Assembly (NCBI RefSeq): GCF_005938215.1
Contig: NZ_VCPD01000002.1
Location: forward strand, 744,001-808,000
DNA length: 64,000 bases
Direction: 5' to 3'
Origin: Ruegeria sediminis
GTDB taxonomy: Bacteria; Pseudomonadota; Alphaproteobacteria; Rhodobacterales; Rhodobacteraceae
Shown here: piece after piece, positions 1-64,000 of the stretch
Numbering within the stretch: position 1 is the stretch's first letter
Layout of the letters: each line of letters starts with the position of its first letter
Made by a program: the position numbers and the translations under genes
The notes under the pieces: generated by a model
The model's input: the letters and a program-made list of their open reading frames with translations, nothing else
Told to the model about the DNA's origin: nothing
Databases searched by the model: none

Positions 1-614
1 TCATCGACGGGGCGCTAGCGACCTTTGCCTGTGCCCGCCACAGGCTGGTCGATGCCGGGGACCACCTGATCCTGATCGGGCGCGTCCTGCGGCACGAAGT
101 GATCGAGGGCAAGCCGCTGGGCTTTTTCAACGGCGCCTATTTCGACCTTGGACTGGAAAACAGGCTGGCCGACGCGGCGACCAAGGATGCGAACGGTGTC
201 ATCGCGGCCGTCCTGGCCGATGGCGAGCGGATCCTGCTGGAGGAGGCGCCGGACGGCACCCTCGCGGTTCCCAAGGCACCGCTGGGCGACAACACGGTCG
301 CAGGTTTCGTGCGGTACATGGACGGTCGCGGCCTCGCTCCCCGGCTCGACCACCTGTACGCCGTTTTCCAGAACAGTCAGACCGGCGCGCATTCGATCGT
401 CTATCACGGAACGGTCAGCGGTGCCGCGCCCGAGGGCATGCGCTATCACGACCTTGCCGCGCTGCCGCTGGAACAAGTCGCCAGCAGCACCGAACGCTCG
501 ATGCTGGCGCGATATCAGCGGGAATATCGCCATGGCAGTTTTGGCATCTACCACGGCACCGAGAGCAGCGGCGTCGTCCATTCGATTTCCGATCACACCG
601 AATACACCGTCTGA
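1..614 (+). CDS. Flavin reductase domain protein, 5' truncated by window edge
   Basis: The open frame enters from the left edge in frame 3 and stops at 614. The first visible ~45 residues resemble the end of a flavin-reductase-like FMN-binding barrel (a run like LILIGRVLRHEVIEGKPLGF followed by FFNGAYFDL). About 150 further residues form an extra C-terminal domain that looks loosely Nudix-like (VIAAVLADGERILLEEAPDG). Such proteins usually reduce FMN/FAD with NAD(P)H for a partner monooxygenase, but the partner is outside the window. A DUF1185 gene follows 13 bases downstream with its own Shine-Dalgarno, so the two are probably co-transcribed. The 5' end and the true start are not visible. Confidence 0.7.
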   Translation, partial: IDGALATFACARHRLVDAGDHLILIGRVLRHEVIEGKPLGFFNGAYFDLGLENRLADAATKDANGVIAAVLADGERILLEEAPDGTLAVPKAPLGDNTVAGFVRYMDGRGLAPRLDHLYAVFQNSQTGAHSIVYHGTVSGAAPEGMRYHDLAALPLEQVASSTERSMLARYQREYRHGSFGIYHGTESSGVVHSISDHTEYTV

Positions 615-627
615 CAGGAGAACCCAG

Positions 628-1251
628 ATGCTTCCGGAACTGAGAAAAGTGGTCACGTTTGACGAGGATATCCACACCGAGGGCGGCCGGGCCGCCGACC
701 CGGTCCTGCGCATGATCGGGGTCGCGGCGGTGGTGGCCAACCCCTGGGCCGGGCGCGGCTTTGTCGAGGATCTCTCGCCCGAGATCCGCCGCATGGCGCC
801 GGTTCTGGGCAAACTCCTGACCGACCGTCTGATCGCTCTGGCCGGATCGGGCGAGGCGATCGAGGCCTATGGCAAGGCTTGCATCTCGGGAACGAATTGT
901 GAGGTCGAGCATGCTTCGGCGCTGATCCACACGCTGAAGTTCGGCAATTTCTATCGTGAGGCGGTGGGTGCGAAAAGCTATCTCGGTTTTACCAACACGC
1001 GGGGACCCGCAAATACGCAAATCCAGATCCCGCTGATGGACAAGCACGATACCGGCCGCAGGTCGCATTATCTGACGGTGCAATTCTCGGTCTATGACGC
1101 ACCCGCCAGTAACGAGCTGGTGGTCGCGCTGGGGGCCGCAACACGCGGACGACCGCATCACCGCATCGGGGACAGATACTCCGATCTGGCCGAACTAGGC
1201 CGGGATGTTCAGGACCCCGCCGCCGTAGGAACCGGAGGAAAGCAATCCTAG
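628..1251 (+). CDS. Amino acid synthesis family protein (DUF1185)
   Basis: This 207-residue protein matches the DUF1185 'amino acid synthesis' family over its whole length, including the N-terminal VVTFDEDIHTEGGR and the AVVANPWAGRG and SGTNCEVEHASALIHTLKFG blocks. The biochemical role is not established. The family often sits beside flavin-dependent oxygenases and reductases, as here. The ATG at 628 is chosen because AGGAG lies just before it (616-620); an upstream in-frame extension to 148 only overlaps the flavin reductase gene and is not believed. The gene ends shortly before a decayed IS6 element. Confidence 0.8.
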   Translation: MLPELRKVVTFDEDIHTEGGRAADPVLRMIGVAAVVANPWAGRGFVEDLSPEIRRMAPVLGKLLTDRLIALAGSGEAIEAYGKACISGTNCEVEHASALIHTLKFGNFYREAVGAKSYLGFTNTRGPANTQIQIPLMDKHDTGRRSHYLTVQFSVYDAPASNELVVALGAATRGRPHHRIGDRYSDLAELGRDVQDPAAVGTGGKQS

Positions 1252-1407
1252 CTTCATGGGGCGGCTTGTCTGACGTCGGCACCCAACCTTCCAGAAAGGG
1301 CCGGGGTGACCCCATCAATGGGGGCCCCGATCCCAGCAGCGGTTCTGTTAGACGGGTGCTGCCGGACTAATGCGAACCAGTCTCTGCAAGGACAGTATTG
1401 CTGCCCC

Positions 1408-2112
1408 TTATGCCGCGCAGAGACCGCACCACTCGGCGAGAGCCGCGGCGCGGTTTTGCTTGAAGTTGGCTCGGGAGGTGAGGCTGCGCTCCTGATTGAG
1501 TTAATTGCAGACGGAAGCATGAACGGAGGCGAATTTCTGCAAACTTCGCGTGCGCCTAAATCGCTGCATCTCCAGTTCTCGTCGTCGGAATGGCAGGTGC
1601 AAATTCTCGGTCCTGCTGTTTTAACAGCGCCCTGTTTCCTGCCGATCCGCTGTACCGATTTCCTTCAGAGCAGCGCCGTACGAGCGCAAACGATCGGTAA
1701 CAATCGTCTCAGGCCGTCCGTGCTTTCTCATTGCCTTCCTTAAGTATTTCAACGCCGCCTTCTTGTCCCGGGTCTTTGTCACAAAGCTCTCCAAGACCTC
1801 ACTTTCGTGATCTACGGCCCGCCACAAATAGTGACGTTCCCCATTGATTTTCACGAACACCTCGTCGAGATGCCATCGCCATTGGCTCGACTGCATCATC
1901 ATCACGCGACGTTTTCGGATTTCGGACGCAAGCATCGGACCAAACCGATGCCACCAGAACCGGACGGTTTCGTGGCTCACGTCGATGCCCCGTTCATGGA
2001 GAAGATCCTCGACGTTTCGCAAAGAGAGCGGAAATCGGATGTACAGCATTACTGCCAAGCGGATGATTTCCGGGCTGGTTTTGAAGTAGCGAAACGGCGA
2101 TCGCTTGGTCAT
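1408..2112 (-). pseudogene. IS6-family transposase, inactivated by two stop codons
   Basis: The reading frame from the ATG at 2112 gives the IS6/IS26-type transposase: the N-terminal zinc-finger/HTH region (FRYFKTSPEIIRLAVMLYIR) and the DDE domain starting WRWHLDEVFVKINGERHYLW, with the second Asp in TDRLRSYGAAL. Compared with the copies near 38.5 and 60 kb, the frame is interrupted by TAA at 1621-1623 and TAA at 1501-1503, and a Trp before the first stop has become Cys. Beyond the stops the homologous frame continues to a TAA at 1408-1410, so it is a point-mutated relic. Terminal sequence like that of the other copies runs to about 2172. Confidence 0.85.
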
Positions 2113-2238
2113 GGGCGGAAGCTACAAAACCGCTCTCCCCGCCTCAAGCCGGTTTGCTTTGACAGCGCCCCGCCAGCGGCTTTTCTTGTTTTTCTCTAGC
2201 GAAAATCTCTTGCGCTCTTGAAAGATACTTGCCGCGTG

Positions 2239-3207
2239 TCAGGCGAGGGACATGACACGCTCCAGCGTCCAGAAGGCGGCGATGCTGCCTATGGCAGCCC
2301 CGGCGACCAGCCCGCCGGCGCGTTCCGGAAGCTGCACGAGGCGAGCCAGAACGGCGCTGCCTTGGATCAAGGCAAACAATACAAGGATCTGACCGATCTC
2401 GACTCCGAGATTGAACCCGAGCAGCGCAGAAATCCGCGCCGTGTTCGGCAGGCCGATCTCGCCCAGGACACTGGCAAAACCCAAGCCGTGAACCAAGCCG
2501 ACCCCGGCAAGCAGCGCGGTATGGCGCCGGCCGAGCCGACGACCCAGCACCACGTCGCGGGCGAGGAAGACAACCGACAGGGCGATCACCGCCTCCATTG
2601 GACCGGCCGGGACCCGCAGGATGTCGAACGCAGCCAGACACAAGGTCAGTGAATGCCCGGTGGTAAAGGCCGTTGCCAAGCGCACCAGCGTCCACCCGCT
2701 GGCCAGCAGCGCCAGACAGACAAGCAGGGCGATGTGATCCAGTCCGATCAGGATGTGCTGGATCCCCAGGGACGTATATCCGACAAGCGCGGTCCAGAAG
2801 GATGGGGGGTGGCCCCCGGCCCCAGTCAAGGACAACCGTATGCCGTCCGGGCCGGCTTGAATCAATTTGCTGGTGGCCTGCCCGCCGGGTTCGAGCCGCG
2901 TCACCATCGCGGCCTGCAAGGCCCATGGCAGCAGAACATCTGTCGACTCGCCGAGGCCGGGGCACGCGATGATCCAGCGAACGCGTTGATTGCCGCCCGG
3001 TGCATCGCGAGCGATTGCGTGGCTGGACGTGCAGGCGGGCGCGACCACCGGGTCTGTGGCTTGGACCGTGGCAGAGAGCTTGGCACTCAACGACATGTCT
3101 CCGGTTTCGGTCCGCGTCAGTTCAACCTGCGCCAGCCCCAGGTCATGGGCGGACAGAGGGGCGGCCAGAAGCGCTAGGCACGCCACAAGAAAGAAGAGCG
3201 GCCTCAC
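2239..3207 (-). CDS. HupE/UreJ-family membrane protein
   Basis: The 322-residue protein has a signal peptide (MRPLFFLVACLALLAAPLSA), a ~110-residue periplasmic domain and then a C-terminal HupE/UreJ-like membrane domain of about six segments. His-containing motifs typical of the family are HILIGLDHIALL, TTGHSLTL and HGLGFASVLGEIG. HupE and UreJ proteins are linked to nickel or cobalt uptake, but the subgroup with a large periplasmic domain has no proven substrate. The GTG start at 3207 overlaps the TGA of the upstream parvulin gene, so translation is probably coupled. It is the last gene of the minus-strand operon that begins at the porin gene; a dead IS6 copy lies downstream. Confidence 0.8.
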   Translation of the reverse strand: MRPLFFLVACLALLAAPLSAHDLGLAQVELTRTETGDMSLSAKLSATVQATDPVVAPACTSSHAIARDAPGGNQRVRWIIACPGLGESTDVLLPWALQAAMVTRLEPGGQATSKLIQAGPDGIRLSLTGAGGHPPSFWTALVGYTSLGIQHILIGLDHIALLVCLALLASGWTLVRLATAFTTGHSLTLCLAAFDILRVPAGPMEAVIALSVVFLARDVVLGRRLGRRHTALLAGVGLVHGLGFASVLGEIGLPNTARISALLGFNLGVEIGQILVLFALIQGSAVLARLVQLPERAGGLVAGAAIGSIAAFWTLERVMSLA

Positions 3208-4106
3208 GGTTGGCGTCCCGGCCGGACCGTGCCAAGTACCAGTTCGGAGACATTCCGAACGTCGTCCGGCGGCGTATCTGCCAGATCGACGCGATAGTGT
3301 TGCCGCATGTCGGCCAGTTGCGCGTCATAGGTCTGTCTTCGATAGGCGGCTTCCCAATCCTCGCGCAATCGGCGCTGCAATTCGCGATCCGGCAGGGGTT
3401 TGGGATCGTGGAAAGCAATGATACGCAACACGTGCCACCCGCGGGCCGATCGGACCGGACCGGCCCAGGTGCCGGGTTCCAATCTGTTAAGGCTCTGCAC
3501 GAAGTCATGGCCCAGCAGGGTCAGTAGCTGCGAAATCGTATACTCTTCCAGTTGCTGGCCAAGCCAGAACCGGTCGCCCGCGCCGTCCGGAACGGCAGCA
3601 CCATCGGTCAGGTCAAGGAGCAATTGCCGTGCCGGTTCGGGGTCCGCCATGAAAAACACATGCTCGAAACTGATCGTGCGCGGATAGAGATAGCGATCCG
3701 GCCGTTCCGCTCGCAGGCGTTCGAGATCTTCGCGCGTCGGGTCCGGCGCGCGTTTCGCCATCAGGAAATGCATCTGGTCGATCATGCGTTTGCGGGTAAT
3801 CGGATCGTGCATGTAGAGGCCCAGCTTGACCGCTTCTCGCACCAGCACCTCCTGGTCGGCAAGATTCTGGAAGATCTGCTGGCGTTCCTCCTGCGTCAGG
3901 TCGCGGCCCAGCATGGCTGCGCGGTTGTCGATCAGCAGTTCGACGGAGTCGGGAGAGAGTACGATCGTTTCCTGCTCGGGCTCGCCGATCATGGCGTCAA
4001 AGCCAAAGATCGCAAGCGCCATCATCGTGAAACCGACCAGAGGTTCGCGCGACAGGTGCCGGAGCATGCCTGCCACATTCGCCTTTCTCACCCCGGCTGG
4101 CGTCAT
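3204..4106 (-). CDS. Parvulin-type peptidyl-prolyl isomerase
   Basis: A 300-residue protein with one N-terminal membrane anchor (VGFTMMALAIFGFDAMIG) followed by a SurA/PpiD-like helical region and a parvulin-like domain (SFEHVFFMADPEPARQLLLD, then GPVRSARGWHVLRI). Proteins of this layout assist folding of exported proteins in the periplasm. The ATG at 4106 overlaps the TGA of the exported ureohydrolase gene; an in-frame extension to 4286 only overlaps that gene. Its 3' end overlaps the HupE start. Position suggests a dedicated chaperone for the exported enzyme, the porin or the permease, which is an inference. Confidence 0.8.
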   Translation of the reverse strand: MTPAGVRKANVAGMLRHLSREPLVGFTMMALAIFGFDAMIGEPEQETIVLSPDSVELLIDNRAAMLGRDLTQEERQQIFQNLADQEVLVREAVKLGLYMHDPITRKRMIDQMHFLMAKRAPDPTREDLERLRAERPDRYLYPRTISFEHVFFMADPEPARQLLLDLTDGAAVPDGAGDRFWLGQQLEEYTISQLLTLLGHDFVQSLNRLEPGTWAGPVRSARGWHVLRIIAFHDPKPLPDRELQRRLREDWEAAYRRQTYDAQLADMRQHYRVDLADTPPDDVRNVSELVLGTVRPGRQP

Positions 4107-5359
4107 TGATCGTCGTCCAGAATCTCGGGGTTGATGTAGTCGTCCGGGAAACCCCGTTTCTTCATCGCCAACCCGTTCAGGCACTGGCGAAGCACGGCCT
4201 TGGAGTTCAAGATGGTGGTATAGCCCGGATCCCGCTCGGGGCGCAGTTCGACAATCTCCATTCCGACAAGATTCAGCTCGTGGCACATGCGGCGGATCGC
4301 CGGCAACACCTCGCGCATGTACATGCCGCCCGGTTCCGGGGTCGAGGTGCCGGGGATGAACGCCGGGTCGACCACATCGATGTCAAACGAAAGGAAGACA
4401 GGTTTGCCGTTGGCCTTGGCCTGTTGAAGGATGGTTTCGAGCGTCGGACCCCATCCGTTGCGGTCGATCTCGATCTGCATGTGATAGCGCAGACCCTGTT
4501 CGCGATTCCAGGCGACACCGCTTAGATCAGTGGAGTTCGGACCGCGCAGGCCGATCTGCACGACGTCGTTGCCGGTGATGAGGCCGTCCTCGATCAGTCG
4601 CCGCACCGGGTTTCCGTGGGTGTTGAACACGCCAAAGCCCACCGGCGCCTGGTCCGCATGGGCGTCGAAATGGATGATTTGAAGGTTGCCTTTACCGTAG
4701 ATGTCCGTCAGCCCTGCGGCATCGGGATACATCAGCGCGTGCCCGCCGCCGATGATGATCGGGATCGTGCGCCGACCATCCTCCAGTTCTACGCCCGCGA
4801 CTTCGGCTACGAAATTCCGAACCTCGGGGATTGAGGCTTCCATGCTCAGCGGATGCACCGGTGCATCACCGTAGTCGACAACGTTCAACTCGTCCAACGC
4901 GGCCAGCCCGCTATCCAACTCGGGCATGTGCAGGCCCCAGTTGTGATAGATCTCGGACTTCATCGGCGCACGCATTTCCATCGGTCCGTAGGACTGCACG
5001 CGCATGCCGTTGTACATCTCGGCGCCAAAGATCGCGACCTCCACCTGACCGGCCTTGAGGTCCTCGGGCGTCAACGCCACCGGCAGGTGGAAAAAGGTCG
5101 GAATGCCGACCCAAGGGAACCCGCCAACATAGCGCTGGACGTTGATCGGACCGGGTTCGCGGCCCTCTTGCAGATCGTCGCGCATCTTCTTCCAGAGATC
5201 GTAGGTCGGGTCGTGTCGGTTGAGACGGATCAGGGGCTCTTCCCCCTCCCGGATCGGGGCCATTTCATCTTCTTCGTCAACCGAAACGATCTGCGCCGCG
5301 GCGGCAAGAGGCATCAGCGCGGCCAAAGCGACGCTTGCCAGAAATGTCTTTGGGGTCAT
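4103..5359 (-). CDS. Exported ureohydrolase (arginase/agmatinase superfamily)
   Basis: The 418-residue protein carries the ureohydrolase metal-binding set: H207 in IIIGGGHALMYPD, D232/H234/D236 in HFDAHAD and D326/D328 in SFDIDVVDPAF, followed by a VELRPERD segment. These ligate two metal ions (Mn, or Ni in some relatives) that hydrolyse guanidino compounds to urea. Two things are odd. The usual GGDH is GGGH, and the protein has a clear Sec signal peptide (TFLASVALAALMPLAAAAQ), whereas arginases and agmatinases are normally cytoplasmic. Start: ATG 5359 with GGAGGG upstream; an ATG seven codons earlier is less likely. Substrate (agmatine, arginine, guanidinobutyrate, guanidine) cannot be decided from sequence. 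Confidence 0.85.
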   Translation of the reverse strand: MTPKTFLASVALAALMPLAAAAQIVSVDEEDEMAPIREGEEPLIRLNRHDPTYDLWKKMRDDLQEGREPGPINVQRYVGGFPWVGIPTFFHLPVALTPEDLKAGQVEVAIFGAEMYNGMRVQSYGPMEMRAPMKSEIYHNWGLHMPELDSGLAALDELNVVDYGDAPVHPLSMEASIPEVRNFVAEVAGVELEDGRRTIPIIIGGGHALMYPDAAGLTDIYGKGNLQIIHFDAHADQAPVGFGVFNTHGNPVRRLIEDGLITGNDVVQIGLRGPNSTDLSGVAWNREQGLRYHMQIEIDRNGWGPTLETILQQAKANGKPVFLSFDIDVVDPAFIPGTSTPEPGGMYMREVLPAIRRMCHELNLVGMEIVELRPERDPGYTTILNSKAVLRQCLNGLAMKKRGFPDDYINPEILDDDQ

Positions 5360-5402
5360 GTCGTCCCTCCTATTGGTCAAGCTTTTTCGGGAGAAAGGTA
5401 AA

Positions 5403-5768
5403 TCAGTAGTACTGGACCAGTTCAGCGGTCACCTCATCGACGATGCCTGCCATTAGGCGGTCGGCATCTGCGGCACAGGCATCCCCAATCTGGTCGGCGA
5501 ATTCGGTCTGGATCTCTTCGACTTCCGCATCGGTGAGGTTCATCTGCAGAAAGTCGATTCCGCGATTGTTGAGCGACACGGCCAGCATCAGGCCGATCAC
5601 GTCGAGCATCTTGTCCTCGTCGTTGTCGTATTGCGCCACAAGGGTGTTACAGGTCAGATGCAGATAGCCCTGCGCCTCGGCGAGAATGGCCTCGGCCTCG
5701 GCGTCTTGAGCAACGCTTGTGGATGCTGCCGAAAACAGAGCCAGCGAAAGAACAATAGTTCGAAACAT
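5403..5768 (-). CDS. Small secreted hypothetical protein
   Basis: A 121-residue protein with a signal peptide (MFRTIVLSLALFSAASTSVAQ) and a mature helical, strongly acidic part with two cysteines (HLTCNTLVAQYDNDEDKM and QIGDACAADADRLM) that could pair. No known family is recognised. ATG 5768 is preferred over GTG 5771 because of the spacing to AGGAGA. It lies between the glycine-zipper gene and the exported ureohydrolase gene on the same strand and is probably part of the same operon. Confidence 0.6.
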   Translation of the reverse strand: MFRTIVLSLALFSAASTSVAQDAEAEAILAEAQGYLHLTCNTLVAQYDNDEDKMLDVIGLMLAVSLNNRGIDFLQMNLTDAEVEEIQTEFADQIGDACAADADRLMAGIVDEVTAELVQYY

Positions 5769-5779
5769 CACGGTTCTCC

Positions 5780-5992
5780 TCAGCGTTTACGCTTGTTTTT
5801 CTTGACGCCACCAACGATGGCACCTGCCAGCGCTCCGTTACGGGCGCCCTTCTTGCCGCCAACCAATGCGCCGACGCCTGCTCCGATGGCAGCGCCTTTC
5901 AGGGCATCAGTATGTGCGGGAGTAGGTGTAAAACTCACCGCCAGCGCGGTAAGCGCAGCGGATACAAGCAAACGTTGGCCGTATAGGTACAT
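5780..5992 (-). CDS. Small glycine-zipper protein with signal peptide
   Basis: A 70-residue protein with an N-terminal export signal (RLLVSAALTALAVSF), a glycine-zipper stretch (GAAIGAGVGALVGG and GALAGAIVGG) and a very basic tail (KKNKRKR). Glycine zippers of this kind associate with the outer membrane or periplasm in other proteins. It follows the porin gene by 22 bases and precedes the small secreted gene by 11 bases. GAGGT lies upstream of the ATG. The function is unknown. Confidence 0.6.
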   Translation of the reverse strand: MYLYGQRLLVSAALTALAVSFTPTPAHTDALKGAAIGAGVGALVGGKKGARNGALAGAIVGGVKKNKRKR

Positions 5993-6014
5993 TGATTACC
6001 TCTTCATTCTGTAC

Positions 6015-7229
6015 TCAAAGCGCGAGCCGCAGGCGCAGGCCTAGGACGACCTCCGAATTTGCGTTGCTGTTGGCGGGATCGAACACGACCTGAATGTCCG
6101 GCGTGACCTGAAGGTAGGGCGTGACTTGTGCGTTATAGAACATCTCGATGCCTCTCTCGTCGCGCAGGGCGGGGTTGGACGGGTCACCCCACCAACCACC
6201 CAGGCCGAACCTGTCATAGGTGAATCCAAAGGGTTTCTTGATCTGAAACCCCAGAGCTGCCCTGCGCCGGAAATCCCTGAACGTGGTATCCGCGCGTGCG
6301 TATCGGGCAAATCCGCCGAAACGTGCGCCGAAATCCTGGTCCGCGCTGATCGACCAGGTTTCCATCCGGGGCAGAGTATCGTTTGCTTCGTCCAGCGACC
6401 AGGTCAGCCGGTAAATGCCATCGCCCAATCCGGGGATGCCGGGTGTCAGCGCCGCCTCGACCACGTAACCGCGCTTGCCTTCCTTCCAGGCATCAGTGGA
6501 CAGCCCCAGTTCGGTGTCAGGTGCGCGCACGAGGGCCGACACCCGCCACAAGTCGCTCCGGTATTCGCCAAATACACCGAGCCCAAGCAGCGCGGTGTAG
6601 GGCACGACCGGGTTGTTCCCCAGCATGGGCGAGAAGAACATCTCGCTGTCGCCGTTGGCGTAACGGTTGAGGTTGACCAAGGTGCGCAGAGCCAGCTTGC
6701 CCGCTTGCACCCGCCAACGTTCGTCCGGGGAAACATACTCGACTACCAGCATCTGCAGGATCTGGTTGGAGGTGTCCGGCCCGGAATTGCCTCCGTTCAG
6801 GGGGGACAGGATCCCGAGGTCGTTCTGGAACCGACCCGCAGTGCGCCCGCCAAGCGAATTGGCGAACTGACCCCAGATATTGAGCGACACCGTGCCCGGC
6901 GAGAACCGAAAAGCCTCTTGTCGCGCTATGAGGTTGAGTTCGTTGTCATAAAGCTCGGCCTCCGGACCCCACTGATTGATCAGGCGGTTTTCGATCAGGA
7001 ACGACAGGCCATGGCGCTGCTGGACCCCGGTTTTCCAATCGGCATAGGAGTCGTAGGCCCTGTCGATCAGCCCGATAGACAGGTAGCCATCACGCTCCGA
7101 GGTCGGCTCGAATACGCCCGACATCTCGCCATATTCAAAGCCGACTGTCTCAGCATGAAGGCCGGAAGGCCCGGTCAGAAAGACGATTGTCACCAAACAT
7201 ATCGTCAAATGGCGATTCAAAACGCGCAT
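6015..7229 (-). CDS. OprB-like outer-membrane porin
   Basis: A 404-residue protein with a signal peptide ending at GLHAE and the alternating beta-strand pattern of OprB carbohydrate porins (for example SLNIWGQFANSLGG, YRLTWSLDEAND and GIEMFYNAQVTPYLQVTPDIQ), closing with an aromatic/Leu-rich last strand. OprB proteins form 16-stranded channels for small solutes; the solute here is unknown. It is the first gene of the minus-strand unit porin - glycine-zipper - small secreted - ureohydrolase - parvulin - HupE. A 123-base gap separates it from the divergent winged-helix regulator at 7353, which should hold both promoters. Confidence 0.8.
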   Translation of the reverse strand: MRVLNRHLTICLVTIVFLTGPSGLHAETVGFEYGEMSGVFEPTSERDGYLSIGLIDRAYDSYADWKTGVQQRHGLSFLIENRLINQWGPEAELYDNELNLIARQEAFRFSPGTVSLNIWGQFANSLGGRTAGRFQNDLGILSPLNGGNSGPDTSNQILQMLVVEYVSPDERWRVQAGKLALRTLVNLNRYANGDSEMFFSPMLGNNPVVPYTALLGLGVFGEYRSDLWRVSALVRAPDTELGLSTDAWKEGKRGYVVEAALTPGIPGLGDGIYRLTWSLDEANDTLPRMETWSISADQDFGARFGGFARYARADTTFRDFRRRAALGFQIKKPFGFTYDRFGLGGWWGDPSNPALRDERGIEMFYNAQVTPYLQVTPDIQVVFDPANSNANSEVVLGLRLRLAL

Positions 7230-7352
7230 TCTGCATCGAAACTCACTATGCTCTCAGTCTGATGATAAGATGAGGCCAAAATGCAGGTAAGTTTCCGAGC
7301 GTTACAAGATTGAAGGGAGCATGAGGGAATCCAACAACACCAATGCAGCTAA

Positions 7353-8879
7353 ATGTTGAAATCGCGAGCCGAAATGGCGAATCGTTCTGATACCGGCGAC
7401 AACCAAATCTCGGTTGAGCGCGAACTGACCTTTGTTCTGGGTCATGCCCGCCGCGAGCTGCGTCCGCAGAGCGTTCGCCTGCTGCGCTACCTGGCCGATG
7501 CCGGGGCGACGGGCGCTGTGGACCAGACGTCTATCGCCATCGACGTCTTGGGACGCGGTTCACGATTTCGGGCGGATGTCGATTCCCAAGTCCGGGTGGT
7601 GGTCTCTCGGCTCCGCAAGGACCTGGCCGCGCTTTATGATGGGGTCGGAGCCTTTCGCCCACTGCGCCTGAGCATCCCGAAAGGCCGCTATTGCGTCTCG
7701 GTCTTGCCCAATGACGCCATCGTTCTGGACCGGGACCCTGCTCCGGAGCTGAGGCCGTTTTTTGTCTGGACCGTTTCGACAGAAATGACGCCCGAGGCGA
7801 TGTCTGTCGGGCACCGGATCGACAGGGCACTGGCCGCGCGGTTTGTCCAAGCCCCCCTGGTGCATGACGGCGCGCTCAGGGCGGACCGGATCCCGCCATC
7901 ACCACCGGAAAAGGCGCTGGACGAGGCTCAAAGGTCCGGTGCCCCTTGCCTGGCGCTGGTGGTTGTGCGCGCGCCGGACCAGCCGGTCGTGCTGGAGATA
8001 CATTGCCCGAAGCGCGACCGTGCGCCGATCATCAAGAGCCTTGGCCGCTTGGGCGACGATCTGGGAGTCGACCGGCTGGTGCGGCGCATCGTACTGGCCT
8101 TGACCGACCCGCTCCAAAGCGTGGTGCCCGGGCGCCTTGCGCGTCTTTTCCCAAACTGCCGACTGGCACTGGCCGGGCGCTTTTTGGGTTTCATGGCCAC
8201 GCAAGATCATGCGCGACTGCCGGCCTGTTTCGACGCGTTTGTAAACGCCGCCGGGTCGCGACTGGACTCGCCGCTGATCCGGGCACTGCGGGTCGACACG
8301 ATCCGGTCGAATTACGCCTTTGCGACGGGCCGGGTGGCCTGGTTGCGACCGGATCTCGTCGAGACAGCCGCCCTCGTTTGCGAAAGCGACCCGTACCAGC
8401 CGTATGCGGTCTTGGCGCATGCCTATGCAACAATCGCGACGGGTGCGGATCACCCTCCGGAGCTGCCGTCACGGGATGCCGAGGGTATCAATTGGGAGGG
8501 GTCGCTGGGGGACGATTATGAACTGTATCAATCCCTGAAAATGGCGCCCGAAAGCGGCTCGGACAACGCCGGGTCCGGCCATCCGGGTTCTTTCATGGCG
8601 GACTTGGCGCATATCCTGTCCGCGGTTCAGTCCGGGGATATCGAGCAGGCCGCAGACCAGGCGTTCAAACCGCGGCCGGACGAGAATTTTTGGACCCGTG
8701 TATTTCAGTGTTCGCTGGCGGAGGATCTCGGCGATCGGCACACGTCGCGGCAGATCTGGGCGTGGCTCAGGGCGGAAGTGCCCCGTGTGGAGGATTTCGC
8801 CGGACGGGCCATCGTGACAATGATACCCGACAAGGACCTGCATTCCCGTCTTTTGTACAACCTGGCCAACATCACCTGA
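7353..8879 (+). CDS. Winged-helix (OmpR/PhoB-type) regulator with long C-terminal domain
   Basis: A 508-residue protein. Roughly residues 25-115 look like an OmpR-type winged helix: a core LRPQSVRLLRYLADAGATGAV, then VRVVVSRLRKDLAAL as recognition helix and a wing with PKGRYCVSVLP. No receiver domain precedes it. The remaining ~390 residues are helical and resemble the effector regions of CadC-like or cyclase-associated regulators, without a recognised motif. It is transcribed away from the porin/ureohydrolase operon and is the obvious candidate to control it. ATG 7353 or ATG 7374 could be the start. Confidence 0.65.
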   Translation: MLKSRAEMANRSDTGDNQISVERELTFVLGHARRELRPQSVRLLRYLADAGATGAVDQTSIAIDVLGRGSRFRADVDSQVRVVVSRLRKDLAALYDGVGAFRPLRLSIPKGRYCVSVLPNDAIVLDRDPAPELRPFFVWTVSTEMTPEAMSVGHRIDRALAARFVQAPLVHDGALRADRIPPSPPEKALDEAQRSGAPCLALVVVRAPDQPVVLEIHCPKRDRAPIIKSLGRLGDDLGVDRLVRRIVLALTDPLQSVVPGRLARLFPNCRLALAGRFLGFMATQDHARLPACFDAFVNAAGSRLDSPLIRALRVDTIRSNYAFATGRVAWLRPDLVETAALVCESDPYQPYAVLAHAYATIATGADHPPELPSRDAEGINWEGSLGDDYELYQSLKMAPESGSDNAGSGHPGSFMADLAHILSAVQSGDIEQAADQAFKPRPDENFWTRVFQCSLAEDLGDRHTSRQIWAWLRAEVPRVEDFAGRAIVTMIPDKDLHSRLLYNLANIT

Positions 8880-9126
8880 TCCACCAAGTGTAATTTCTCC
8901 TTGAATGATGCCCTGGGGGCCAGCCGGCTCAAATATCTTGAGAGGGTTTTCGCATTATTCACTTCTGACCCAGCTCCCGGCTCAACGCCGCGGTCGAAGC
9001 TTGCGATCGCTGTATTGCTGCTCGGATGACGTGCGTGGTCGTGGCGCTGCCGTGACGAACTTGTCCCATAGTACTTCCTTCCATTCTCGTGAATGGATCG
9101 CACCATCAAACCGTGGGATCAAACAC

Positions 9127-9426
9127 CTAGCACCCTATGTTCTGACCGCGAACAAGGAGCGGCATCCGGCGGCACTGGACATAGCCGTTTCGGTGAATGG
9201 CGCACCGTGGGGAGGCGGAAACTCGCGTGACATGCTTCATGACTTCGCCGATATCGTTGCTCATATTTCCGCCAGCGAAACTCTCTATCCTGGCGAAGTG
9301 AACGGATCCGGTACCGTTGGCACAGGCTGCGGTCTGGAGACTGGCCGATTTCTGTCGGATGGTGATAGCATGGATTTGACGATCCAGGGGATCGGAACGC
9401 CGAGCCCTCGCATCGTGAAACCGGCT
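9127..9426 (+). pseudogene. Fumarylacetoacetate hydrolase family remnant
   Basis: This frame gives a convincing C-terminal piece of an FAH-fold enzyme: APYVLTANK, ALDIAVSVNGAPWGGGNSRD, MLHDFADIVAHISASETLYP and GEVNGSGTVGTGCGLE. Only about 100 of roughly 280 residues are present. There is no start, the upstream part of the frame is unrelated, and the frame runs on past the family's usual end. It is read as the relic of a lost 2-keto-acid or fumarylpyruvate-type hydrolase gene. The 8880-9126 stretch before it holds nothing else recognised. Confidence 0.7.
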
Positions 9427-9499
9427 GACAAGTTGACGTGCAGATCATCGACCCCGACCTCCCGCCCCGAAAGCGGGAGGCTGGCAATCGTCGGTCCGC

Positions 9500-9868
9500 T
9501 CAGCCGCCGTGCCGGGGCCGGACGGTGACGGTTCCGGTCATGTGCGGATGAAAGGCGCAGAAATATTCAAACGCGCCCTGGGACTCGAAGGTCACACGCG
9601 CCTCCTTGCCTTTGCGGATGGCGCCGGTGTCCCAATCGCCATCCGTCGCAGTCGCCGTATGCGGCGCGAGATCTTCGTTGATCCAGACGATGGTGTCGCC
9701 TGTGGCGATCTCGACCCGTTCCGGATTGAACGCGAAGTCGGAAATGCGGACTTCGACCACCCGCGGGGCGTCACTTGCGGGCACCGGTCGCGGCAGCATG
9801 GCCAGAGCAAGAGACGCGCCCAGGCTCTGACCGAATGCGCGGCGCGACAGGCGGCCTAGCCGTCGCAT
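9500..9868 (-). CDS. Cupredoxin (plastocyanin/azurin-like), Tat-type signal
   Basis: A 122-residue periplasmic blue-copper-type protein. The N-terminus has a twin-arginine motif (SRRAFGQSLGASLALAML). Copper ligands fit the type-1 pattern: His in LAPHTAT, then Cys, His and Met in YFCAFHPHMTG. The fold is plastocyanin-like (DTIVWINEDLAPHTAT). Likely an electron carrier or copper-binding protein. Its start overlaps the end of the DUF4142 gene, so the two are translationally coupled. Confidence 0.8.
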   Translation of the reverse strand: MRRLGRLSRRAFGQSLGASLALAMLPRPVPASDAPRVVEVRISDFAFNPERVEIATGDTIVWINEDLAPHTATATDGDWDTGAIRKGKEARVTFESQGAFEYFCAFHPHMTGTVTVRPRHGG

Positions 9869-10386
9869 GTCAGCCCTGCCACCATGTGCTCGGCATGCTT
9901 TTCATGCGCCTTGAAGGTCACCAGCGCCTCCGACAACAGCGCCTTCAGCGGCTCGACCGTCGCCCAGGGGATGAACTGGCCTTCCACGGTCTTGTTGACC
10001 ACCTGATGATAGCCAAGCTCGTTCTGCGCATAGGCGCAATCGAAGTCGTTGCCGGACAGCGCGATCAGCTCGGCCCGCTTGGCTGCCGCGCCGGCAACCA
10101 GCGCGCGGCTGAGGTCGTTGTCCTGCGGTGTGACGTTCAGCTCGGCGATCAGCGCCCCGGCCTGCTGGTTCACGGCGCTGTGGTCGCGGATCATCGTCTC
10201 GGCGAACTGGCGCACGGCGTCGTTTTCCGACACAGCCAGCGCCAGATGCGCGTAGCGGATATCGAGTTGTCCTGCGGTATAGGCCGTGTGCGCGATTTCG
10301 AGGTCGTTCATTTTCGCGCCTTCGCCGGCCACGGCACCGGTTGCCGCGACAGTCAGGGCGGCGAGCGTCAGTTTCAAGGTCTTCAT
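9856..10386 (-). CDS. DUF4142 exported protein
   Basis: A 176-residue protein with signal peptide (LTLAALTVAATGAVAGEG) and a DUF4142 ferritin-like four-helix region (NDLEIAHTAYTAGQLDIRYA, FAETMIRDHSAVN, KAHEKHAEHMVAG). The family is periplasmic and of uncertain function, often near cupredoxins or stress genes. First gene of a two-gene unit with the cupredoxin, and divergent from the AraC regulator that begins near 10491. Confidence 0.75.
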   Translation of the reverse strand: MKTLKLTLAALTVAATGAVAGEGAKMNDLEIAHTAYTAGQLDIRYAHLALAVSENDAVRQFAETMIRDHSAVNQQAGALIAELNVTPQDNDLSRALVAGAAAKRAELIALSGNDFDCAYAQNELGYHQVVNKTVEGQFIPWATVEPLKALLSEALVTFKAHEKHAEHMVAGLTCDG

Positions 10387-10490
10387 GATGCTTCTCCTGT
10401 TTTTTTGGTGACATCAATTAAACCCGCCTATGGCGCCGCTTTAATCTCTGATTGTCCGGAAATCATGCTCATTCGTTCAGAAGTGTGGAC

Positions 10491-11456
10491 ATGAGCGGGC
10501 GTATCAGCGATATGACTTGTATGACTGATCTGTTGAGTGACATCCTGACGAAGCTGTCGCTGAAAGGAACCTTGTACTTTCGCACCAGCTTTACCGAACC
10601 CTGGGGCGTGCGGGTGCCTGCCTTCGAAAACGTCGCCCGGTTTCACTATGTCCATCGCGGCGAATGTGTCGTGCGGATCGCGGGCGAAGACCGGCCCTTG
10701 CGGATGGCAAAGGGCGATCTGGTGCTGATCCCGCACGGCGCGGCTCATATCCTGAACTGCCGCCATTCGGGCCCCGAAGACGCACTGCCGCTCGACGATG
10801 TGCTGGAGCGGTCTGGCTATGACGGCGCTGGCGTACTGGTTTATGGCGGCAACGAGCCCGACATGGAAACGCAGCTTGTTTGCGGACATTTTTCCCTTGC
10901 GCGCGGGTCACGGCATGTCCTGTTCGACCGGCTGCCGTCCAGCATCCTGATCCGCGACTACGGTACCGAGGCGGGCGACTGGCTGGAAGCGACCTTGCGG
11001 GTGATCGGCGCCGAGGCCGGAAGCGACAAATACGGCGCCGATCTCATATCGCTGAAACTGTCAGAGGCGATTTTCGCGCAGGCGATCCGGCGTCATCTGG
11101 CGGACGTTGCGGCGGCCGGCGGGCCGCTGTCGGGCTTCGGCGACAGCAACCTTTCCCGTGCGCTGACGGCCTTTCACCGCGATCCCGTAGCCACCTGGAC
11201 AGTCGAGGCGCTGGCAAGGGAGGCGGCGCTTTCGCGCACCAGCTTCGCGCTCCGGTTCTCCGACAAGCTTGGGATCACGCCCATGCAGTATGTCACGTCC
11301 TGGCGCATGCAGATTGCCCGGAACGCGTTGGTGGAACGCGGCGCCAGCGTCGCCGAGGCCGCCGAATTATGCGGCTACAGCTCTGAAGCCGCCTTCAGCC
11401 GGGCGTTCAAAAAGGAACTTGGCTTGGCCCCTGCAGCGTATCGATCCATGCACTGA
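10491..11456 (+). CDS. AraC-family regulator with cupin domain
   Basis: About 320 residues. The N-terminal half is an AraC_binding cupin (ARFHYVHRGECVVRIAGEDR, MAKGDLVLIPHGAAHIL). The C-terminal half has both AraC HTH motifs (WTVEALAREAALSRTSFALR and SVAEAAELCGYSSEAAFSRA) followed by FKKELGLAPAAYR. Starts are possible at 10452, 10491 and 10512; 10491 is chosen as a compromise. Divergent from the DUF4142-cupredoxin genes, which it may control. Confidence 0.8.
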   Translation: MSGRISDMTCMTDLLSDILTKLSLKGTLYFRTSFTEPWGVRVPAFENVARFHYVHRGECVVRIAGEDRPLRMAKGDLVLIPHGAAHILNCRHSGPEDALPLDDVLERSGYDGAGVLVYGGNEPDMETQLVCGHFSLARGSRHVLFDRLPSSILIRDYGTEAGDWLEATLRVIGAEAGSDKYGADLISLKLSEAIFAQAIRRHLADVAAAGGPLSGFGDSNLSRALTAFHRDPVATWTVEALAREAALSRTSFALRFSDKLGITPMQYVTSWRMQIARNALVERGASVAEAAELCGYSSEAAFSRAFKKELGLAPAAYRSMH

Positions 11457-11579
11457 TGGCACTGATTGCGAATGATCTGCAATGAATTCTGAACAAACCA
11501 GCATTCATCATCCGGATCACGCGCCTCATTTGTTGTATCAGAAGCTCCGGCTTCAACATCGCAACAACGGAGAAGCACC

Positions 11580-11945
11580 ATGCCTCGCTTTGTCACCAAG
11601 GAAATCCACGCCTATCTTGACTACCCGGTCGCCTTCGCCCTGATCGGACTGCCGTTTCTTTTGGGGCTGGGAGAGTCAAGCCAACTTGCCCTTTACATCT
11701 CGCCTGTCGTCGGGTTGGCCGCCCTGATCCTGACCGTCTTCACCGATCACCACCTGGGGATTGTCAGGATCTTGCCCTACAAGATCCATCTCGCCGTCGA
11801 TCTGGCCGTCGGCATCCTTTTCCTCGCCATTCCGTTCGCCCTTGGGTTCTCAGGATTGGATGCGCTCTATTATTGGGCCAACGGGGCCGCCGTCGTCGCA
11901 GTCATCTCGCTTTCGAAACCGGAAGAAACCGGGCAGGCCGCGTGA
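11580..11945 (+). CDS. Small integral membrane protein (SPW-repeat-like)
   Basis: A 121-residue protein with about four hydrophobic helices (YPVAFALIGLPFLLGLG, LALYISPVVGLAALILTVFT, AVDLAVGILFLAIPFALGF and the last ~20 residues). Layout resembles SPW-repeat-type membrane proteins; no catalytic motif. A GGAGA Shine-Dalgarno lies just before the ATG. Function unknown. Confidence 0.65.
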   Translation: MPRFVTKEIHAYLDYPVAFALIGLPFLLGLGESSQLALYISPVVGLAALILTVFTDHHLGIVRILPYKIHLAVDLAVGILFLAIPFALGFSGLDALYYWANGAAVVAVISLSKPEETGQAA

Positions 11946-11980
11946 CCCCAACGGGGATCCGGCCGGGCCGTCAGTGATGC

Positions 11981-12000
11981 GGGCAGCCGCCAGGCTGCCC
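11981..12000 (+). terminator. Hairpin after the small membrane-protein gene
   Basis: A perfect 8-bp stem GGGCAGCC/GGCTGCCC with a GCCA loop lies 36 bases after the stop codon at 11945. The following GTTCATT is not a proper U-tract, so termination is only possible. The rest of 11946-12251 holds no convincing gene. Confidence 0.4.
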
Positions 12001-12251
12001 GTTCATTGCCGAGGGCACTCGCGATGCTGTCGTATCGGCGGATCGCGCAGGAGCCGGAGGTTAGGTCCCGCGCCGCTTTCCTCTCAATTGACGGACCCTG
12101 TTCACGGCCGCGCCGTTTGACGGAATGAGATTGCGGGAAGACAATGTGCCAGAGCGGACGTCATACCGCACGGAGCCTTTCGGGAACTCGAAACGGTCAA
12201 GCTGCATGTCCCCGATGCTTCTGAAAAAGGCGACTGAACGGGGCCGTCGTT

Positions 12252-12947
12252 TCAGGCGACCTGCCGGATCGCGTAGTTCGGTGTCCCCTCCCACGCCAAT
12301 TCCCACGACGCGCCGGGGCGGACGTTCTGAATGGCCTGGGGGTCAAAGCAGACCAGGCAGTTTCCCTCGGGCGCCCGGACGGAAGGATAGATCAGCCCGC
12401 GCGATCCCGCGCGGCGCAGGCTTTCCGCCAGGCTCTGACCTTCCGGATAACCTAGCGTCGGATCCGGGTTCAAAGCAGCGTGCCGGGGCTCGTCCGTGAT
12501 GTCATCGAAGCTGCCGATGAAGTCGGCGTGGATTTCGGCGTAGCGTGCGGTGTCCTGATAGTGCCGGGCATACTCCAGTTCGCGCGTCCGGTGGAAGGCG
12601 ACTTCGGCCACGGACACCATCACGTCCCAGGCGCAATACCACGCGCCTCGGTCCCCGCTGTTGAACCGGTTGCCGCCAGCGCGCGTGTAGGTGAAGGCGG
12701 CGTTGACATGGGTGTTCCCATAGACCCTGAGATCCGCCTTGCGGCGATGCCAGGCAAGCTCGCGCGGGTCGAAATGCGGGCTCTTGCCGCGCTCGGCGAC
12801 CAGGCGCGCGCTGGTCAGCCCCTCGATCTCGGCCAGAATCTCGGCTTCGTCGTCGCTGTCCACCAGCCCCCTGAGAACCGGTGGCTTGTGATGGGTTGCA
12901 GCGATGAGACGGATCAGCCCACGGTCCGAGATCTCGGTCTTCCTCAT
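12252..12947 (-). CDS. RES-domain toxin (NAD+-degrading family)
   Basis: A 231-residue RES-domain protein with the conserved motifs GGNRFNSGDRGAWYCAWDVM (Arg and Tyr of the active site) and VAEVAFHRTRELE, and a late Ser region (YPEGQSLAESLRRAGSRGLI, YPSVRAPEGNCLVCFDP). Characterised RES toxins, such as MbcT and the Sinorhizobium RES toxin, degrade NAD+. The ATG at 12947 overlaps the TGA of the antitoxin gene, so an upstream in-frame extension to 13073 is rejected. Type II pair with the upstream Xre/MbcA-like antitoxin. Confidence 0.85.
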   Translation of the reverse strand: MRKTEISDRGLIRLIAATHHKPPVLRGLVDSDDEAEILAEIEGLTSARLVAERGKSPHFDPRELAWHRRKADLRVYGNTHVNAAFTYTRAGGNRFNSGDRGAWYCAWDVMVSVAEVAFHRTRELEYARHYQDTARYAEIHADFIGSFDDITDEPRHAALNPDPTLGYPEGQSLAESLRRAGSRGLIYPSVRAPEGNCLVCFDPQAIQNVRPGASWELAWEGTPNYAIRQVA

Positions 12948-13333
12948 GCACCGCCTCGCAGCGCGTCCAGATAGGTCCTGATGTTCAGGATCTGAGGCAG
13001 GCCGCCTTCGATCGCGGTATCGACCGGGCGCGCGCCGCCGAAAAGCGGGCCAGTATTCGGGCGGGTCATCCACTCCGCCGCTAGGGGTGCGGAGAAATAC
13101 AATTCAAGCGATTTGTAGATCCCGATGATCGCGGAAAGACGCAAGTACTGATCCTTGGTCAATTCCCCGGTGAAGCCGGGCTTTTTGGCGCGCTTCCAGG
13201 TGCTCTCCGACATATCGGCCAATCCTGCGGCTTCTTTCTGAGACAACCGCCACGCAGCGGCCGCACGCGCATATGCTTTCAGTGCGACGGCTGTATATTC
13301 AACCGGTTTGCGGCTTTTGACGGAAATCTGCAT
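12944..13333 (-). CDS. Xre/MbcA/ParS-type antitoxin (DUF2384)
   Basis: A 129-residue protein with an Xre-like HTH (WRLSQKEAAGLADMSESTWKR) followed by a ParS/MbcA toxin-binding domain (YLRLSAIIGIYKSLELYFSA, WMTRPNTGPLFGGARPVD). Such proteins neutralise RES toxins and autorepress the operon. ATG 13333 is preceded by GGAG; the in-frame extension to 13399 would cross the presumed operator. Antitoxin precedes toxin, with overlapping stop and start. Confidence 0.85.
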   Translation of the reverse strand: MQISVKSRKPVEYTAVALKAYARAAAAWRLSQKEAAGLADMSESTWKRAKKPGFTGELTKDQYLRLSAIIGIYKSLELYFSAPLAAEWMTRPNTGPLFGGARPVDTAIEGGLPQILNIRTYLDALRGGA

Positions 13334-13353
13334 TCTATTGCTCCTTGACTCCA

Positions 13354-13393
13354 ATATGGACCATATGGGCCAAATGTAAAGGCCAAATGGCCC
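13354..13393. promoter_or_regulatory. Repeated ATATGGRCC operator candidate of the toxin-antitoxin pair
   Basis: Upstream of the antitoxin start lie two abutting 9-mers, ATATGGACC (13354-13362) and ATATGGGCC (13363-13371), then GGCCAAATGGCCC (13381-13393), which is a near palindrome of the same core. Position and repetition fit an autoregulatory Xre operator. This is seen in the sequence; binding is inferred. Confidence 0.5.
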
Positions 13394-13488
13394 ATTCACG
13401 TTGTCCGGAATTGGATGCCGGAGTCGCTGCCCTAATGCCGCAACATGACATTTAGAGGCGCGTTGTCCTTAAAAGGTACCTGCCTAGG

Positions 13489-14275
13489 TCATGTTGACAA
13501 ATGGCGGAGCCATAGACGCATGGATGCGGTGTCGATGAACCCGAGAAAGCTTTCGGAGGTTTTGTCGTAGCGAGTTGCAACTCGGCGTGCATTCTTCAGC
13601 TTGTTGAAGCATCTCTCGACCAGTTTCCGCAGGCGATACAGGTGGCGATCAACGCCAACGCGCTTCTTTCGAGATTTCCGCCTCGGGATCACGGGTTGGA
13701 TGTATCGGCTGCGCATGTCGTCGCGAATGCTGTCGGCATCGTAGCCATTGTCCGCCAGCAGCACGAAGGGTTCCGGCAGGTTACCGTCCATGACGAGGTC
13801 GAAGCCGAATTAATCTGATGTCTGACCGGGCTTGATGTCCGTTCGCATCGGCAGCCCGGCGGCATTCACCCGGAGGTGGATCTTGGTCGGGAAGCCACCT
13901 TTCGAACGGCCGAAACCCTGTCGCGGAGTCCCCTTTAGCGCCCGCCGCCTGATGATGGGCGCGAACCACAGTGCTGTCGACCATTTGAAGGGCGTCTGGG
14001 ACGACCCGGCTCTCATTCAGCGCCTCCAGGATTTGCTACCATAGCCCTGCGAGCGTCCACCGCCGAAATTGTCGATAGACACTCGCCCATTTCCCGAACT
14101 CTTCAGGAAGGTTCCGCCATGGCGCTCCTGTGCGCGAAATCCAGAAAACGCCATCAAGAACAAGGCGGTGGTTCGTGGGTTTGCGCCCATTCGGGGCGCG
14201 GACAGACAGGATGAACCGTTCAAAGAACGCCAACTCTTCGTCCGACATCAGGTCTCGTGCCAAGCTGGTCTCCAT
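13489..14275 (-). pseudogene. IS5-family (IS427-type) transposase, degraded
   Basis: The first part (ATG 14275, LMSDEELAFFERFILSVRAP, TGAPWRNLPEEFGKWASVY, RRWTLAGLW) is the N-terminal DDE transposase half, ended by a TAG near 14040 after which the frame continues as QILEALNES. The DDE region (MVDSTVVRAHHQAAGAK; KIHLRVNAAGLPM) needs a one-base shift in an A/G run near 13930 and is stopped by TAA near 13811. The last part (PFVLLADNGYDADSIRDDM, ATRYDKTSESFLGFIDTASM) ends at 13489. IS427-type elements use one frameshift, but the extra stops mark this as a relic. Confidence 0.85.
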
Positions 14276-14568
14276 CGCAGATGCCAGCTTGAATCACGCC
14301 TATCGTCGGGTGTGAATCCCTATTGCCAAAACGACCTAGGGGAAATTGTGCCTTAAGCCATTGAAGAAACTGCTGATATCCGCGTGCGAAACGACGGATT
14401 CCGGCCTATCCGGCAAAAACTCCCTGGAAATCGCCCGCTATCAGGGAAATGCCAGCCAAAGCGACCCCGCCAACACGCCCAACAGAGACACCCGCCAGAA
14501 CCGCGTCCCGGGTATGGTGCTGTCAGACAGATTCTAACCAGTCTCAGTTTTCTAAAAAACAAGGGAAC

Positions 14569-14959
14569 TTAGGCGGAACAGAACTGACGCCACTCGGCGA
14601 GAGCGGCGTTGCGGATCAGCTTGAAGTCTTCGCGGGAGTATAGGTGGCGCTCCTGGTTGAAATGGTTTGAGAAGGAAGAGTGAACGGCGGCGAATTTCTG
14701 CAGACTTCGCATTCGCCGAAAGCGCTGCATTGCCCGCTCTCGTCGTCGGAATGGCAGGTGTGAATTCTCGACCCGATTGTTCAACCAACGCCCTGTACGC
14801 TGCAGATCGGCAGCTCCGATTTCCCGCAAAGCGGCCCGGTCCGAGGGAAAGGTCCTCGACGTTCCGCAGTGAGAGCGGGAAGCGTACGTACATCATGACC
14901 GCCAACCGGATGACTTCCGGGCTGCTGTGAAAATGCTTGAATGGGTCGCGTTTTGGCAT
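14569..14959 (-). pseudogene. IS6-family transposase with internal deletion
   Basis: The N-terminal ~36 residues from ATG 14959 (FKHFHSSPEVIRLAVMMYVR, FPLSLRNVEDL) join directly to the C-terminal part in another frame (LREIGAADLQRTGRW, NNRVENSHLPFRRRERAMQR, ending EWRQFCSA and TAA 14569-14571). By comparison with the longer copies about 320 bases, including most of the DDE core, are missing. A non-autonomous relic. Confidence 0.85.
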
Positions 14960-14990
14960 GGCGGGAAGCTACGAGCCCGCCCTGCCCGCC

Positions 14991-15217
14991 TCAACTAGAT
15001 TCCTTCTGACACCACCGTTTTCTGATCTCGGCGGCGAACATTGGACCGAACCTGTGCCACCAAAATCGAACGGCCTCGTGGCTCACGTCAATGCCGCGCT
15101 CGTGGAGCAGAACTTCCACGTTTCGCAGCGACAGCGGGAACCGGAAATAAAGCATCACCGCCAGGCGGATGATCACAGGGCTGGCTTGAAATAGCGAAAC
15201 GGCGATCGTTTGTTCAT
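14991..15217 (-). pseudogene. IS6-family transposase N-terminal fragment
   Basis: From ATG 15217 the frame reads MNKRSPFRYFK, loses one base (stop at about residue 15) and resumes as IIRLAVMLYFRFPLSLRNVE and VRFWWHRFGPMFAAEIRKRW, then breaks off near 15000 where it abuts the neighbouring IS6 terminus. Only about 70 of some 235 residues are present. Confidence 0.8.
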
Positions 15218-15226
15218 GGGCGGAAA

Positions 15227-15320
15227 CTACGAAACCGCCCTGCCCGTCTCAAGCTGGTTTCATCTGACACTGCCCAAAACCGCCCTCCTCGCCTCAAGCT
15301 TGTTTGCTTTGACAGCGCCG
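15227..15320. repeat. Two tandem IS6 terminal sequences at the 3' end of pqqE
   Basis: Two related ends stand side by side: CCGCCCTGCCCGTCTCAAGC..CTGACACTGCC (to ~15274) and CCGCCCTCCTCGCCTCAAGC..TTTGACAGCGCC (to ~15320). The same ending occurs next to the transposase relic at 2140-2172 and, diverged, near 39250, 50140 and 60740. The second end supplies the last codons of pqqE. Confidence 0.75.
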
Positions 15321-16415
15321 GCCCAACCGCTCCAGTTCCTTGCCCCTGTACACGAAGTCGCTGGCATCCTCGGACGCTGCCGCTTCCACAATATCGCGCA
15401 CGATGAAGTGCTGTGGCGATTTCCGGCACACCGGGTCGGTTGCGCCGGCATCTCCAACCAGCGCCAGCGCCTGACAACGGCAGCCGCCAAAGTCGATTTC
15501 CATTCGATCACAGGTCTGGCAGGTTTCCGGAAGCCAGTCCGTGCCCCTGTAGGCATTGAACGCGTCGCCGTCGTACCAGATCTCGGACAGCGTTCGGTGT
15601 CGGACGTTTTCGAAGGTCAGATGCGGAATGGTTTCGGCTGCATGGCAAGGCAGGACTGTTCCGTTGGGTGTCACGTTCAATCCGGCCGATCCCCATCCAC
15701 CCATGCAGGCCTTGGGAAAGTCCGAATAGTAGTCGGGCGGCACGAAATCGAAGGCCAGCACGCCGCGCAGTCGGGCCTCGGCCTCGGCCACGATCCTTTT
15801 TGCGTCCTCGGTCTGCTCGCGGGTCGGCATGAGTTGGACCCGGTTGATTGTGGCCCAGCCATGGAACTGCACGCATGCGACTTCGAGCCGGCGCGCTCCA
15901 AGTTCCACTGCCATTTCGATGGTCCGTTCGAGATCGTCAAGGTTGTGCCGATGCATGACCGCGTTCAAGGTCAGGGGTATGCCGCGTTCCCTGATCGCAT
16001 GGGCAACCTGCATCTTGCGTTCGAATCCGCCCTTGTAGCCGCCGATCCAGTCGGCCAGATCGGCATTGGTTCCCTGCAACGACAGCTGGATATGATCCAA
16101 ACCCGCCGCTTCGAGAGCGTCCAGCCGCCTCGGCGTCAGGCCGATCCCGCTGGTGATCAGATTGGTGTAGAGCCCTGCCGCTCGGGCGGCTGCGGTCAAC
16201 TCGACAATATCCCGGCGCGAGGCCGGCTCGCCTCCGGACAGGTGGAGTTGCAGAACGCCGATATCCGCGGCCTGCCGAAACACGTCGGCCCAGGTCTCCG
16301 TATCCAATTCATCCTGCGCCGCCTGCAACTCGGTCGGGTTCGAACAATAGGGGCAAGCCAGCGGGCAGCGATGGGTCAATTCCGCCAGCATGGCGATCGG
16401 GGGCAGAACGTTCAC
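15294..16415 (-). CDS. pqqE: PqqE, radical SAM peptide cyclase of PQQ synthesis
   Basis: A 373-residue radical SAM/SPASM protein. The SAM cluster motif is C17-P-L-A-C21-P-Y-C24, followed by [16 protein letters not shown] cysteines appear in [22 protein letters not shown] and [20 protein letters not shown]. PqqE forms the Glu-Tyr carbon-carbon bond in PqqA with PqqD as peptide chaperone. The GTG start at 16415 overlaps the pqqD stop. The last residues (RCQSKQA) and the stop codon are encoded by the IS6 terminus at 15294-15320, so the native C-terminus has been replaced; all catalytic motifs are upstream and intact. Confidence 0.93.
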
Positions 16416-16699
16416 GGCCGCACCCCCAGGAACATTCGGGCCCTGAGCCCCATCATGAATCGCTGCACGTCTTCGAGAATCTGCGCTTCCGGCGCGTCAT
16501 AGGTTGCCGCAAGATCTGCCACGATCTCGGCAAGACTCGCGGTTCCTGTCACACGGCTCAGGATCGCGACGCCTATCGCGTCCAGCGCGATGGCCTTTTC
16601 AGGCGCCAACAACACTTTACCGCCCCGGACCCGATCCTCGACCACGCGCACGCCGCGCGGCAGATAGGGACGATCGTCGGCGGCAAGGGCGAGGGTCAT
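16412..16699 (-). CDS. pqqD: PqqD, PqqA-binding chaperone
   Basis: A 95-residue protein with the PqqD winged-helix-like fold signature ([40 protein letters not shown]). PqqD binds PqqA and presents it to PqqE. Start overlaps the pqqC stop (ATGA) and its stop overlaps the pqqE start, the usual coupled order pqqA-B-C-D-E. Confidence 0.93.
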
Positions 16700-17439
16700 G
16701 CCAGTCCCTCACCCGGCCGCCAGGCCCCCGGCGGGATGCGGCCCGGGTCGACATAGGCGCCCCAGAGCGCGTCCAATTGCGCCCAAAGCACGTTGGTCTT
16801 GAAGATCAGCGCCTCGCAGGCGGCCTCTTCCTTTTCGGGGGTATCCGCGTGTTCCAGTACCCAGGCGAGACCAAATTTCACATCTTTGGGAGCTTCGGTG
16901 AGGCGCTTCCGGAAATAGGCCATGCTCTCGGCATTTGCGAAATCATAGTGTTTCAGCATGCCTTCGATGCGGCGCTCGTGGATCGATGGCGCGAAAAGCT
17001 CGGTCAGGGAAGAGGCCACCGCCTGCAACAGCGGCATGTCGCGCACGTACCGCACATAAGCGTCCACCGCGAACTGGGTCGCCGGCAGAACTCCACGCCC
17101 CGAGGCCACATAGTCGGGATCCAACCCGACCGCTTCGGCCAACTTGAGCCAGCGGCGGATACCGCCGCCGCCTTCCACGTCACCATCGTGATCCACGATC
17201 CGGCTGCGCCACTCGCGCCGCATCTGCGGGTCGTCGCAGCGCGACAGGAAGGCTGCGTCCTTCTTCGGGATCGCTGCCTGATAGGCCCAACGGTTGATCA
17301 CCCAGGCGCGGACCTGATCCGGACTGCACCGACCGTTGTGAAGCATGTGGTGGAATGGATGCTTGTCGTGATAACGTTCAGCGCCGATCGCGCGCAACCG
17401 CTTCTCGAGCGATCCTATTTCCCGGTCCTGCGCGTTCAT
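16696..17439 (-). CDS. pqqC: PqqC, pyrroloquinoline-quinone synthase
   Basis: A 247-residue PqqC. It catalyses the final cofactorless ring closure and oxidation giving PQQ. Family motifs visible include [59 protein letters not shown] and [19 protein letters not shown], with active-site His and Arg residues. The start is set at ATG 17439, overlapping the pqqB stop; the extension to 17475 overlaps pqqB. Confidence 0.95.
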
Positions 17440-18323
17440 GTCTCGATCTCCATCCCGTCCGCCGCGACCGACCATCCCTGCGCGCGAACGAAGGCGCGCT
17501 CGGGACCGTCCGGTTGCCAGACAGGGTTCGTGTTGTTGATATGGATGAAGGTCTTTTTCGCCTTCAGCCCCGCCAGCCTGGCAATCGATCCGTCAGGCCC
17601 GCTGATCGAAATATGTCCCATCCGGAGCCCCGACTTGGTCCCGGTTCCCGAGCGGATCATCTCGTCGTCGCTCCACAACGTGCCGTCGAAGAATATCTGG
17701 TCGGCATCTCCCAACATGTCCAACAGATCCGCGGTCACATTTGCGCATCCGGGGATGTAGTAGGCCACCCTGCGCGCGTCGCTGAGGCGCACGCCAACGG
17801 TCTGCTCTCCGACCAGATCGGTCCGCACTAGGTCGCCCTCCATGAAAAGCGGCACCTTTCCTGGCACGGGAAAGACCAATGCCTCGAGACCGGGCAAGAT
17901 TTCGAAGGGACGGTCGATTTCGACCTGCTCTCGCGACACCTTTTCCGCATTGAGTGCGTTGAACACCGGATTCCCGGCCAGAACGCCGAGAATCTCGGAG
18001 GTCGCGAACAAGGTGAAGGGCGTCTGCTCGCGCAGCGACAGAAGCCCCGCGATATGGTCGATATCGCCATTGGTCAACAGCACCGACACCAGCGGCGTGT
18101 CGCGCAACTCGCGCGGGTGCATGGACGGGCAGCCCATCATCTGAGCGCGAATGTCAGGAGAGGCATTCAGAACGGCCCAAACCTGACCGTCCAAAGACAC
18201 GGCCAGCGACGACTGGGTAGCCGAAGCGATCTTGCCGCTGCGCGCGTCCCTGCAGTTGGGGCAGCCACAGTTCCACTGCGGCAACCCACCACCGGCCGCA
18301 GCGCCAAGCACCAGAAATCGCAT
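17436..18323 (-). CDS. pqqB: PqqB, metallo-beta-lactamase-fold PQQ biosynthesis protein
   Basis: A 295-residue PqqB with the characteristic N-terminus FLVLGAAAGGGLPQWNCGCP and zinc-site CxCxxC, the altered metal motif LLTNGDIDHIAGLLSLRE, and the C-terminal TFIHINNTNPVWQPDGPER. PqqB acts as a hydroxylase on the PQQ precursor. It begins 26 bases after pqqA. Confidence 0.95.
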   Translation of the reverse strand: MRFLVLGAAAGGGLPQWNCGCPNCRDARSGKIASATQSSLAVSLDGQVWAVLNASPDIRAQMMGCPSMHPRELRDTPLVSVLLTNGDIDHIAGLLSLREQTPFTLFATSEILGVLAGNPVFNALNAEKVSREQVEIDRPFEILPGLEALVFPVPGKVPLFMEGDLVRTDLVGEQTVGVRLSDARRVAYYIPGCANVTADLLDMLGDADQIFFDGTLWSDDEMIRSGTGTKSGLRMGHISISGPDGSIARLAGLKAKKTFIHINNTNPVWQPDGPERAFVRAQGWSVAADGMEIET

Positions 18324-18349
18324 GGCCGTGTACCCGGATTAGTCGCGGA

Positions 18350-18463
18350 TCAGAACAGGTCGCGCTCGTACTCGCGGCCTTCGTCCTCGGACGGTGCGTA
18401 CATGTTGATTTCCATGCCGCAGTTCACTTCTTTCAGTTTCGGTGATGCCCAGGCCATTTTCAT
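18350..18463 (-). CDS. pqqA: PqqA, PQQ precursor peptide
   Basis: A 37-residue peptide beginning MKMAWASPKLKEVNCGMEIN and continuing MYAPSEDEGREYERDLF. The Glu (E18) and Tyr (Y22) joined to make PQQ have the required E-x-x-x-Y spacing. GGAGG lies directly before the ATG. It is too short for most ORF finders but is placed exactly ahead of pqqB. Confidence 0.95.
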   Translation of the reverse strand: MKMAWASPKLKEVNCGMEINMYAPSEDEGREYERDLF

Positions 18464-18524
18464 CCTCCGCTGGCTGGTTAGGGTTTGTGCAGTCTAACAA
18501 CGCGCCGCCGATCTGCGTATAGGT

Positions 18525-18551
18525 CTTTGGTCGTAATTCTTGCGACCAAGG
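18525..18551. promoter_or_regulatory. Inverted repeat CTTTGGTCG-N9-CGACCAAGG
   Basis: Between the divergent pqqA and NosR-like genes lies CTTTGGTCG (18525-18533), nine bases, then CGACCAAGG (18543-18551), matching in 8 of 9 positions as an inverted repeat. Related half-sites occur ahead of the ABC-binding-protein gene, the cytochrome c gene at 28222 and the aldehyde dehydrogenase. Candidate site for the LuxR-type regulator at 31290. Confidence 0.5.
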
Positions 18552-18592
18552 TCGAATAGGGCAAGCACCGCATGGGCGTTTAGGCTCGGCCC

Positions 18593-20668
18593 ATGCGCGC
18601 GATCATATACACGATGGTTCTATGGCTGGTCACGGCACTGCCGCATGCAGCACCGCTCGATCGTGCCGCGTTGGCGGAACTCATCATGCCGCCCTTTTCG
18701 TTGGGCGATTCAGTCAACGACAAAGGTGTCTATTCGCTGCTGAATTCCGGAGGCGCGGAAGCCGGCTATGTCTTTGAAACCGAACCGCTCGCCCCCCTGC
18801 CAGGCTTTTCCGGAGCGCCTGTAAACGCGCTGGTCGTCCTCGACCTCGAAGGGAACTTCCTTGACGTCCGGTTGATCGAACACAACGAGCCGATCTTCGT
18901 TTCGGGTCTGGGCGAGGCCCCGTTTCACAAGTTCTTCGAGCAATATCCCGGCCTGTCGATCTCATCTTCCATCGTTGTCGGAACTCCATATGGCGATGGC
19001 GGCTCGGGAAGCTCGCTGGTCTATCTGGACGGGGTGACCAAGGCGACCGCCTCGGTCCGCATCGCACATGAGTCGGTCATGGCCGCGGCTCTGGCCGTCG
19101 CGCGCGAAAAGATGCAGGGAATCTCGAGCAGTCCACCTGCACATCCCAACCTGGAACATGACGAGACGCTGTCCTGGGCCGACCTCGTGGAACAGGGCCT
19201 CGTCACCCGCAGGACCGTCAGCAACGCCGAAATCGATGCCGCATTTGCCGACACGCTCTGGGAAGATGACGATCCAGAGGCCAAGGACTATCCGGAGGAA
19301 CTTTATCTCGACCTCTGGATCGTCGATCTGGGGCCGCCTTCCATCGCACGGGCCGTGCTCTCCCAAGATGGGTACACGGAGTTGCAGAATTTCCTGTCCA
19401 TTTCGCCGGATGACGAACCGATCCTGCTGATCGAAACCGCCCGCCACGGGCTGGTCAGCCCGGATTTCGTGCGCAACACCGCGCCCGACTGGTTGTCGGC
19501 CGAACAGGATGGTCTGCCCATAGCCCTTCGCGACAGCGATCTCTATGTCGACCTCTCCGCGGATTTGCCCGACGACTTGCATCAGGGTACGGCGATGATC
19601 CTGCGGACCGACCGCCGCCTGGGCTTTGATCCGGCCCGCGAATGGAAGCTGAACGTCGCGGCGATCCGGGAACACGGTATGTTCCAGCCCGAAACCGGTT
19701 CCGTGACCCTGACCGCTCGACATTCAACCGATGAAAGGTTCTTTTCCCGACCCGAAGCGGTGAAACCGGTACCCCCATGGCAAGAGGCGTTGCGGGCGCG
19801 AGTGGGCGACATGATCGTGCTTTCCGTCTTTCTTGTGGGCCTGACGGCGCTGCTGTTGCTCGCACAGAACCCGCTTGCAGACAATCGTGCGTTCACCCCA
19901 TTCCGCCTCTTGATCCTTGCCTTCGTCACCGTGTTCATCGGGTGGTGGGGCCAAGGTCAACTGTCGATCGTCACCGTGCTGGGCGTGATCCGCACCGCGG
20001 TCGAAGGCGGCAGCTACGCCTTCCTCGCTTATGACCCGTTTTCCCTGCTGATCTGGGGATTTGCGATCCTCGGCTTCGTGCTTTGGGGACGCGGCTATTT
20101 CTGCGGCTGGCTGTGCCCCTTCGGCGCACTGCAGGAGTTCGCCCATCATCTGGGCCGTCTCTTGCGGCTGCCTCAATTCGACCCTTCGCCCAGGTGGGAC
20201 ACCCGGTTGAAATGGGTGAAATATGTTCTGTTGGCAGGATTGATCGCCACCGTTTTCGCTGCCCCGGACCAAATTGACAAAGCCGCCGAAATCGAACCCT
20301 TCAAGACCGCGATCACCACGTTTTTCGTCCGTGAATGGTATTTCGTGGCCTACGCGGTTCTCTGGCTTGTCGTTGGAATGGTCCTCTTCAAGGGGTTTTG
20401 CCGCTACGTTTGCCCACTGGGCGCGGTCATGGCGATCGGAGGGCTGTTGCGCGGGCGGACCTGGATTGCCCGGCGCGCCGAATGCGGCAGCCCCTGCCAG
20501 CTTTGCCGGGTAAAGTGCAACTATCGCGCCATCCGCAAGACCGGCAAGATCGACTACTCGGAGTGCTTCGGCTGCCTGGACTGTGTTTCGATCCACAATG
20601 ATGAGACCCGGTGCGTGCCCCTTATCCTGTCGGCGCGACAGGGCAGCAGACTGAAGGCCGCCGAATGA
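18593..20668 (+). CDS. NosR/NirI-like membrane flavo-iron-sulfur protein
   Basis: A 691-residue protein: signal peptide, periplasmic FMN-binding domain with flavinylation motif LDGVTKATASV (around T149-T152), a long periplasmic region, about five membrane helices from ~residue 410, CGWLCPFGAL and CRYVCPLGAV motifs, and a cytoplasmic double [4Fe-4S] region (CGSPCQLCRVKC and CFGCLDC). NosR/NirI-type proteins move electrons between the quinol or cytoplasmic side and the periplasm. No nos or nir gene is near; instead it sits in the PQQ island, divergent from pqqA and overlapping an ApbE gene. Its partner here is unknown. Confidence 0.8.
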   Translation: MRAIIYTMVLWLVTALPHAAPLDRAALAELIMPPFSLGDSVNDKGVYSLLNSGGAEAGYVFETEPLAPLPGFSGAPVNALVVLDLEGNFLDVRLIEHNEPIFVSGLGEAPFHKFFEQYPGLSISSSIVVGTPYGDGGSGSSLVYLDGVTKATASVRIAHESVMAAALAVAREKMQGISSSPPAHPNLEHDETLSWADLVEQGLVTRRTVSNAEIDAAFADTLWEDDDPEAKDYPEELYLDLWIVDLGPPSIARAVLSQDGYTELQNFLSISPDDEPILLIETARHGLVSPDFVRNTAPDWLSAEQDGLPIALRDSDLYVDLSADLPDDLHQGTAMILRTDRRLGFDPAREWKLNVAAIREHGMFQPETGSVTLTARHSTDERFFSRPEAVKPVPPWQEALRARVGDMIVLSVFLVGLTALLLLAQNPLADNRAFTPFRLLILAFVTVFIGWWGQGQLSIVTVLGVIRTAVEGGSYAFLAYDPFSLLIWGFAILGFVLWGRGYFCGWLCPFGALQEFAHHLGRLLRLPQFDPSPRWDTRLKWVKYVLLAGLIATVFAAPDQIDKAAEIEPFKTAITTFFVREWYFVAYAVLWLVVGMVLFKGFCRYVCPLGAVMAIGGLLRGRTWIARRAECGSPCQLCRVKCNYRAIRKTGKIDYSECFGCLDCVSIHNDETRCVPLILSARQGSRLKAAE

Positions 20669-21552
20669 CCCGATCCCTGACACGCCGCCGTTTTCTTGCC
20701 ATCTCGGCCGCAGCTCTTGCCGGTCCCGCCAACGCTTCTCCCATACGCTGGCAAGGACATGCGCTTGGCGCCGAGATCGGGCTGACCCTGCATGCTCCAG
20801 CGCCGCAGGCGGAACTGGCGATCCAGCAGACGCGGAATCGTCTGCGCGACATTGAGCGGCTCTTCAGCCTCTACGACCCCAACTCGACCTTGTCGGTTCT
20901 GAACCGCGATGGTCTGCTGCCGGAACCTCCGGCCCTGTTTCGCGACCTGATGAATGCATGCACGCGGATGAACCGGGCAACGTACGGCGTGTTCGACCCC
21001 ACGATCCAGTCGCTTTGGCACGCGATCGCCACCGGCGCACCGACCGACGCCGCGCGCCGGGCCGTCGGCTGGCAACGCGTCCACATCGACGACACAATCC
21101 GCCTCGGCCCCGGTCAGGCGCTGACTTTCAACGGGATCGCACAAGGGTTTGCCACCGACCTGATCCGCGCGGATCTGGCCCGGATAGGCCTGGACCACGC
21201 ATTGATCAACATCGGGGAACTATCGGCCTTGGGCGGTCCTTTCCGCATCGGCCTTGCCGATCCGGTTCGTGGGATATTCGCGACGCAAAACCTTGAGAAC
21301 CGCGCTATTGCTACATCGAGCGCATCGGCGATGCGTCTGGGCGCGGCTTCCCACATCCTGCATCCGGTCCAAGCCCGGCCCGTTCAATGGGCGACCGTCA
21401 GCGTCGAAGCAGACAGCGCCACTCAGGCCGATGCCGCCTCGACTGCGTTTACGCTGATGACGCGAACGGAGATTTCGGCGTCGAAGGCACAGTTGCCCGG
21501 CGACGTTCGGGTGACGTTGTTGTCCGAGGCTGGGGATATCGAGACACTCTAG
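20665..21552 (+). CDS. ApbE-type FAD:protein FMN transferase
   Basis: A 295-residue protein with a Tat-like N-terminus (TRRRFLAISAAALAGPANA) and ApbE motifs: IERLFSLYDPNSTLSVLN, FNGIAQGFATDLIRADL, ALINIGELSALGG, and the ATSSASAMRLG segment before HILHP. ApbE attaches FMN covalently to Thr in proteins such as NqrC, RnfG and NosR. The ATG at 20665 overlaps the stop of the NosR-like gene whose FMN-domain motif it should modify. The product is about as long as usual for the family. Confidence 0.85.
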   Translation: MTRSLTRRRFLAISAAALAGPANASPIRWQGHALGAEIGLTLHAPAPQAELAIQQTRNRLRDIERLFSLYDPNSTLSVLNRDGLLPEPPALFRDLMNACTRMNRATYGVFDPTIQSLWHAIATGAPTDAARRAVGWQRVHIDDTIRLGPGQALTFNGIAQGFATDLIRADLARIGLDHALINIGELSALGGPFRIGLADPVRGIFATQNLENRAIATSSASAMRLGAASHILHPVQARPVQWATVSVEADSATQADAASTAFTLMTRTEISASKAQLPGDVRVTLLSEAGDIETL

Positions 21553-22451
21553 CGCAGCTCCGGCGGGCGAAAGCTCAGCCCGTGTCTGGCGAAAATCTCG
21601 GCCATCCGCCCGTCCTGAATCGCGGCATAGATCGCGTCCTCGACCGAATAGGCCAATGGGCGATAGGCGAAATGAACCGCGACCCCGGCTGTCCAGGTGC
21701 CCACGGTGAACCCCGGTAGCGCGGGGGTGTGAACGGAAATGCCATCCGTCAGACCGGCCTCCAGTTGCGCCAAGGGCCCCATCGCGGCCATGGTTTCGCC
21801 GGCGGCAAGCGCCTCCATCGCCGCTTTCACGGAAGGGAACCGATGCACGTTCCCGCTCAACTGCCCGCCGGGGAAGGCGGACAGGTAGAAATCGGCAATC
21901 GAGTCGTTCTCGACCGCCACCGTGTCGAACCGGAAATAGGCTGGCACCGGCGGATCATCCGGGTACGCGTCTTCGCGATAGGCAATCGCGATTTCTTCGA
22001 CGTGATACTGGCCCGTGAAGACCACCTGCTCCACCCGGCAGGAAAACTCGCTGTCGTAGGGCACGTGCAGCATCACGTTGGCCACACGTCCCCCGACGAC
22101 CGGACCTCGCCAGACCCAGTTGCGCAGATCGGCCTCAAGGTTTTCACCCGCGGCAACCAGCGTGAAACGCGCCTCGACCCCCAAAGCCTCGGCAATCAGG
22201 TGGCCGATCTCGATATCCACGCCCTTCGCCGTTCCGCCTTCCTCGTAGGACCAAGGGGGAAAATCCTCGTAGGCGGCGAAGGTGATGAAGCCGCGTTCCT
22301 GGATCGTGTCCAGATCCTGCCCGACGATGTCACGCGAAACGTTCTGGGGTTTGGCTTGGGGCACGTGGCCTTCGCAACGCGCCACGGCGATCTGCGCAGT
22401 GGCGCAGACCATAGCTGCAGAGAAGATCAGGCCGTAGAAGCTTTGTGCCAT
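21549..22451 (-). CDS. XoxJ/MxaJ-like periplasmic binding protein
   Basis: A 300-residue solute-binding-fold protein with signal peptide and the bacterial type-3 SBP pattern (FITFAAYEDFPPWSYEEGG, KGVDIEIGHLIAEALGVEA, and a DGRMAEIFARHG ending). MxaJ/XoxJ proteins are found beside quinoprotein dehydrogenases and are thought to help activate them rather than import a solute. It lies after the PedF-like cytochrome gene on the same strand (19 bases), which supports that role. Its 3' end touches the convergent apbE end. Confidence 0.75.
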   Translation of the reverse strand: MAQSFYGLIFSAAMVCATAQIAVARCEGHVPQAKPQNVSRDIVGQDLDTIQERGFITFAAYEDFPPWSYEEGGTAKGVDIEIGHLIAEALGVEARFTLVAAGENLEADLRNWVWRGPVVGGRVANVMLHVPYDSEFSCRVEQVVFTGQYHVEEIAIAYREDAYPDDPPVPAYFRFDTVAVENDSIADFYLSAFPGGQLSGNVHRFPSVKAAMEALAAGETMAAMGPLAQLEAGLTDGISVHTPALPGFTVGTWTAGVAVHFAYRPLAYSVEDAIYAAIQDGRMAEIFARHGLSFRPPELR

Positions 22452-22470
22452 GTGCCCCGATTTGATTTGG

Positions 22471-23148
22471 TCAGTTGGCGGCAGACAGCCCGATGGTCAG
22501 GGCCTCGGCCGCCGCACCGAAATCTGGATTGTCGCCCGAAATCAGATTTGCCGCTCGATAGGCAACGCTGTCGGCCACTGGCGCGCCCGAGCCGGTCTCG
22601 ATGTCCTGGGCAATCGCCGTCAATTCGGTTTGCAACGCCGTCGCATCCCCCGAAGCGCCGCCAGCCATTTGGGTAAGCTCATCCCGGATCTCCAGCAGGC
22701 GGGGCGTCACTTCGTCCAACTCTCCGTCATCCGGACGCGTTTCGATGTAGGTGCGTATCGCCCAGGCCGCCTTCTGCCCCAAAAGCTCTCCGAAGGCCGG
22801 CATCTTGGTGATGCCGTTCTGGGTGTATCCGGTCCGGAACCGCTCCATGAACCATTCATCGCCGTATTCTTCCGCCTCGAGATAGCGCAGGTCAGGCGCC
22901 AGCCCGCCCGACACGCCTCCAAGCCCGTGGCAGCGCGCGCAGTTCTGGTTGTATCCGCTGTCGCCGATTTCGATGGCGGCCTTCCAGACCTCGTCGCCTT
23001 GATCGCGATAGGGATTTTCGATCAGCCATTCCTCTCCCAGATCCGGCAGAGCATCCGTATTCATGGGCTGAGGCGCCACATCGCCATGGGCGTGTGCCAT
23101 CGAAGCTGCAACGATCAGGCCGAGCGCGGTCTGGGGCAATCTGAACAT
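22471..23148 (-). CDS. pedF: PedF-like cytochrome c550
   Basis: A 225-residue exported class I cytochrome c. Heme is bound by C70-A-R-C73-H74 and the probable Met ligand is in KMPAFGELLG. The segment LPDLGEEWLIENPYRD and NQNCARCHGLGGVSGGLAP DLR match the PedF/c550 group that takes electrons from quinoprotein ethanol dehydrogenases. A ~75-residue helical C-terminal extension follows the heme domain. Divergent from the ABC-binding-protein gene at 23323. Confidence 0.85.
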   Translation of the reverse strand: MFRLPQTALGLIVAASMAHAHGDVAPQPMNTDALPDLGEEWLIENPYRDQGDEVWKAAIEIGDSGYNQNCARCHGLGGVSGGLAPDLRYLEAEEYGDEWFMERFRTGYTQNGITKMPAFGELLGQKAAWAIRTYIETRPDDGELDEVTPRLLEIRDELTQMAGGASGDATALQTELTAIAQDIETGSGAPVADSVAYRAANLISGDNPDFGAAAEALTIGLSAAN

Positions 23149-23189
23149 AGTGTCCTCCCGTTGGTGAGTTCCTTGCTCAGTGTCTACCG

Positions 23190-23222
23190 GAGTCTAACCA
23201 TAGGTTCATACGAGACTAAAGT
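23190..23222. promoter_or_regulatory. Direct repeat GAGTCTAACC / GAGACTAAAG upstream of pedF and the ABC operon
   Basis: In the 174-base divergent region two related decamers, GAGTCTAACC from 23190 and GAGACTAAAG from 23212, are 22 bases apart, about two helical turns. The second matches the GACTAAAGT motif at 28122 and GACTAAGGT at 37483. Regulatory meaning is inferred. Confidence 0.45.
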
Positions 23223-23322
23223 TTGAAATCGTGTTTTTCACCATACGACCTTGGTACAATGGCGAATGCCGCTGACCCGCCTTTAGGCTCACGGGAAACG
23301 CTGCACAACATCGGGAGGAACC

Positions 23323-24492
23323 GTGCAACGCCGCAACCTTGGCACCTGCCTTGCAGGTCTAGTGCTGGCTGCCCAGGCTGCGCTGGCCGACGTGAATGTT
23401 CCTGCCGTTTATCTGAGGCAGGAGGTGGATCTGCCCCCGACCCTTTCCAATCTCGACCCCGTTCCCGGTGATCTGGGCGAAATCGGGGCGCGGCTTGGCC
23501 TTGCCGACAACATGACCACCGGATCCTTTCTGGGACAAAGCTACGCGCTGGAAGTGATCAGCATTCCAGTGGGCGGGGACCTGATCGCCTCGGCCCGGAA
23601 TGCTCTCGAGCAATCGCCATTTCTGATCCTCGACGCGCCGGCTTCGGATCAGCTCACGGTGGCGGATCTGCCCGAAGCGCAGTCCGCACTTCTGTTCAAC
23701 GCCTCAAGCGCCGACATGAATCTTCGCGGCGAGGATTGCCGAAGCAATCTGTTTCACACTCTTCCGTCCTACCAGATGCGCAGCGACGCCCTGATGCAGT
23801 TCGCCCGGTTCAAGAAATGGGAGTCTCTGCCTCTCGTCGCAGGCACCCACCCGCAGGACAAAGCCTTTGCCGAAGCGCTGCGGCAAAGCGCAGCCAAGTT
23901 CGGCCTCCGGATCGAGGGCGAGAAGTCCTGGGTTTTCGACGCGGACATGCGCCGAAACGCGTCGCAGGAAGTACCGCTGTTCACACAGGATTTCGGGGAC
24001 TACGACATTCTGCTGATCGCTGACGAGTTGCACGATTTCGGCCGTTACATCGCCTACAACACATGGCAACCCCGTCCGGTCGCGGGATCCGAGGGGCTGG
24101 TTCCCACCGCCTGGGCCCCGGTTGTCGAGCAATGGGGCGCGGCGCAGCTGCAATCGCGGTTTCACGACCTGGCGGCGCGTCCAATGCACCCGCAGGACTA
24201 CGCCGCCTGGGCCGCCATGCGCAGCATCGGCGAAGCGGTGACTCGCACGAATTCGGACGACCCCGCCGTACTGCGCGCTTTCATCCTGTCGGAGAAATTC
24301 GAACTCGCCGGGTTCAAGGGCCGCCCCCTGAGCTTTCGGTCGTGGAACGGCCAATTGCGCCAGCCCATTCCCTTGGTGACGCCCCGCGCGCTGGTCGCCC
24401 AGGCTCCGCTAGAGGGTTATTTGCACCAACGTAACGAATTGGACACACTCGGCCTCGACGAACCGGAAAGCGCCTGCGAGGCGTTCAGATGA
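23323..24492 (+). CDS. PQQ-associated ABC transporter binding protein
   Basis: A 389-residue exported protein of the type 1 periplasmic-binding fold found in the ABC systems that accompany PQQ dehydrogenases. It has a signal peptide (AGLVLAAQAALADV), a branched-chain-amino-acid-receptor-like core (LFHTLPSYQMRSDALMQF, FGDYDILLIADELHDF) and FLHQRNELDTLGLDEPES-like ending near the C-terminus. GTG start preceded by GGAGG. First gene of an operon that continues with the beta-propeller, a small secreted protein, ABC ATPase and permease. Confidence 0.8.
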   Translation: MQRRNLGTCLAGLVLAAQAALADVNVPAVYLRQEVDLPPTLSNLDPVPGDLGEIGARLGLADNMTTGSFLGQSYALEVISIPVGGDLIASARNALEQSPFLILDAPASDQLTVADLPEAQSALLFNASSADMNLRGEDCRSNLFHTLPSYQMRSDALMQFARFKKWESLPLVAGTHPQDKAFAEALRQSAAKFGLRIEGEKSWVFDADMRRNASQEVPLFTQDFGDYDILLIADELHDFGRYIAYNTWQPRPVAGSEGLVPTAWAPVVEQWGAAQLQSRFHDLAARPMHPQDYAAWAAMRSIGEAVTRTNSDDPAVLRAFILSEKFELAGFKGRPLSFRSWNGQLRQPIPLVTPRALVAQAPLEGYLHQRNELDTLGLDEPESACEAFR

Positions 24493-24530
24493 GAAACTCC
24501 TGTTCAGATGGCCGGCAACGGAGGCTTCCC

Positions 24531-25490
24531 ATGCTTCGCTCGCTTCCCTTACTTTCCCTTCTTGTTCTGTCCGAACCCGCGATGGCCGCCGAGATCTGGG
24601 TGACGAACGAAAAGGACGATACCATCAGCGTAATCGACATCGCTTCGCTCGAGGTCGTGCGTACCATCCCGACGGGCGAAAGACCGCGCGGGATCACCTT
24701 TTCCAAGGACTTCTCCCGCGTCTACATTTGCGCCTCGGACAGCGACACGGTGCAGGTGATGGACCCTGAAACGGGTAAAATACTGCATGATCTACCTTCA
24801 GGCGAAGACCCCGAGCAATTCGTGCTGCATCCCAACGACCGCCATCTCTACATCGCCAACGAGGATGACGCGGTCACGACTGTGGTCGATACCGAGACCC
24901 GCAGCGTGATCGCCCAGATCAATGTCGGTATCGAACCCGAAGGCATGGCCGTTTCGCCAGATGGCAAGATCGCAATTACCACGTCCGAAACCACCAACAT
25001 GGCGCATTGGATCGACACCGAAACGCGGCAACTGTTCGCAAACACGCTGGTCGACTCCCGCCCACGTCACGCCGAGTTCACCGCCGGAGGATCGGAGCTT
25101 TGGGTAAGCTCCGAAATTGGCGGCACGATCACCGTGTTCGACACCGGCACCCAGACCGAGAAAGGCAAGATCGAATTCGAAGTCCAGGGTGTGCATCCCG
25201 ACAGGGTCCAGCCGGTGGGGTTCGAGTTCACAGCCGACGAAAAGACCGCCTTCGTGGCTCTGGGGCCTTCCAATCATGTCGCAGTAGTAAATGCCGAGAC
25301 GTTGGAAGTCGAAGACTACATTCTCGTCGGCCGCAGGGTCTGGCACATGGCGTTTTCGCCCGACAAGTCGCTGCTGTTCACCACCAATGGCGTTTCAGGT
25401 GATGTCACCGTGATCGATGTCGCCAAACGCGAGGCCATCAAGTCCATCAAGGTCGGCCGCTTCCCTTGGGGCGCCGCGCTGCGCCCATAA
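24531..25490 (+). CDS. PQQ-associated YVTN beta-propeller protein
   Basis: About 319 residues: signal peptide (LRSLPLLSLLVLSEPAMAAE) then seven YVTN-type repeats (IWVTNEKDDTISVIDIASLE, HLYIANEDDAVTTVVDTETR, LLFTTNGVSGDVTVIDVAKR). Periplasmic propellers of this type are regular members of PQQ-associated ABC operons; the exact role is unknown. ATG 24531 is chosen because ACGGAGG precedes it; an earlier ATG at 24489 overlaps the previous gene's stop. Confidence 0.8.
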   Translation: MLRSLPLLSLLVLSEPAMAAEIWVTNEKDDTISVIDIASLEVVRTIPTGERPRGITFSKDFSRVYICASDSDTVQVMDPETGKILHDLPSGEDPEQFVLHPNDRHLYIANEDDAVTTVVDTETRSVIAQINVGIEPEGMAVSPDGKIAITTSETTNMAHWIDTETRQLFANTLVDSRPRHAEFTAGGSELWVSSEIGGTITVFDTGTQTEKGKIEFEVQGVHPDRVQPVGFEFTADEKTAFVALGPSNHVAVVNAETLEVEDYILVGRRVWHMAFSPDKSLLFTTNGVSGDVTVIDVAKREAIKSIKVGRFPWGAALRP

Positions 25491-25523
25491 CCGCCGCCTA
25501 TTATTCATCAAGGAGACAACCAG

Positions 25524-25976
25524 ATGACCAGACGCGCCGCCGCCTTTGCCATCGCCGCAAGCCTTGCTTGGCCCATGACGACCTTGGCCGATGAAGACGA
25601 CAAGCCCGGCTTGGGTCTGGCCGGACTACTGTCGGCCTCCAACAAGGAAGATCTGCCCCCCATTATCCTGTCTGCCGGGATGCCCCTGGCCGAAGCACCT
25701 TGGGTTCTGCAATCGGGTACTTACTACGAGTTTGAAATCCAGGGCGACGGAAGCCAGGAACTGGCACTTGTCGGTCCCGAGTTCTTCCGCGCCATCTGGA
25801 TCGACGAAATCGTGGTCGAGGGGCTGGAAATCCGCCCGCTCGGCCTCGATAGTATCGAGTTCGACGAAGCCGGCGAAATGGAGATCGGGTTTATCGCGTT
25901 GAAGCCCGGCAGCTATTATCTGAAAGTACCGGGATCGACCGGGGATACACAAAGGCTTGAGATTACCATTCAGTGA
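25524..25976 (+). CDS. Small secreted protein of the PQQ/ABC operon
   Basis: A 150-residue protein with signal peptide (AFAIAASLAWPMTTLADE) and a beta-rich mature part (ESGTYYEF-like: LQSGTYYEFEIQGDGSQELA, GFIALKPGSYYLKVPG) that resembles a cupredoxin sandwich without copper ligands (no Cys, no His in the core). Located between the propeller and the ABC ATPase; its stop overlaps the ATPase start. Function unknown. Confidence 0.65.
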   Translation: MTRRAAAFAIAASLAWPMTTLADEDDKPGLGLAGLLSASNKEDLPPIILSAGMPLAEAPWVLQSGTYYEFEIQGDGSQELALVGPEFFRAIWIDEIVVEGLEIRPLGLDSIEFDEAGEMEIGFIALKPGSYYLKVPGSTGDTQRLEITIQ

Positions 25977-26692
25977 CAGGGCTTCGCGTCGAAAACCTGA
26001 GTTTTTCCTACCGATCGAAAACGGCCCTCAGCGGGGTCAGTTTCGAGGTCGCGTCAGGAATGTTCTGCGCCCTGCTCGGCCCGAACGGCGCCGGCAAATC
26101 CACGCTTTTTGCCCTGATGACCCGCCTTTTTACTTCGCCGCAGGGAAGGATCGAGATTGCCGGGCATGACATGGCCCGTTCTCCGCGCGCTGCACTGAAG
26201 CGCATGGGCGTCGTTTTTCAACAACCGACGCTTGACCTCGACCTGACGGTGCAACGCAACCTCGACTATTTTTCGGCGTTGCACGGCCTGTCTGGCCGCA
26301 CCGCCCGCTCCCGGATCGATGAGGCGCTCGACCGTTTGGGGATGCGGGACAAGGCATCCGAAATCGTGCGCAATCTCAATGGCGGCCACCGACGACGGCT
26401 CGAAATCGCCCGATGCCTGTGTCATCGCCCAAAGGTGTTGTTGCTTGACGAACCCACAGTGGGGCTTGACGCGGCCACACGCCAAGCCATCACGGAGCAC
26501 GTGCACGATCTGTCCCGAAGCGACGGGTTGACCGTGCTTTGGGCGACGCATCTGACCGACGAAATCCGCGATGGCGACCAACTGCTAGTCCTGCACCACG
26601 GTCGGCTACTGGAGAATGGGCAAACCGGAGAATTGCGCGGCGGCGTGCCGCTTGCGCAGCATTTCCTTTCCCTGACCGGAGAGACGGAATGA
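25973..26692 (+). CDS. ABC transporter ATP-binding protein (PQQ-associated)
   Basis: A 239-residue ATPase: Walker A GPNGAGKST, Q-loop VVFQQPTLDLDLT, Walker B VLLLDEPTVGLD, and H-loop WATHLTDEI. The signature is LNGGHRRR instead of LSGGQ. It starts at GTG 25973, overlapping the previous stop, and its own stop overlaps the permease ATG. With the ABC-2-type permease it forms a likely exporter of the kind that accompanies PQQ alcohol dehydrogenases; the substrate is unknown. Confidence 0.85.
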   Translation: MTGLRVENLSFSYRSKTALSGVSFEVASGMFCALLGPNGAGKSTLFALMTRLFTSPQGRIEIAGHDMARSPRAALKRMGVVFQQPTLDLDLTVQRNLDYFSALHGLSGRTARSRIDEALDRLGMRDKASEIVRNLNGGHRRRLEIARCLCHRPKVLLLDEPTVGLDAATRQAITEHVHDLSRSDGLTVLWATHLTDEIRDGDQLLVLHHGRLLENGQTGELRGGVPLAQHFLSLTGETE

Positions 26693-27480
26693 TCCCCGCG
26701 CTGATCGCTCTCCGGGCCATCATCGCCCGCGAGGCGCTGCGCTTTGTCGGTCAGCGCAGCCGGTTTGTCGCCGCCCTTGTCCGCCCGCTGCTTTGGCTGA
26801 TCGTGTTCGCGGCCGGCTTCCGCGCCGCGCTGGGCCTGTCGATAACTCCACCGTACCAGACCTACACCACCTACGAAGTTTATATCGTGCCCGGGCTCTG
26901 CGGCATGATCCTGTTGTTCAACGGCATGCAAAGCTCGCTGTCGCTGGTCTATGACCGAGAAATGGGCTCGATGCGGCTGCTCCTGACCAGTCCCTTGCCC
27001 CGCTGGTGGCTTTTGTTCTGCCGCCTTCTTGCCAGCACCGCGATTTCGATCCTGCAGGTTTACGCCTTTCTGGCCGTCACCGCGCTGTATGGCATTCAGT
27101 TCAGCGCGGCTGGCTATGTCGCCCTCTTGCCCGCGCTGGTCATCGCGGGGCTCATGCTGGGTGCGCTGGGGCTGGCGCTTTCATCGACCATCCGACAGCT
27201 TGAGAATTTTGCCGGGGTGATGAATTTCGTGATCTTTCCGATGTTCTTTCTATCCACTGCCCTCTACCCGTTATGGAAAATGGCGGAAAGCTCGGAACTC
27301 CTGCATGACATTTGCGCGGTGAACCCATTCACCCATGCGGTCGAACTGATCCGCTTCGCCCTCTACGCCCAGTTCAACGGAATGGCGCTGTTGTGGACGA
27401 CGCTGACCGGGCTTGTGCTGCTGGCACTCGCCATATGGGGCTATGACCCGGCTCGAGGAATGGTACGTCGCAAGTCCTGA
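26689..27480 (+). CDS. ABC-2-type permease (PQQ-associated)
   Basis: A 263-residue membrane protein with six hydrophobic segments and the ABC-2 arrangement (FVAALVRPLLWLIVFAAGFR, GLCGMILLFNGMQSSLSLVY, REMGSMRLLLTSPLPRWWLL, IFPMFFLSTALYPLWKM). ATG 26689 overlaps the ATPase stop. It resembles the daunorubicin/Nod-factor export type. Last gene of the operon starting at 23323; a Sel1-like gene follows after 73 bases. Confidence 0.85.
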   Translation: MIPALIALRAIIAREALRFVGQRSRFVAALVRPLLWLIVFAAGFRAALGLSITPPYQTYTTYEVYIVPGLCGMILLFNGMQSSLSLVYDREMGSMRLLLTSPLPRWWLLFCRLLASTAISILQVYAFLAVTALYGIQFSAAGYVALLPALVIAGLMLGALGLALSSTIRQLENFAGVMNFVIFPMFFLSTALYPLWKMAESSELLHDICAVNPFTHAVELIRFALYAQFNGMALLWTTLTGLVLLALAIWGYDPARGMVRRKS

Positions 27481-27553
27481 TTACGCTTGCGACCATCGCG
27501 GGAATGCAAATTCCTTGCCCACATGTTAGTCTTGGCAAAGGGAGACCTGCACG

Positions 27554-28093
27554 ATGTTGAGAAAACTCGCTTTCCTGTCCCTGATGACAGCCACCCCTGT
27601 TTTGGGTGAGAACCCGGCCGAGTTGGGCACACTTAATCCCGATGAAATGACAATGGGACACGTGATGGACAACATCCGGCGCGGTCAAACCGATATGACC
27701 ACCTGCGCCGCGGGCTACCTCATCACCAAGAGTGGCCGTCACGCCATGGCTCGCGAATTGTTCGAAGTCTGCGCCGAGGCCGGATATACGGGCGCGATGA
27801 CCTGGATGGGGCAGTTGGACAACAACGGCCTGGGCGGTGCCTATGACCCGGATGCCGCCGCAGAATGGGACCGCCGCGCCGCCGAAGCCGGAGATCCCGT
27901 GGGCAAGTTCAACTATGGCCTCGCCCTGATGCGCGGCCACGGCGTGGCGCGGGACGAAGCGCGCGGCCGTGCGCTGGTGGACGAGGCCGCTCGGGACGGG
28001 CTGAAAATCGCCCGCCGACTGCAGCGTGCCGACTATGACCTGGACGAGGTGACGCCGGACGCCGACAACTGGAAATATGCACCTTTGTTCTAG
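27554..28093 (+). CDS. Secreted Sel1-repeat protein
   Basis: A 179-residue protein with signal peptide (LRKLAFLSLMTATPVLGEN) and two to three Sel1-like repeats (ALFEVCAEAGYTGAMTWMGQ-like block, NGLGGAYDPDAAAEWDRRAA, AGDPVGKFNYGLALMRGHGV, ARDEARGRALVDEAA). Sel1 repeats bind proteins. Its place between the ABC operon and cytochrome c suggests a periplasmic accessory of the quinoprotein system, which is inference. Confidence 0.7.
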   Translation: MLRKLAFLSLMTATPVLGENPAELGTLNPDEMTMGHVMDNIRRGQTDMTTCAAGYLITKSGRHAMARELFEVCAEAGYTGAMTWMGQLDNNGLGGAYDPDAAAEWDRRAAEAGDPVGKFNYGLALMRGHGVARDEARGRALVDEAARDGLKIARRLQRADYDLDEVTPDADNWKYAPLF

Positions 28094-28119
28094 ACGCAGC
28101 GCAAACCGGCCCTTGGACT

Positions 28120-28142
28120 GCGACTAAAGTCTATGACTAACC
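28120..28142. promoter_or_regulatory. Paired GACTAA motifs upstream of cytochrome c
   Basis: GCGACTAAAG (28120-28129) and ATGACTAACC (28133-28142) lie 80-100 bases before the cytochrome c start at 28222. They match the motif seen at 23212, 37483 and, as GACCAAGG, at 18544. Proposed regulator site; binding is inferred. Confidence 0.45.
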
Positions 28143-28221
28143 TCATATTTTCGCTCATTATTTCGATGATCCGAAATCACGGGTGCCGTACACTCCGTTC
28201 AAGCACAACCCGGAGGACGAA

Positions 28222-28635
28222 ATGAAACGGATCATCCCTGCCCTATTCCTCGCCCTCGGTCCGGCCCTTCCCGCCGCCGCGAGCGAGACCATCTACGAGA
28301 GCATCAAGGTAGACGCCGGTCAGACGCTGTACGACGCCAAGTGCCGTCGCTGCCACGCCGACGACTCGACCGACCCAAGCTATGGGCCGCCGCTGGAAAA
28401 CATCGTCGGGCGCGCCGCCGGCAGTTATCCCGACTACGACTTTTCCGTTGCACTGGAAGCGTCCGGCATCGTTTGGACTCCGGCCGCCCTGCGCGCCTGG
28501 ATGGAGGACAATGACGGTTTCATGCCGGGCACAAAGATGCGTCACGTGGGCATCACCGACCGCACGGTGCAGGACTTCATCCTGGCCTACCTGGGATCGA
28601 TCACCACCCGCGACGGGTCTGCGGTTTCCGAATAG
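28222..28635 (+). CDS. Class I cytochrome c
   Basis: A 137-residue exported cytochrome c: signal peptide (IIPALFLALGPALPAAASE), heme motif C41-R-R-C-H45, SYGPPLENIVGRAAGSYPDY typical of the small c2/c552 group, and Met ligand in FMPGTKM. GGAGGACGAAATG marks the ATG at 28222. Probably the acceptor or next carrier after the quinoprotein dehydrogenase or PedF. Confidence 0.9.
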   Translation: MKRIIPALFLALGPALPAAASETIYESIKVDAGQTLYDAKCRRCHADDSTDPSYGPPLENIVGRAAGSYPDYDFSVALEASGIVWTPAALRAWMEDNDGFMPGTKMRHVGITDRTVQDFILAYLGSITTRDGSAVSE

Positions 28636-28657
28636 GCGACAGGGCCACTTGCACGAC

Positions 28658-29212
28658 TTATTCGATCAGCAACTCCGGCAGCCAATGGCTTTCGGGGTCT
28701 GCCTCGTGCAGATCCATGTCCGACAGCGGGCGAAGGTCGCCCGGCTCGGGCGGGGCCGACAATAAATCCATGTCCATCTCGTGCAAACGCCCGACAAGCC
28801 CGTCGTCGGTGGCGTCAAGCCGGTAGTATACCCCGTTCCACATGTTGATGCCGTATTCCGTGGAGCCTTTCCACAGGAAGAGCAGATCGTATTCAAGATC
28901 GGTCAGGTCGCCCACATCGACCTGTCGGTTTATCTCGTAGGGGTATGGTACATGACACCAGTGCTTGTCCGGACCCTCGATGCACTTGAATGGACGCATC
29001 GAAAGAAAATGATCCGCGAAGACCTCGTCGTTCCAATCGATGCTGTAGCTCATCCGCTCGCCACGAGGTTCAAAGGCAATGGTGGCGATCGCGGTGCGCT
29101 GGCCCTGACCGTCCACAAGCCAAACGGTTTTCTGTCCGCCCAACGGTTCCGCCCACGCTGAGGGACCTGTCAGGGCAACTGCAGTCGCAACTGTTTTCAG
29201 CAGTTTGCCCAT
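28658..29212 (-). CDS. Secreted hypothetical protein next to the quinoprotein gene
   Basis: A 184-residue protein with signal peptide (LLKTVATAVALTGPSAWAEP) and a beta-rich mature part with two cysteines (RPFKCIEGPDKHWCHVPYPY). No known family recognised. ATG 29212 is used rather than the extension to 29287. It is divergent from the dehydrogenase gene (29392), and convergent with cytochrome c. Confidence 0.65.
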   Translation of the reverse strand: MGKLLKTVATAVALTGPSAWAEPLGGQKTVWLVDGQGQRTAIATIAFEPRGERMSYSIDWNDEVFADHFLSMRPFKCIEGPDKHWCHVPYPYEINRQVDVGDLTDLEYDLLFLWKGSTEYGINMWNGVYYRLDATDDGLVGRLHEMDMDLLSAPPEPGDLRPLSDMDLHEADPESHWLPELLIE

Positions 29213-29391
29213 GGCTATCTCCGCGAATTTTGTTTGCATCCTGCCCGGAACAGTAGCGCGGGCATCTTCCCCTTGCCCTACGACCATTGTGCAATACCGC
29301 CGCGACCGGCCGTTCCCGATAATGCGCTTGCCGGTAACCCGCGCGAACGGGGCTCTGGCCTTGGAACTAGTGACAAATGGGAGGAGCCCAC

Positions 29392-31158
29392 ATGAATCGC
29401 TTTACTGCAGCGGTCGTCGCGAGCGTCATGGTGGCAGGCGCAAGCTTCGCCGGCGTGACCGAGGACGATCTTAAGAATGACCAATCCGTAACCACCCAGG
29501 TGGTCACGAACGGCATGGGGCGTCACCTTCAGCGTTACAGCCCGCTAGACACCCTGAACAAGGACAACGTCAAGAACCTGGTGCCGGCATGGGCCTTTTC
29601 GCTCGGCGGTGAGAAACAGCGCGGCCAGGAAACCCAGCCCCTGATCTATGACGGCGTGATGTACATCACTGGCTCCTATTCGCGCCTCTATGCGATCGAC
29701 ATCACGACCGGCGAGGAAATCTGGCAATACGACGCCCGACTGCCTGAAGGCATCCTGCCCTGCTGCGACGTGATCAACCGCGGAGCCGCCCTTTATGGCG
29801 ACAACATCTATTTCGGAACGCTCGACGCCCGCATCGTGGCGTTGAACCGCATGACCGGAGATGTCGTGTGGAACAAGAAGATTGCCGACTACAAGGCCGG
29901 CTATTCCTACACCGCGGCGCCGCTGATCGTTGACGGCCTGGTGGTCACAGGCAATTCGGGCGGCGAATTCGGTATCATTGGCGAAGTGCAGGCGCGCGAT
30001 GCCGAAACCGGAGAACTGGTTTGGACCCGACCGGTCATCGAAGGCCACATGGGCACCCTCAATGGCGAGGAATCGACCATGACCGGCACGCTCAACGCGA
30101 CCTGGCCGGGCGACATGTGGAAAACGGGCGGCGGCGCCACCTGGCTGGGCGGATCGTACGACATCGAGACGGATACGCTGGTGTTCGGCGCCGGCAACCC
30201 GGCACCGTGGAACAGTTGGCTGCGCGATGCCGGCACGCCGACCGAAGGCAACAAGGGCGATAACCTCTACGCCGCAAGCCGCCTCGGCATCGACCCGAAG
30301 ACCGGCGACATCAAGTGGCATTTCCAGACCACCCCGCGCGAAGGCTGGGATTATGACGGCGTGAACGAAGTGGTGGCCTATACCGACCGCGAAGGCAACA
30401 AACGCTATGCCACCGCCGACCGCAACGGGTTCTTCTACGTGCTGAACCGCGAGGATGGCGCATTCGTTTCCGCCACGCCCTTCGTCAAGGACATCTCCTG
30501 GGCCGAAGGCATCGACGAGAACGGCCGCCCGATCTTTGTCGAGGACAACCGCCCGGGCAACCCGGCGGATGCGGCGGACGGCAAAAAGGGCGAAGTGATC
30601 TTCGCGTCGCCATCGTTCCTCGGCGGCAAGAACTGGATGCCGATGGCGTTCAGCCAGAAGACCGGCAATTTCTACGTCCCGTCCAACGAATGGGGCATGG
30701 ACATCTGGAACGAGCCGATCACCTACAAGAAGGGCGCGGCCTATCTGGGCGCTGGGTTCACCATCAAGCCCAACTACGAGGACCACATCGGCAGCCTCAA
30801 GGCGATCGACCCGGATACCGGCGAGATCAAGTGGGAATACAAGAACGACGCACCGCTCTGGGGCGGCGTGATGGCGACCGCAGGCGGTCTTGTGTTCACC
30901 GGCACGCCCGAAGGCAAGTTCATCGCCTTTGACGACGAAACCGGCGACGTGCTTTGGTCCTTCCAGACCGGTTCGGGCATCGTCGGTCAGCCCATTACCT
31001 GGGAACAGGACGGCGAGCAGTACGTCGCGATCGCGTCCGGCTGGGGTGGCGCGGTGCCTCTGTGGGGCGGCGAAGTCGCCAAGAAGGTCAACTACCTGAA
31101 CCAGGGCGGCATGATCTGGACGTTCAAGCTGCCCAAGCAGTTGGCTTCATCCAACTGA
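29392..31158 (+). CDS. PQQ-dependent alcohol dehydrogenase with lanthanide-type site (PedH/ExaA-like)
   Basis: A 588-residue periplasmic quinoprotein: signal peptide, eight-bladed propeller with repeated W-motifs ([17 protein letters not shown]), the adjacent disulfide C124-C125 ([16 protein letters not shown]) and metal/PQQ ligands E192 (SGGEFGIIG), N269 (GAGNPAPWN) and D320 (GWDYDGVNE). Two residues after the catalytic Asp is a second Asp, D322, as in lanthanide-dependent XoxF and PedH and unlike calcium enzymes. The disulfide neighbourhood and overall similarity put it with ethanol-type ExaA/PedH rather than methanol XoxF. Oxidises primary alcohols, passing electrons to cytochrome c. GGAGG precedes ATG 29392. 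Confidence 0.88.
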
Positions 31159-31180
31159 TCCTAGAATGCGGGACAGTGAA

Positions 31181-31209
31181 CGCGCGCCCTGCCGGGCGCG
31201 CGTTTTTTT
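31181..31209 (+). terminator. Rho-independent terminator after the quinoprotein gene
   Basis: A 9-bp GC stem CGCGCGCCC/GGGCGCGCG with a TGCC loop is followed by seven T. It lies 22 bases after the dehydrogenase stop and separates it from the regulator genes. Confidence 0.95.
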
Positions 31210-31289
31210 CGCTCTACGACTTTTAGCGTATATGCCTCCCTCGCCCGGTTTTGTTAGGCTGATGGGAAAGCCAACGAAACGGACCGCGG

Positions 31290-31988
31290 ATGCGCCCAGA
31301 CCCAGACACGCCGCATAGCGCCAAGTTCCAGTCGGCGCTGATCGTCGATGACCACCCGTTGTTCTGCGACGCCCTTTCGATGACGTTGCAGGCGGTTTCG
31401 TCCATCAACAGCATGCACACCGCCCCGACCTTGCAGGATGCGCTGGACCTGATCGCGCAAGGCGCGTCGATCGACCTCGTGGTGCTCGACCTGAACCTGC
31501 CGGACGTGAACGGGCTCGACGGCCTGTTGCGGCTGCGCAATGCCACCAAATCTCCGATCATCGTGGTCTCATCGATGGCGGACAACCGTATCATGAGCTC
31601 GGTCATCCACGCCGGAGCGAAAGGTTTCATTCCCAAGCACAGCCAACGGGACGTGTTCCACAAGGCGCTGGACACGCTGCAGAACGGGGAAACCTTCATT
31701 CCCCACGGCTACGATCTGCTGGAAGAAGCCGATACGGCCGACAAGGACGATGCCGTTATGCGGCTGGGAACGCTGACGAACCAGCAGGCCCGAATCCTGC
31801 AACTGATCTGCGAAGGCAAGCTCAACAAACAGATCGCCTATGACCTGTCCATCGCGGAAACCACCGTCAAGGCACATGTCACGGCCATCATGCGCAAACT
31901 CGGAGTGCAAAGCCGCACACAGGCGGTTTTGATCGCAAAACAGACCAGTTTCGCGAACGTGTTGCATGATACGACGCCCCCCGCGTAA
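31290..31988 (+). CDS. LuxR-type response regulator (ErbR/PedR-like)
   Basis: A 232-residue NarL/LuxR-type regulator: receiver with acidic DD pair, phosphoacceptor D67 (VVLDLNLPD) and Lys in GAKGFIPKHS, and C-terminal HTH (LTNQQARILQLICEGKLNKQ, IAYDLSIAETTVKAHVTAIM). AgmR/ErbR/PedR2 regulators of this type switch on quinoprotein ethanol oxidation in Pseudomonas. It precedes the NosP and NahK/ErcS genes in one apparent operon, and is the best candidate reader of the GACTAARGT motifs in the island. Confidence 0.85.
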   Translation: MRPDPDTPHSAKFQSALIVDDHPLFCDALSMTLQAVSSINSMHTAPTLQDALDLIAQGASIDLVVLDLNLPDVNGLDGLLRLRNATKSPIIVVSSMADNRIMSSVIHAGAKGFIPKHSQRDVFHKALDTLQNGETFIPHGYDLLEEADTADKDDAVMRLGTLTNQQARILQLICEGKLNKQIAYDLSIAETTVKAHVTAIMRKLGVQSRTQAVLIAKQTSFANVLHDTTPPA

Positions 31989-32020
31989 TCTTGCGGGCGT
32001 CTCATAGGGAGGAATATGTG

Positions 32021-33190
32021 ATGGACCATTTCCGTGGTCCGTCCGGAGATGCAGTCGACACCGCACGGATCGTGCGGTCGGGAAGCGTCGATTGCCGGGC
32101 AAGTGACGCGGTCGCGCAACTTGCAAGGGCGCTGTCTCCGGGCGACCTATCGCTTGTCGTTCTTTTCCTGTCTCCGCAAACGGATGTGTCGCAACTGATC
32201 GACGAAGCGCAGCGCACGTTTGCGCCTGCGCAAGTCGTTGGCTGCACCACCGCGGGCGAGATCGGCGATGCCGGTTACGTCGAAGGCCAGATCGTCGCCG
32301 TCGGCTTCCCGGTCTCGCATTTCCGCACCAGGACAATCCTGATCGACGACCTGGATACCTTTGAACCCTACGGGGTGATCGAGCGGATGATCCGGAACCG
32401 CAACCACATGGCAGGGGAAACACCCGATTGGACCTCGGACTTCACGTTCCTGCTGATCGACGGGTTGTCCACCAAGGAGGATGCGCTGACTTCGCAGCTG
32501 TCCGCCGGACTGGGGCCCGTGCCTTTCTTCGGCGGCTCGGCAGGCGACGGAACGGATTTCGGCGCCACCTATGTCCTGCATGGAGGACGCGCCCATCCGA
32601 ACGCAGCCGTCCTGATCCAGATTCGCAGCAAATGCCCGATCAAGGTGTTCAAGACCGACCACCTGATCCCGGCGCAGTCACGCATGGTCGTGACCGGAGC
32701 CGACCCGGCCCGGCGCATCGTGCATGAAATCAATGCCGAGCCCGCCGCCCGCGAATACGCCCGCGTGCTGGGCAAGGATCCCGAGCAACTGACCAGCTTT
32801 ACTTTCGCCGCCCATCCTGTCGTCGTGCGGATCGGCGATCAGCACCATGTGCGCGCGATCCAGCGTGTCGCCGAGAATGGCGATCTGGTGTTCTTTTCGG
32901 CGATCGACGAGGGCGTCGTCCTGACCTTGGCAGAGCCGGAAAACATGGTCTCCCACTTGACCCGAGAGATGACCGCCTTGTCCGAGCAGGAACAACCGGA
33001 GATCATTCTGGCCTGCGATTGCATCCTGCGCCGGCTGGAAGCCCAGCAGAAACAGCAGTCCACCGAGATATCGCGCATACTGGCCAGGAACCGGGTTGTC
33101 GGGTTCTCAACCTATGGCGAACAGATCAACTCGATGCACGTCAACCAGACTCTGACCGGCGTCGCGATCTATCCCCCGGTCGAGGCCTGA
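32021..33190 (+). CDS. NosP-like FIST-domain sensor
   Basis: A 389-residue protein with FIST_N (VVGCTTAGEIGDAGYVEGQI) and FIST_C (AREYARVLGKDPEQLTSFTF, ACDCILRRLEAQQKQQSTEI, VVGFSTYGEQINSMHVNQTL). NosP proteins are FIST-domain hemoproteins that sense nitric oxide and control the kinase NahK. The gene is between the response regulator and a NahK/ErcS kinase, three bases from the latter. GGGAGG lies before a GTG/ATG pair at 32018/32021. Confidence 0.85.
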   Translation: MDHFRGPSGDAVDTARIVRSGSVDCRASDAVAQLARALSPGDLSLVVLFLSPQTDVSQLIDEAQRTFAPAQVVGCTTAGEIGDAGYVEGQIVAVGFPVSHFRTRTILIDDLDTFEPYGVIERMIRNRNHMAGETPDWTSDFTFLLIDGLSTKEDALTSQLSAGLGPVPFFGGSAGDGTDFGATYVLHGGRAHPNAAVLIQIRSKCPIKVFKTDHLIPAQSRMVVTGADPARRIVHEINAEPAAREYARVLGKDPEQLTSFTFAAHPVVVRIGDQHHVRAIQRVAENGDLVFFSAIDEGVVLTLAEPENMVSHLTREMTALSEQEQPEIILACDCILRRLEAQQKQQSTEISRILARNRVVGFSTYGEQINSMHVNQTLTGVAIYPPVEA

Positions 33191-33193
33191 GTC

Positions 33194-35395
33194 ATGGCGC
33201 GCGAACTGATCGATCCGCGGGACTCGTTGGAACGTCAGAATGAAAAACTTCTGAAGATCACCGAAACGCTCATGCGGCGGGTCGAGCAGAGTTCCGCCGC
33301 CTCGGGCGCAGCCTACGCCCAGTTCCAGCGGGCCGTGATGCTGGAAGAAGAGATCCGCGCGCGAACGATCGCGTTGGAAAAGGCGCTGGACCTTCTGAAC
33401 GAGTCCAACGCCAAACTGGCGCAGGCCAATGCCGAAACCGAAGCGGCCCGCTCGAACCTGACCAACGCGATCGAAACTGTGCAGGAAGGCTTTGCCCTGT
33501 TCGACGCACAAGACGAGTTGGTCATGTGCAACAGCAGGTTCGGCAAACACATGCTGGACATCTATGACCTGTTCAAACCGGGGCTCCGCTTCAAAGACTA
33601 TGTAAACCTCGTTTCCACCAGCCCCTACCTGTCGCTGCCCGAGGGCGAGTCGCCGGAGTCCTGGTTCGCCTTTCGCATGGCGCGCCACAAGGATAGCCAC
33701 GCGGTGTTCAACGTGCGCATCGCGGGCGCCCGATGGCTGCAGGTCAGCGAACACCGCACGCCTGACGGCGGCACCGTGATCCTGCAGACCGACATCACCG
33801 ACATGATGCGGCTGGAACGGCAGGAACGCGAGCGGCTTCTGGATGACCAGGCTAGGCTGATCCGTGCGACGCTGGAACACCTGAATCAGGGTGTGTGTAT
33901 TTTCGACGATCAAAACCGGCTGGTTGGCTGGAACCGGCGGGCGGGCGAGTTGCTGTCGATCCAGGCACACCACTTCCAGTTGGGTGCGCAGTTCTCCTCG
34001 CTCTACGAACGCATCCGCGCCGATGTCCGATTTCTGGCCGACACCAGACCCGAGGACGTCGAGGCCTGGGTGGCCAGGAAGGCCGAGCGGGCCCCGCTGG
34101 CCTTTGAGATCGAAATGGGGGCGGATCGCAGTCTGGCCGTGTTCGCTCAGCAGACGCCCGACGGCGGCTTCGTCATCAGCTTCACGGATGTTTCGGCCGA
34201 ACGCGCCGCCGTTCGGACGATCAGACAGGCCAATGAAACGCTGGAACTGCGCGTCGCGGAACGCACGCTGGAACTAGAGGACGCACTGACCGAGGCGGAA
34301 CGCGCCAATGCCTCGAAATCCCGCTTTGTCGCCGCTGCAAGCCATGATCTGTTGCAACCGCTGTCGGCCGCCAAACTCTTTGTCGCCTCGCTGGAGAATG
34401 ACCTGACGGATCCGGGCCAGTCTGAGCGCCTTGCCAAGGCGGGTAACGCGCTTGTCAGCGTCGAACGCATCCTTGGCGCCCTGCTTGACATCTCCAAACT
34501 GGATTCGGGCCTTGCCTCGGTCGATATCTCTTCGATCTCGCTCAAGGACATGCTCAATCAATTGAATGATGAACTCAAGCCGCTGGCCATAAGAAAAGGA
34601 CTGGATTTCAGGTTGGTAGGCAGCGATGTTCATGTCGACAGCGACGTGTCATACCTCCGCCGGATCCTGCAAAATCTTGCCTCGAACGCGATCCGCTACA
34701 CCGAAAACGGCAAGGTTCTGGTGGGCGTGCGCCGCCGCAAGTCCTTTGTCCGGGTAGAGATTTGGGATACGGGGCCCGGCATCCCCGAGGACCAGCAGGA
34801 GAAGGTGTTCGAAGAATTCCAGCGCCTGAATGCCTCTGCCAACCCCTCCGAGGGCATGGGGCTTGGCCTCGCCATAGTCGAACGCGCCTGCAGGCTTTTG
34901 AAACACCCACTGCATCTCAATTCGCGACTGGGTCACGGAACCTGCTTTGCAATCGAACTACCGCGCAGCACCGGCGCACCGCTCCGCAAACCAACCGACA
35001 GCGGCGCGGCAAACGGCATGCCGCTGACCCATCGCATCGCGCTTTTGATCGAAAACGACAATGCGCTTAGATCCGCCATGACGATAACGATGGAAAACTG
35101 GGGTCTCGATGTCCTGCCGTGCAGCAACCGGCGCGAGGCCGAAGAATTGCTGCGCGAGGTCGACATTGCCCCCGACGTGATCATTGCCGACTATCAGCTT
35201 GACGACGAAGAACTGGGCACCGACGCGATCCTCGCCTTGCGCAACTTCCACGGCCCGATCCCTGCTTGCCTGGTGACTGCGAACCGCTCGCCGGACCTGC
35301 ACAGCGCCTGCGAGAAACTGGGGGCTTCCTTGATGCACAAGCCGATCGATCCCGGCGAATTGCGCGGTTTCATCGAAAGCGCACTGGCCGACTAG
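33194..35395 (+). CDS. NahK/ErcS-family hybrid histidine kinase
   Basis: A 733-residue soluble hybrid kinase: coiled coil (~20-90), two PAS domains (~90-210 and ~225-335), a second coiled coil, HisKA with H384 (FVAAASHDLLQPLSAAKLF), HATPase with N-box NLASNAIRYTENG and G-boxes DTGPGIPEDQQ and GMGLGLAIV, and a receiver with D666 (VIIADYQLDDEE). No membrane segment. NahK/ErcS kinases work with ErbR-type regulators in ethanol oxidation and with NosP in NO sensing. Ends four bases into the convergent DUF779 gene. Confidence 0.9.
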   Translation: MARELIDPRDSLERQNEKLLKITETLMRRVEQSSAASGAAYAQFQRAVMLEEEIRARTIALEKALDLLNESNAKLAQANAETEAARSNLTNAIETVQEGFALFDAQDELVMCNSRFGKHMLDIYDLFKPGLRFKDYVNLVSTSPYLSLPEGESPESWFAFRMARHKDSHAVFNVRIAGARWLQVSEHRTPDGGTVILQTDITDMMRLERQERERLLDDQARLIRATLEHLNQGVCIFDDQNRLVGWNRRAGELLSIQAHHFQLGAQFSSLYERIRADVRFLADTRPEDVEAWVARKAERAPLAFEIEMGADRSLAVFAQQTPDGGFVISFTDVSAERAAVRTIRQANETLELRVAERTLELEDALTEAERANASKSRFVAAASHDLLQPLSAAKLFVASLENDLTDPGQSERLAKAGNALVSVERILGALLDISKLDSGLASVDISSISLKDMLNQLNDELKPLAIRKGLDFRLVGSDVHVDSDVSYLRRILQNLASNAIRYTENGKVLVGVRRRKSFVRVEIWDTGPGIPEDQQEKVFEEFQRLNASANPSEGMGLGLAIVERACRLLKHPLHLNSRLGHGTCFAIELPRSTGAPLRKPTDSGAANGMPLTHRIALLIENDNALRSAMTITMENWGLDVLPCSNRREAEELLREVDIAPDVIIADYQLDDEELGTDAILALRNFHGPIPACLVTANRSPDLHSACEKLGASLMHKPIDPGELRGFIESALAD

Positions 35396-35721
35396 GGCAG
35401 ACAGAGGTGCGAGCGGGTCAAGAACCGCCGCCCGCTGCCGTTTTCCAGAGAGAACATTCCGCCGATGCCATCGATCGCATCGATCACCAGATCGGTATGC
35501 TTCCAACGCTCGTGCTGATCTGCATTCATGAAGAACGGAACCCCGCCGATCTTGCCCACCAGCACGTCACGGTCGCCGACGATGTAGTCGCTTTGCAGGA
35601 AACACATCGGCGCCGAGCCGTCGCAGCATCCGCCCGATTGGTGAAACAGCAAATTGGGGCCAAACCGGCCTTTCAACTCATCTATCAGTTCAATCGCCGC
35701 ATCGGTGGCGGTGACGGTCAT
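35392..35721 (-). CDS. DUF779 protein
   Basis: A 109-residue protein of the DUF779 family with the conserved Cys cluster LLFHQSGGCCDGSAPMC and the acidic DYIVGDRDVLVGKIGGVPFF segment. DUF779 genes are usually next to acetaldehyde-type aldehyde dehydrogenases, as here, and their biochemical role is unproven. ATG 35721 is used; a TTG four codons earlier follows AGAGGA and is also plausible. 77 bases after the aldehyde dehydrogenase gene and probably co-transcribed. Confidence 0.85.
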   Translation of the reverse strand: MTVTATDAAIELIDELKGRFGPNLLFHQSGGCCDGSAPMCFLQSDYIVGDRDVLVGKIGGVPFFMNADQHERWKHTDLVIDAIDGIGGMFSLENGSGRRFLTRSHLCLP

Positions 35722-35798
35722 GGCTTCGGGCAAGACGCAATCCTCTGAGAAAGGGTGGCGGCCCCTGGGGAGAACGGGGCCGCCTTTGAAACCCAGGG

Positions 35799-37343
35799 TC
35801 AGAAGAAACCCAGGGCGTTCGGGCTGTAGCTCACCAGCAGGTTCTTGGTCTGGCGATAGTGATCCAGCATCATCTTGTGGTTCTCGCGTCCGATCCCCGA
35901 TTGCTTGTACCCGCCAAAGGCCGCATGCGCCGGGTAGGCGTGGTAACAGTTGGTCCAGACGCGGCCGGCCTGTATTTCGCGACCGAAGCGGAACGCGCGG
36001 TTGGTGTCGCGGGTCCACACGCCGGCGCCTAGGCCGTAGAGCGTGTCATTGGCGATCTCCAGCGCTTCGGCATCGTCCTTGAAGGTCGTAACGGACAGGA
36101 CGGGCCCAAAGATCTCTTCCTGGAAGATCCGCATCTTGTTGTGGCCCTTGAACACGGTCGGTTCGACGTAGTTGCCGCCTTCGAGGCCACGCAGTTCCGA
36201 CACGTTGCCGCCAGTCAGAAGTTCTGCGCCTTCGTCCTTGCCCAACTGCAGATACGAGGCGATCTTTTCCTTCTGTTCCGTCGATGCCTGCGCGCCGATC
36301 ATCGTGTCCATCGACAGCGGGTTGCCTTGCCTGACGGCCTTCACCCGTTCCAGCGCGCGGGCGATGAAGTCGTCATAGATCGACTCCTGGATCAGCGCGC
36401 GGCTCGGGCAGGTGCAGACCTCGCCCTGGTTCAACGCGAACATGGTGAAACCTTCGAGGCACTTGTCGAAATAGGCGTCGTCGGCATTCATCACGTCTTC
36501 GAAGAAGATGTTCGGCGATTTGCCGCCCAGTTCCAGAGTCACCGGAATAAGGTTCTGCGACGCATATTGCATGATCAATCGACCGGTCGTGGTCTCTCCG
36601 GTAAAGGCGATCTTGGCAATGCGGTTCGACGAGGCCAGCGGCTTGCCCGCCTCAAGGCCAAAGCCGTTGACGATGTTCAGCACACCGGCAGGCAACACGT
36701 CGGCGATCAGTTCGGCCAGCACCAGGATCGAGGCCGGGGTCTGCTCCGCCGGCTTCAGCACGACGCAGTTGCCGGCGGCCAGCGCGGGCGCAAGCTTCCA
36801 CACTGCCATCAGCAGGGGGAAGTTCCAGGGAATGATCTGGCCCACGACGCCCAGCGGTTCCGGAATGTGATAGGCATAGGTCTCGGCGTCGATCTCGGAG
36901 ACATGGCCTTCTTCGGCCCGGATGCACCCCGCGAAATAGCGCCAGTGATCCACGCAAAGCGCGAGGTCGGCGGCGATCGATTCACGGATGGGCTTGCCGT
37001 TGTCGAGGGTTTCCGCAGCGGCCAACAGCTGGGTATTCGCCTCCATGATATCGGCGATTTTCAGCAGCAGGTTGGAGCGTTCGGTGGTCGAAGTCTTGCC
37101 CCATGCCGGAAACGCAGCATGTGCCGCGTCCAGCGCCGCTTCTACATCCGCCGCATTCGAACGGGCGATCTCGCAAATCACTTCACCCGTGATCGGCGTC
37201 GTATTTTCGAAATACTGCCCCGATTTCGGCTCGACGAACTGGCCGTTGATGAAATTGCCGTAACGCGACCGGAACGGGAATTCCACCCCAAGATGCGAGG
37301 TATCCAGTGCGGCGCTGACCTGCACCGTGGTTTGAATGTTCAT
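35799..37343 (-). CDS. Aldehyde dehydrogenase, acetaldehyde type (ExaC/AldB-like)
   Basis: A 514-residue NAD-dependent aldehyde dehydrogenase with general-base Glu in [12 protein letters not shown], catalytic Cys in [11 protein letters not shown] and cofactor motif [13 protein letters not shown]. Length and the [10 protein letters not shown]-like and [20 protein letters not shown] segments match the ExaC/AldA acetaldehyde group. It would oxidise the aldehyde made by the periplasmic quinoprotein. ATG 37343 follows GGGGAGG. A perfect-looking operator candidate lies 124 bases upstream. Confidence 0.9.
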
Positions 37344-37466
37344 GCCATTCCTCCCCATGAAAAGAGATCCAAGAAACGCAACGATCCGCCATGGTCCAAA
37401 CCGATTTGACGAGAACCCGAACCGATGCAGGAGGCACCATAGAAACCCGATGCGACGGGCGGTATT

Positions 37467-37493
37467 GGACCTTGGTCTGTTCGACTAAGGTCC
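37467..37493. promoter_or_regulatory. Inverted repeat GGACCTTGGTC-N5-GACTAAGGTCC
   Basis: An 11-bp inverted repeat (10 of 11 paired) lies upstream of the aldehyde dehydrogenase gene. The right half GACTAAGGT matches the motifs at 18543, 23212 and 28120. It is the longest and clearest copy, so the proposed operator is best defined here. Confidence 0.55.
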
Positions 37494-37574
37494 GAATGTT
37501 CATGCCGCACGTGGCGCGGAGTTCATCGTTGAATGGCGATGTGGGGGTAAGTTGGTGCCTGATGGTCGGTTGCG

Positions 37575-38060
37575 GTGGCGTTCAAAGCTTCTAAGACCGA
37601 AGCCAACAGTTTTGCCATCGTGCTGCTGGCGCCGCCGTCCCTGTTCGATCCGCACCTGTCCGGCGATCCCGATCTCCGGGACGCGCAGCGCGCCCGGGAC
37701 AGTCTGGATGTCAGGCTGGAAGCCTGCACCCGCCGGCTGCTCGAGCGGCGCCCGGAGCCATTGGCCGCCGTCTTGTCGTACCGGTCGTAGGTGCGCTATG
37801 TGATCAGGAGCAATGGATTTCCATACGTGCCCCTGAACAAGGGCGCCAGGCTGCCTCAGACCACGCAGGCCTTTCGCGCCGTCGCCAATGGAACGCACGG
37901 CTTCAACCGGCTCGCGGAAACGCACCCGCACGCCTGGACAAGTTACCCCGACATCGACATGTTCGAACAGACCCGGCTGGCGCCGAATGGCCATGCTGTA
38001 ACCCTGCTCTGGGCGGAGTTGCCAGAAGATGACAGGACGAAAATGGCAACCCGCCAGAAC
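37575..38060 (+). pseudogene. Possible decayed gene of unknown family
   Basis: A GTG-started frame (residues SFAIVLLAPPSLFDPHLSGD onward) with high-GC codon bias ends at TAG near 37790, and the same frame continues as RYVIRSNGFPYVPLNKGARL and LLWAELPEDDRTKM. The codon pattern suggests former coding, but no family is recognised and the 3' end merges into repeat-rich DNA. Low confidence. Confidence 0.3.
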
Positions 38061-38107
38061 TCGGATTGCCGCGATTCAGGTAGTATCTGCCAACAATATA
38101 CCGGGGC

Positions 38108-38290
38108 ATTCCCTGATCGCCCCCAAAAATTCCCTGTTTCCGGCTGGTGAATTCCCTGATCCCCCGCTTTCAATTCCCTGTTCCTTCAGGAACAGGGAAA
38201 TCGCCGCAACTCACGAAAATCACTCATGCATTCTGGACGAAAAACTCAAATCTCGAAGGAATTCGATCGAAAAACCACAGAATTCCCTGT
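38108..38290. repeat. ATTCCCTG repeat cluster with hairpin
   Basis: ATTCCCTG occurs at 38108, 38129, 38151, 38173 and 38283. The fourth copy runs into a strong hairpin CCCTGTTCC-TTCA-GGAACAGGG at 38176-38197. The cluster is close to the left edge of the IS6 relic at 38525. The rest of 38291-38524 shows no gene. Confidence 0.6.
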
Positions 38291-38524
38291 ATCCGGCGCA
38301 ATCGGGCGAAAGCGACCGCGCCGAAATGCGGAACCGTGACACCCACGGGAAATGCGCCCGAACGGTGCACACTGGACCGTCTCTGATCTGGAGGTCACAC
38401 GACAACCCGCGGGAATTGCGGCACAATTCCGGGGCAATAAACACCACTGAAGTGAGACGGGAATGGGTGGCGGTGCTGCCAGACGAATGCGAACCAGTCT
38501 CTACATGGACAGGATCGCTGCCCC

Positions 38525-39220
38525 TTATTCGGCGCAGAGGCCGCGCCACTCGGCAAGAGCGGCGGCGCGGTTCAGCTTGAAACTCGGTCTGGAGGAGAGG
38601 CTGCGCTCCGAATTGAACAGGTTTAGGACCGAGGCGTGGACGGTTGCGAATTTCTGCAAACTTCGCATTCGCCGAAAGCGCAACATCGCCCGCTCCCGTC
38701 GTCGGAATGGCAGATGAAAATTCTCGACCCGTTTGTTCAACCAACGTCCCGTTTCGTGCCGATTTGCAGCACCGATTTCCCTAAGCGCGGCACCGTAGGA
38801 CCTCAGCCGATCGGTCACGATCACTTCTGGGCGGCCGTGCTTGCGCATTGCTTTTCTTAGAAATTTCAGCGCCGCTTTCCTGTCCCGCTTCTTGGTGACG
38901 GAACTCTCCAGGACCTCGCCCTCTTGATCGACGGCCCGCCAAAGGTAATGACGTTCGCCGTTGATCTTCACGAACATCTCGTCCAAGTGCCAGCGCCAGT
39001 GGCTCGACTTCATACCATTGATCCGGCGTTTCCTGATCTCGGCAGCGAACATCGGTCCGAACCGGTGCCACCAAAATCGAACGGCTTCATGGGTCACGTC
39101 GATGCCGCGCTCATGGAGAAGATCCTCGACGTTCCGCAACGAGAGCGGAAATCGGATGTACAGCATTACCGCCAAGCGGATGATTTCGGGACTGGTCTTG
39201 AAATGGCGAAACGGTGATCG
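38525..39220 (-). pseudogene. IS6-family transposase, complete frame but start codon lost
   Basis: The DDE transposase frame is open over about 232 residues (AVMLYIRFPLSLRNVEDLLH, WRWHLDEMFVKINGERHYLW, VTDRLRSYGAALREIG, HETGRWLNKRVENFHLPFRR, EWRGLCAE). Where other copies have ATGACCAAACG, this one has AGGACCAAACG at 39220, so the normal start is missing; a TTG at 39175 would lose the N-terminal region. It is the least damaged of the six copies and might still supply protein from an alternative start. Confidence 0.8.
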
Positions 39221-39769
39221 TTTGGTCCTGGCGGGACGCTACGAAACCGCCCTGCCCTTCTAAAGCTGGTTTCCTCTGACAGCACCTCCGGCATTGATCA
39301 TTGGCATCTGGCACATGCGATCCGATAACGCCCCTATGGCCGCCTGGATGCGGAGCCAAGTCTTCGGTCTCATTACGGCATTGGATGTAGATGCATAATC
39401 AGCCTGCTCACTAACGCATCAACTGGCCGATTCCGATAATAAAGACCGAACGTCAGATTTGATCTCGCCTGTATGTCAAAGCGGAAACTGGAGCAGAGGC
39501 AGCAAATGGCAGTAACGTCCTGCTGAGCGGTCATCTGACAAGTATGGGCCGACGGCGGCTCCGAGCCTGAAGCCGACGAACGCTGATCCATCGCGATGTG
39601 GAGTACAGAGGGACCATACTGGACGTCGCTGCGAAATCAAAAGACGCGGAGAAAAATGTGTCGAGTGGAGCTGGTCCGCACTTCGTCCAGTTCAGGGCAC
39701 CCGCCTTGAGCCAAGTGCAAACTTTGGAAATCGCCGGCTTTCTGGTATCATTTCGGGGTGTTTTGGTCC

Positions 39770-39778
39770 GGGGGGGGG
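39770..39778 (+). repeat. Run of nine G just upstream of the LprI-domain gene
   Basis: G9 at 39770-39778 is followed by AA and the GTG start. It overlaps the ribosome-binding region, or lies within the coding sequence if translation begins at 39598. Either way its length could alter expression by slippage. Confidence 0.7.
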
Positions 39779-39780
39779 AA

Positions 39781-42700
39781 GTGGATTTTCGTCAAGTCGT
39801 TGTCCTATCAATTTTTTCTTCGGTGTTGGCCTCTGCTCTAATGATTGCATCGCAGGGGAAGGCCGGGCCGCCGAGCTTTGATTGCTCCAGGGCAGGCACG
39901 CCGACCGAGTTCGCCATCTGCGCCTCAGCGGAGCTGTCGCAGCTCGACAGCCAGCTCGCGACGGCGTACGGCGCGGCGCATGCCGCCGCCTCGCCGGCCG
40001 AACGCCAGCAGATAAAGGCGGCGCAGGTCGCCTGGATTGGACAGCGCGACGCCTGCGGCAGCAACGCCGCTTGCCTCAACGACCGGATGATGCGGCGACT
40101 TGCCGAGCTGCAATCCGGCAGGGGCGGCCAGGTTGGGAATGCCAACCCAGTGCTCGGCCAGCAGCACTGGACTTTCGCGACCGATGAATACAGCTGGTTT
40201 GGCCGGGCAGCGCCCGCGGTTGCAGGTGGGCAACCCGATGTCATGTTCCGCTGCATGGCCAAGGGTGTCGATATTGCGTCCTACCCCGGGGATCCTAGTA
40301 CAGTTTCACTAATCCCACCCCACGAAGGCTCACTGACTATCCTGATTTCCAAGAGGCTACAGCCAGAAGCGGCGACGGCTGGGGCTCTGGTGGGCGTCTC
40401 TGTCGCTGTCGATGGAATTGCGCTTGGGCCCTCGCAACTTGCTTTCCTCCAGCCGGAAGGTGCGTTTGCTGCACGTGTCCCAAAAAACCACCCAATGCTT
40501 GAGGCTATGAAGCGGGGCGGCACGCTGACATTCCAAAATCTGTCGTCCGGCTTGATTTTGAGTGTCGCGCTCCGCGGCTCCAGCAGCGCGCTCACGCAGC
40601 TTGAGACCTTCTGCAATTCGCCTCGTCGCAGCCTTCCGACCCTCCCAGTTTTGTCGGGAACCGAGCCGTTTGGGGTAGCGGGGCCGGCGAGCGCAGCCGT
40701 TTCTGCAGATGTAAACGCACCGGTATCAATTGACGAAAGTGCAAATTCGAACTCCGGCCGAAGCAGGCTCATAGCCTTTGGCGCTACTTGGTTTCCCAAC
40801 ACCATAGTCGAAGACACAGCAGTGGAAAGAAAACGGTTTGCGGGCCTCGTTTCGCTAGCGCTCCTAAATTTGAGGAAAGACGATCTGGGAACCCTTCTGT
40901 CGGATCAGGATGCTGCAATCAGACAGCTCGCACATTTCCCGGAAGACAGATCGCGACAGATCTATAAATCCGCAACTGGACGGGATGAAGAGCATCTTGC
41001 CATTCGGCTGTCCAGCATCCGGCTGACCCCATTCGAGGCTCAGAGATTGGCAAACGAGATACGGCAGTCTCTACCGCAGCTCATGGAGGCTTCCGCGCCA
41101 GAATTTCCAATAATGATAAGGCTGTATTGCTACCTGAACCTCGGTGAGTACGACTTCAGCACAAATTCGTTTCCGATGCAGGGGGCTTCACCAGTAAATC
41201 ACGACAAGGAGGCCTGCGGAGATTTGGCGCTGCCGCTGTTCGTGACAGTTCCTCTATCAGGCGATCCGGAGGTCGATTTGGAGAACTTCCCCGAGCGACT
41301 CCCAATGGAGCCAGCGCAAGCGGAGGCGCTTCTCCAAGCCCTCGGCGGCATCCCGAAGGCTCCGATGTATGTCGATGCCGAACTTACGGCTGAATGGGAA
41401 ACAGGCAGCCCACGCGGGAGCCAGTTCAAGCTCAGTTTGACAGCCGCTGGCCCGTACTTCCTGACTGGACCATCCGATCTGCAGACGCCGATCGTCCAGA
41501 TGATTGGCGAGAGAAAGCCGACTCCCGGGGAGATACTGGCGCGCAAGATGTCGGGGGAAGAGGCCTGGGACGCAGGAGTATCGGAAGATCAGTCGCAACT
41601 GGCGGAACTTGCCACCCTCCTGAGCGCAGAAACACGCGGTCCGGTCCCGATCTTCGAGGAGCCCGGCAAGTACGGAAAGCTGCGGTTCAGAGGATACATG
41701 GGAGCATGCGAGGATAATCCGGCACAGCTCTGTCCATTCGTTCCCAATCCGGTGAACTTTCGAGTTCACGAGGATTTGGGCATCCCGAGCGACTACATCA
41801 TCGGCAACAATACCGGGGGAGTGGGGAGTGACTTGATCTCCGGTTTGGGGGTCATTCTGCCATCGACAGAAGCAGACTATCGGATGCCGATGCCGGCAAA
41901 TCTGCTTGGCAAGCGCCCTAATGTCATCTTCGAGTTCGACCTCTCCGACGTCTTCTTGGTGGCAGGATCGCGAGGTCCGCAGCCCGTGCTGATGGTTGCG
42001 GGTATGCCCACGTCCGCCGGACTCGTTCGGGGCGGTGACAAGGAGCCTTACTCTTGGATCTCTCTCCCGCAGCCAGAAAAGAGGCTGGAAACAATATTGG
42101 AAGTCGCCCAAACTACGGCTGCTGAAACGCCGTCGGCGGTGGGTTCTCAGGTCACCAACCTCGCGCTTCGCGGAGTGCGTCCGGGACTCTCGAAGATGGC
42201 TGCCGAAAGCGAAGTAAGGGCGAACATGAGCGTTGGATGGGTCGGGACATTTGCCGACCTAACGATCCCAGAACCCTTTCAGGAAGGGGTCACCGCATTT
42301 GTCAGCAGTGACGGAAAAGAACAAATTCAGCTGATAGAAAGCCTCGACGGCACCGGGACCGTCCAAGCAATTGCGAGCTCACAGTGGATCAAATCCACAG
42401 GCTCCCTAGATTCGGTCAAGGTCGATCTGATCAAGCAAATGGGGAATCCGCAGATCTTTGAGGAGGGAAACACACGTTTGCGGCTGGTCTGGTCTACCCG
42501 TCCTCTCGGGGAATGGTCCAATCAAAACCCGTGCTTCTTCAAGGTCGAGCCCTCTACATCTGTTCGGCCAACAATGGAGGCCGTAGTCGGCGACGGACAG
42601 GTACACACGACACCTGCGCATCGGTTTACACCGGCGATCAAGATCGGTGGTAACCTTGCGCTGAAGGGGATGGACATGGTGTCAGAACGTCTGGAAACAC

Positions 42701-42810
42701 CTGGCGCATTCAGAGATTGCGGACAATCATTGGTCGTTGAACTCATTCAGACGAGTGACGGCATCCTCATGCTCCAGGGGCTGGTCGACCTCGATGGGTA
42801 TCAAGAATGA
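39781..42810 (+). CDS. Large secreted protein with LprI-like (DUF1311) domain
   Basis: About 1009 residues from GTG 39781. A signal-like N-terminus (VVLSIFSSVLASALMIASQG) is followed by an LprI-like lysozyme-inhibitor domain with four cysteines (FDCSRAGTPTEFAICASAEL, ACGSNAACLNDRMMRRLAEL). The remaining ~850 residues are beta-rich and unrecognised, with scattered cysteines. LprI-type domains inhibit lysozymes or bind glycans at the cell surface. A longer frame starts at 39598, but it has no signal peptide at its start and contains the G9 run. Codon use is less GC-biased than in the neighbouring islands. 39221-39597 holds only the outer IS6 end and no gene. Confidence 0.6.
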   Translation: MDFRQVVVLSIFSSVLASALMIASQGKAGPPSFDCSRAGTPTEFAICASAELSQLDSQLATAYGAAHAAASPAERQQIKAAQVAWIGQRDACGSNAACLNDRMMRRLAELQSGRGGQVGNANPVLGQQHWTFATDEYSWFGRAAPAVAGGQPDVMFRCMAKGVDIASYPGDPSTVSLIPPHEGSLTILISKRLQPEAATAGALVGVSVAVDGIALGPSQLAFLQPEGAFAARVPKNHPMLEAMKRGGTLTFQNLSSGLILSVALRGSSSALTQLETFCNSPRRSLPTLPVLSGTEPFGVAGPASAAVSADVNAPVSIDESANSNSGRSRLIAFGATWFPNTIVEDTAVERKRFAGLVSLALLNLRKDDLGTLLSDQDAAIRQLAHFPEDRSRQIYKSATGRDEEHLAIRLSSIRLTPFEAQRLANEIRQSLPQLMEASAPEFPIMIRLYCYLNLGEYDFSTNSFPMQGASPVNHDKEACGDLALPLFVTVPLSGDPEVDLENFPERLPMEPAQAEALLQALGGIPKAPMYVDAELTAEWETGSPRGSQFKLSLTAAGPYFLTGPSDLQTPIVQMIGERKPTPGEILARKMSGEEAWDAGVSEDQSQLAELATLLSAETRGPVPIFEEPGKYGKLRFRGYMGACEDNPAQLCPFVPNPVNFRVHEDLGIPSDYIIGNNTGGVGSDLISGLGVILPSTEADYRMPMPANLLGKRPNVIFEFDLSDVFLVAGSRGPQPVLMVAGMPTSAGLVRGGDKEPYSWISLPQPEKRLETILEVAQTTAAETPSAVGSQVTNLALRGVRPGLSKMAAESEVRANMSVGWVGTFADLTIPEPFQEGVTAFVSSDGKEQIQLIESLDGTGTVQAIASSQWIKSTGSLDSVKVDLIKQMGNPQIFEEGNTRLRLVWSTRPLGEWSNQNPCFFKVEPSTSVRPTMEAVVGDGQVHTTPAHRFTPAIKIGGNLALKGMDMVSERLETPGAFRDCGQSLVVELIQTSDGILMLQGLVDLDGYQE

Positions 42811-42885
42811 TTTCGGATTGAAACGAAGCAATGTCGATCATGATTTTCGACTATCTGCAACTCACTGAACCACTTCTTACTTCCG

Positions 42886-43113
42886 CTATTTTTGCATTTT
42901 TTCGTCATTTACTTTTTTGTACTGGTCATAATACACTCTATCGATATCAGCTATGCGCTCATTCATGCCATCACGGGTTTTCTCCAACTCTTGGTTCTCC
43001 TTCAATAGGGCCGAGTTAATATCTTCAAACTCTTTTTGAATCCGAGCGCGAGGCAGAAATTTTTTGAAATGATTCACCTCCAGGTTGTTTATCTTTTTTC
43101 CTTTTCTCTCCAC
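42886..43113 (-). CDS. Coiled-coil hypothetical, AT-rich (downstream half)
   Basis: A 75-residue, lysine- and glutamate-rich frame from GTG 43113 (EFEDINSALLKENQELEKTR) with a predicted coiled coil. It overlaps the 3' end of the upstream ORF in the -1 frame across an A-rich stretch. It may be the second half of a single frameshifted gene. Base composition is much more AT-rich than the window. No family recognised. Confidence 0.35.
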   Translation of the reverse strand: MERKGKKINNLEVNHFKKFLPRARIQKEFEDINSALLKENQELEKTRDGMNERIADIDRVYYDQYKKVNDEKMQK

Positions 43114-43352
43114 GCATTCTTGCGAAGCTCATTATTTTTCTCTATCTCATTGTCCACAAAAATTTGAATATCACTCTCAACTGTCACCTTTAAATTATTC
43201 CTGCGTTCGTTTTCAGCGTTGAGTTGATCAACTCTTTGTCTTTCCAAATCTGCAATCAGATCATGGCAAGTCGGAACATCAGAATACGACGGTGAAAAGA
43301 TGAGCAAATATAGGATTATCGCGTTCCCGAGGCTATTGGGAGATGAAACCAT
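43089..43352 (-). CDS. Small exported coiled-coil hypothetical, AT-rich (upstream half)
   Basis: An 87-residue frame from ATG 43352 with a signal-like segment (LGNAIILYLLIFSPSYSDVP), one Cys and a charged helix (LIADLERQRVDQLNAENERR). It ends KNAWREKEKR and overlaps the next ORF by 25 bases. Either an overlapping pair or one ~155-residue gene broken by a one-base change near 43095. Atypical base composition points to transfer. 43353-43651 shows no other gene. Confidence 0.4.
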   Translation of the reverse strand: MVSSPNSLGNAIILYLLIFSPSYSDVPTCHDLIADLERQRVDQLNAENERRNNLKVTVESDIQIFVDNEIEKNNELRKNAWREKEKR

Positions 43353-43651
43353 GCTTCTCAATCCCTCAAGGACAGGAGCGCGGGAAGGCACCGCCCTAAG
43401 TGTCCGCTTTCTTAAAGTATCACATTGAGGACAATCCTGCCAGTTTTGTTGGGCAGGCTTCCTAACAGTCGTAGCGCAATGGGTGCATACCGCCCTGTAG
43501 CGAACGACGGCTCCGAGCCCAGTGTTACGGATGCTGCGTCGTGAACGAACTGCGATTCTGGGTGTGCCTGCATTCGCCCAAGTAGAATTTTCTCGTAGCA
43601 GGTGCGCTCAAGTGCCCAACAATCGCCGAATTAGCTTGTCTTTATTTGAGT

Positions 43652-44458
43652 ATGAAAAAGGAAGCTCGGCCAGCTGTTGACAGATTATTGAGAGGCATTT
43701 CGACGAACCACGTCGAGACCATTCGAGATGCTTGGCGAGAGATTTTGCAAGACGACGCGAACTCCGTCATCCAAATCCAAAACAAACTGACGTCATCTGC
43801 ATGGGCTGAGAACCCTCGCGGGCCTTTGGCCAAATATTTTGGTGTGTTGCTTTCCATACTGGATGAACTGGACGCATCTGCTTTCGAGGAGGAAGTCTCA
43901 AGGCTTCGTAAAAGCAAATTGCACCCTATGCACATCAAGACATTGGATATTCTTTCACAGCGCATTCTAGAAGAACCTGCAACTCATGTTGCTGATGGCA
44001 TACCTGTATTTGTTGCCTCTGAAATCGCGGATCGCTCCGTAGTCGTCAGGAATATTGAAGGCTGGAGCAAAACAAAGGGGCTATCACTAAACAACGTGAC
44101 CCGCATAGATGTCATCGCGCGTCGCCCTGAACTAGATTATCTGGGAAAGTACAATTTGTTTTTCTCTGGAATTATTCTGACTTGGCCTATCAACTCCGCC
44201 AGTGGCGCCAAGCTTTGGTGGTGGCGTCTAGACGCGGAGTTCACCTTCTACCATGAAGTCGGGCACCACGTGGCTGGGCACATTGAGGGTGGGCAGGTGG
44301 CTGAGCAAGAACAGGAAGCCGATGAGTACGCTCGTTCAATGATGCGCAATTCGAGGCCCGTTCTTACGTTTATTGGTAGGATGCTTCTTTGGCCGCTCAG
44401 GCCGATACTAAAGCGCTTCGCCGCATCCGTGGGGCGCATCAGAGTTGAGGCTACTTAG
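43652..44458 (+). CDS. HExxH metallopeptidase-like protein
   Basis: A 268-residue protein with a zinc-peptidase motif FTFYHEVGHHVAGHIEGG and a downstream Glu cluster EQEQEADEYARSMM, the layout of ImmA/IrrE-type (M78) and similar peptidases. The first ~190 residues are helical then mixed, without a known domain, and the C-terminus is hydrophobic and basic (FIGRMLLWPLRPILKRFAAS). No HTH is fused and no phage regulator is adjacent. Codon use is less GC-rich than in the flanks. ATG 43652 rather than TTG 43646. Confidence 0.6.
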   Translation: MKKEARPAVDRLLRGISTNHVETIRDAWREILQDDANSVIQIQNKLTSSAWAENPRGPLAKYFGVLLSILDELDASAFEEEVSRLRKSKLHPMHIKTLDILSQRILEEPATHVADGIPVFVASEIADRSVVVRNIEGWSKTKGLSLNNVTRIDVIARRPELDYLGKYNLFFSGIILTWPINSASGAKLWWWRLDAEFTFYHEVGHHVAGHIEGGQVAEQEQEADEYARSMMRNSRPVLTFIGRMLLWPLRPILKRFAASVGRIRVEAT

Positions 44459-44699
44459 CCGAACGACGTAGATAGCAGACATTTGCAACAAAGTATTGGA
44501 CGGCCGCAATGTCCCGCTTTGCTACCGACCAATTACCTTGCAGTTAAGGTCCGGAGCGAGCCCAGACTTACCGACTACTGCGCCCAGCACGAATGGCAGC
44601 TTTGACCTTGGTTTCGCGAGGCTTATTGGTGCCCTGCGGCAAAAGACTCAAATATTCAACAAAAGACTGCAAAACATGGAGCGTCTTAAGTAAAGATCT

Positions 44700-46100
44700 T
44701 TATCCATTTCCATTTGCATCGAGGATTTCTTCAATGAGAAGGTCAATATCCGAGTAACTCGTTGCATGGTTGATGATGGAAACACGAATGATCTGTCTTC
44801 CTTGCCAAACCCCATGACTGGGATAGACCTGTGCCCTTTGCTGTATTCGTTCCAAGACCGCGGTCGTCTTTTCGTCCGTTCCGCAGGCGATGGCCACTTG
44901 GTTCAGCACAACGTCATTCACAATTTCGATGCCGGGTACAGTGCTCAAATGATCCGCCAAGTATGCCGCCATATCGCAATGGCGCGAGATCATCTCGCGA
45001 ATGCCATCTGCCCCCAAATGCCTCATGATTGCATAGCTTGGAATGCCCCTCGCGCGGCGGCTGAGTTCAAGGGTAGAGTCGCTGGGCTCCCAGGTCTCAC
45101 CAACGCCAGGCAAATAAGCGCCGCGAGCGCTCATTGCGGAAACCAGCGCGGAGCGGTCGCGCACAATGCAAAGCCCAGCATCATAGGGCGCGTTCAGCCA
45201 CTTGTGCAGATCGACCGCCCAACTGTCGGCGCCATCTACTCCTGTCAACCGATCCCGTAGGCTTGGGACGGCATGAGCCCACAGCCCGAAAGCACCATCT
45301 ACATGCGCCCAACCGCCTGCATCCTGTATCATTGGGATTGCTTCCGCGAATGGATCAAAAGCGCCAGTGTTGATCTGACCTGCCTGAAGAATAACCAGAG
45401 GTGGGTTCTTGCAGGCCTCCAGTTCGGTTCGAAGTGCGCTTAAGCTGATCCGACCCTGATCATCTGTCGCAAGGCGTGTCGCGCGGCCCAACCCAAGGCC
45501 CGCGTAACGTACGCCAGCCATCGGCGCAGAATGGGCCGCATCGCCGATCACGACAGGGACGTCCGGCGCTCCAAAGAGACCGTCTTCAAAGACGTCCCAG
45601 CCTTGTCGATGTAGCAACGAATCCCGCGCGGCGATGATACCCTGCGCGTTGGCCACTGTCGCCCCAGAGACAATTCCAACGCCACTGTCCAATGGCAGTC
45701 CAAGGAGCTCTAGACACCACTGGCAAACGGTCTGCTCGATGACGGCAGCAGATGGGCTTTCCCACGAGGAGGCTGCGTTTTGTCCCCAAGAAGTCACAAG
45801 AAAATCCGCCGCTGCACCAACAGGCATTGATCCGCCGCACACGTAACCAAAGAACCGAGGGGACGCATGGCCATGTAGCCCCGCGCTCGCAGTTGTTATC
45901 AAGTCATCAATAACCAAAGAGGCGGGCATTCCTTTATTGGGAAGCACGCTGTCGAAGTTTGATGCGAAATCAGCGGGTCTCAACTCCGGTTTCACAGCAG
46001 ATGATTTGAGACTTTCCCGGTAGGCAATAGCTTCCTGTGCGGCTGCCAACATTGCAAATCGGTCGTCTTCACTTAGCGATAGTTTCTCATTTTCTTCCAA
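44700..46100 (-). CDS. PLP-dependent decarboxylase (aromatic-L-amino-acid type)
   Basis: A fold-type I group II decarboxylase. The PLP-binding Lys is in WAVDLHKWLNAPYDAG, with the usual HVDGAFGLWAHAV upstream and SPRFFGYVCGGSMPVGAAAD near the N-terminus. Relatives decarboxylate aromatic amino acids, Glu or 2,4-diaminobutyrate; the substrate is not clear. The start is uncertain: TTG 46100 with AAGGGGAG upstream gives 466 residues beginning near family position 1, whereas the open frame extends to 46280. Confidence 0.8.
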   Translation of the reverse strand: MEENEKLSLSEDDRFAMLAAAQEAIAYRESLKSSAVKPELRPADFASNFDSVLPNKGMPASLVIDDLITTASAGLHGHASPRFFGYVCGGSMPVGAAADFLVTSWGQNAASSWESPSAAVIEQTVCQWCLELLGLPLDSGVGIVSGATVANAQGIIAARDSLLHRQGWDVFEDGLFGAPDVPVVIGDAAHSAPMAGVRYAGLGLGRATRLATDDQGRISLSALRTELEACKNPPLVILQAGQINTGAFDPFAEAIPMIQDAGGWAHVDGAFGLWAHAVPSLRDRLTGVDGADSWAVDLHKWLNAPYDAGLCIVRDRSALVSAMSARGAYLPGVGETWEPSDSTLELSRRARGIPSYAIMRHLGADGIREMISRHCDMAAYLADHLSTVPGIEIVNDVVLNQVAIACGTDEKTTAVLERIQQRAQVYPSHGVWQGRQIIRVSIINHATSYSDIDLLIEEILDANGNG

Positions 46101-46373
46101 TTCTCTACTCCCCTTAAAACCATTCAAAAACTTCTGGTCTGCCACATCGGGTGTGTCGAGTCTTACTCGTGATCGGATTGATAGCGAGACGTGTGATTGA
46201 ACACACAGTCTATCCATGAGCGTCAAAGCAGCCATTGATGATGATGCAAGAAAGGCAGTATTTTGCGCACGACCGACCATGATGAATTGCGCGACAAAGG
46301 TCTGGCATAAGCCCTTGGCACTCGAATTCGCGCGGTGATATGTAGAACATGTTGCCTAGGTTGGGAAAACTTC

Positions 46374-46799
46374 ATGACGCTGTCGGATCTGATTGAGCGT
46401 TTTTACAACGAAGCATGGAACCTTGCGGACCACGACTGCGCCAGAGAAATCCTGCACCCACAGTTCGATTTTCGTGGGAGCCTCGGCCCCAAGCGCTCAG
46501 GGCCGGATGAATTCATTCGTTACATGGAGGAGGTTCGCGAGACTCTTCCGGATTTTCAATGCAATATCATTGACATCGTCGATGCGGGACAAACAGCGGC
46601 TGCACGAATGTCCTTCGTCGGTACGCATCAAGGCAAATTTTTCGACGTAGACGGAACCAAGCAGCGGATCGAATGGTCCGGCGCGGCCTTCTTTGCTTTG
46701 CAGGATCAAAAAATTGGGAAACTTTGGGTTTTGGGTGACATTGACGCAATCAAGAGACAATTGAATGTCCACCCCAACGTTGCATTTCTCGAACCATAG
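46374..46799 (+). CDS. SnoaL-like / NTF2-fold protein
   Basis: A 141-residue protein of the SnoaL polyketide-cyclase-like family (LIERFYNEAWNLADHDCARE, YMEEVRETLPDFQCNIIDIV, AAARMSFVGTHQGKFFDVDG). Such ester-cyclase-like proteins have varied small-molecule roles. ATG 46374 lies in the usual family position. Divergent from the decarboxylase. Confidence 0.75.
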   Translation: MTLSDLIERFYNEAWNLADHDCAREILHPQFDFRGSLGPKRSGPDEFIRYMEEVRETLPDFQCNIIDIVDAGQTAAARMSFVGTHQGKFFDVDGTKQRIEWSGAAFFALQDQKIGKLWVLGDIDAIKRQLNVHPNVAFLEP

Positions 46800-46934
46800 A
46801 CCCAACGGTCGCTGGGTCCGCTCAACGCCAATTCACGCGCGACTATATGAACGGCCCCTATCTCCGAAGGAGGCCATTCATCCCTGGCGTGGCGAAGGTT
46901 CCGAGAGAGCCCATTTTGACGAATGTTTCGTGCG

Positions 46935-47675
46935 TTACAGACGACCGGTTTGGTTTTGCGCCAGCAATTCGCTGTAAGGGCAAACATCGTCTTCGAAAGG
47001 TACGTGCCGGCGGCGAAAGTGTGTTTCGGCTACCGCTTCCGGGCGGCTTATCCTGTCCATCCTGAAATGGCGAAAGTCCTCGCGCGAGGGATCCCAGCCG
47101 ACGAGGTACCACAGGGGCGGCAAGATCAGCATGGCTTGCGGCTCGACCTCGCGTCGGGTCTTACGGCCCTTTGCATCGCGATAGTCAAAGCGAATAAACC
47201 GGCGTCCCAGAAAGGCCGTTTCAAACGCGGGCAGCAGTTCCGGGTCCATTTTCCCCATGTCCGACAGATCCTGTAGCGGCGACAGCTGGCCGATGTGTAG
47301 ACACTCCAGGAAACTGCGCAGGTCTTTGACTTTGTCTGTCGGCAGGGCTTTTTCGATCTTGGCAAGCCCCGCGTCGGCAAGTTCGGAGAAAGGCAAATTC
47401 CCAGCGGCCCGCATGGCGGCGACACTGATCAACAGGGCGAAAACCTCGGGAACCGTCAATTTGGCGTTCGTTTGGACCGACTGCGGATCAAGCTGAAGAC
47501 CGCCACCGCGGCCGACATCGGAATGGATCACATAGCCTTCGTCCCTCAGGGCGCTGATATCCCGCAAGACGGTTCGGCGAGAGGTGCCAACCTCTCTGGC
47601 AAGCGCTTCAACGGTGGATGTGCCGTTCCGGCGCAGGCTGCGCACGATGGCGTCATGTCTGAGTCTCACGTTCAT
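46935..47675 (-). CDS. WYL-domain transcriptional regulator (YafY-like)
   Basis: A 246-residue regulator: N-terminal DeoR-like HTH (TSTVEALAREVGTSRRTVLR, DISALRDEGYVIHSDVGRGG) and C-terminal WYL domain (RFIRFDYRDAKGRKTRREVE, ILPPLWYLVGWDPSREDFRH). Start set at ATG 47675. Divergent from the RidA gene 87 bases away, which it probably controls. Confidence 0.85.
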   Translation of the reverse strand: MNVRLRHDAIVRSLRRNGTSTVEALAREVGTSRRTVLRDISALRDEGYVIHSDVGRGGGLQLDPQSVQTNAKLTVPEVFALLISVAAMRAAGNLPFSELADAGLAKIEKALPTDKVKDLRSFLECLHIGQLSPLQDLSDMGKMDPELLPAFETAFLGRRFIRFDYRDAKGRKTRREVEPQAMLILPPLWYLVGWDPSREDFRHFRMDRISRPEAVAETHFRRRHVPFEDDVCPYSELLAQNQTGRL

Positions 47676-47761
47676 ATCGCCAACATAATACAAATGGTGA
47701 CACCCTTTGGCACTATTTCGTTTTAGACCGTTTCCAGCAACACAGAAAAGGAGATTGCGAC

Positions 47762-48157
47762 ATGAAACGGACAGCAGTGAACCCCTGGGACTGGTCGATC
47801 AAGCTGGGCTACAATCAGGCAGAGATGATCGAAGGCGCGGCGCGGCAAGTGATCTGCGCGGGCCAGACCGCAGTGGATGGGGAAGGCACCCCGCAGGATC
47901 CCGGCGACATGCGCGCACAGATCAGCCTCGCGCTCGACAATCTGGAAGCGGTGCTGAAAGGCGCGGGCCTGGACCTGAGCAATGTGGTCAAGCTGGGTAT
48001 CTATGCCACTGACGTGGATGAAGCGCTGAAGAATTTCGACCTGATAGGCATACGTTTCGACCCCTATCGGGTTATCCCGCCGATGACACTTCTGGGAGTG
48101 ACGCGCCTCGCGATCCCTGGACTGCTTTTCGAGATTGAAGCGACTGCAGCAGCCTGA
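47762..48157 (+). CDS. RidA-family protein
   Basis: A 131-residue RidA/YjgF protein (RQVICAGQTAVDGEGTPQDP, DMRAQISLALDNLEAVLKGA, GVTRLAIPGLLFEIEATA). RidA deaminases clear reactive enamine/imine intermediates from PLP enzymes; the canonical Arg is replaced here by the VTRLAIPG segment, so activity is uncertain. AGGAG lies ahead of ATG 47762. Paired with the WYL regulator. Confidence 0.85.
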   Translation: MKRTAVNPWDWSIKLGYNQAEMIEGAARQVICAGQTAVDGEGTPQDPGDMRAQISLALDNLEAVLKGAGLDLSNVVKLGIYATDVDEALKNFDLIGIRFDPYRVIPPMTLLGVTRLAIPGLLFEIEATAAA

Positions 48158-48234
48158 CGGAAATCAAAGCGGCCATTGGATGGACAAATGTCAATGGCCG
48201 CAATGTCCCGCGAATAGGTTCGGGCCTGCCGAGT

Positions 48235-48948
48235 TCACAGCGCTGCATCTTCGACCTGCACAATTCCATCTGTGTGAGAATGCATGCTGAACTTAAGCCA
48301 TCTCCGAAACGTCTTGATGAGCCTCTGATCGCCGCTCATGAAAAAGCTCCCGTTCTCCACGGCGCGCGCGAAGGAGCTGCGGCCAAGGTAAAAGCCCGTC
48401 ATCACAGCAACCTCTGTTTCAACATAGAGATCGACGTCGAAACCGGGGTCGCTTGCACATAATTCAACTGTCTCACCGGGTTTGGTAATCAGCCAATACG
48501 TCGAGGCCGGGGATGTCGCATCGGAAAAATTGAACCGTATGACGCTCTGCTTGGATGGCAATTCATCAAGGTCAATCTGCCGTCGCACGTTCCACATGAG
48601 CAAATCGGCATTCCGATCTTCCAATGCAATCTCCGCCTTGATGTGCCGCTGAGCCCATTTCGCCAGATCGGCAAGAACCGTGTCCAGTTCGGCCGCCTTG
48701 TCTGTGCGAAGATAGTCAATACTTCCGGTCGCCTTGTCCTCAACCCGTTCCAAAAGCCCGTTCACCTGCATCTCCTTCAAGCGTTTGGTCAGCAGGGTCG
48801 GCGAGATGCCCGGCAGCCCGCGCTTGATGTCGTTGAAACGGGTGGACCCGCCCCAAAGCTCGCCCAAAATCTGGATCGTCCAGCGTGGCATGAGAATCTC
48901 ACATGCCTTTGAGGTAGGACAAAAAAGACCGTAGGGTTTGGTTGTCAT
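48235..48948 (-). CDS. HxlR-family regulator with C-terminal SCP2-like domain
   Basis: A 237-residue regulator with an HxlR winged helix (CEILMPRWTIQILGELWGGS, RFNDIKRGLPGISPTLLTKR, LKEMQVNGLLERV) followed by a ~110-residue sterol-carrier-like domain (ITKPGETVELCASDPGFDVD). Start ATG 48948 follows from family alignment; the open frame runs to 49065. Divergent from the DUF1127 gene. Confidence 0.8.
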   Translation of the reverse strand: MTTKPYGLFCPTSKACEILMPRWTIQILGELWGGSTRFNDIKRGLPGISPTLLTKRLKEMQVNGLLERVEDKATGSIDYLRTDKAAELDTVLADLAKWAQRHIKAEIALEDRNADLLMWNVRRQIDLDELPSKQSVIRFNFSDATSPASTYWLITKPGETVELCASDPGFDVDLYVETEVAVMTGFYLGRSSFARAVENGSFFMSGDQRLIKTFRRWLKFSMHSHTDGIVQVEDAAL

Positions 48949-49123
48949 TCGCTCTGCCTTCCCGGCCATTCGAGGTGTCTTAAGAATATTTGGTCCCGGC
49001 GCACTATCAGGCCAGTACACTTTCTGTATCAGAGGTGGTCCACTTTCTACACTGCCTAATTGCAAGGAGGGCGTGCCAGGTTGGTTGCATCAGAACAACG
49101 CACACCGACCAAGGAGACCCCAG

Positions 49124-49390
49124 ATGACCTACATTTCGCAAAACACCCCGTTCAACCAAACACAGATTGCCCCCACAATTTCCCGGGTTGTCGATTTCAC
49201 GGCGGCGATGCTTCGCCGATTTCTTGGCAAGAATGCCGCAAAGGCGGCGCTCGAAAACCTGTCAGACACTTATCTGCGCGACGTCGGCCTGACCCGCAAC
49301 GATGTGTCGTCCATCGATCGCATGCAATTGCCTTCAGCGGGCGCAGTGGGCTTGATCGCATTCCGCAAATGCCACCCCGGCAACTGGTAA
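49124..49390 (+). CDS. DUF1127 protein
   Basis: An 88-residue protein with the C-terminal DUF1127 motif LENLSDTYLRDVGLTRNDVS. Small DUF1127 proteins bind RNA or affect phosphate metabolism in other alphaproteobacteria. AAGGAG lies before ATG 49124. The frame's upstream extension to 48938 is not coding by context. Confidence 0.75.
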   Translation: MTYISQNTPFNQTQIAPTISRVVDFTAAMLRRFLGKNAAKAALENLSDTYLRDVGLTRNDVSSIDRMQLPSAGAVGLIAFRKCHPGNW

Positions 49391-49490
49391 TGCCGCTGCA
49401 AATCATGAACGATCCCGTGTTGGGCGCGATTCGGACATCGGCCCAACAGGGCAACTCTGTGTATCTGTGCTGACTACGGAGGATAAGCAT

Positions 49491-50039
49491 ATGGCGACAG
49501 GAAAAAAACTGAATGGAACGCTCAGGGCATTCATCGAAAAACAGCCGGTGTTCTTTGTTGCCACGGCAGACACGACGGGGCGCGTGAACGTCTCTCCAAA
49601 GGGGATGGACACGCTGCGGATCGAAGATGAAAACCGTATTCTTTGGCTGAACCTCTCCGGTAGCGGAAACGAGACAGCCGCACATGTGCGCGCCACTGGG
49701 CGCATGACGCTCATGTTCTGTGCGTTCGAAGGCAAGCCTATGATCCTGCGTGTTTATGGCCAGGCAGTTGCCTACCACCCGCGTGACACTCAATGGGACT
49801 CGTTGATCTCAGAGTTTCCCAAGCTGGGAGGTAGCCGCCAGGTCTTTGATCTGAACATCGACCTCGTCCAAACGTCGTGCGGCACGGGCGTTCCCTACAT
49901 GGATTTCAGAAAATCCCGCGGCGATGAAGAGTTGGAGCCCTACTACGACGGGCTCGGTCCCGATGGCGTCCGGGACTATTGGCGACGCAAGAATGTCGAG
50001 ACGATCGACGGTCGGCCGACCGGCATTTTCGAAGATTGA
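49491..50039 (+). CDS. Pyridoxamine 5'-phosphate oxidase-family FMN protein
   Basis: A 182-residue protein of the PNPOx-like flavin fold (EKQPVFFVATADTTGRVNVS, PKGMDTLRIEDENRILWLNL, LMFCAFEGKPMILRVYGQAV). Relatives bind FMN and reduce or oxidise small molecules. ACGGAGG precedes ATG 49491. An IS6 N-terminal fragment is inserted right after its stop. Confidence 0.8.
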   Translation: MATGKKLNGTLRAFIEKQPVFFVATADTTGRVNVSPKGMDTLRIEDENRILWLNLSGSGNETAAHVRATGRMTLMFCAFEGKPMILRVYGQAVAYHPRDTQWDSLISEFPKLGGSRQVFDLNIDLVQTSCGTGVPYMDFRKSRGDEELEPYYDGLGPDGVRDYWRRKNVETIDGRPTGIFED

Positions 50040-50063
50040 TGGTGGCTCGACGGAGCAGGCCAG

Positions 50064-50178
50064 GCGGATAATCTCGGGGCTGGTCTTGAAGTAGCGAAAC
50101 GTAGATCGTTTAGTCATAGCGCGAGGCTACGAAACCGCCCTACCCGCCTCAAGCCGGTTTCTTCTGACACTGCCGAAG
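50064..50178 (-). mobile_element. IS6 end with first 18 transposase codons
   Basis: From ATG 50117 the frame reads MTKRSTFRYFKTSPEIIRLA and then leaves the transposase; upstream to ~50178 is the IS6 terminal sequence (CTACGAAACCGCCCTACCCG and CTTCTGACACTGCC). No other part of the element is nearby. Confidence 0.75.
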
Positions 50179-50317
50179 CAAGTATTAACGCGCCACGCGC
50201 TTTCTCATCCTTTTGACCAAGTCAAAAACCGAATCTTGTGGAATTGCGCAGCGCCCTGAGTCAGCTTGAAACTCTGCATCGCTTTGAGTGCTGGAAGTTT
50301 CAGCGGAGGGTTTCAGG

Positions 50318-50545
50318 ATGCCATTGTATAACGAAATGTTCGAACTGTCGGTTGAGGATGTGGACCTCATCGAAACGTCACTGAGAAACGCTTCGGCCTC
50401 CATGTCGCATGAAGGGGTCGATGAAACCGACGATAGCAAGGCCAAGCGCGAGGACACTATGCGGCGAATCCAGGACCTGCTGGGCCGATTGCATAATCAG
50501 AAAGTATTTTACCGCCCCAAGGACGGGGTTGTCATCGGTGGATAG
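50318..50545 (+). CDS. Small conserved protein of unknown function
   Basis: A 75-residue acidic protein (MPLYNEMFELSVEDVDLIET) with a helical pattern and a basic centre (DSKAKREDTMRRIQDLLGRL). It resembles small uncharacterised proteins common in Roseobacter-group genomes. The ATG at 50318 follows CGGAGGG at suitable spacing. No functional clue from neighbours, which are IS fragments. Confidence 0.55.
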   Translation: MPLYNEMFELSVEDVDLIETSLRNASASMSHEGVDETDDSKAKREDTMRRIQDLLGRLHNQKVFYRPKDGVVIGG

Positions 50546-50654
50546 GGGGCGTCTACACCTTCAGAGCCTCTTACGGGTATTGTCCGTCGTCAGAGATTTC
50601 CGGAAAGCTGAGGTGTTTTCGTAGCGGAGGCTCTGGTTCGATTTCGGTTTGAAT

Positions 50655-51275
50655 TTAGGCGGCCGCGGCTTGGTGCTGCAACCGGCGTTTTCGAATTGTC
50701 TGGTTCTTGATCTCCTCTCTCATCTTCAGGATCTTTGCGCCGCGCCGGTGGTAGACATCGGCAGGTGTCAGGTTTTCCAGGCTCTCGTAGTAGCGGTGGT
50801 TGTTGTAGTGGTCCACGAAGGTACTGATCTGACGTTCGAGGTCGCCGGGCAGGAAGTAGTTTTCCAAGAGAACCCGGTTCTTCATCGCCTGATGCCAGCG
50901 CTCGATCTTGCCCTGGGTCTGGGGTGATGTGGCGCCCCGCGCACGTGATCCATTTCTTTGCCCTGGAGATACTCGGCCAGATCGGCGGCGACGTATGACG
51001 AGCCGTTATCGCTGAGGAGCCTCGGCTTGTGCACGACTGTGGCCCGATCACACCCGGATGCCTGCAGCGCCAGTTCCAGCGTGTCCGTCACATCCTCAGC
51101 CTTCATCGTGGTGCAGAGCTTCCAGGCGATGATGTAGCGACTGCAATCGTCGAGGATCGTGGGCAGATAGAACCAGCCCCAGCCGATAACCTTGAGATAG
51201 GTGAAGTCGGTCTGCCAGAGCTCGTTCGGGCGCGTGGTCTTGTCCCGGAACACATCGGCCGCGCGGATATCCGCA
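50655..51275 (-). pseudogene. IS3-family transposase OrfB, truncated and frameshifted
   Basis: The integrase core is readable as RPNELWQTDFTYLKVIGWGW, LPTILDDCSRYIIAWKLCTT and LSDNGSSYVAADLAEYLQGK, then changes frame near 50930 and continues as MKNRVLLENYFLPGDLERQI and ESLENLTPADVYHRRGAKIL. The N-terminal part of OrfB and all of OrfA are absent; the break is near 51275. Confidence 0.85.
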
Positions 51276-51448
51276 CTATGGTTTTGGTGGCCCGGATGCC
51301 TATGCGGGGCGGTTCGTTGTCATCCAGCGCCCGGGTGTCGCCGATGATGGGTTTGACCCCGGCTGGAGCCTCTCTGGCCCGTTCGGCCTTGTTCTGGGAG
51401 ATGATGATGTGTTTACAGGGTGGTGGCCGTTGCCTCCCGACGGAAAGT
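51263..51448 (+). pseudogene. Possible gene remnant cut by the IS3 element
   Basis: Directly at the IS3 edge, a frame reading YPHYGFGGPDAYAGRFVVIQ, DPGWSLSGPFGLVLGDDDVF and TGWWPLPPDGK ends with TAG. The codon bias fits coding DNA and the start is missing, as expected for the tail of a disrupted gene. No family recognised. Confidence 0.3.
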
Positions 51449-51465
51449 AGCTGGGGTCTGATCTG

Positions 51466-51792
51466 TTGAAGTTTGTTTCGGTTTCAAGTGGCGATACCGG
51501 TGTTTTGGTAATTGTCGCGATCGTCACCTGCGTAGGCGGGTTGTGGCTGATCCTGGTACAAATGACCGGCGCGGTTCGGCGACGCAAGGCTGGGCGGAAA
51601 TGCAAGTGGCAGAGAGTGCCGGCAGACGATCGGGGAACGTTGAGCGCCTGGACCTGTAAGACATGCGGCGTAGGGGGCGTTTTCAGGTACAGGCAAGATC
51701 CCCGTGGAATGCAAGCAGGTTGCCAAGCCGAAGACGCTGTGAGGCAAGCTTTTTCTGCAGCGGACTTGACCACCCGAGACGCTCGGGGCTAG
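51466..51792 (+). CDS. Small membrane-anchored protein with CxxC pair
   Basis: A 108-residue protein with one N-terminal transmembrane segment (VLVIVAIVTCVGGLWLILVQ), a basic stretch (RRRKAGRKCKWQR) and a zinc-ribbon-like CXXC (WTCKTCGVGGVFRYR). Resembles short uncharacterised proteins of Rhodobacteraceae. The start is uncertain (TTG 51466). Confidence 0.45.
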   Translation: MKFVSVSSGDTGVLVIVAIVTCVGGLWLILVQMTGAVRRRKAGRKCKWQRVPADDRGTLSAWTCKTCGVGGVFRYRQDPRGMQAGCQAEDAVRQAFSAADLTTRDARG

Positions 51793-52045
51793 AAAAAATC
51801 CTGTGAGGGGAGGCCGCGTTGCAGCGCGGATTTCGGACATGCCGGGACGCAGACCACCACAAAATGCGTCCCGGCACCTCACATATCGCGAAATCGATTT
51901 TTTCGCTTTGCGAATGAGATAAAGTGCTTTCTTGTTGGGTTGCACCGGTCATTCTTGTAGGCCTGATCGGTGTCGGGAACCTGGGTGATTTCCCTTTCTT
52001 GATCCAGCTACGCAAAGTCGACAAGGTTACACGTTGAGGACTCCA

Positions 52046-52336
52046 ATGCCCGACTGGCCTCATACCATCCCCGAAGTTCTCCTCCAGGCGCTTGAAGCGC
52101 GCCCATTGGGCGGCTGGTTGGCCGTTCTACGCGAGTGGGCGAAAGATTACCGCCTGCGGCTCAAGATCCAATGGGTCCCGCAACTCGAGCAACAAGTTGC
52201 AGATCTGCACTCGATGCGGTTCACCGCTTCCCATCAGGATCTTTGGGGCGTGATCCGGGAGTGGTTGGTTGAGCACGACGTGCCGACGCCGGAGGGGCTT
52301 CCGCTGCCGCCGGAGCAGGAACCGGCGGGCAATTGA
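52046..52336 (+). CDS. Hypothetical protein, 96 residues
   Basis: A 96-residue frame (MPDWPHTIPEVLLQALEARP, GLPLPPEQEPAGN) with normal codon bias and GAGG before ATG 52046. Trp-rich and helical, with no recognised motif. Stands alone before the convergent SLC13 permease. Confidence 0.5.
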   Translation: MPDWPHTIPEVLLQALEARPLGGWLAVLREWAKDYRLRLKIQWVPQLEQQVADLHSMRFTASHQDLWGVIREWLVEHDVPTPEGLPLPPEQEPAGN

Positions 52337-52529
52337 GGGCGTGGGTAACTCGTCCGGCACCTTGACAGGCATGTCGCCCGGTCACGAAGAACACGCGGCA
52401 TGACTGCTGTCCCGGCGGACGCGCATTGCGGGAAGAGAACGTGCAGCTCGACCCGCAGTTACCATGGCGCGGCTACAATCCCGGCCATACATCGCGTCTG
52501 CCCTCCGTCCCGGCCCCGAGCGATCGGGA

Positions 52530-54413
52530 TCAGAAGACGATGTTAAGCATCAACATCGACACCACCAGGAACAGCACCGTCATGATCCCGCCCGACTTGA
52601 CGAAATCTACCACCTTGTATCCCGCAGGCCCCATGATCAGCGCGTTCACCTGATGGGTGGGAATGATGAACGAGTTCGAGGTGGAGATCGCAACGGTCAA
52701 CGCGAACACCGCCGGGTTGGCTCCTGCGGCCACGGCGATAGATACTGCCAGCGGCACCAACAGAACCGTCGCGCCGACATTCGACATCACCAGCGAGAAT
52801 ACCGTCGCCAGGATCGCGATCCCGCCTTGCAGCGCCCAGATCGGCCAACCATCCAGGACCGTCAGGATCTGTTGTGCGATCCACTCTGCGGTACCGGTGT
52901 TCTGCACCGCCTGACCCAGCGGGATCAGGCTGGCCAACAGGAAGACCGTGTTCCAACCCACTGCACGATATGCCTCGTCGATCGATATGACCTGGCTCAG
53001 GATCATCCCCACCGCGCCGGTCAGCAGGCACAGGGACAACCGAACGTCCGAAAACAGGATCAGCGACAGCGACACCAAAAAGAAAAACAGCGCCCAGCCG
53101 ACCTTGTGCGGGCGCAGTTCTTCCTGCGGGAAATCCGATGTTACCACCACGAAATCTCGGTCTCTTTTCAGCCGCGTCAGGTTGTCCCAACGCGTATGCG
53201 CCACCAGCATGTCGCCGGCCTGGAACGGTACCAGACCAATCTGCGTCGGCTGGTGATCCTCGGATTTGACATGGCTCAGGGTCTCCTCGCCGCGGTGAAT
53301 CGCCAACAGGCTCAAGCCATAGGTCTTTCGGAACAACAGGTCGCGCGGTGACTTGCCGATCAGCTTGCTGTCAGGCGGGATGACGACCTCGGCGATCCCG
53401 GCGTTCGTCGGCGCGAATTCCTCGACGAAGACGTCCAGTTCGGGACGCACCGTCAGCCCGTATTTCTTCGCCATCGCCATCACCGCAGAGCGTCTGCCGA
53501 TGATCGCCAGCCGGCAGGGGGCGGCGATTTCGGCCGTGAGAATCTGGATCATCGATACCTTGCCGCGGTAGAAGGTCGAGATGATGTAGACCCCGTTTTC
53601 GTTGTTGATATCCGCCAGGATCTCGCCGACCAGCGGGCTGTCGGCAGGAACATCCACCTCAAACACGTCGGCTCTCAGCCCGTAAATCCGTTGCAGGTAT
53701 TCTGAAGTTCCACGCCCCTCGGTCACGCTGTCGGCACTGTCCTTACCTGGCAGCACCCAGCGCCCGAGCAGCAGGAAATAGGCGATCCCTGTCAGAATCA
53801 GAGCAGCACCGATGGGGGCAACCGAGAACAGGCCAAACGTGTCCATCTTCTGCCCGTCTGGCAGCCCGGCATTCGCCGTGATGATCAAGTCGTTGAGCAA
53901 GATAAGTGGCGACGAACCCACCATGGTCATCGTTCCGCCCAGAATTGCGCAGAAACCCATTGGCATCAGTAGCCGCGCCATCGGTATGCCTGACCGGGCT
54001 GATATCCTGCTGACAACCGGCAGGAACAGCGCCGCTGCACCTACATTCTGAAGAAAGCTCGAAATCACGCCAACCGTGCCGGACACGATGGGCAATACGC
54101 GCTTCTCGGTCGTGCCGCCGCGCTTCAGGATCACTGCGGCGACTTTGTTCATGATACCTGTCCGGTCCAACCCGGCACCCACGATCATCACCGCGATGAT
54201 CGAGATCACAGCGTTCGACGCGAAACCGTCAAACAGATGCGTGACATCGGCCAGCCGCTCCAACCCCGGCACGTAGCTGAGGATCCCGACCATCACCAGG
54301 ACCAGAATTGCCGCCAGGTCGATGCGAATGATCTCGGACACGAACAGGAAGACCGTGAACGCAAGCATCCCCATGACCACCGCCATCTCGGTCGTGAAAG
54401 CAAGCGTCTCCAT
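52530..54413 (-). CDS. SLC13-family permease with RCK_C domains
   Basis: A 627-residue transporter with about 11 to 12 helices in two halves. Between them, near residues 235-400, are two TrkA/RCK_C domains (DVFEVDVPADSPLVGEILAD, AEVVIPPDSKLIGKSPRDLL). Motifs typical of the family: LFLPVVSRISARSGIPMARL, FCAILGGTMTMVGSSPLILL, and FILPTHQVNALIMGPAGYKV-like FIIPTHQVNALIMGPAGY. SLC13 proteins move dicarboxylates, sulfate or related anions with sodium. The RCK_C form is widespread in bacteria; the substrate is unknown. Confidence 0.9.
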   Translation of the reverse strand: METLAFTTEMAVVMGMLAFTVFLFVSEIIRIDLAAILVLVMVGILSYVPGLERLADVTHLFDGFASNAVISIIAVMIVGAGLDRTGIMNKVAAVILKRGGTTEKRVLPIVSGTVGVISSFLQNVGAAALFLPVVSRISARSGIPMARLLMPMGFCAILGGTMTMVGSSPLILLNDLIITANAGLPDGQKMDTFGLFSVAPIGAALILTGIAYFLLLGRWVLPGKDSADSVTEGRGTSEYLQRIYGLRADVFEVDVPADSPLVGEILADINNENGVYIISTFYRGKVSMIQILTAEIAAPCRLAIIGRRSAVMAMAKKYGLTVRPELDVFVEEFAPTNAGIAEVVIPPDSKLIGKSPRDLLFRKTYGLSLLAIHRGEETLSHVKSEDHQPTQIGLVPFQAGDMLVAHTRWDNLTRLKRDRDFVVVTSDFPQEELRPHKVGWALFFFLVSLSLILFSDVRLSLCLLTGAVGMILSQVISIDEAYRAVGWNTVFLLASLIPLGQAVQNTGTAEWIAQQILTVLDGWPIWALQGGIAILATVFSLVMSNVGATVLLVPLAVSIAVAAGANPAVFALTVAISTSNSFIIPTHQVNALIMGPAGYKVVDFVKSGGIMTVLFLVVSMLMLNIVF

Positions 54414-54939
54414 CCCGATCCCTCCGTTCTTCTTCTGCTGCTTCGGGGATACCGCGCGGGTTTCGACAGCTTGAACCGGAGAAACGGGTTTGTCAGGTGT
54501 TTTTCGGGCATCACCGAAGCGGCACTGTCACTGGCCGCGGATCCGTCTGAAGTCTGAGGCAAGCTTCGTCACGGTGTCAGGCGGCAGCAAATTGCGTTGA
54601 GCGATTGGGGTTCAATGCCTTGGCCGTGCGAGTGTATTGGCCCACTCGCGAAAGTCGAACCGGACTTCAAAGCCGGAAATCCAATGGTACTGTCCGCCGA
54701 GGCGCTGCCCGTTGGTTCGAACTACCATCTTTCGACACTCCACCATGGTGGACGATTCAGTCAGCAGCGCATCGCTGCTTTTCGCCAAAGGGCGCCAACG
54801 CGAGCCGCGAGTGCGTAATAACAGGTGCTTGAGAAACCCTTGCATCTATTGTGCCTAGCGTCTGTGTCGCAGGTCAAATCTGTTATGGTCGCGAACAGTT
54901 GCACTGCCACAGGGCACTTGCCGCATGAAGGAGGAGAGA
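54414..54939. other. Gene-free stretch
   Basis: 526 bases between the SLC13 and dodecin genes. Short overlapping frames exist on both strands but none has convincing codon bias, start or family match. No repeat or hairpin stood out. Confidence 0.5.
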
Positions 54940-55149
54940 ATGTCGCACATTTACCCGATCACCGAGATCTATGGGTCATCCAGCGAGTCAATCGACGATG
55001 CAATTCGACAGGCTGTTGCGGCGGCCAACGAAAGCGTTCGCAACCTGGAATGGTTCGAGGTGACCGAGATCAGAGGCCATGTTGCTGACGGCGATGTCGC
55101 GCACTTCCAGGTTGGGCTGAAACTCGGGTTCCGTCTGGACCGTTCGTGA
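54940..55149 (+). CDS. Dodecin
   Basis: A 69-residue dodecin (MSHIYPITEIYGSSSESIDD, AIRQAVAAANESVRNLEWFE, VGLKLGFRLDRS). Dodecins form dodecamers that store flavin or CoA; the Trp in NLEWFEV packs on the flavin. GGAGGAGAG precedes ATG 54940. The TPP enzyme gene is convergent. Confidence 0.92.
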   Translation: MSHIYPITEIYGSSSESIDDAIRQAVAAANESVRNLEWFEVTEIRGHVADGDVAHFQVGLKLGFRLDRS

Positions 55150-55196
55150 AATGCCGGCACCCGACCGGTCCTAGCGCCGCAGTCTAACTCCGCCGC

Positions 55197-56819
55197 TCAA
55201 ATCCGCATGCGCGGAACGTCATGCGGATCGAGCCGCAATTCGATCAGGATCGGGCCTTTTCGGGAATCAAGAGCCGCAAGGGCGGTTTCCAGTTCCTTGT
55301 CTGAACGCACTTGGATGCCCTGCCCGCCGAGCGACGTGGCGATATCGGCGAACGAAGGCCAGTGGAATTCGGTCAGGCTCGGATCCATCTGGCGGTCGAG
55401 AAACTGAATATGTTCCGCGCCGTAGGCGGAATCGTTGGCAATGATCAAGATAAGGTCGAGCCCAAGCCGCACCGCGGTGTTAAACTCGTTGATCCCGCCC
55501 ATCATGAAGCCGCCATCGCCGCAAAACACCACGACGGGCCGGTCCGGAGCCGCCAGTCCGGCGCCGATTGCCTCCTGCAGGCCAAGCCCGATGGATCCGA
55601 AATTCGCGGTCACGACAAAGCTTTGCGGATCTGGCGCCGAAATGCGGCACCAGACCTCGGTCATGAACCGCCCGCCGTCGGTGACAAGAATGCGATCTTT
55701 CGGCAACGCCGCTTCAAGCCGCTCCAGCGCCCGAACATAGTTCACGTACCCCTCTGCCGTCTTGTCCGGGCCGACGGGGTGACGGGTCAGTTGCCCGACG
55801 TCCCGTTCGCGGGCAAAGCCGCTTGCCGGAATCTCAGCCTCGTCCAGCCAGTACAGAATGGTCTCGGCGGTCAGGCCGGCATCGGCCACAAGCGCCGCAT
55901 CCGGGTGCAGCCCGCCGCCGATCGCGGTCGGCTCGACATCCACCTGCACGATCCGCTTGCCTTTCATCAACTTGCCCCGGTCAGTGGTGAAATCATGCAG
56001 CGACGTGCCGAAGCAGACGATGCAATCGGATTGGGCAATCAACTCGTAGGCGGCGGGCGAGGACAGCGTGCCGAATATGTCGATGTTGCTGGGATGGCCG
56101 TGAAACAGTCCCTTGGCCTTCAGCGTGGTTCCAAGCGGCGCCTCCAGCCGGTCGGCAAGCCGGATCAGCTGGTCCCGCGCCGCGACCGCGCCACCGCCAG
56201 CGAGGATCAGCGGGCGACGGGCCGAGGCGATCATGCCGATGGCATTGTCCAGGGTGTCGCCGTGAGCGACGCCGCCAGGGTTGGTGAACACGTCGAGAAC
56301 CCGAACTTCGTGGCGCACCTTTTCCCACATGAAATCGGACGGCATATTCAGAACTATGGGCCGGCGCTCGACCTGCGCCCGGTAGAAGGCGCGCTCGATA
56401 TCCATGCCGACGGTGTCGGGCGCCCGCACCTGCTCGAACCCGGCGCCCGTGGTCTTGACCAGTTCGCGCTGATCGATGCTCTGAAGGTGGCGGGGATTGG
56501 CCACAGGCGTGTCGCCGGCCAACAGCACCATGGGAACATGCCCCCGCGCGCCTTCCGTAAGAGCCGTAATGCAGTTGGTCAGTGCAGGACCATGTGTGAC
56601 CGTGGCAACGCCCACCTTCCCGCCGACATGGGCATAGGCCAACGCCATCAGGACCGAGCTGCCCTCATGTGCCGCAGGCACGAACCGCCCACCGCAATCG
56701 CGCACGAAGCTGTCCACCATGAAAAGATTGGCATCCCCCATCAGCCCGAACATCGTGCCGACGCCGTGGTCCGAGACAGCACGGGCGATGGATTGGAAGA
56801 CATGCATTTCGCGGCTCAT
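55197..56819 (-). CDS. Thiamine diphosphate-dependent enzyme (acetolactate synthase-like)
   Basis: A 540-residue three-domain TPP enzyme. The catalytic Glu is in VPAAHEGSSVLMALAYAHVG, the central domain shows LILAGGGAVAARDQLIRLAD, and the TPP-Mg motif is GDGGFMMGGINEFNTAVRLG followed 27 residues on by NDSAYGAEH. Close to acetolactate-synthase-like and benzoylformate-decarboxylase-like proteins; no FAD or regulatory subunit is adjacent, so a decarboxylase or lyase role is more likely than branched-chain synthesis. Confidence 0.85.
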   Translation of the reverse strand: MSREMHVFQSIARAVSDHGVGTMFGLMGDANLFMVDSFVRDCGGRFVPAAHEGSSVLMALAYAHVGGKVGVATVTHGPALTNCITALTEGARGHVPMVLLAGDTPVANPRHLQSIDQRELVKTTGAGFEQVRAPDTVGMDIERAFYRAQVERRPIVLNMPSDFMWEKVRHEVRVLDVFTNPGGVAHGDTLDNAIGMIASARRPLILAGGGAVAARDQLIRLADRLEAPLGTTLKAKGLFHGHPSNIDIFGTLSSPAAYELIAQSDCIVCFGTSLHDFTTDRGKLMKGKRIVQVDVEPTAIGGGLHPDAALVADAGLTAETILYWLDEAEIPASGFARERDVGQLTRHPVGPDKTAEGYVNYVRALERLEAALPKDRILVTDGGRFMTEVWCRISAPDPQSFVVTANFGSIGLGLQEAIGAGLAAPDRPVVVFCGDGGFMMGGINEFNTAVRLGLDLILIIANDSAYGAEHIQFLDRQMDPSLTEFHWPSFADIATSLGGQGIQVRSDKELETALAALDSRKGPILIELRLDPHDVPRMRI

Positions 56820-56926
56820 CGATGTTCACTCCGGTTTCGGTTTCGCTTTGATAATTCAAAGCGCGCGCGCAAAACGCGCAACCTTGGCGCCCATTCAGGA
56901 GAAAACGCGGAGACTGGAACGGCGAA

Positions 56927-56951
56927 GCGGGAATTTGCGCGCAAATCCCGC
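56927..56951. promoter_or_regulatory. Palindrome GCGGG..TTTGCGCGCAAA..CCCGC
   Basis: A near-perfect inverted repeat (GCGGGAATTTGCGCGCAAAT then CCCGC) sits between the DUF1428 gene and the TPP enzyme gene, both on the minus strand. It could be a terminator for the upstream gene without U-tract or an operator for the enzyme gene. Seen; role inferred. Confidence 0.4.
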
Positions 56952-57037
56952 GCGGAACGCGGCGGGTTGCATCGCCGCGCCGACGAAACAGGCGGCAACC
57001 CGGAGCCAGACGCCTTCTTTTGGCGCGCGTCAAACAC

Positions 57038-57442
57038 TCACCGGCCTTTCTGCGAAGACCTTCCGCGAAGGTCGACCAGCGGTGCAAAACCGCCATAGAT
57101 CAGGCGCATGCCGTCGAAAGGCATCGGATTCTTTCTGGGATCCATGCGCGGGTCGGCCTTTGCCGGATCGTTCATCCACTCGGTCATCTTGGCAAAGGCC
57201 GCGTCGCGGGTTTCCTTGTCGGGCCACTCGACCCACGAGAAGACGACCGTCTCCTCATCCGTCGCCTGGACGGACCTGCGGAAGTCGGTGGCCTTGCCGG
57301 CCGGCACGTCGTCCCCCCAGCATTCGACCACGCGGATCGCGCCAAGATCGATGAACACGCCGTCCGCCAATTTGGCGTGGTTGATGAACTTCTGCTTGTT
57401 CGCCGTGGGCACCGCCACCACGAAACCGTCTACATAACGCAT
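57038..57442 (-). CDS. DUF1428 protein
   Basis: A 134-residue protein of the DUF1428 family (MRYVDGFVVAVPTANKQKFI, RVVECWGDDVPAGKATDFRR, ETVVFSWVEWPDKETRDAAF, NPMPFDGMRLIYGGFAPL). A dimeric alpha-beta barrel of unknown role, often next to VOC/PhnB genes as here (12 bases). Confidence 0.9.
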   Translation of the reverse strand: MRYVDGFVVAVPTANKQKFINHAKLADGVFIDLGAIRVVECWGDDVPAGKATDFRRSVQATDEETVVFSWVEWPDKETRDAAFAKMTEWMNDPAKADPRMDPRKNPMPFDGMRLIYGGFAPLVDLRGRSSQKGR

Positions 57443-57454
57443 GGATTTTCTCCC

Positions 57455-57937
57455 TCAGCCTTCCCGCACCGCGGCTTCGAGCGCGGCGATGTCGATCTTC
57501 TGCATGGTCATCATCGCATCGAAGGCGCGTTTCGCCTTGCTGCGATCGGAACTCGTCGTCAGATCCAGAAGCAACCGCGGCGTGATCTGCCACGAGTAAC
57601 CCCAGCGGTCCTTGCACCAGCCGCGGTCGCTTTCCTGACCGCCATTGCCGACAATCGCGTTCCAGTAGCGGTCGGTTTCTTCCTGGGTCTCGGTCACGAC
57701 CATGAAGCTGACCGCCTCGTTCGGCGCGAAGGCTGGCCCGCCGTTGAGCCCGATGAACCTGCGCCCGAGCACGGTGAACTCAACGGTCAGTTCGACGCCT
57801 TCAATACCGCCGGGAAAGTCTCCTGGCGCGATGTTTAAGCGGTCCATATGGCTGTCGGGAAATGTAGCGGCATAAAACTCCGCCGCCTTCTTTGCCTCGC
57901 CGTGATCGAACCACAGGCAGGTGACGAGATCTGTCAT
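57455..57937 (-). CDS. VOC-family (PhnB-like) protein
   Basis: A 160-residue VOC/PhnB_MerR-type protein ([79 protein letters not shown]). Family members include resistance and isomerase-like enzymes, most uncharacterised. ATG 57937 with AAGGAG is chosen over an upstream start at 57970. In an operon with DUF1428. Confidence 0.88.
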
Positions 57938-58106
57938 GACCAGTCTCCTTGATGTTTGAGTTGCCGGCAAAAGGTGCTTTTCCGGATTTCGTTTCCGCCG
58001 GGCCGGGGCCAGGACATTGCCGGCAGGACACCGCGTCCCGCCCTGTGATGGCTCGACGCGATCACAGCGCGCAGCTGTCTCAGGATGGCCTGTTGCGACA
58101 GCCCAG

Positions 58107-59792
58107 TTAAGACCTTTCCGTCTCTCCCTGATTCATGTCCAGTATGAGCCTGGTTTCAAGAAGCTGCCCGTTTTCATAAAGGATCGGATAGGCGATCGCC
58201 GAGATGTGGCTGTTGAAATCCCGCAAGGCGCGCAGGGTTTCCAAATGGATGTTGCTTGTTTCGAAGCTGCGCGCCTCTCCGTCCTGCAATCGTTTGAGGT
58301 GCCGCTTGCGGCTGTCCCGTTCGCGGCGCTTGATCTCCGTCTTTTCCATTACCAGCAGCCTGGCGCTTTCCAGGTCATCCGAGATCAGAACATTGCACGC
58401 CATTTTCAGATTGACCAAAATCGCCTCGTGCATACCGACCAGCTCGTTCCAGCCGTCGGCCGTGAATTTCAGGTTTTTCTTGTGCATTGTTTCGGCGAGA
58501 CGCGTCAGGGTCTTGCTGGCGACATCGCCGGCGGATTCCAGGCGTATTGCGTAGTCCATCAAGCCCCGTACGGTCTTGGAATCCGCCTTCGTCATTTCCG
58601 TAATGGGCAATGATGCGACATAGAGGCGAACGCCCTCCAGGGCGCGGTTGACGCTTTCATCAAGCTCCCGCACCGCCTTGGCCATCTTTGGATCGGGGTT
58701 TTCATACAGCGGCAAAGTCGGCGCGAACATGCGTTCGACCATTTCGACCATGCGCAGCAACTCGCGTTTCAGGCTGCTGATCGCCAGCTTGGGATTGTCA
58801 CGGGAGCTTTCGTCCAGCGCGCTTTTGAACTGCTCCAGTGGATCGCTTTCCTGCTCGACGGTTTTGTCCGGGAACATGCGCTCGACCGGAGCTGCCAGTC
58901 GGCTGCAAAACGGCAAGGACAGAAGAAGCAGGCTGAGGTTGAACGCGATATGCACATAGATCAGCAATTGCCCAGGGCCGGCAAAGCTGAATTGCCAGTC
59001 CAGGTTCAGCAGGTCGATCGCCAAAAGCGCCACCATCGCGCATGTGCCCCGCAATAACAAATTGGCATAGGGCACCCGCCTGGACACCGCGGGCATTCCA
59101 CGGGTCAACCAGATCGGGATGACGGCGCTGCCCAGGTTTGCACCCAGGATCAGCGACATCCCGGCCGCGACCGGTATGGCGCCGATCTGAGCCAGCGTGA
59201 CGCACATCAGAATCGCGGCGACGCTGGAATGCATAACAAAGGCGAGTGTTGCCCCCACGATAAATGCCGTCACGAAATCCCGTGCCAAATAGCCGGCAAT
59301 CGCGGGCAGAAAGGCACTGTCGCGGATAGGCTCGACGGCAGCGCGCAGAAATTGCAGGGAAATCAGGATAAAGGCGATTCCCATAAGAATGCGCCCCGTC
59401 TGCCGCCATTTTTTCTGTTCGGTTTTGACGAACAGCCAGCCGCCGATGGTAAGAAGCAGCGGCACCAACCAGTCCATCCGGAAGGACAGGATCTGAATGA
59501 TCAATGCCGACCCCAGGTCGCCGCCCAGCACGATCGCCAAACCCGTCGGGAAGGCGATCATGCCAGTCGCCATGAAGCCGCTCACCAGCAGGGCGACCGC
59601 TGCCGAACTTTGCAAGATGATCGCAAGCAGCAATCCGGTTGCGCTGGCGCCTGGGCTGTTCCGGCTTTGCGTGAGCAAACGCTTGAACGAGGCCCCGAAA
59701 CTCCGCTCGATGCCGGTGCGCACCATGCGCACTGCAAACAGCAGCAACATTGTTGCTCCGGTCAGGCTGATCAAGAACCCAATAATCGCCAA
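58107..59792 (-). CDS. Na/Pi cotransporter-family protein with PhoU-like domain
   Basis: A 561-residue protein: two inverted Na_Pi_cotrans repeats ([40 protein letters not shown]-type QSS/HSS motifs) with ~9 helices, then a ~220-residue cytoplasmic PhoU-like helical domain ([40 protein letters not shown]). The NptA/YjbB type exports or imports phosphate with sodium. Standalone, with no pst/pho genes in the window. Confidence 0.88.
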
Positions 59793-60015
59793 ATGTTCAC
59801 TCCTCGCTCAGAAGGCCTTCCGGGCGTTGCCGTAAGATGACCGGCAGACCACCCTGTCCCATCTTCGAAGCGGTGAATCTACGCAAATATTTATACTACA
59901 ATCAACTTTTCCCGCCAGAGCGCCCTATGCCTGAACACCAAGCCCTTTTGAACCCGTCAATGGGTGATGCCAGACCAATGCGAGCCAGTCTCACCGAGGG
60001 CAGGATCTTTGTCCC

Positions 60016-60720
60016 TTATTCGGCACAGAGACTGCGCCACTCGGCGAGAGCAGCGGCACGGTTCAGCTTGAAACTTGATCTAGAGGTGAGGCTGCGCACC
60101 GCGTTGAACAGGTTGTAGACCGAGGCGTGGACGGCGGAGAATTTCTGCAAATTTCGCATCCGCCTGAAGCGTAGCATCGCCCGTTCTCGTCGTCGGAATG
60201 GCAGGTGCGAATTTTCGGCCCGGTTGTGTAACCAGCGCCCCGTTTCCTGCCGATCCGCTCCACTGATTTCTTTGAGAGCAGCGCCATAGGAGCGCAATCG
60301 ATCAGCAACAATTGTCTCAGGCCGTACGTGCTTGCGCCTTGCTTTCCTTGAGAATGTCAGCGCCGCCTTCTTGTCCCGCTTTTTGGTAACGAGGCACTCT
60401 AGGACCTCACCTTCGTGATCAACGGCGCGTCAGAGGTAGTGCATCTCACAGTTGATTTTCACGAACATTTCATCGAGATACCATCGCCATTGGCTGGACT
60501 TCATCACCGTCACGCGCCGTTTTCTGATTTCGGCCGCAAACTTCGGCCCAAACCGCTGCCACCAGAACCGCACCGATTCATAGCTCACGTCGATGCTGCG
60601 CTCATCCAGAAGATCCTCCACATTCCGAAGCGACAGCGGAAACCGAATGTACATCATCACCGCCAGGCGAATGATCTCTGGGCTGGTTCGGAAATACCGG
60701 AACGGGTTTGGAGTCGTCAT
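60016..60720 (-). pseudogene. IS6-family transposase with one nonsense mutation
   Basis: The frame from ATG 60720 (PNPFRYFRTSPEIIRLAVMM, WRWYLDEMFVKINCEMHYL) meets TGA where other copies have Trp in the RHYLWRAVD segment (about 60430), then continues in the same frame through ADRLRSYGAALKEISGADRQ to EWRSLCAE and TAA 60016. A single-stop relic otherwise full length. Confidence 0.87.
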
Positions 60721-61169
60721 GGCCAAACGCTACGAAACCGCCCTGCCCGTCTCAAGCGCCATCCCTCTGACAACGCCCTCGTTGGCCCATATCCGACCTG
60801 AGAGACTGTATTCAACGCTGCGCTGCGGCTTCACCAAACCGACTGTTCGTGCACTGCGAGGTATTTCCAAATGGAAATAGCTGATACTCTCTGCAAACAG
60901 ACCATAACAATCGGTGTTCACTGAAGCGAATAGTCGGCCACAGTCGCCATTTTGACGTCGACTTCAATTGGTACGATTTCAGTTCAAGAACAGGTAAAGC
61001 CGATTGTCCAAACCGGGATATTACGTAGATATCCGTTCCAATGAAACAGCTCCGTTTACGACCGTCCCCGGGCGAATTTTGCGATCAGGCTCGTTGCCAT
61101 TAGACTTCCAGAGGAAATGCAAACGCGCGGTGAGTCGCTGCTCTGTCCCACCGAGGTTTCAGCGATCAG
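60721..61169. other. Gene-free stretch with IS6 terminus
   Basis: The first ~60 bases are the outer end of the IS6 copy (CTACGAAACCGCCCTGCCCG). The rest, to the DUF3179 gene, has no convincing gene on either strand; it presumably holds the promoter of the DUF3179-sulfatase pair. Confidence 0.5.
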
Positions 61170-61178
61170 GTGCCCTTG

Positions 61179-62438
61179 ATGCTCGGAAATGTTCTGTTCT
61201 TTGTTGGCCTGTTTGTCTCGGTGGCGATCGGCTTCCTGTATTTCCGAGATCTTGGCGACATTTCCCAGATGCTCATGAAGATCAAGCGAGAGAACACGAT
61301 CCGCTTCATTCGCAACGAATACAGGTTCCTGTCCGTCGGACTCGCGGCGGCGGGGACTATGATCGTTGGTCATTTGCTCGGCGGCGGACCCGGTTGGCTG
61401 TTCTGGATATCGCTTGTGGTTATCGCCTTCCTTTATGCCTTTCCGTGGGTCTGGGTTCACGTGGGGCTTCGCAATCAGAAAGACAGCGCCAAGTACTATT
61501 CCATAGCCGAAGCGCGCAAATACGTTGGGCCAACGCAAAGTGTAATGGTGATCGAAAACAAGGGTCATGCACGCGCGCACCCCGACGCCCAGATCATGAG
61601 GCCGCATCTTGCCGGAAACGATCAGGGGCTCGGAGGCGAAGACGTCGTGATGACCTATTGCGCTATGGCCAACCTTGGGATCGGTTACACTCCGACCATC
61701 GAAGGAGAGAGGCTCAACCTGGAAGTGCTTGCCCAACACGGCAACAACCTCATCCTGCGCGACAACAACACCGGCGAACCGATCCAGCACATCTATGGGT
61801 TCCGCGAGGCTGACACCGCCCCGATCACGGAAGGCAACGCATGTCCGCTACGCCCATCGCTTGCGATGAAGCCGTGGCCGACATTCAGAATGACGTTTCG
61901 CGGGTTCCAGAAGGCGTATCCCGAGGGCGAGGTTTATTTGAACAAACCTCCAGCGAACCCATTTCTGCGCCTTTTCGACATGATCACCGAGATCACGTTT
62001 GGGTGGGGAATTGGACGGCAGCATCAAGAAGCGGCACCTGTCATGGACAATATGAGCCGCATGGATGATCGGTTGCCGAACAAGACCTACGTCTGGGGAG
62101 TGACCATTGGGGATGATACTGCTTGCTGGACAGACGATTTCATCGTCGAAAACGATTGGCTGATCAACGCGAATGTCGGCGGGCGTGACCTGGTTGTGAA
62201 CTACGATCCGAAATTCGAAAGCCTTGGCGTCTGGTACAATGACAGCGGCCAGCAGGTAGCTAGGTGCGATTTCTGGGGTCAGACCGACAAAGGCAAGCTT
62301 TCGCGGGTCGAGACACTGCGCTCGGGTATGTTCTGGCATGTCTGGGCAGAGTTCTTCCCCCACACCGACATAAACCGAACTACGGATTCATCCGCCGCCC
62401 CCACGCAGGGCTCTGCATCGGACGCCGACGCCGCATAA
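61179..62438 (+). CDS. DUF3179 domain membrane protein
   Basis: About 419 residues. Three hydrophobic segments at the N-terminus (LGNVLFFVGLFVSVAIGFLY, FLSVGLAAAGTMIVGHLLGG, WLFWISLVVIAFLYAFPWVW) precede a DUF3179-type domain (CAMANLGIGYTPTIEGERLN, LRDNNTGEPIQHIYGF, WTDDFIVENDWLINANVGGR). The family is extracytoplasmic and uncharacterised. ATG 61179 or GTG 61170. It ends 58 bases before a sulfatase gene and is likely co-transcribed. Confidence 0.75.
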   Translation: MLGNVLFFVGLFVSVAIGFLYFRDLGDISQMLMKIKRENTIRFIRNEYRFLSVGLAAAGTMIVGHLLGGGPGWLFWISLVVIAFLYAFPWVWVHVGLRNQKDSAKYYSIAEARKYVGPTQSVMVIENKGHARAHPDAQIMRPHLAGNDQGLGGEDVVMTYCAMANLGIGYTPTIEGERLNLEVLAQHGNNLILRDNNTGEPIQHIYGFREADTAPITEGNACPLRPSLAMKPWPTFRMTFRGFQKAYPEGEVYLNKPPANPFLRLFDMITEITFGWGIGRQHQEAAPVMDNMSRMDDRLPNKTYVWGVTIGDDTACWTDDFIVENDWLINANVGGRDLVVNYDPKFESLGVWYNDSGQQVARCDFWGQTDKGKLSRVETLRSGMFWHVWAEFFPHTDINRTTDSSAAPTQGSASDADAA

Positions 62439-62496
62439 CGAGGCGCCCGGCGGGTTCGAGGCTCAACAATGATCAAATAAACCAACGGGGAAAACG

Positions 62497-64000
62497 ATGC
62501 ACAGAATTCTTGCAGGGATCGTGGCTTGTACGCCGGCCGTCTCGGCTTTGGCACAGGACACGCCGGTCATCCACGACGCCGAGTACTACATTCTCGAAGC
62601 TCAGCACTCGGACCAATGGGCCAAGGATGACGCGGCGGTGGACGCCAAGCTTGCCGCCTTCCGCGAACAGAATGGCGGCAAGCCGCCGAACATAATCAAC
62701 ATACTGATAGATGACATGGGCTACGGCGACATGGGGATCCCCGAACTGAACGCAGTACGCGGCTATTCCACGCCCAACATCAACGCCTTCTCTGACGCGG
62801 CCATGCGCATGGCAAGGATGTATACCGAGCCATCCTGCACGCCCACGCGCGTTGCACAAATGACGGGTCGTCTGCCGGTGCGCATGGGAATGGGTGATAC
62901 AACCGTCGATATTGCGGGATTCGGATTGCCCGAAGGCGAGGTCACCATTGCCGAGATCCTGTCTGAGGCGGGATATGCCACGGTTCATGTCGGCAAGTGG
63001 CACATGGGCGACATTCCCGAAGCCTGGCCGCACAATCAGGGTTTCGATTGGGCTGCCTTTCCAGTGCACCAACAGGGCCAGTTGACCATCTACCATGACG
63101 ACGCGATCCGAGAGCAGGTTTCCGTCGGAATGAAGGATTTCGAGGGCGCTTTCACGTTGGACGACTTCTTCCGCCCGGATGCTTCGGCAATGGTCACCGG
63201 GCTGGAAGCCGCGAAGGGCGGGATGGCCCGCGAAGTCGGAATGGAACCGGGCGAAAGGTGGAATGCCGCGAAATATGACGAAATGAACCAGCGCTACCAG
63301 GATCAGGCGCTGGATCAACTGCGTGCCTTGGCCGTCGGTGACCAGCCCTTCTTCCTGCAATACTGGCCGCTTCTGCCGCTGGACAACACGCGAACGGGGC
63401 GAGAAGGCCCGCAATCACCCAACGGCGGTCTCTATGTGGACAAGATGCAGCAACTCGATGTCTGGCTGGGTGACTTGTTTACTGAGATGGAAGAACTCGG
63501 CGTGGCGGAAAATACCGTGGTTCTGCTGATGGGAGACAACGGTCATTTCACCAAGTATTCACCCCAATCCGGTTTCACGCCGATGATCTTTGCCGGCGGA
63601 AAGGGTGACGTGACCGAAGGAGGTATCCGGGTCGACAGCTTCATCCGCTGGCCGGGCATGATCGAGGCGGACGGAATAGTGAACGATATCGTCCACGTCT
63701 CTGACATGTTTGTCACTTTTGCCCGATTTGCGGGTGCCGAAGCAGGCATTCCTCGGGACCGCCTTATCGACGGCGTGGATCAATCGGCATTGTTGTTGCA
63801 AGGTGAAGGCAAGAGCAGGCGCGATTACATCTTCGCCTACTCAATCGACAAGCCCAAGGCGATAATCAAGGAGCACCTCAAGCTCCACGTTCCGGCTCCG
63901 GGCGAAAGCGCCATCGTCGCGCAGTTTTACGACGTGTTCCGCGACACGCACGAAAAATACCCGGTTTCCACGGAGGTCGGCGCCTGGGGCGGTCAGGAAT
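62497..64000 (+). CDS. Secreted sulfatase, 3' end beyond window
   Basis: The first ~501 residues of a type I sulfatase. Signal peptide (GIVACTPAVSALAQD), metal ligands D72-D73 (IINILIDDMGYGDMG), formylglycine site C114-T-P-T-R (EPSCTPTRVAQMTGR), active Lys in HVGKWHMGD and a late DNGH (LLMGDNGHFTKYSP). The Cys-type CxPxR site would need a formylglycine-generating enzyme, not seen in the window. Arylsulfatase-like; the substrate is unknown. AACGGGGAAAACG lies before ATG 62497. Confidence 0.9.
   Translation, partial: MHRILAGIVACTPAVSALAQDTPVIHDAEYYILEAQHSDQWAKDDAAVDAKLAAFREQNGGKPPNIINILIDDMGYGDMGIPELNAVRGYSTPNINAFSDAAMRMARMYTEPSCTPTRVAQMTGRLPVRMGMGDTTVDIAGFGLPEGEVTIAEILSEAGYATVHVGKWHMGDIPEAWPHNQGFDWAAFPVHQQGQLTIYHDDAIREQVSVGMKDFEGAFTLDDFFRPDASAMVTGLEAAKGGMAREVGMEPGERWNAAKYDEMNQRYQDQALDQLRALAVGDQPFFLQYWPLLPLDNTRTGREGPQSPNGGLYVDKMQQLDVWLGDLFTEMEELGVAENTVVLLMGDNGHFTKYSPQSGFTPMIFAGGKGDVTEGGIRVDSFIRWPGMIEADGIVNDIVHVSDMFVTFARFAGAEAGIPRDRLIDGVDQSALLLQGEGKSRRDYIFAYSIDKPKAIIKEHLKLHVPAPGESAIVAQFYDVFRDTHEKYPVSTEVGAWGGQE

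Follow-up and report, generated by a model that had tools for sequence, protein, structure and literature searches.

What is a ureohydrolase that appears from its sequence to be exported doing in an operon with a porin, a parvulin, and a membrane permease? The question is raised by the window, the whole stretch of 64,000 nucleotides from Ruegeria sediminis analyzed here, in which inspection of the open reading frames found six tightly packed minus-strand genes and one plus-strand gene, all at the coordinates given below. In transcription order, an OprB-like outer-membrane porin with a signal-peptide-like start (6015..7229) is followed after 22 bp by a glycine-zipper peptide (5780..5992), after a further 11 bp by a small acidic protein predicted to be secreted (5403..5768), and after 43 bp by the ureohydrolase (4103..5359). 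The start of the parvulin gene (3204..4106) and the ureohydrolase stop share 4 bases, and a second 4-base overlap joins the parvulin gene to the gene for a HupE_UreJ_2 permease (2239..3207), so the contiguous or overlapping arrangement reported in the preliminary description is borne out. An interrupted IS6-family transposase (1411..2112, minus strand) lies 126 bp downstream of the operon and marks its boundary, outside the system; the reading frame at 1621-2112 matches NF033587 (E 3.4e-51), and the IS6 protein of locus L180 aligns to 2112-1411 at 81.6%.

Family assignments in the operon

The porin, glycine-zipper, ureohydrolase, parvulin, and HupE/UreJ-type assignments of the preliminary description all stand, with family profiles over their cut-offs. 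The porin matches OprB (PF04966; 45.4 bits against a cut-off of 22.9, E 9.7e-12) over its C-terminal 54 residues only (349-402), and a phmmer search of it against the PDB gave no useful match. Its best NCBIfam match is AaxA, but a score of 25 bits where 600 are required led us to reject membership in that family. The system from which AaxA comes, the arginine-agmatine exchange system AaxABC of Chlamydia, is similar in that an OprB-related porin serves a guanidino-compound system, but its enzyme is described as a decarboxylase rather than a hydrolase. The glycine-zipper peptide matches PF13441 (E 8.9e-8), and the acidic protein, with two cysteines and a pI of 4.05, matches no family over cut-off, its resemblance to HdeA being at E 0.12. 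Upstream, a divergent gene on the plus strand (7353..8879, about 508 amino acids) encodes a homolog of regulators found in the exported-ureohydrolase clusters of relatives (L007, L008, L009, L010, L024, L026, L027, and L028). It had been called a winged-helix regulator facing away; the orientation and the regulator homology hold, but the fold is weakly indicated, with a Trans_reg_C match of 12.1 bits, below the cut-off of 26.2.

The ureohydrolase belongs to the arginase superfamily, as judged from its match to PF00491 (E 2.5e-59) and its complement of six metal ligands, H207, D232, H234, D236, D326, and D328, which we take to be the ligand positions from what is known of arginase; together with E371, these are invariant in nine aligned sequences, the window included. 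An A-Q junction following a Sec-like N-terminus, the latter judged by eye, is likewise invariant in nine aligned ureohydrolases, counting that of the window, while the distant L184 and L181 enzymes have hydrophobic starts and lack the junction. The enzyme falls short of the NCBIfam equivalog cut-offs for agmatinase (113.6 against 174.3), arginase (85.7 against 227.6), and formimidoylglutamase (111.2 against 229.15), and its structure model (pLDDT 44.7) was too poor for use. Its best PDB relatives of known function are guanidinobutyrase (3nio), guanidinopropionase (3nip), and proclavaminate amidinohydrolase.

Recurrence of the ureohydrolase cluster

A close ureohydrolase is found in 8 of 390 genomes of the order and 2 of 398 of the phylum, with the window's own genome counted. 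This patchiness is what an accidental neighborhood would produce, an explanation that is hardly tenable and in our view already refuted because of the recurrence of the cluster. A core of regulator, OprB porin, exported-looking ureohydrolase, parvulin, and HupE_UreJ_2 protein is found again in Cribrihabitans, Fluviibacterium, and a gammaproteobacterial metagenome-assembled genome (MAG), being present in loci L007, L008, and L010, with a decayed copy in L028; a Xanthomonadaceae MAG locus retains the regulator, porin, and enzyme. In the window, L007-L010, and L028, a distance of 0-635 bp separates the porin from the ureohydrolase. The parvulin-HupE pair adjoins a ureohydrolase in the three lineages with the core, in genome G160, and on a Novosphingobium plasmid; an intact pair within about 110 bp was found at 5 of 13 other ureohydrolase-selected loci (6 of 14 with the window), and a broken remnant at a sixth. 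The probability of at least 5 of 13 is 4e-9 to 4e-6 (roughly, p <1e-5), given a per-locus chance of 0.5-2 percent that is our own rough, unmeasured estimate. Thus the porin, enzyme, parvulin, and permease do occur together again in distant relatives, and the conserved neighborhood whose absence would have counted against the preliminary description was looked for and found.

The six-gene set as first proposed does not survive this comparison. Beyond the window, the glycine-zipper homolog occurs only in L007/L022, which is one Cribrihabitans locus, and the acidic protein has a 70% identical homolog only in Cribrihabitans; because their recurrence is limited to this genus, both genes were rejected as core parts and are considered accessory. 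The pair itself was not found in L009, L024-L027, L080, or L184 within the DNA stretch around each (only 1.5 kb per side for L080), and the regulator stays with the ureohydrolase in L009, L024, and L027, where HupE is absent. A distant ureohydrolase-type pair supplying the L009 enzyme was considered and rejected, as the pair found elsewhere in that genome groups in the trees with the type linked to DUF3604.

On the Novosphingobium plasmid (L181/L185), three exported-looking ureohydrolases and two parvulin-HupE pairs lie beside urea-transporter and urease genes: the pairs flank two of the ureohydrolases, UrtA, UrtB, and UrtC exceed their NCBIfam cut-offs, and a third ureohydrolase reading frame adjoins UreD, urease beta, urease alpha, and a UreG-like GTPase. 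The window's own genome has no urease alpha by profile search, and neither UrtA nor urea carboxylase is over cut-off; therefore, the use of urea as a nitrogen source is unsupported there. The same absences would fit an enzyme that cleaves some other amidine-like substrate, with the urea link peculiar to Novosphingobium, and the family does include formimidoylglutamase. We consider this unlikely, given that the nearest PDB relatives of known function act on guanidino compounds or are amidinohydrolases and that the genomes of L007, L010, and G160 carry urease alpha.

The parvulin-HupE_UreJ_2 pair and its partners

Parvulins, of which PrsA is one, are represented in the operon by a predicted membrane-anchored peptidyl-prolyl isomerase (P0002) with a Rotamase_2 domain (PF13145; 39 bits against a cut-off of 27, E 1.6e-9) and one hydrophobic segment at residues 23-42. 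In the loci examined, parvulin and HupE_UreJ_2 form a standing two-gene unit whose usual partner is DUF3604, the ureohydrolase being a minority partner. This general module is new here and was unforeseen in the preliminary description. The two genes adjoin in all 34 HupE-selected loci having both, and an exported-looking DUF3604 protein is encoded in the stretch in 29 of these. Among Rhodobacterales HupE loci, the parvulin is beside HupE in 20 of 20, with DUF3604 in 16; these are ranks 4-24 without G027, ranks 1-3 (the window, G233, and G160:C5, all ureohydrolase-linked) having been left out as already collected. Phylum-wide, the parvulin is beside HupE in 14 of 52 loci, with DUF3604 in 13 of the 14, and 38 of the 52 have no parvulin; of 73 listed places, 53 were covered by these 52 stretches, and the remaining 20, which were set aside, comprised five additional f38-family genomes, seven same-family and two own places, and six fragments. 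A HupE match occurs in 74 plasmid records, 40 of which were listed; at the HupE-selected plasmid loci covered besides Novosphingobium, all three genes were present in 8 of 8. The exact 4-base parvulin/HupE overlap occurs in 26 of 39 cases. Pairs with neither enzyme in the stretch were seen at L065, L073, L075, L078, L144, L173, and L174, and at L068 a DUF3604 gene lies 1.3 kb away on the opposite strand.

The window's genome carries both versions, one with DUF3604 (L079) and one, in the window, with the ureohydrolase. In trees of 45 rows, the seven ureohydrolase-linked rows make up one side of a branch (support 100/96 for HupE and 95/87 for the parvulin), a grouping matched by none of 500 shuffles; the same pattern would follow if a single ancestral operon had been inherited as a unit. 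Pfam lists DUF3604 as a protein of unknown function, and a phmmer search of it against the PDB gave no useful match.

These counts also bear on whether the parvulin is instead a SurA-like foldase for the porin, with HupE as a bystander transporter. An OprB porin does head the operon and the parvulin resembles SurA_N very weakly (E 0.4, below cut-off), but the 20 Rhodobacterales parvulin-HupE loci contain no porin by profile search, and the parvulin tracks HupE rather than the porin, the L009 stretch having a porin without a parvulin. We regard this role as highly unlikely.

Proposed metal supply and comparison with known systems

The permease is a HupE_UreJ_2 member by its membrane domain (PF13795, E 6.2e-36) and misses the cut-off of the classical HupE/UreJ family PF04955 by 0.1 bit (22.9 against 23). 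Directly after its signal peptide, with the cleavage site judged by eye, stands His21. An N-terminal His is present in 25 of 25 HupE sequences of a first alignment and, in a wider set, in 5 of 7 ureohydrolase-linked, 25 of 31 DUF3604-linked, and 5 of 7 other HupE proteins; residues H151, D157, H158, H185, E205, H240, E270, and Q273 are invariant in all 45 parvulin-linked homologs. A phmmer search with the protein (P0001) matched no PDB chain at E 1. Its model (pLDDT 74.4) places strands between residues 25 and 126 and seven helices after 137, and Foldseek gave PA4063 (7aly) as the best match (E 1.1e-3) and Ang-1 (9gce) as the second (E 0.076). The predicted architecture is thus Ang-1-like: the anglerase Ang-1-HupE/UreJ-2 likewise has PF13795, a signal peptide, an N-terminal His, and a beta-sandwich before the membrane domain (PMC12537917). 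Ang-1, the periplasmic domain of that protein, binds Cu and Ni, is slightly destabilized by Zn and Mn, and is proposed as a metal uptake device, which differs from the role considered here; the main text of that paper does not contain "peptidyl," "isomerase," "arginase," "agmatinase," or "DUF3604" (PMC12537917).

In Cribrihabitans (L007), HupE is followed by ZrgA (over the Pfam cut-off but under that of NCBIfam, at 152 of 185 bits), an ABC ATPase, an FtsX-type permease, and DUF3299, and in L024-L027 DUF3299 overlaps the ureohydrolase gene. The Zrg or PA4063-PA4066 zinc uptake system is related in that PA4063, the top Foldseek match, is a homolog of the L007 ZrgA; it differs in being an ABC importer and in being absent from the window locus, the window's genome having ZrgA elsewhere. 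Because zinc-uptake-type genes adjoin two ureohydrolase lineages and Ang-1 favors Cu, then Ni, nickel was rejected as the settled metal, and the nickel link drawn earlier from HupE/UreJ homology is not specific; the metal of the enzyme may be zinc or nickel.

The Zrg-type neighbors in L007, together with the CobW GTPases and DUF1826 that follow a DUF3604-linked pair in L205 and the published proposal that Ang-1-HupE/UreJ-2 is an uptake apparatus (PMC12537917), would suit a metal-scavenging cluster in which HupE imports a scarce metal to the cytoplasm and shared regulation by metal limitation is all that ties the enzyme and porin to it. Dedicated supply has against it that a periplasmic enzyme would gain no obvious benefit from an importer. 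Scavenging leaves unexplained, however, the coupling of the parvulin to HupE, the choice of exported-looking, metal-ligand-rich partners from two unrelated families, and the retention of the regulator with the ureohydrolase where HupE is absent, and we judge it rather improbable.

We favor, as somewhat probable, a hydrolase that acts on guanidino compounds in the periplasm and is folded and loaded with metal by dedicated proteins, a reusable pair whose commoner partner is DUF3604. A small guanidino compound would enter across the outer membrane through the OprB porin and be cleaved to urea and an amine by the Sec-exported metallohydrolase, which the anchored parvulin would fold on exit from the translocon; HupE_UreJ_2, a putative metal carrier in the membrane whose periplasmic domain is of a metal-binding type, would supply the metal, the two proteins acting as an exoenzyme-maturation pair. 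From the preliminary description, this retains the periplasmic guanidino system, for which the gene neighborhood argues (the recurring enzyme, porin, parvulin, and permease, and the Novosphingobium urea and urease link), and drops the glycine-zipper and acidic genes as parts of the set and the specific link to nickel. The points that weigh against this reading are the ureohydrolase loci lacking an intact pair, the DUF3604-type grouping of the L009 pair, the pairs with neither enzyme, the HupE loci with no parvulin, the displaced DUF3604 gene of L068, the HupE proteins lacking the N-terminal His, and the L007 ZrgA score under the NCBIfam cut-off. More tentatively, the pair could be a Gram-negative machine for exoenzyme metalation that is dedicated to particular clients: the permease would export metal or raise its concentration at the membrane face, and its periplasmic domain would hand the metal to an enzyme that the parvulin holds as it leaves Sec; the two client classes seen, DUF3604 and the exported-looking ureohydrolases, would each have their own pair sub-lineage.

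Two precedents are known for parts of this scheme. The metformin hydrolase (MefH) operon of Aminobacter and Pseudomonas also combines ureohydrolase genes with dedicated metal supply, a hupE homolog lying directly downstream, and in Aminobacter includes urea transport genes, as in Novosphingobium, whose ureohydrolase tandem appears similar to its active and degenerate subunits (PMC11399263). It differs in having the nickel chaperones HypA/HypB where the window has a parvulin and in being cytosolic, "signal peptide" and "periplasm" being absent from the main text, and the available portion of PMC11399263 names no porin. In Bacillus subtilis, the TerC proteins MeeF and MeeY are membrane metal carriers that serve Sec-exported metalloenzymes and co-immunoprecipitate with PrsA; TerC (Pfam03741) is an unrelated carrier family, handles manganese, and is general rather than devoted to one enzyme (PMC10550928). 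The window carrier matches PF13795 and PF04955 only and not the TerC family, so the likeness would be in how the systems work.

The abstract of PMC10550928 calls it "less clear" how exported metalloenzymes come to carry the correct metal. Against the background of TerC exoenzyme metalation and the cytosolic metformin hydrolase, a pair that can accompany either of two unrelated exported-looking proteins offers a testable counterpart to TerC in Gram-negative bacteria and gives a functional handle on DUF3604, and the operon represents a candidate route for guanidino compounds through the periplasm, adjoined on one plasmid by urea transport and urease genes.

The operon and its exported-looking enzyme

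Six minus-strand genes with a regulator facing away from them, as the preliminary description had it, are borne out in the window, which belongs to a 4.23-Mb genome. From 7229 to 2239, these encode an OprB-like porin and a glycine-zipper peptide, both assigned by family search, a small acidic secreted protein, the exported-looking Arginase-family ureohydrolase P0003, a membrane-anchored parvulin, and the HupE_UreJ_2 permease P0001 (HupE below), which ends at 2239. The first four genes are separated by 22, 11, and 43 bp, followed by two 4-base overlaps, and the divergent regulator (~508 residues) occupies 7353-8879. GC content does not distinguish the operon region (0.58-0.63 across 2001-9000). 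The operon is followed, after 126 bp, by an interrupted IS6 transposase (2112-1411). IS6-type transposases occur near three parvulin-HupE loci (window 1411-2112, L077 2828-3520, and L180 842-1546), and a small secreted cupredoxin-like protein is encoded at 9500-9868 of the window.

P0003 matches the Arginase family at E 2.5e-59 and no NCBIfam equivalog above cut-off, and among proteins of solved structure it is closest to guanidinobutyrase, 3-guanidinopropionase, and proclavaminate amidinohydrolase. Because H207, D232, H234, D236, D326, D328, and E371, as well as an A22-Q23 junction behind a hydrophobic start, are common to nine aligned ureohydrolases, we read P0003 as a catalytically intact, Sec-exported enzyme, with export judged by eye. 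The GGDH motif of the family is GGGH in P0003 and its four closest relatives.

The ureohydrolase is rare, being detected, with the window's own genome counted each time, in 8 of 390 genomes of the order at E 1e-60, 2 of 318 in a class-wide profile search at 1e-60, and 2 of 398 across the phylum at 1e-50. A genome contig scan located it in Cribrihabitans marinus (L007), where all six genes are present, in a gammaproteobacterial MAG (L008) and Fluviibacterium (L010), both with porin-ureohydrolase-parvulin-HupE, and in a Xanthomonadaceae MAG (L009) with porin-ureohydrolase only. A decayed copy in genome G380 (L028, 8900-11176) retains an intact porin and broken pieces of the ureohydrolase and parvulin, and HupE was not found in the stretch examined; in genome G160 (L029), a ureohydrolase at 32% accompanies parvulin-HupE, and another ureohydrolase gene and one for OprB lie farther away. 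Overall, the intact parvulin-HupE pair is present in 6 of 14 ureohydrolase loci, including the window. Homologous regulators lie within the clusters of L007, L008, L009, L010, L024, L027, and L028, and in L026 at a distance of ~3 kb from the enzyme; they do not all face the same way, being on the same strand in L007 and convergent in L009. Four loci of the window's genus (L024-L027) encode an exported-looking ureohydrolase, roughly 45% identical, with parvulin-HupE absent nearby. In C. marinus, an agmatinase-type gene (above NCBIfam cut-offs) and an oligopeptide-type ABC transporter adjoin the regulator (L007 630-6295). Near another exported-looking ureohydrolase, a gene at L184 11557-12666 looks amidinotransferase-like to the eye but has no Pfam or NCBIfam match.

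Two exported-looking protein families linked to a parvulin-HupE pair

HupE_UreJ_2-type proteins are common, with 175 of 292 genomes of the order matching P0001 at 1e-15; PF13795 at 1e-10 gave matches in 49 of 249 genomes of the phylum. Among Rhodobacterales loci selected by HupE, from which the three best P0001 matches of the order, all with a ureohydrolase, were excluded, parvulin adjoins HupE in 20/20 and a DUF3604 gene falls within the stretch in 16/20, in most cases immediately upstream (on the downstream side in L066 and L077, and 1.3 kb away in L068). Across the phylum, parvulin accompanies HupE in 14 of 52 loci, 13 of which also carry DUF3604, and all eight plasmid loci fetched via HupE matches combine parvulin, HupE, and DUF3604. 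No ureohydrolase was found within the stretch at any of the 34 HupE-selected parvulin-HupE loci (20 Rhodobacterales and 14 phylum-wide). The DUF3604 protein is exported-looking, starts with a GDTHLHT-like motif, and has numerous invariant His, Asp, and Glu residues across nine sequences; by resemblance, we regard it as a putative PHP-like metallohydrolase. Both versions occur in the window's genome, with DUF3604 at L079 and the ureohydrolase in the window.

Maximum-likelihood trees of HupE and parvulin were built from 39 loci and then 45 rows, the additions including both pairs of a Novosphingobium locus reached through the ureohydrolase. For either protein a branch separates the ureohydrolase-linked rows from all others, with support of 99/96 and then 100/96 in the HupE trees and of 95/90 and then 95/87 in the parvulin trees, and 0 of 500 label shuffles scored as low as the observed grouping; some rows have long branches. 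Inheritance of the whole operon from one founder would give this grouping equally, and would still mean a long-kept linkage.

Metal handling and published precedents

HupE residues H151, D157, H158, H185, E205, H240, E270, and Q273 are kept in 45/45 parvulin-linked rows, and an N-terminal His in 5/7 ureohydrolase-linked, 25/31 DUF3604-linked, and 5/7 other rows. The window HupE matches in architecture the 'anglerase' Ang-1, whose domain binds Cu at 74 nM and Ni at 220 nM and loses a little stability with Zn (PMC12537917). For the HupE structure model (pLDDT 74.4), Foldseek ranks PA4063 (E 1.1e-3) and Ang-1 9gce (E 0.076) highest, with weak scores for both. PA4063 is homologous to ZrgA of C. 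marinus (above the Pfam cut-off; NCBIfam 152 of 185 bits), which lies downstream of HupE with an ABC ATPase, an FtsX-type permease, and DUF3299; among the HupE stretches examined, ZrgA is near only L007, L054, and L078. A gene for a secreted protein of DUF3299 type overlaps the ureohydrolase 3' end in L024-L027, all one genus (assigned by Pfam in L024 and by similarity in the others). Each of the two DUF3299 proteins tested hits the solved protein 4hsp, possibly the PA4066/ZrgE structure to which PMC9820375 refers. There is thus support for both zinc and nickel as candidate metals. On a Rhodobacteraceae plasmid, L205 2705-10747 holds DUF3604, a second HupE (PF04955), parvulin, HupE_UreJ_2, two CobW GTPases, and DUF1826, which suggests a metal regulon.

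Two precedents bear on this layout, one involving PrsA, itself a parvulin. A cytosolic metformin hydrolase operon combines two ureohydrolases with HypA/HypB, with hupE downstream (PMC11399263), and Bacillus TerC carriers load exported enzymes, with PrsA co-immunoprecipitating (PMC10550928). The window operon resembles an exported counterpart, a parvulin taking the position of the cytosolic chaperones. Such a mechanism is weakest on the direction of metal flow, since the role proposed for Ang-1 is metal uptake (PMC12537917).

Urea and the wider cassette

The strongest clue that exported ureohydrolases may make urea is the gene content of Novosphingobium plasmid NZ_CP141945.1, where ~26 kb (about 741-768 kb; L181/L185), without gene annotation in PLSDB, carries urtD (299.7 of 304.1 bits, an over-long ORF), then urtC, urtB, and urtA (all three above NCBIfam cut-off). 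These are followed by a HupE-parvulin pair, two exported-looking ureohydrolase ORFs, a TonB-receptor-like gene (under NCBIfam cut-offs), another parvulin-HupE pair, a third exported-looking Arginase-family ORF, and genes for UreD, urease beta, urease alpha, and a CobW/HypB/UreG-family protein. In the second ureohydrolase ORF, the SxDxD motif has a different residue in place of its second aspartate. The urea reading is not transferable to the window's organism, since urease alpha was not found in its genome and neither UrtA nor urea carboxylase scored above cut-off there. The L007, L010, and G160 genomes do encode urease alpha, with UrtA above cut-off in the latter two; the L008 and L009 MAGs had neither above cut-off.

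The preliminary observation holds, whereas its interpretation has partial support, and its framing as one six-gene operon was too narrow. A wider reading is of a cassette comprising an exported metallohydrolase, parvulin, and HupE_UreJ_2, to which the ureohydrolase version adds a porin and a regulator.
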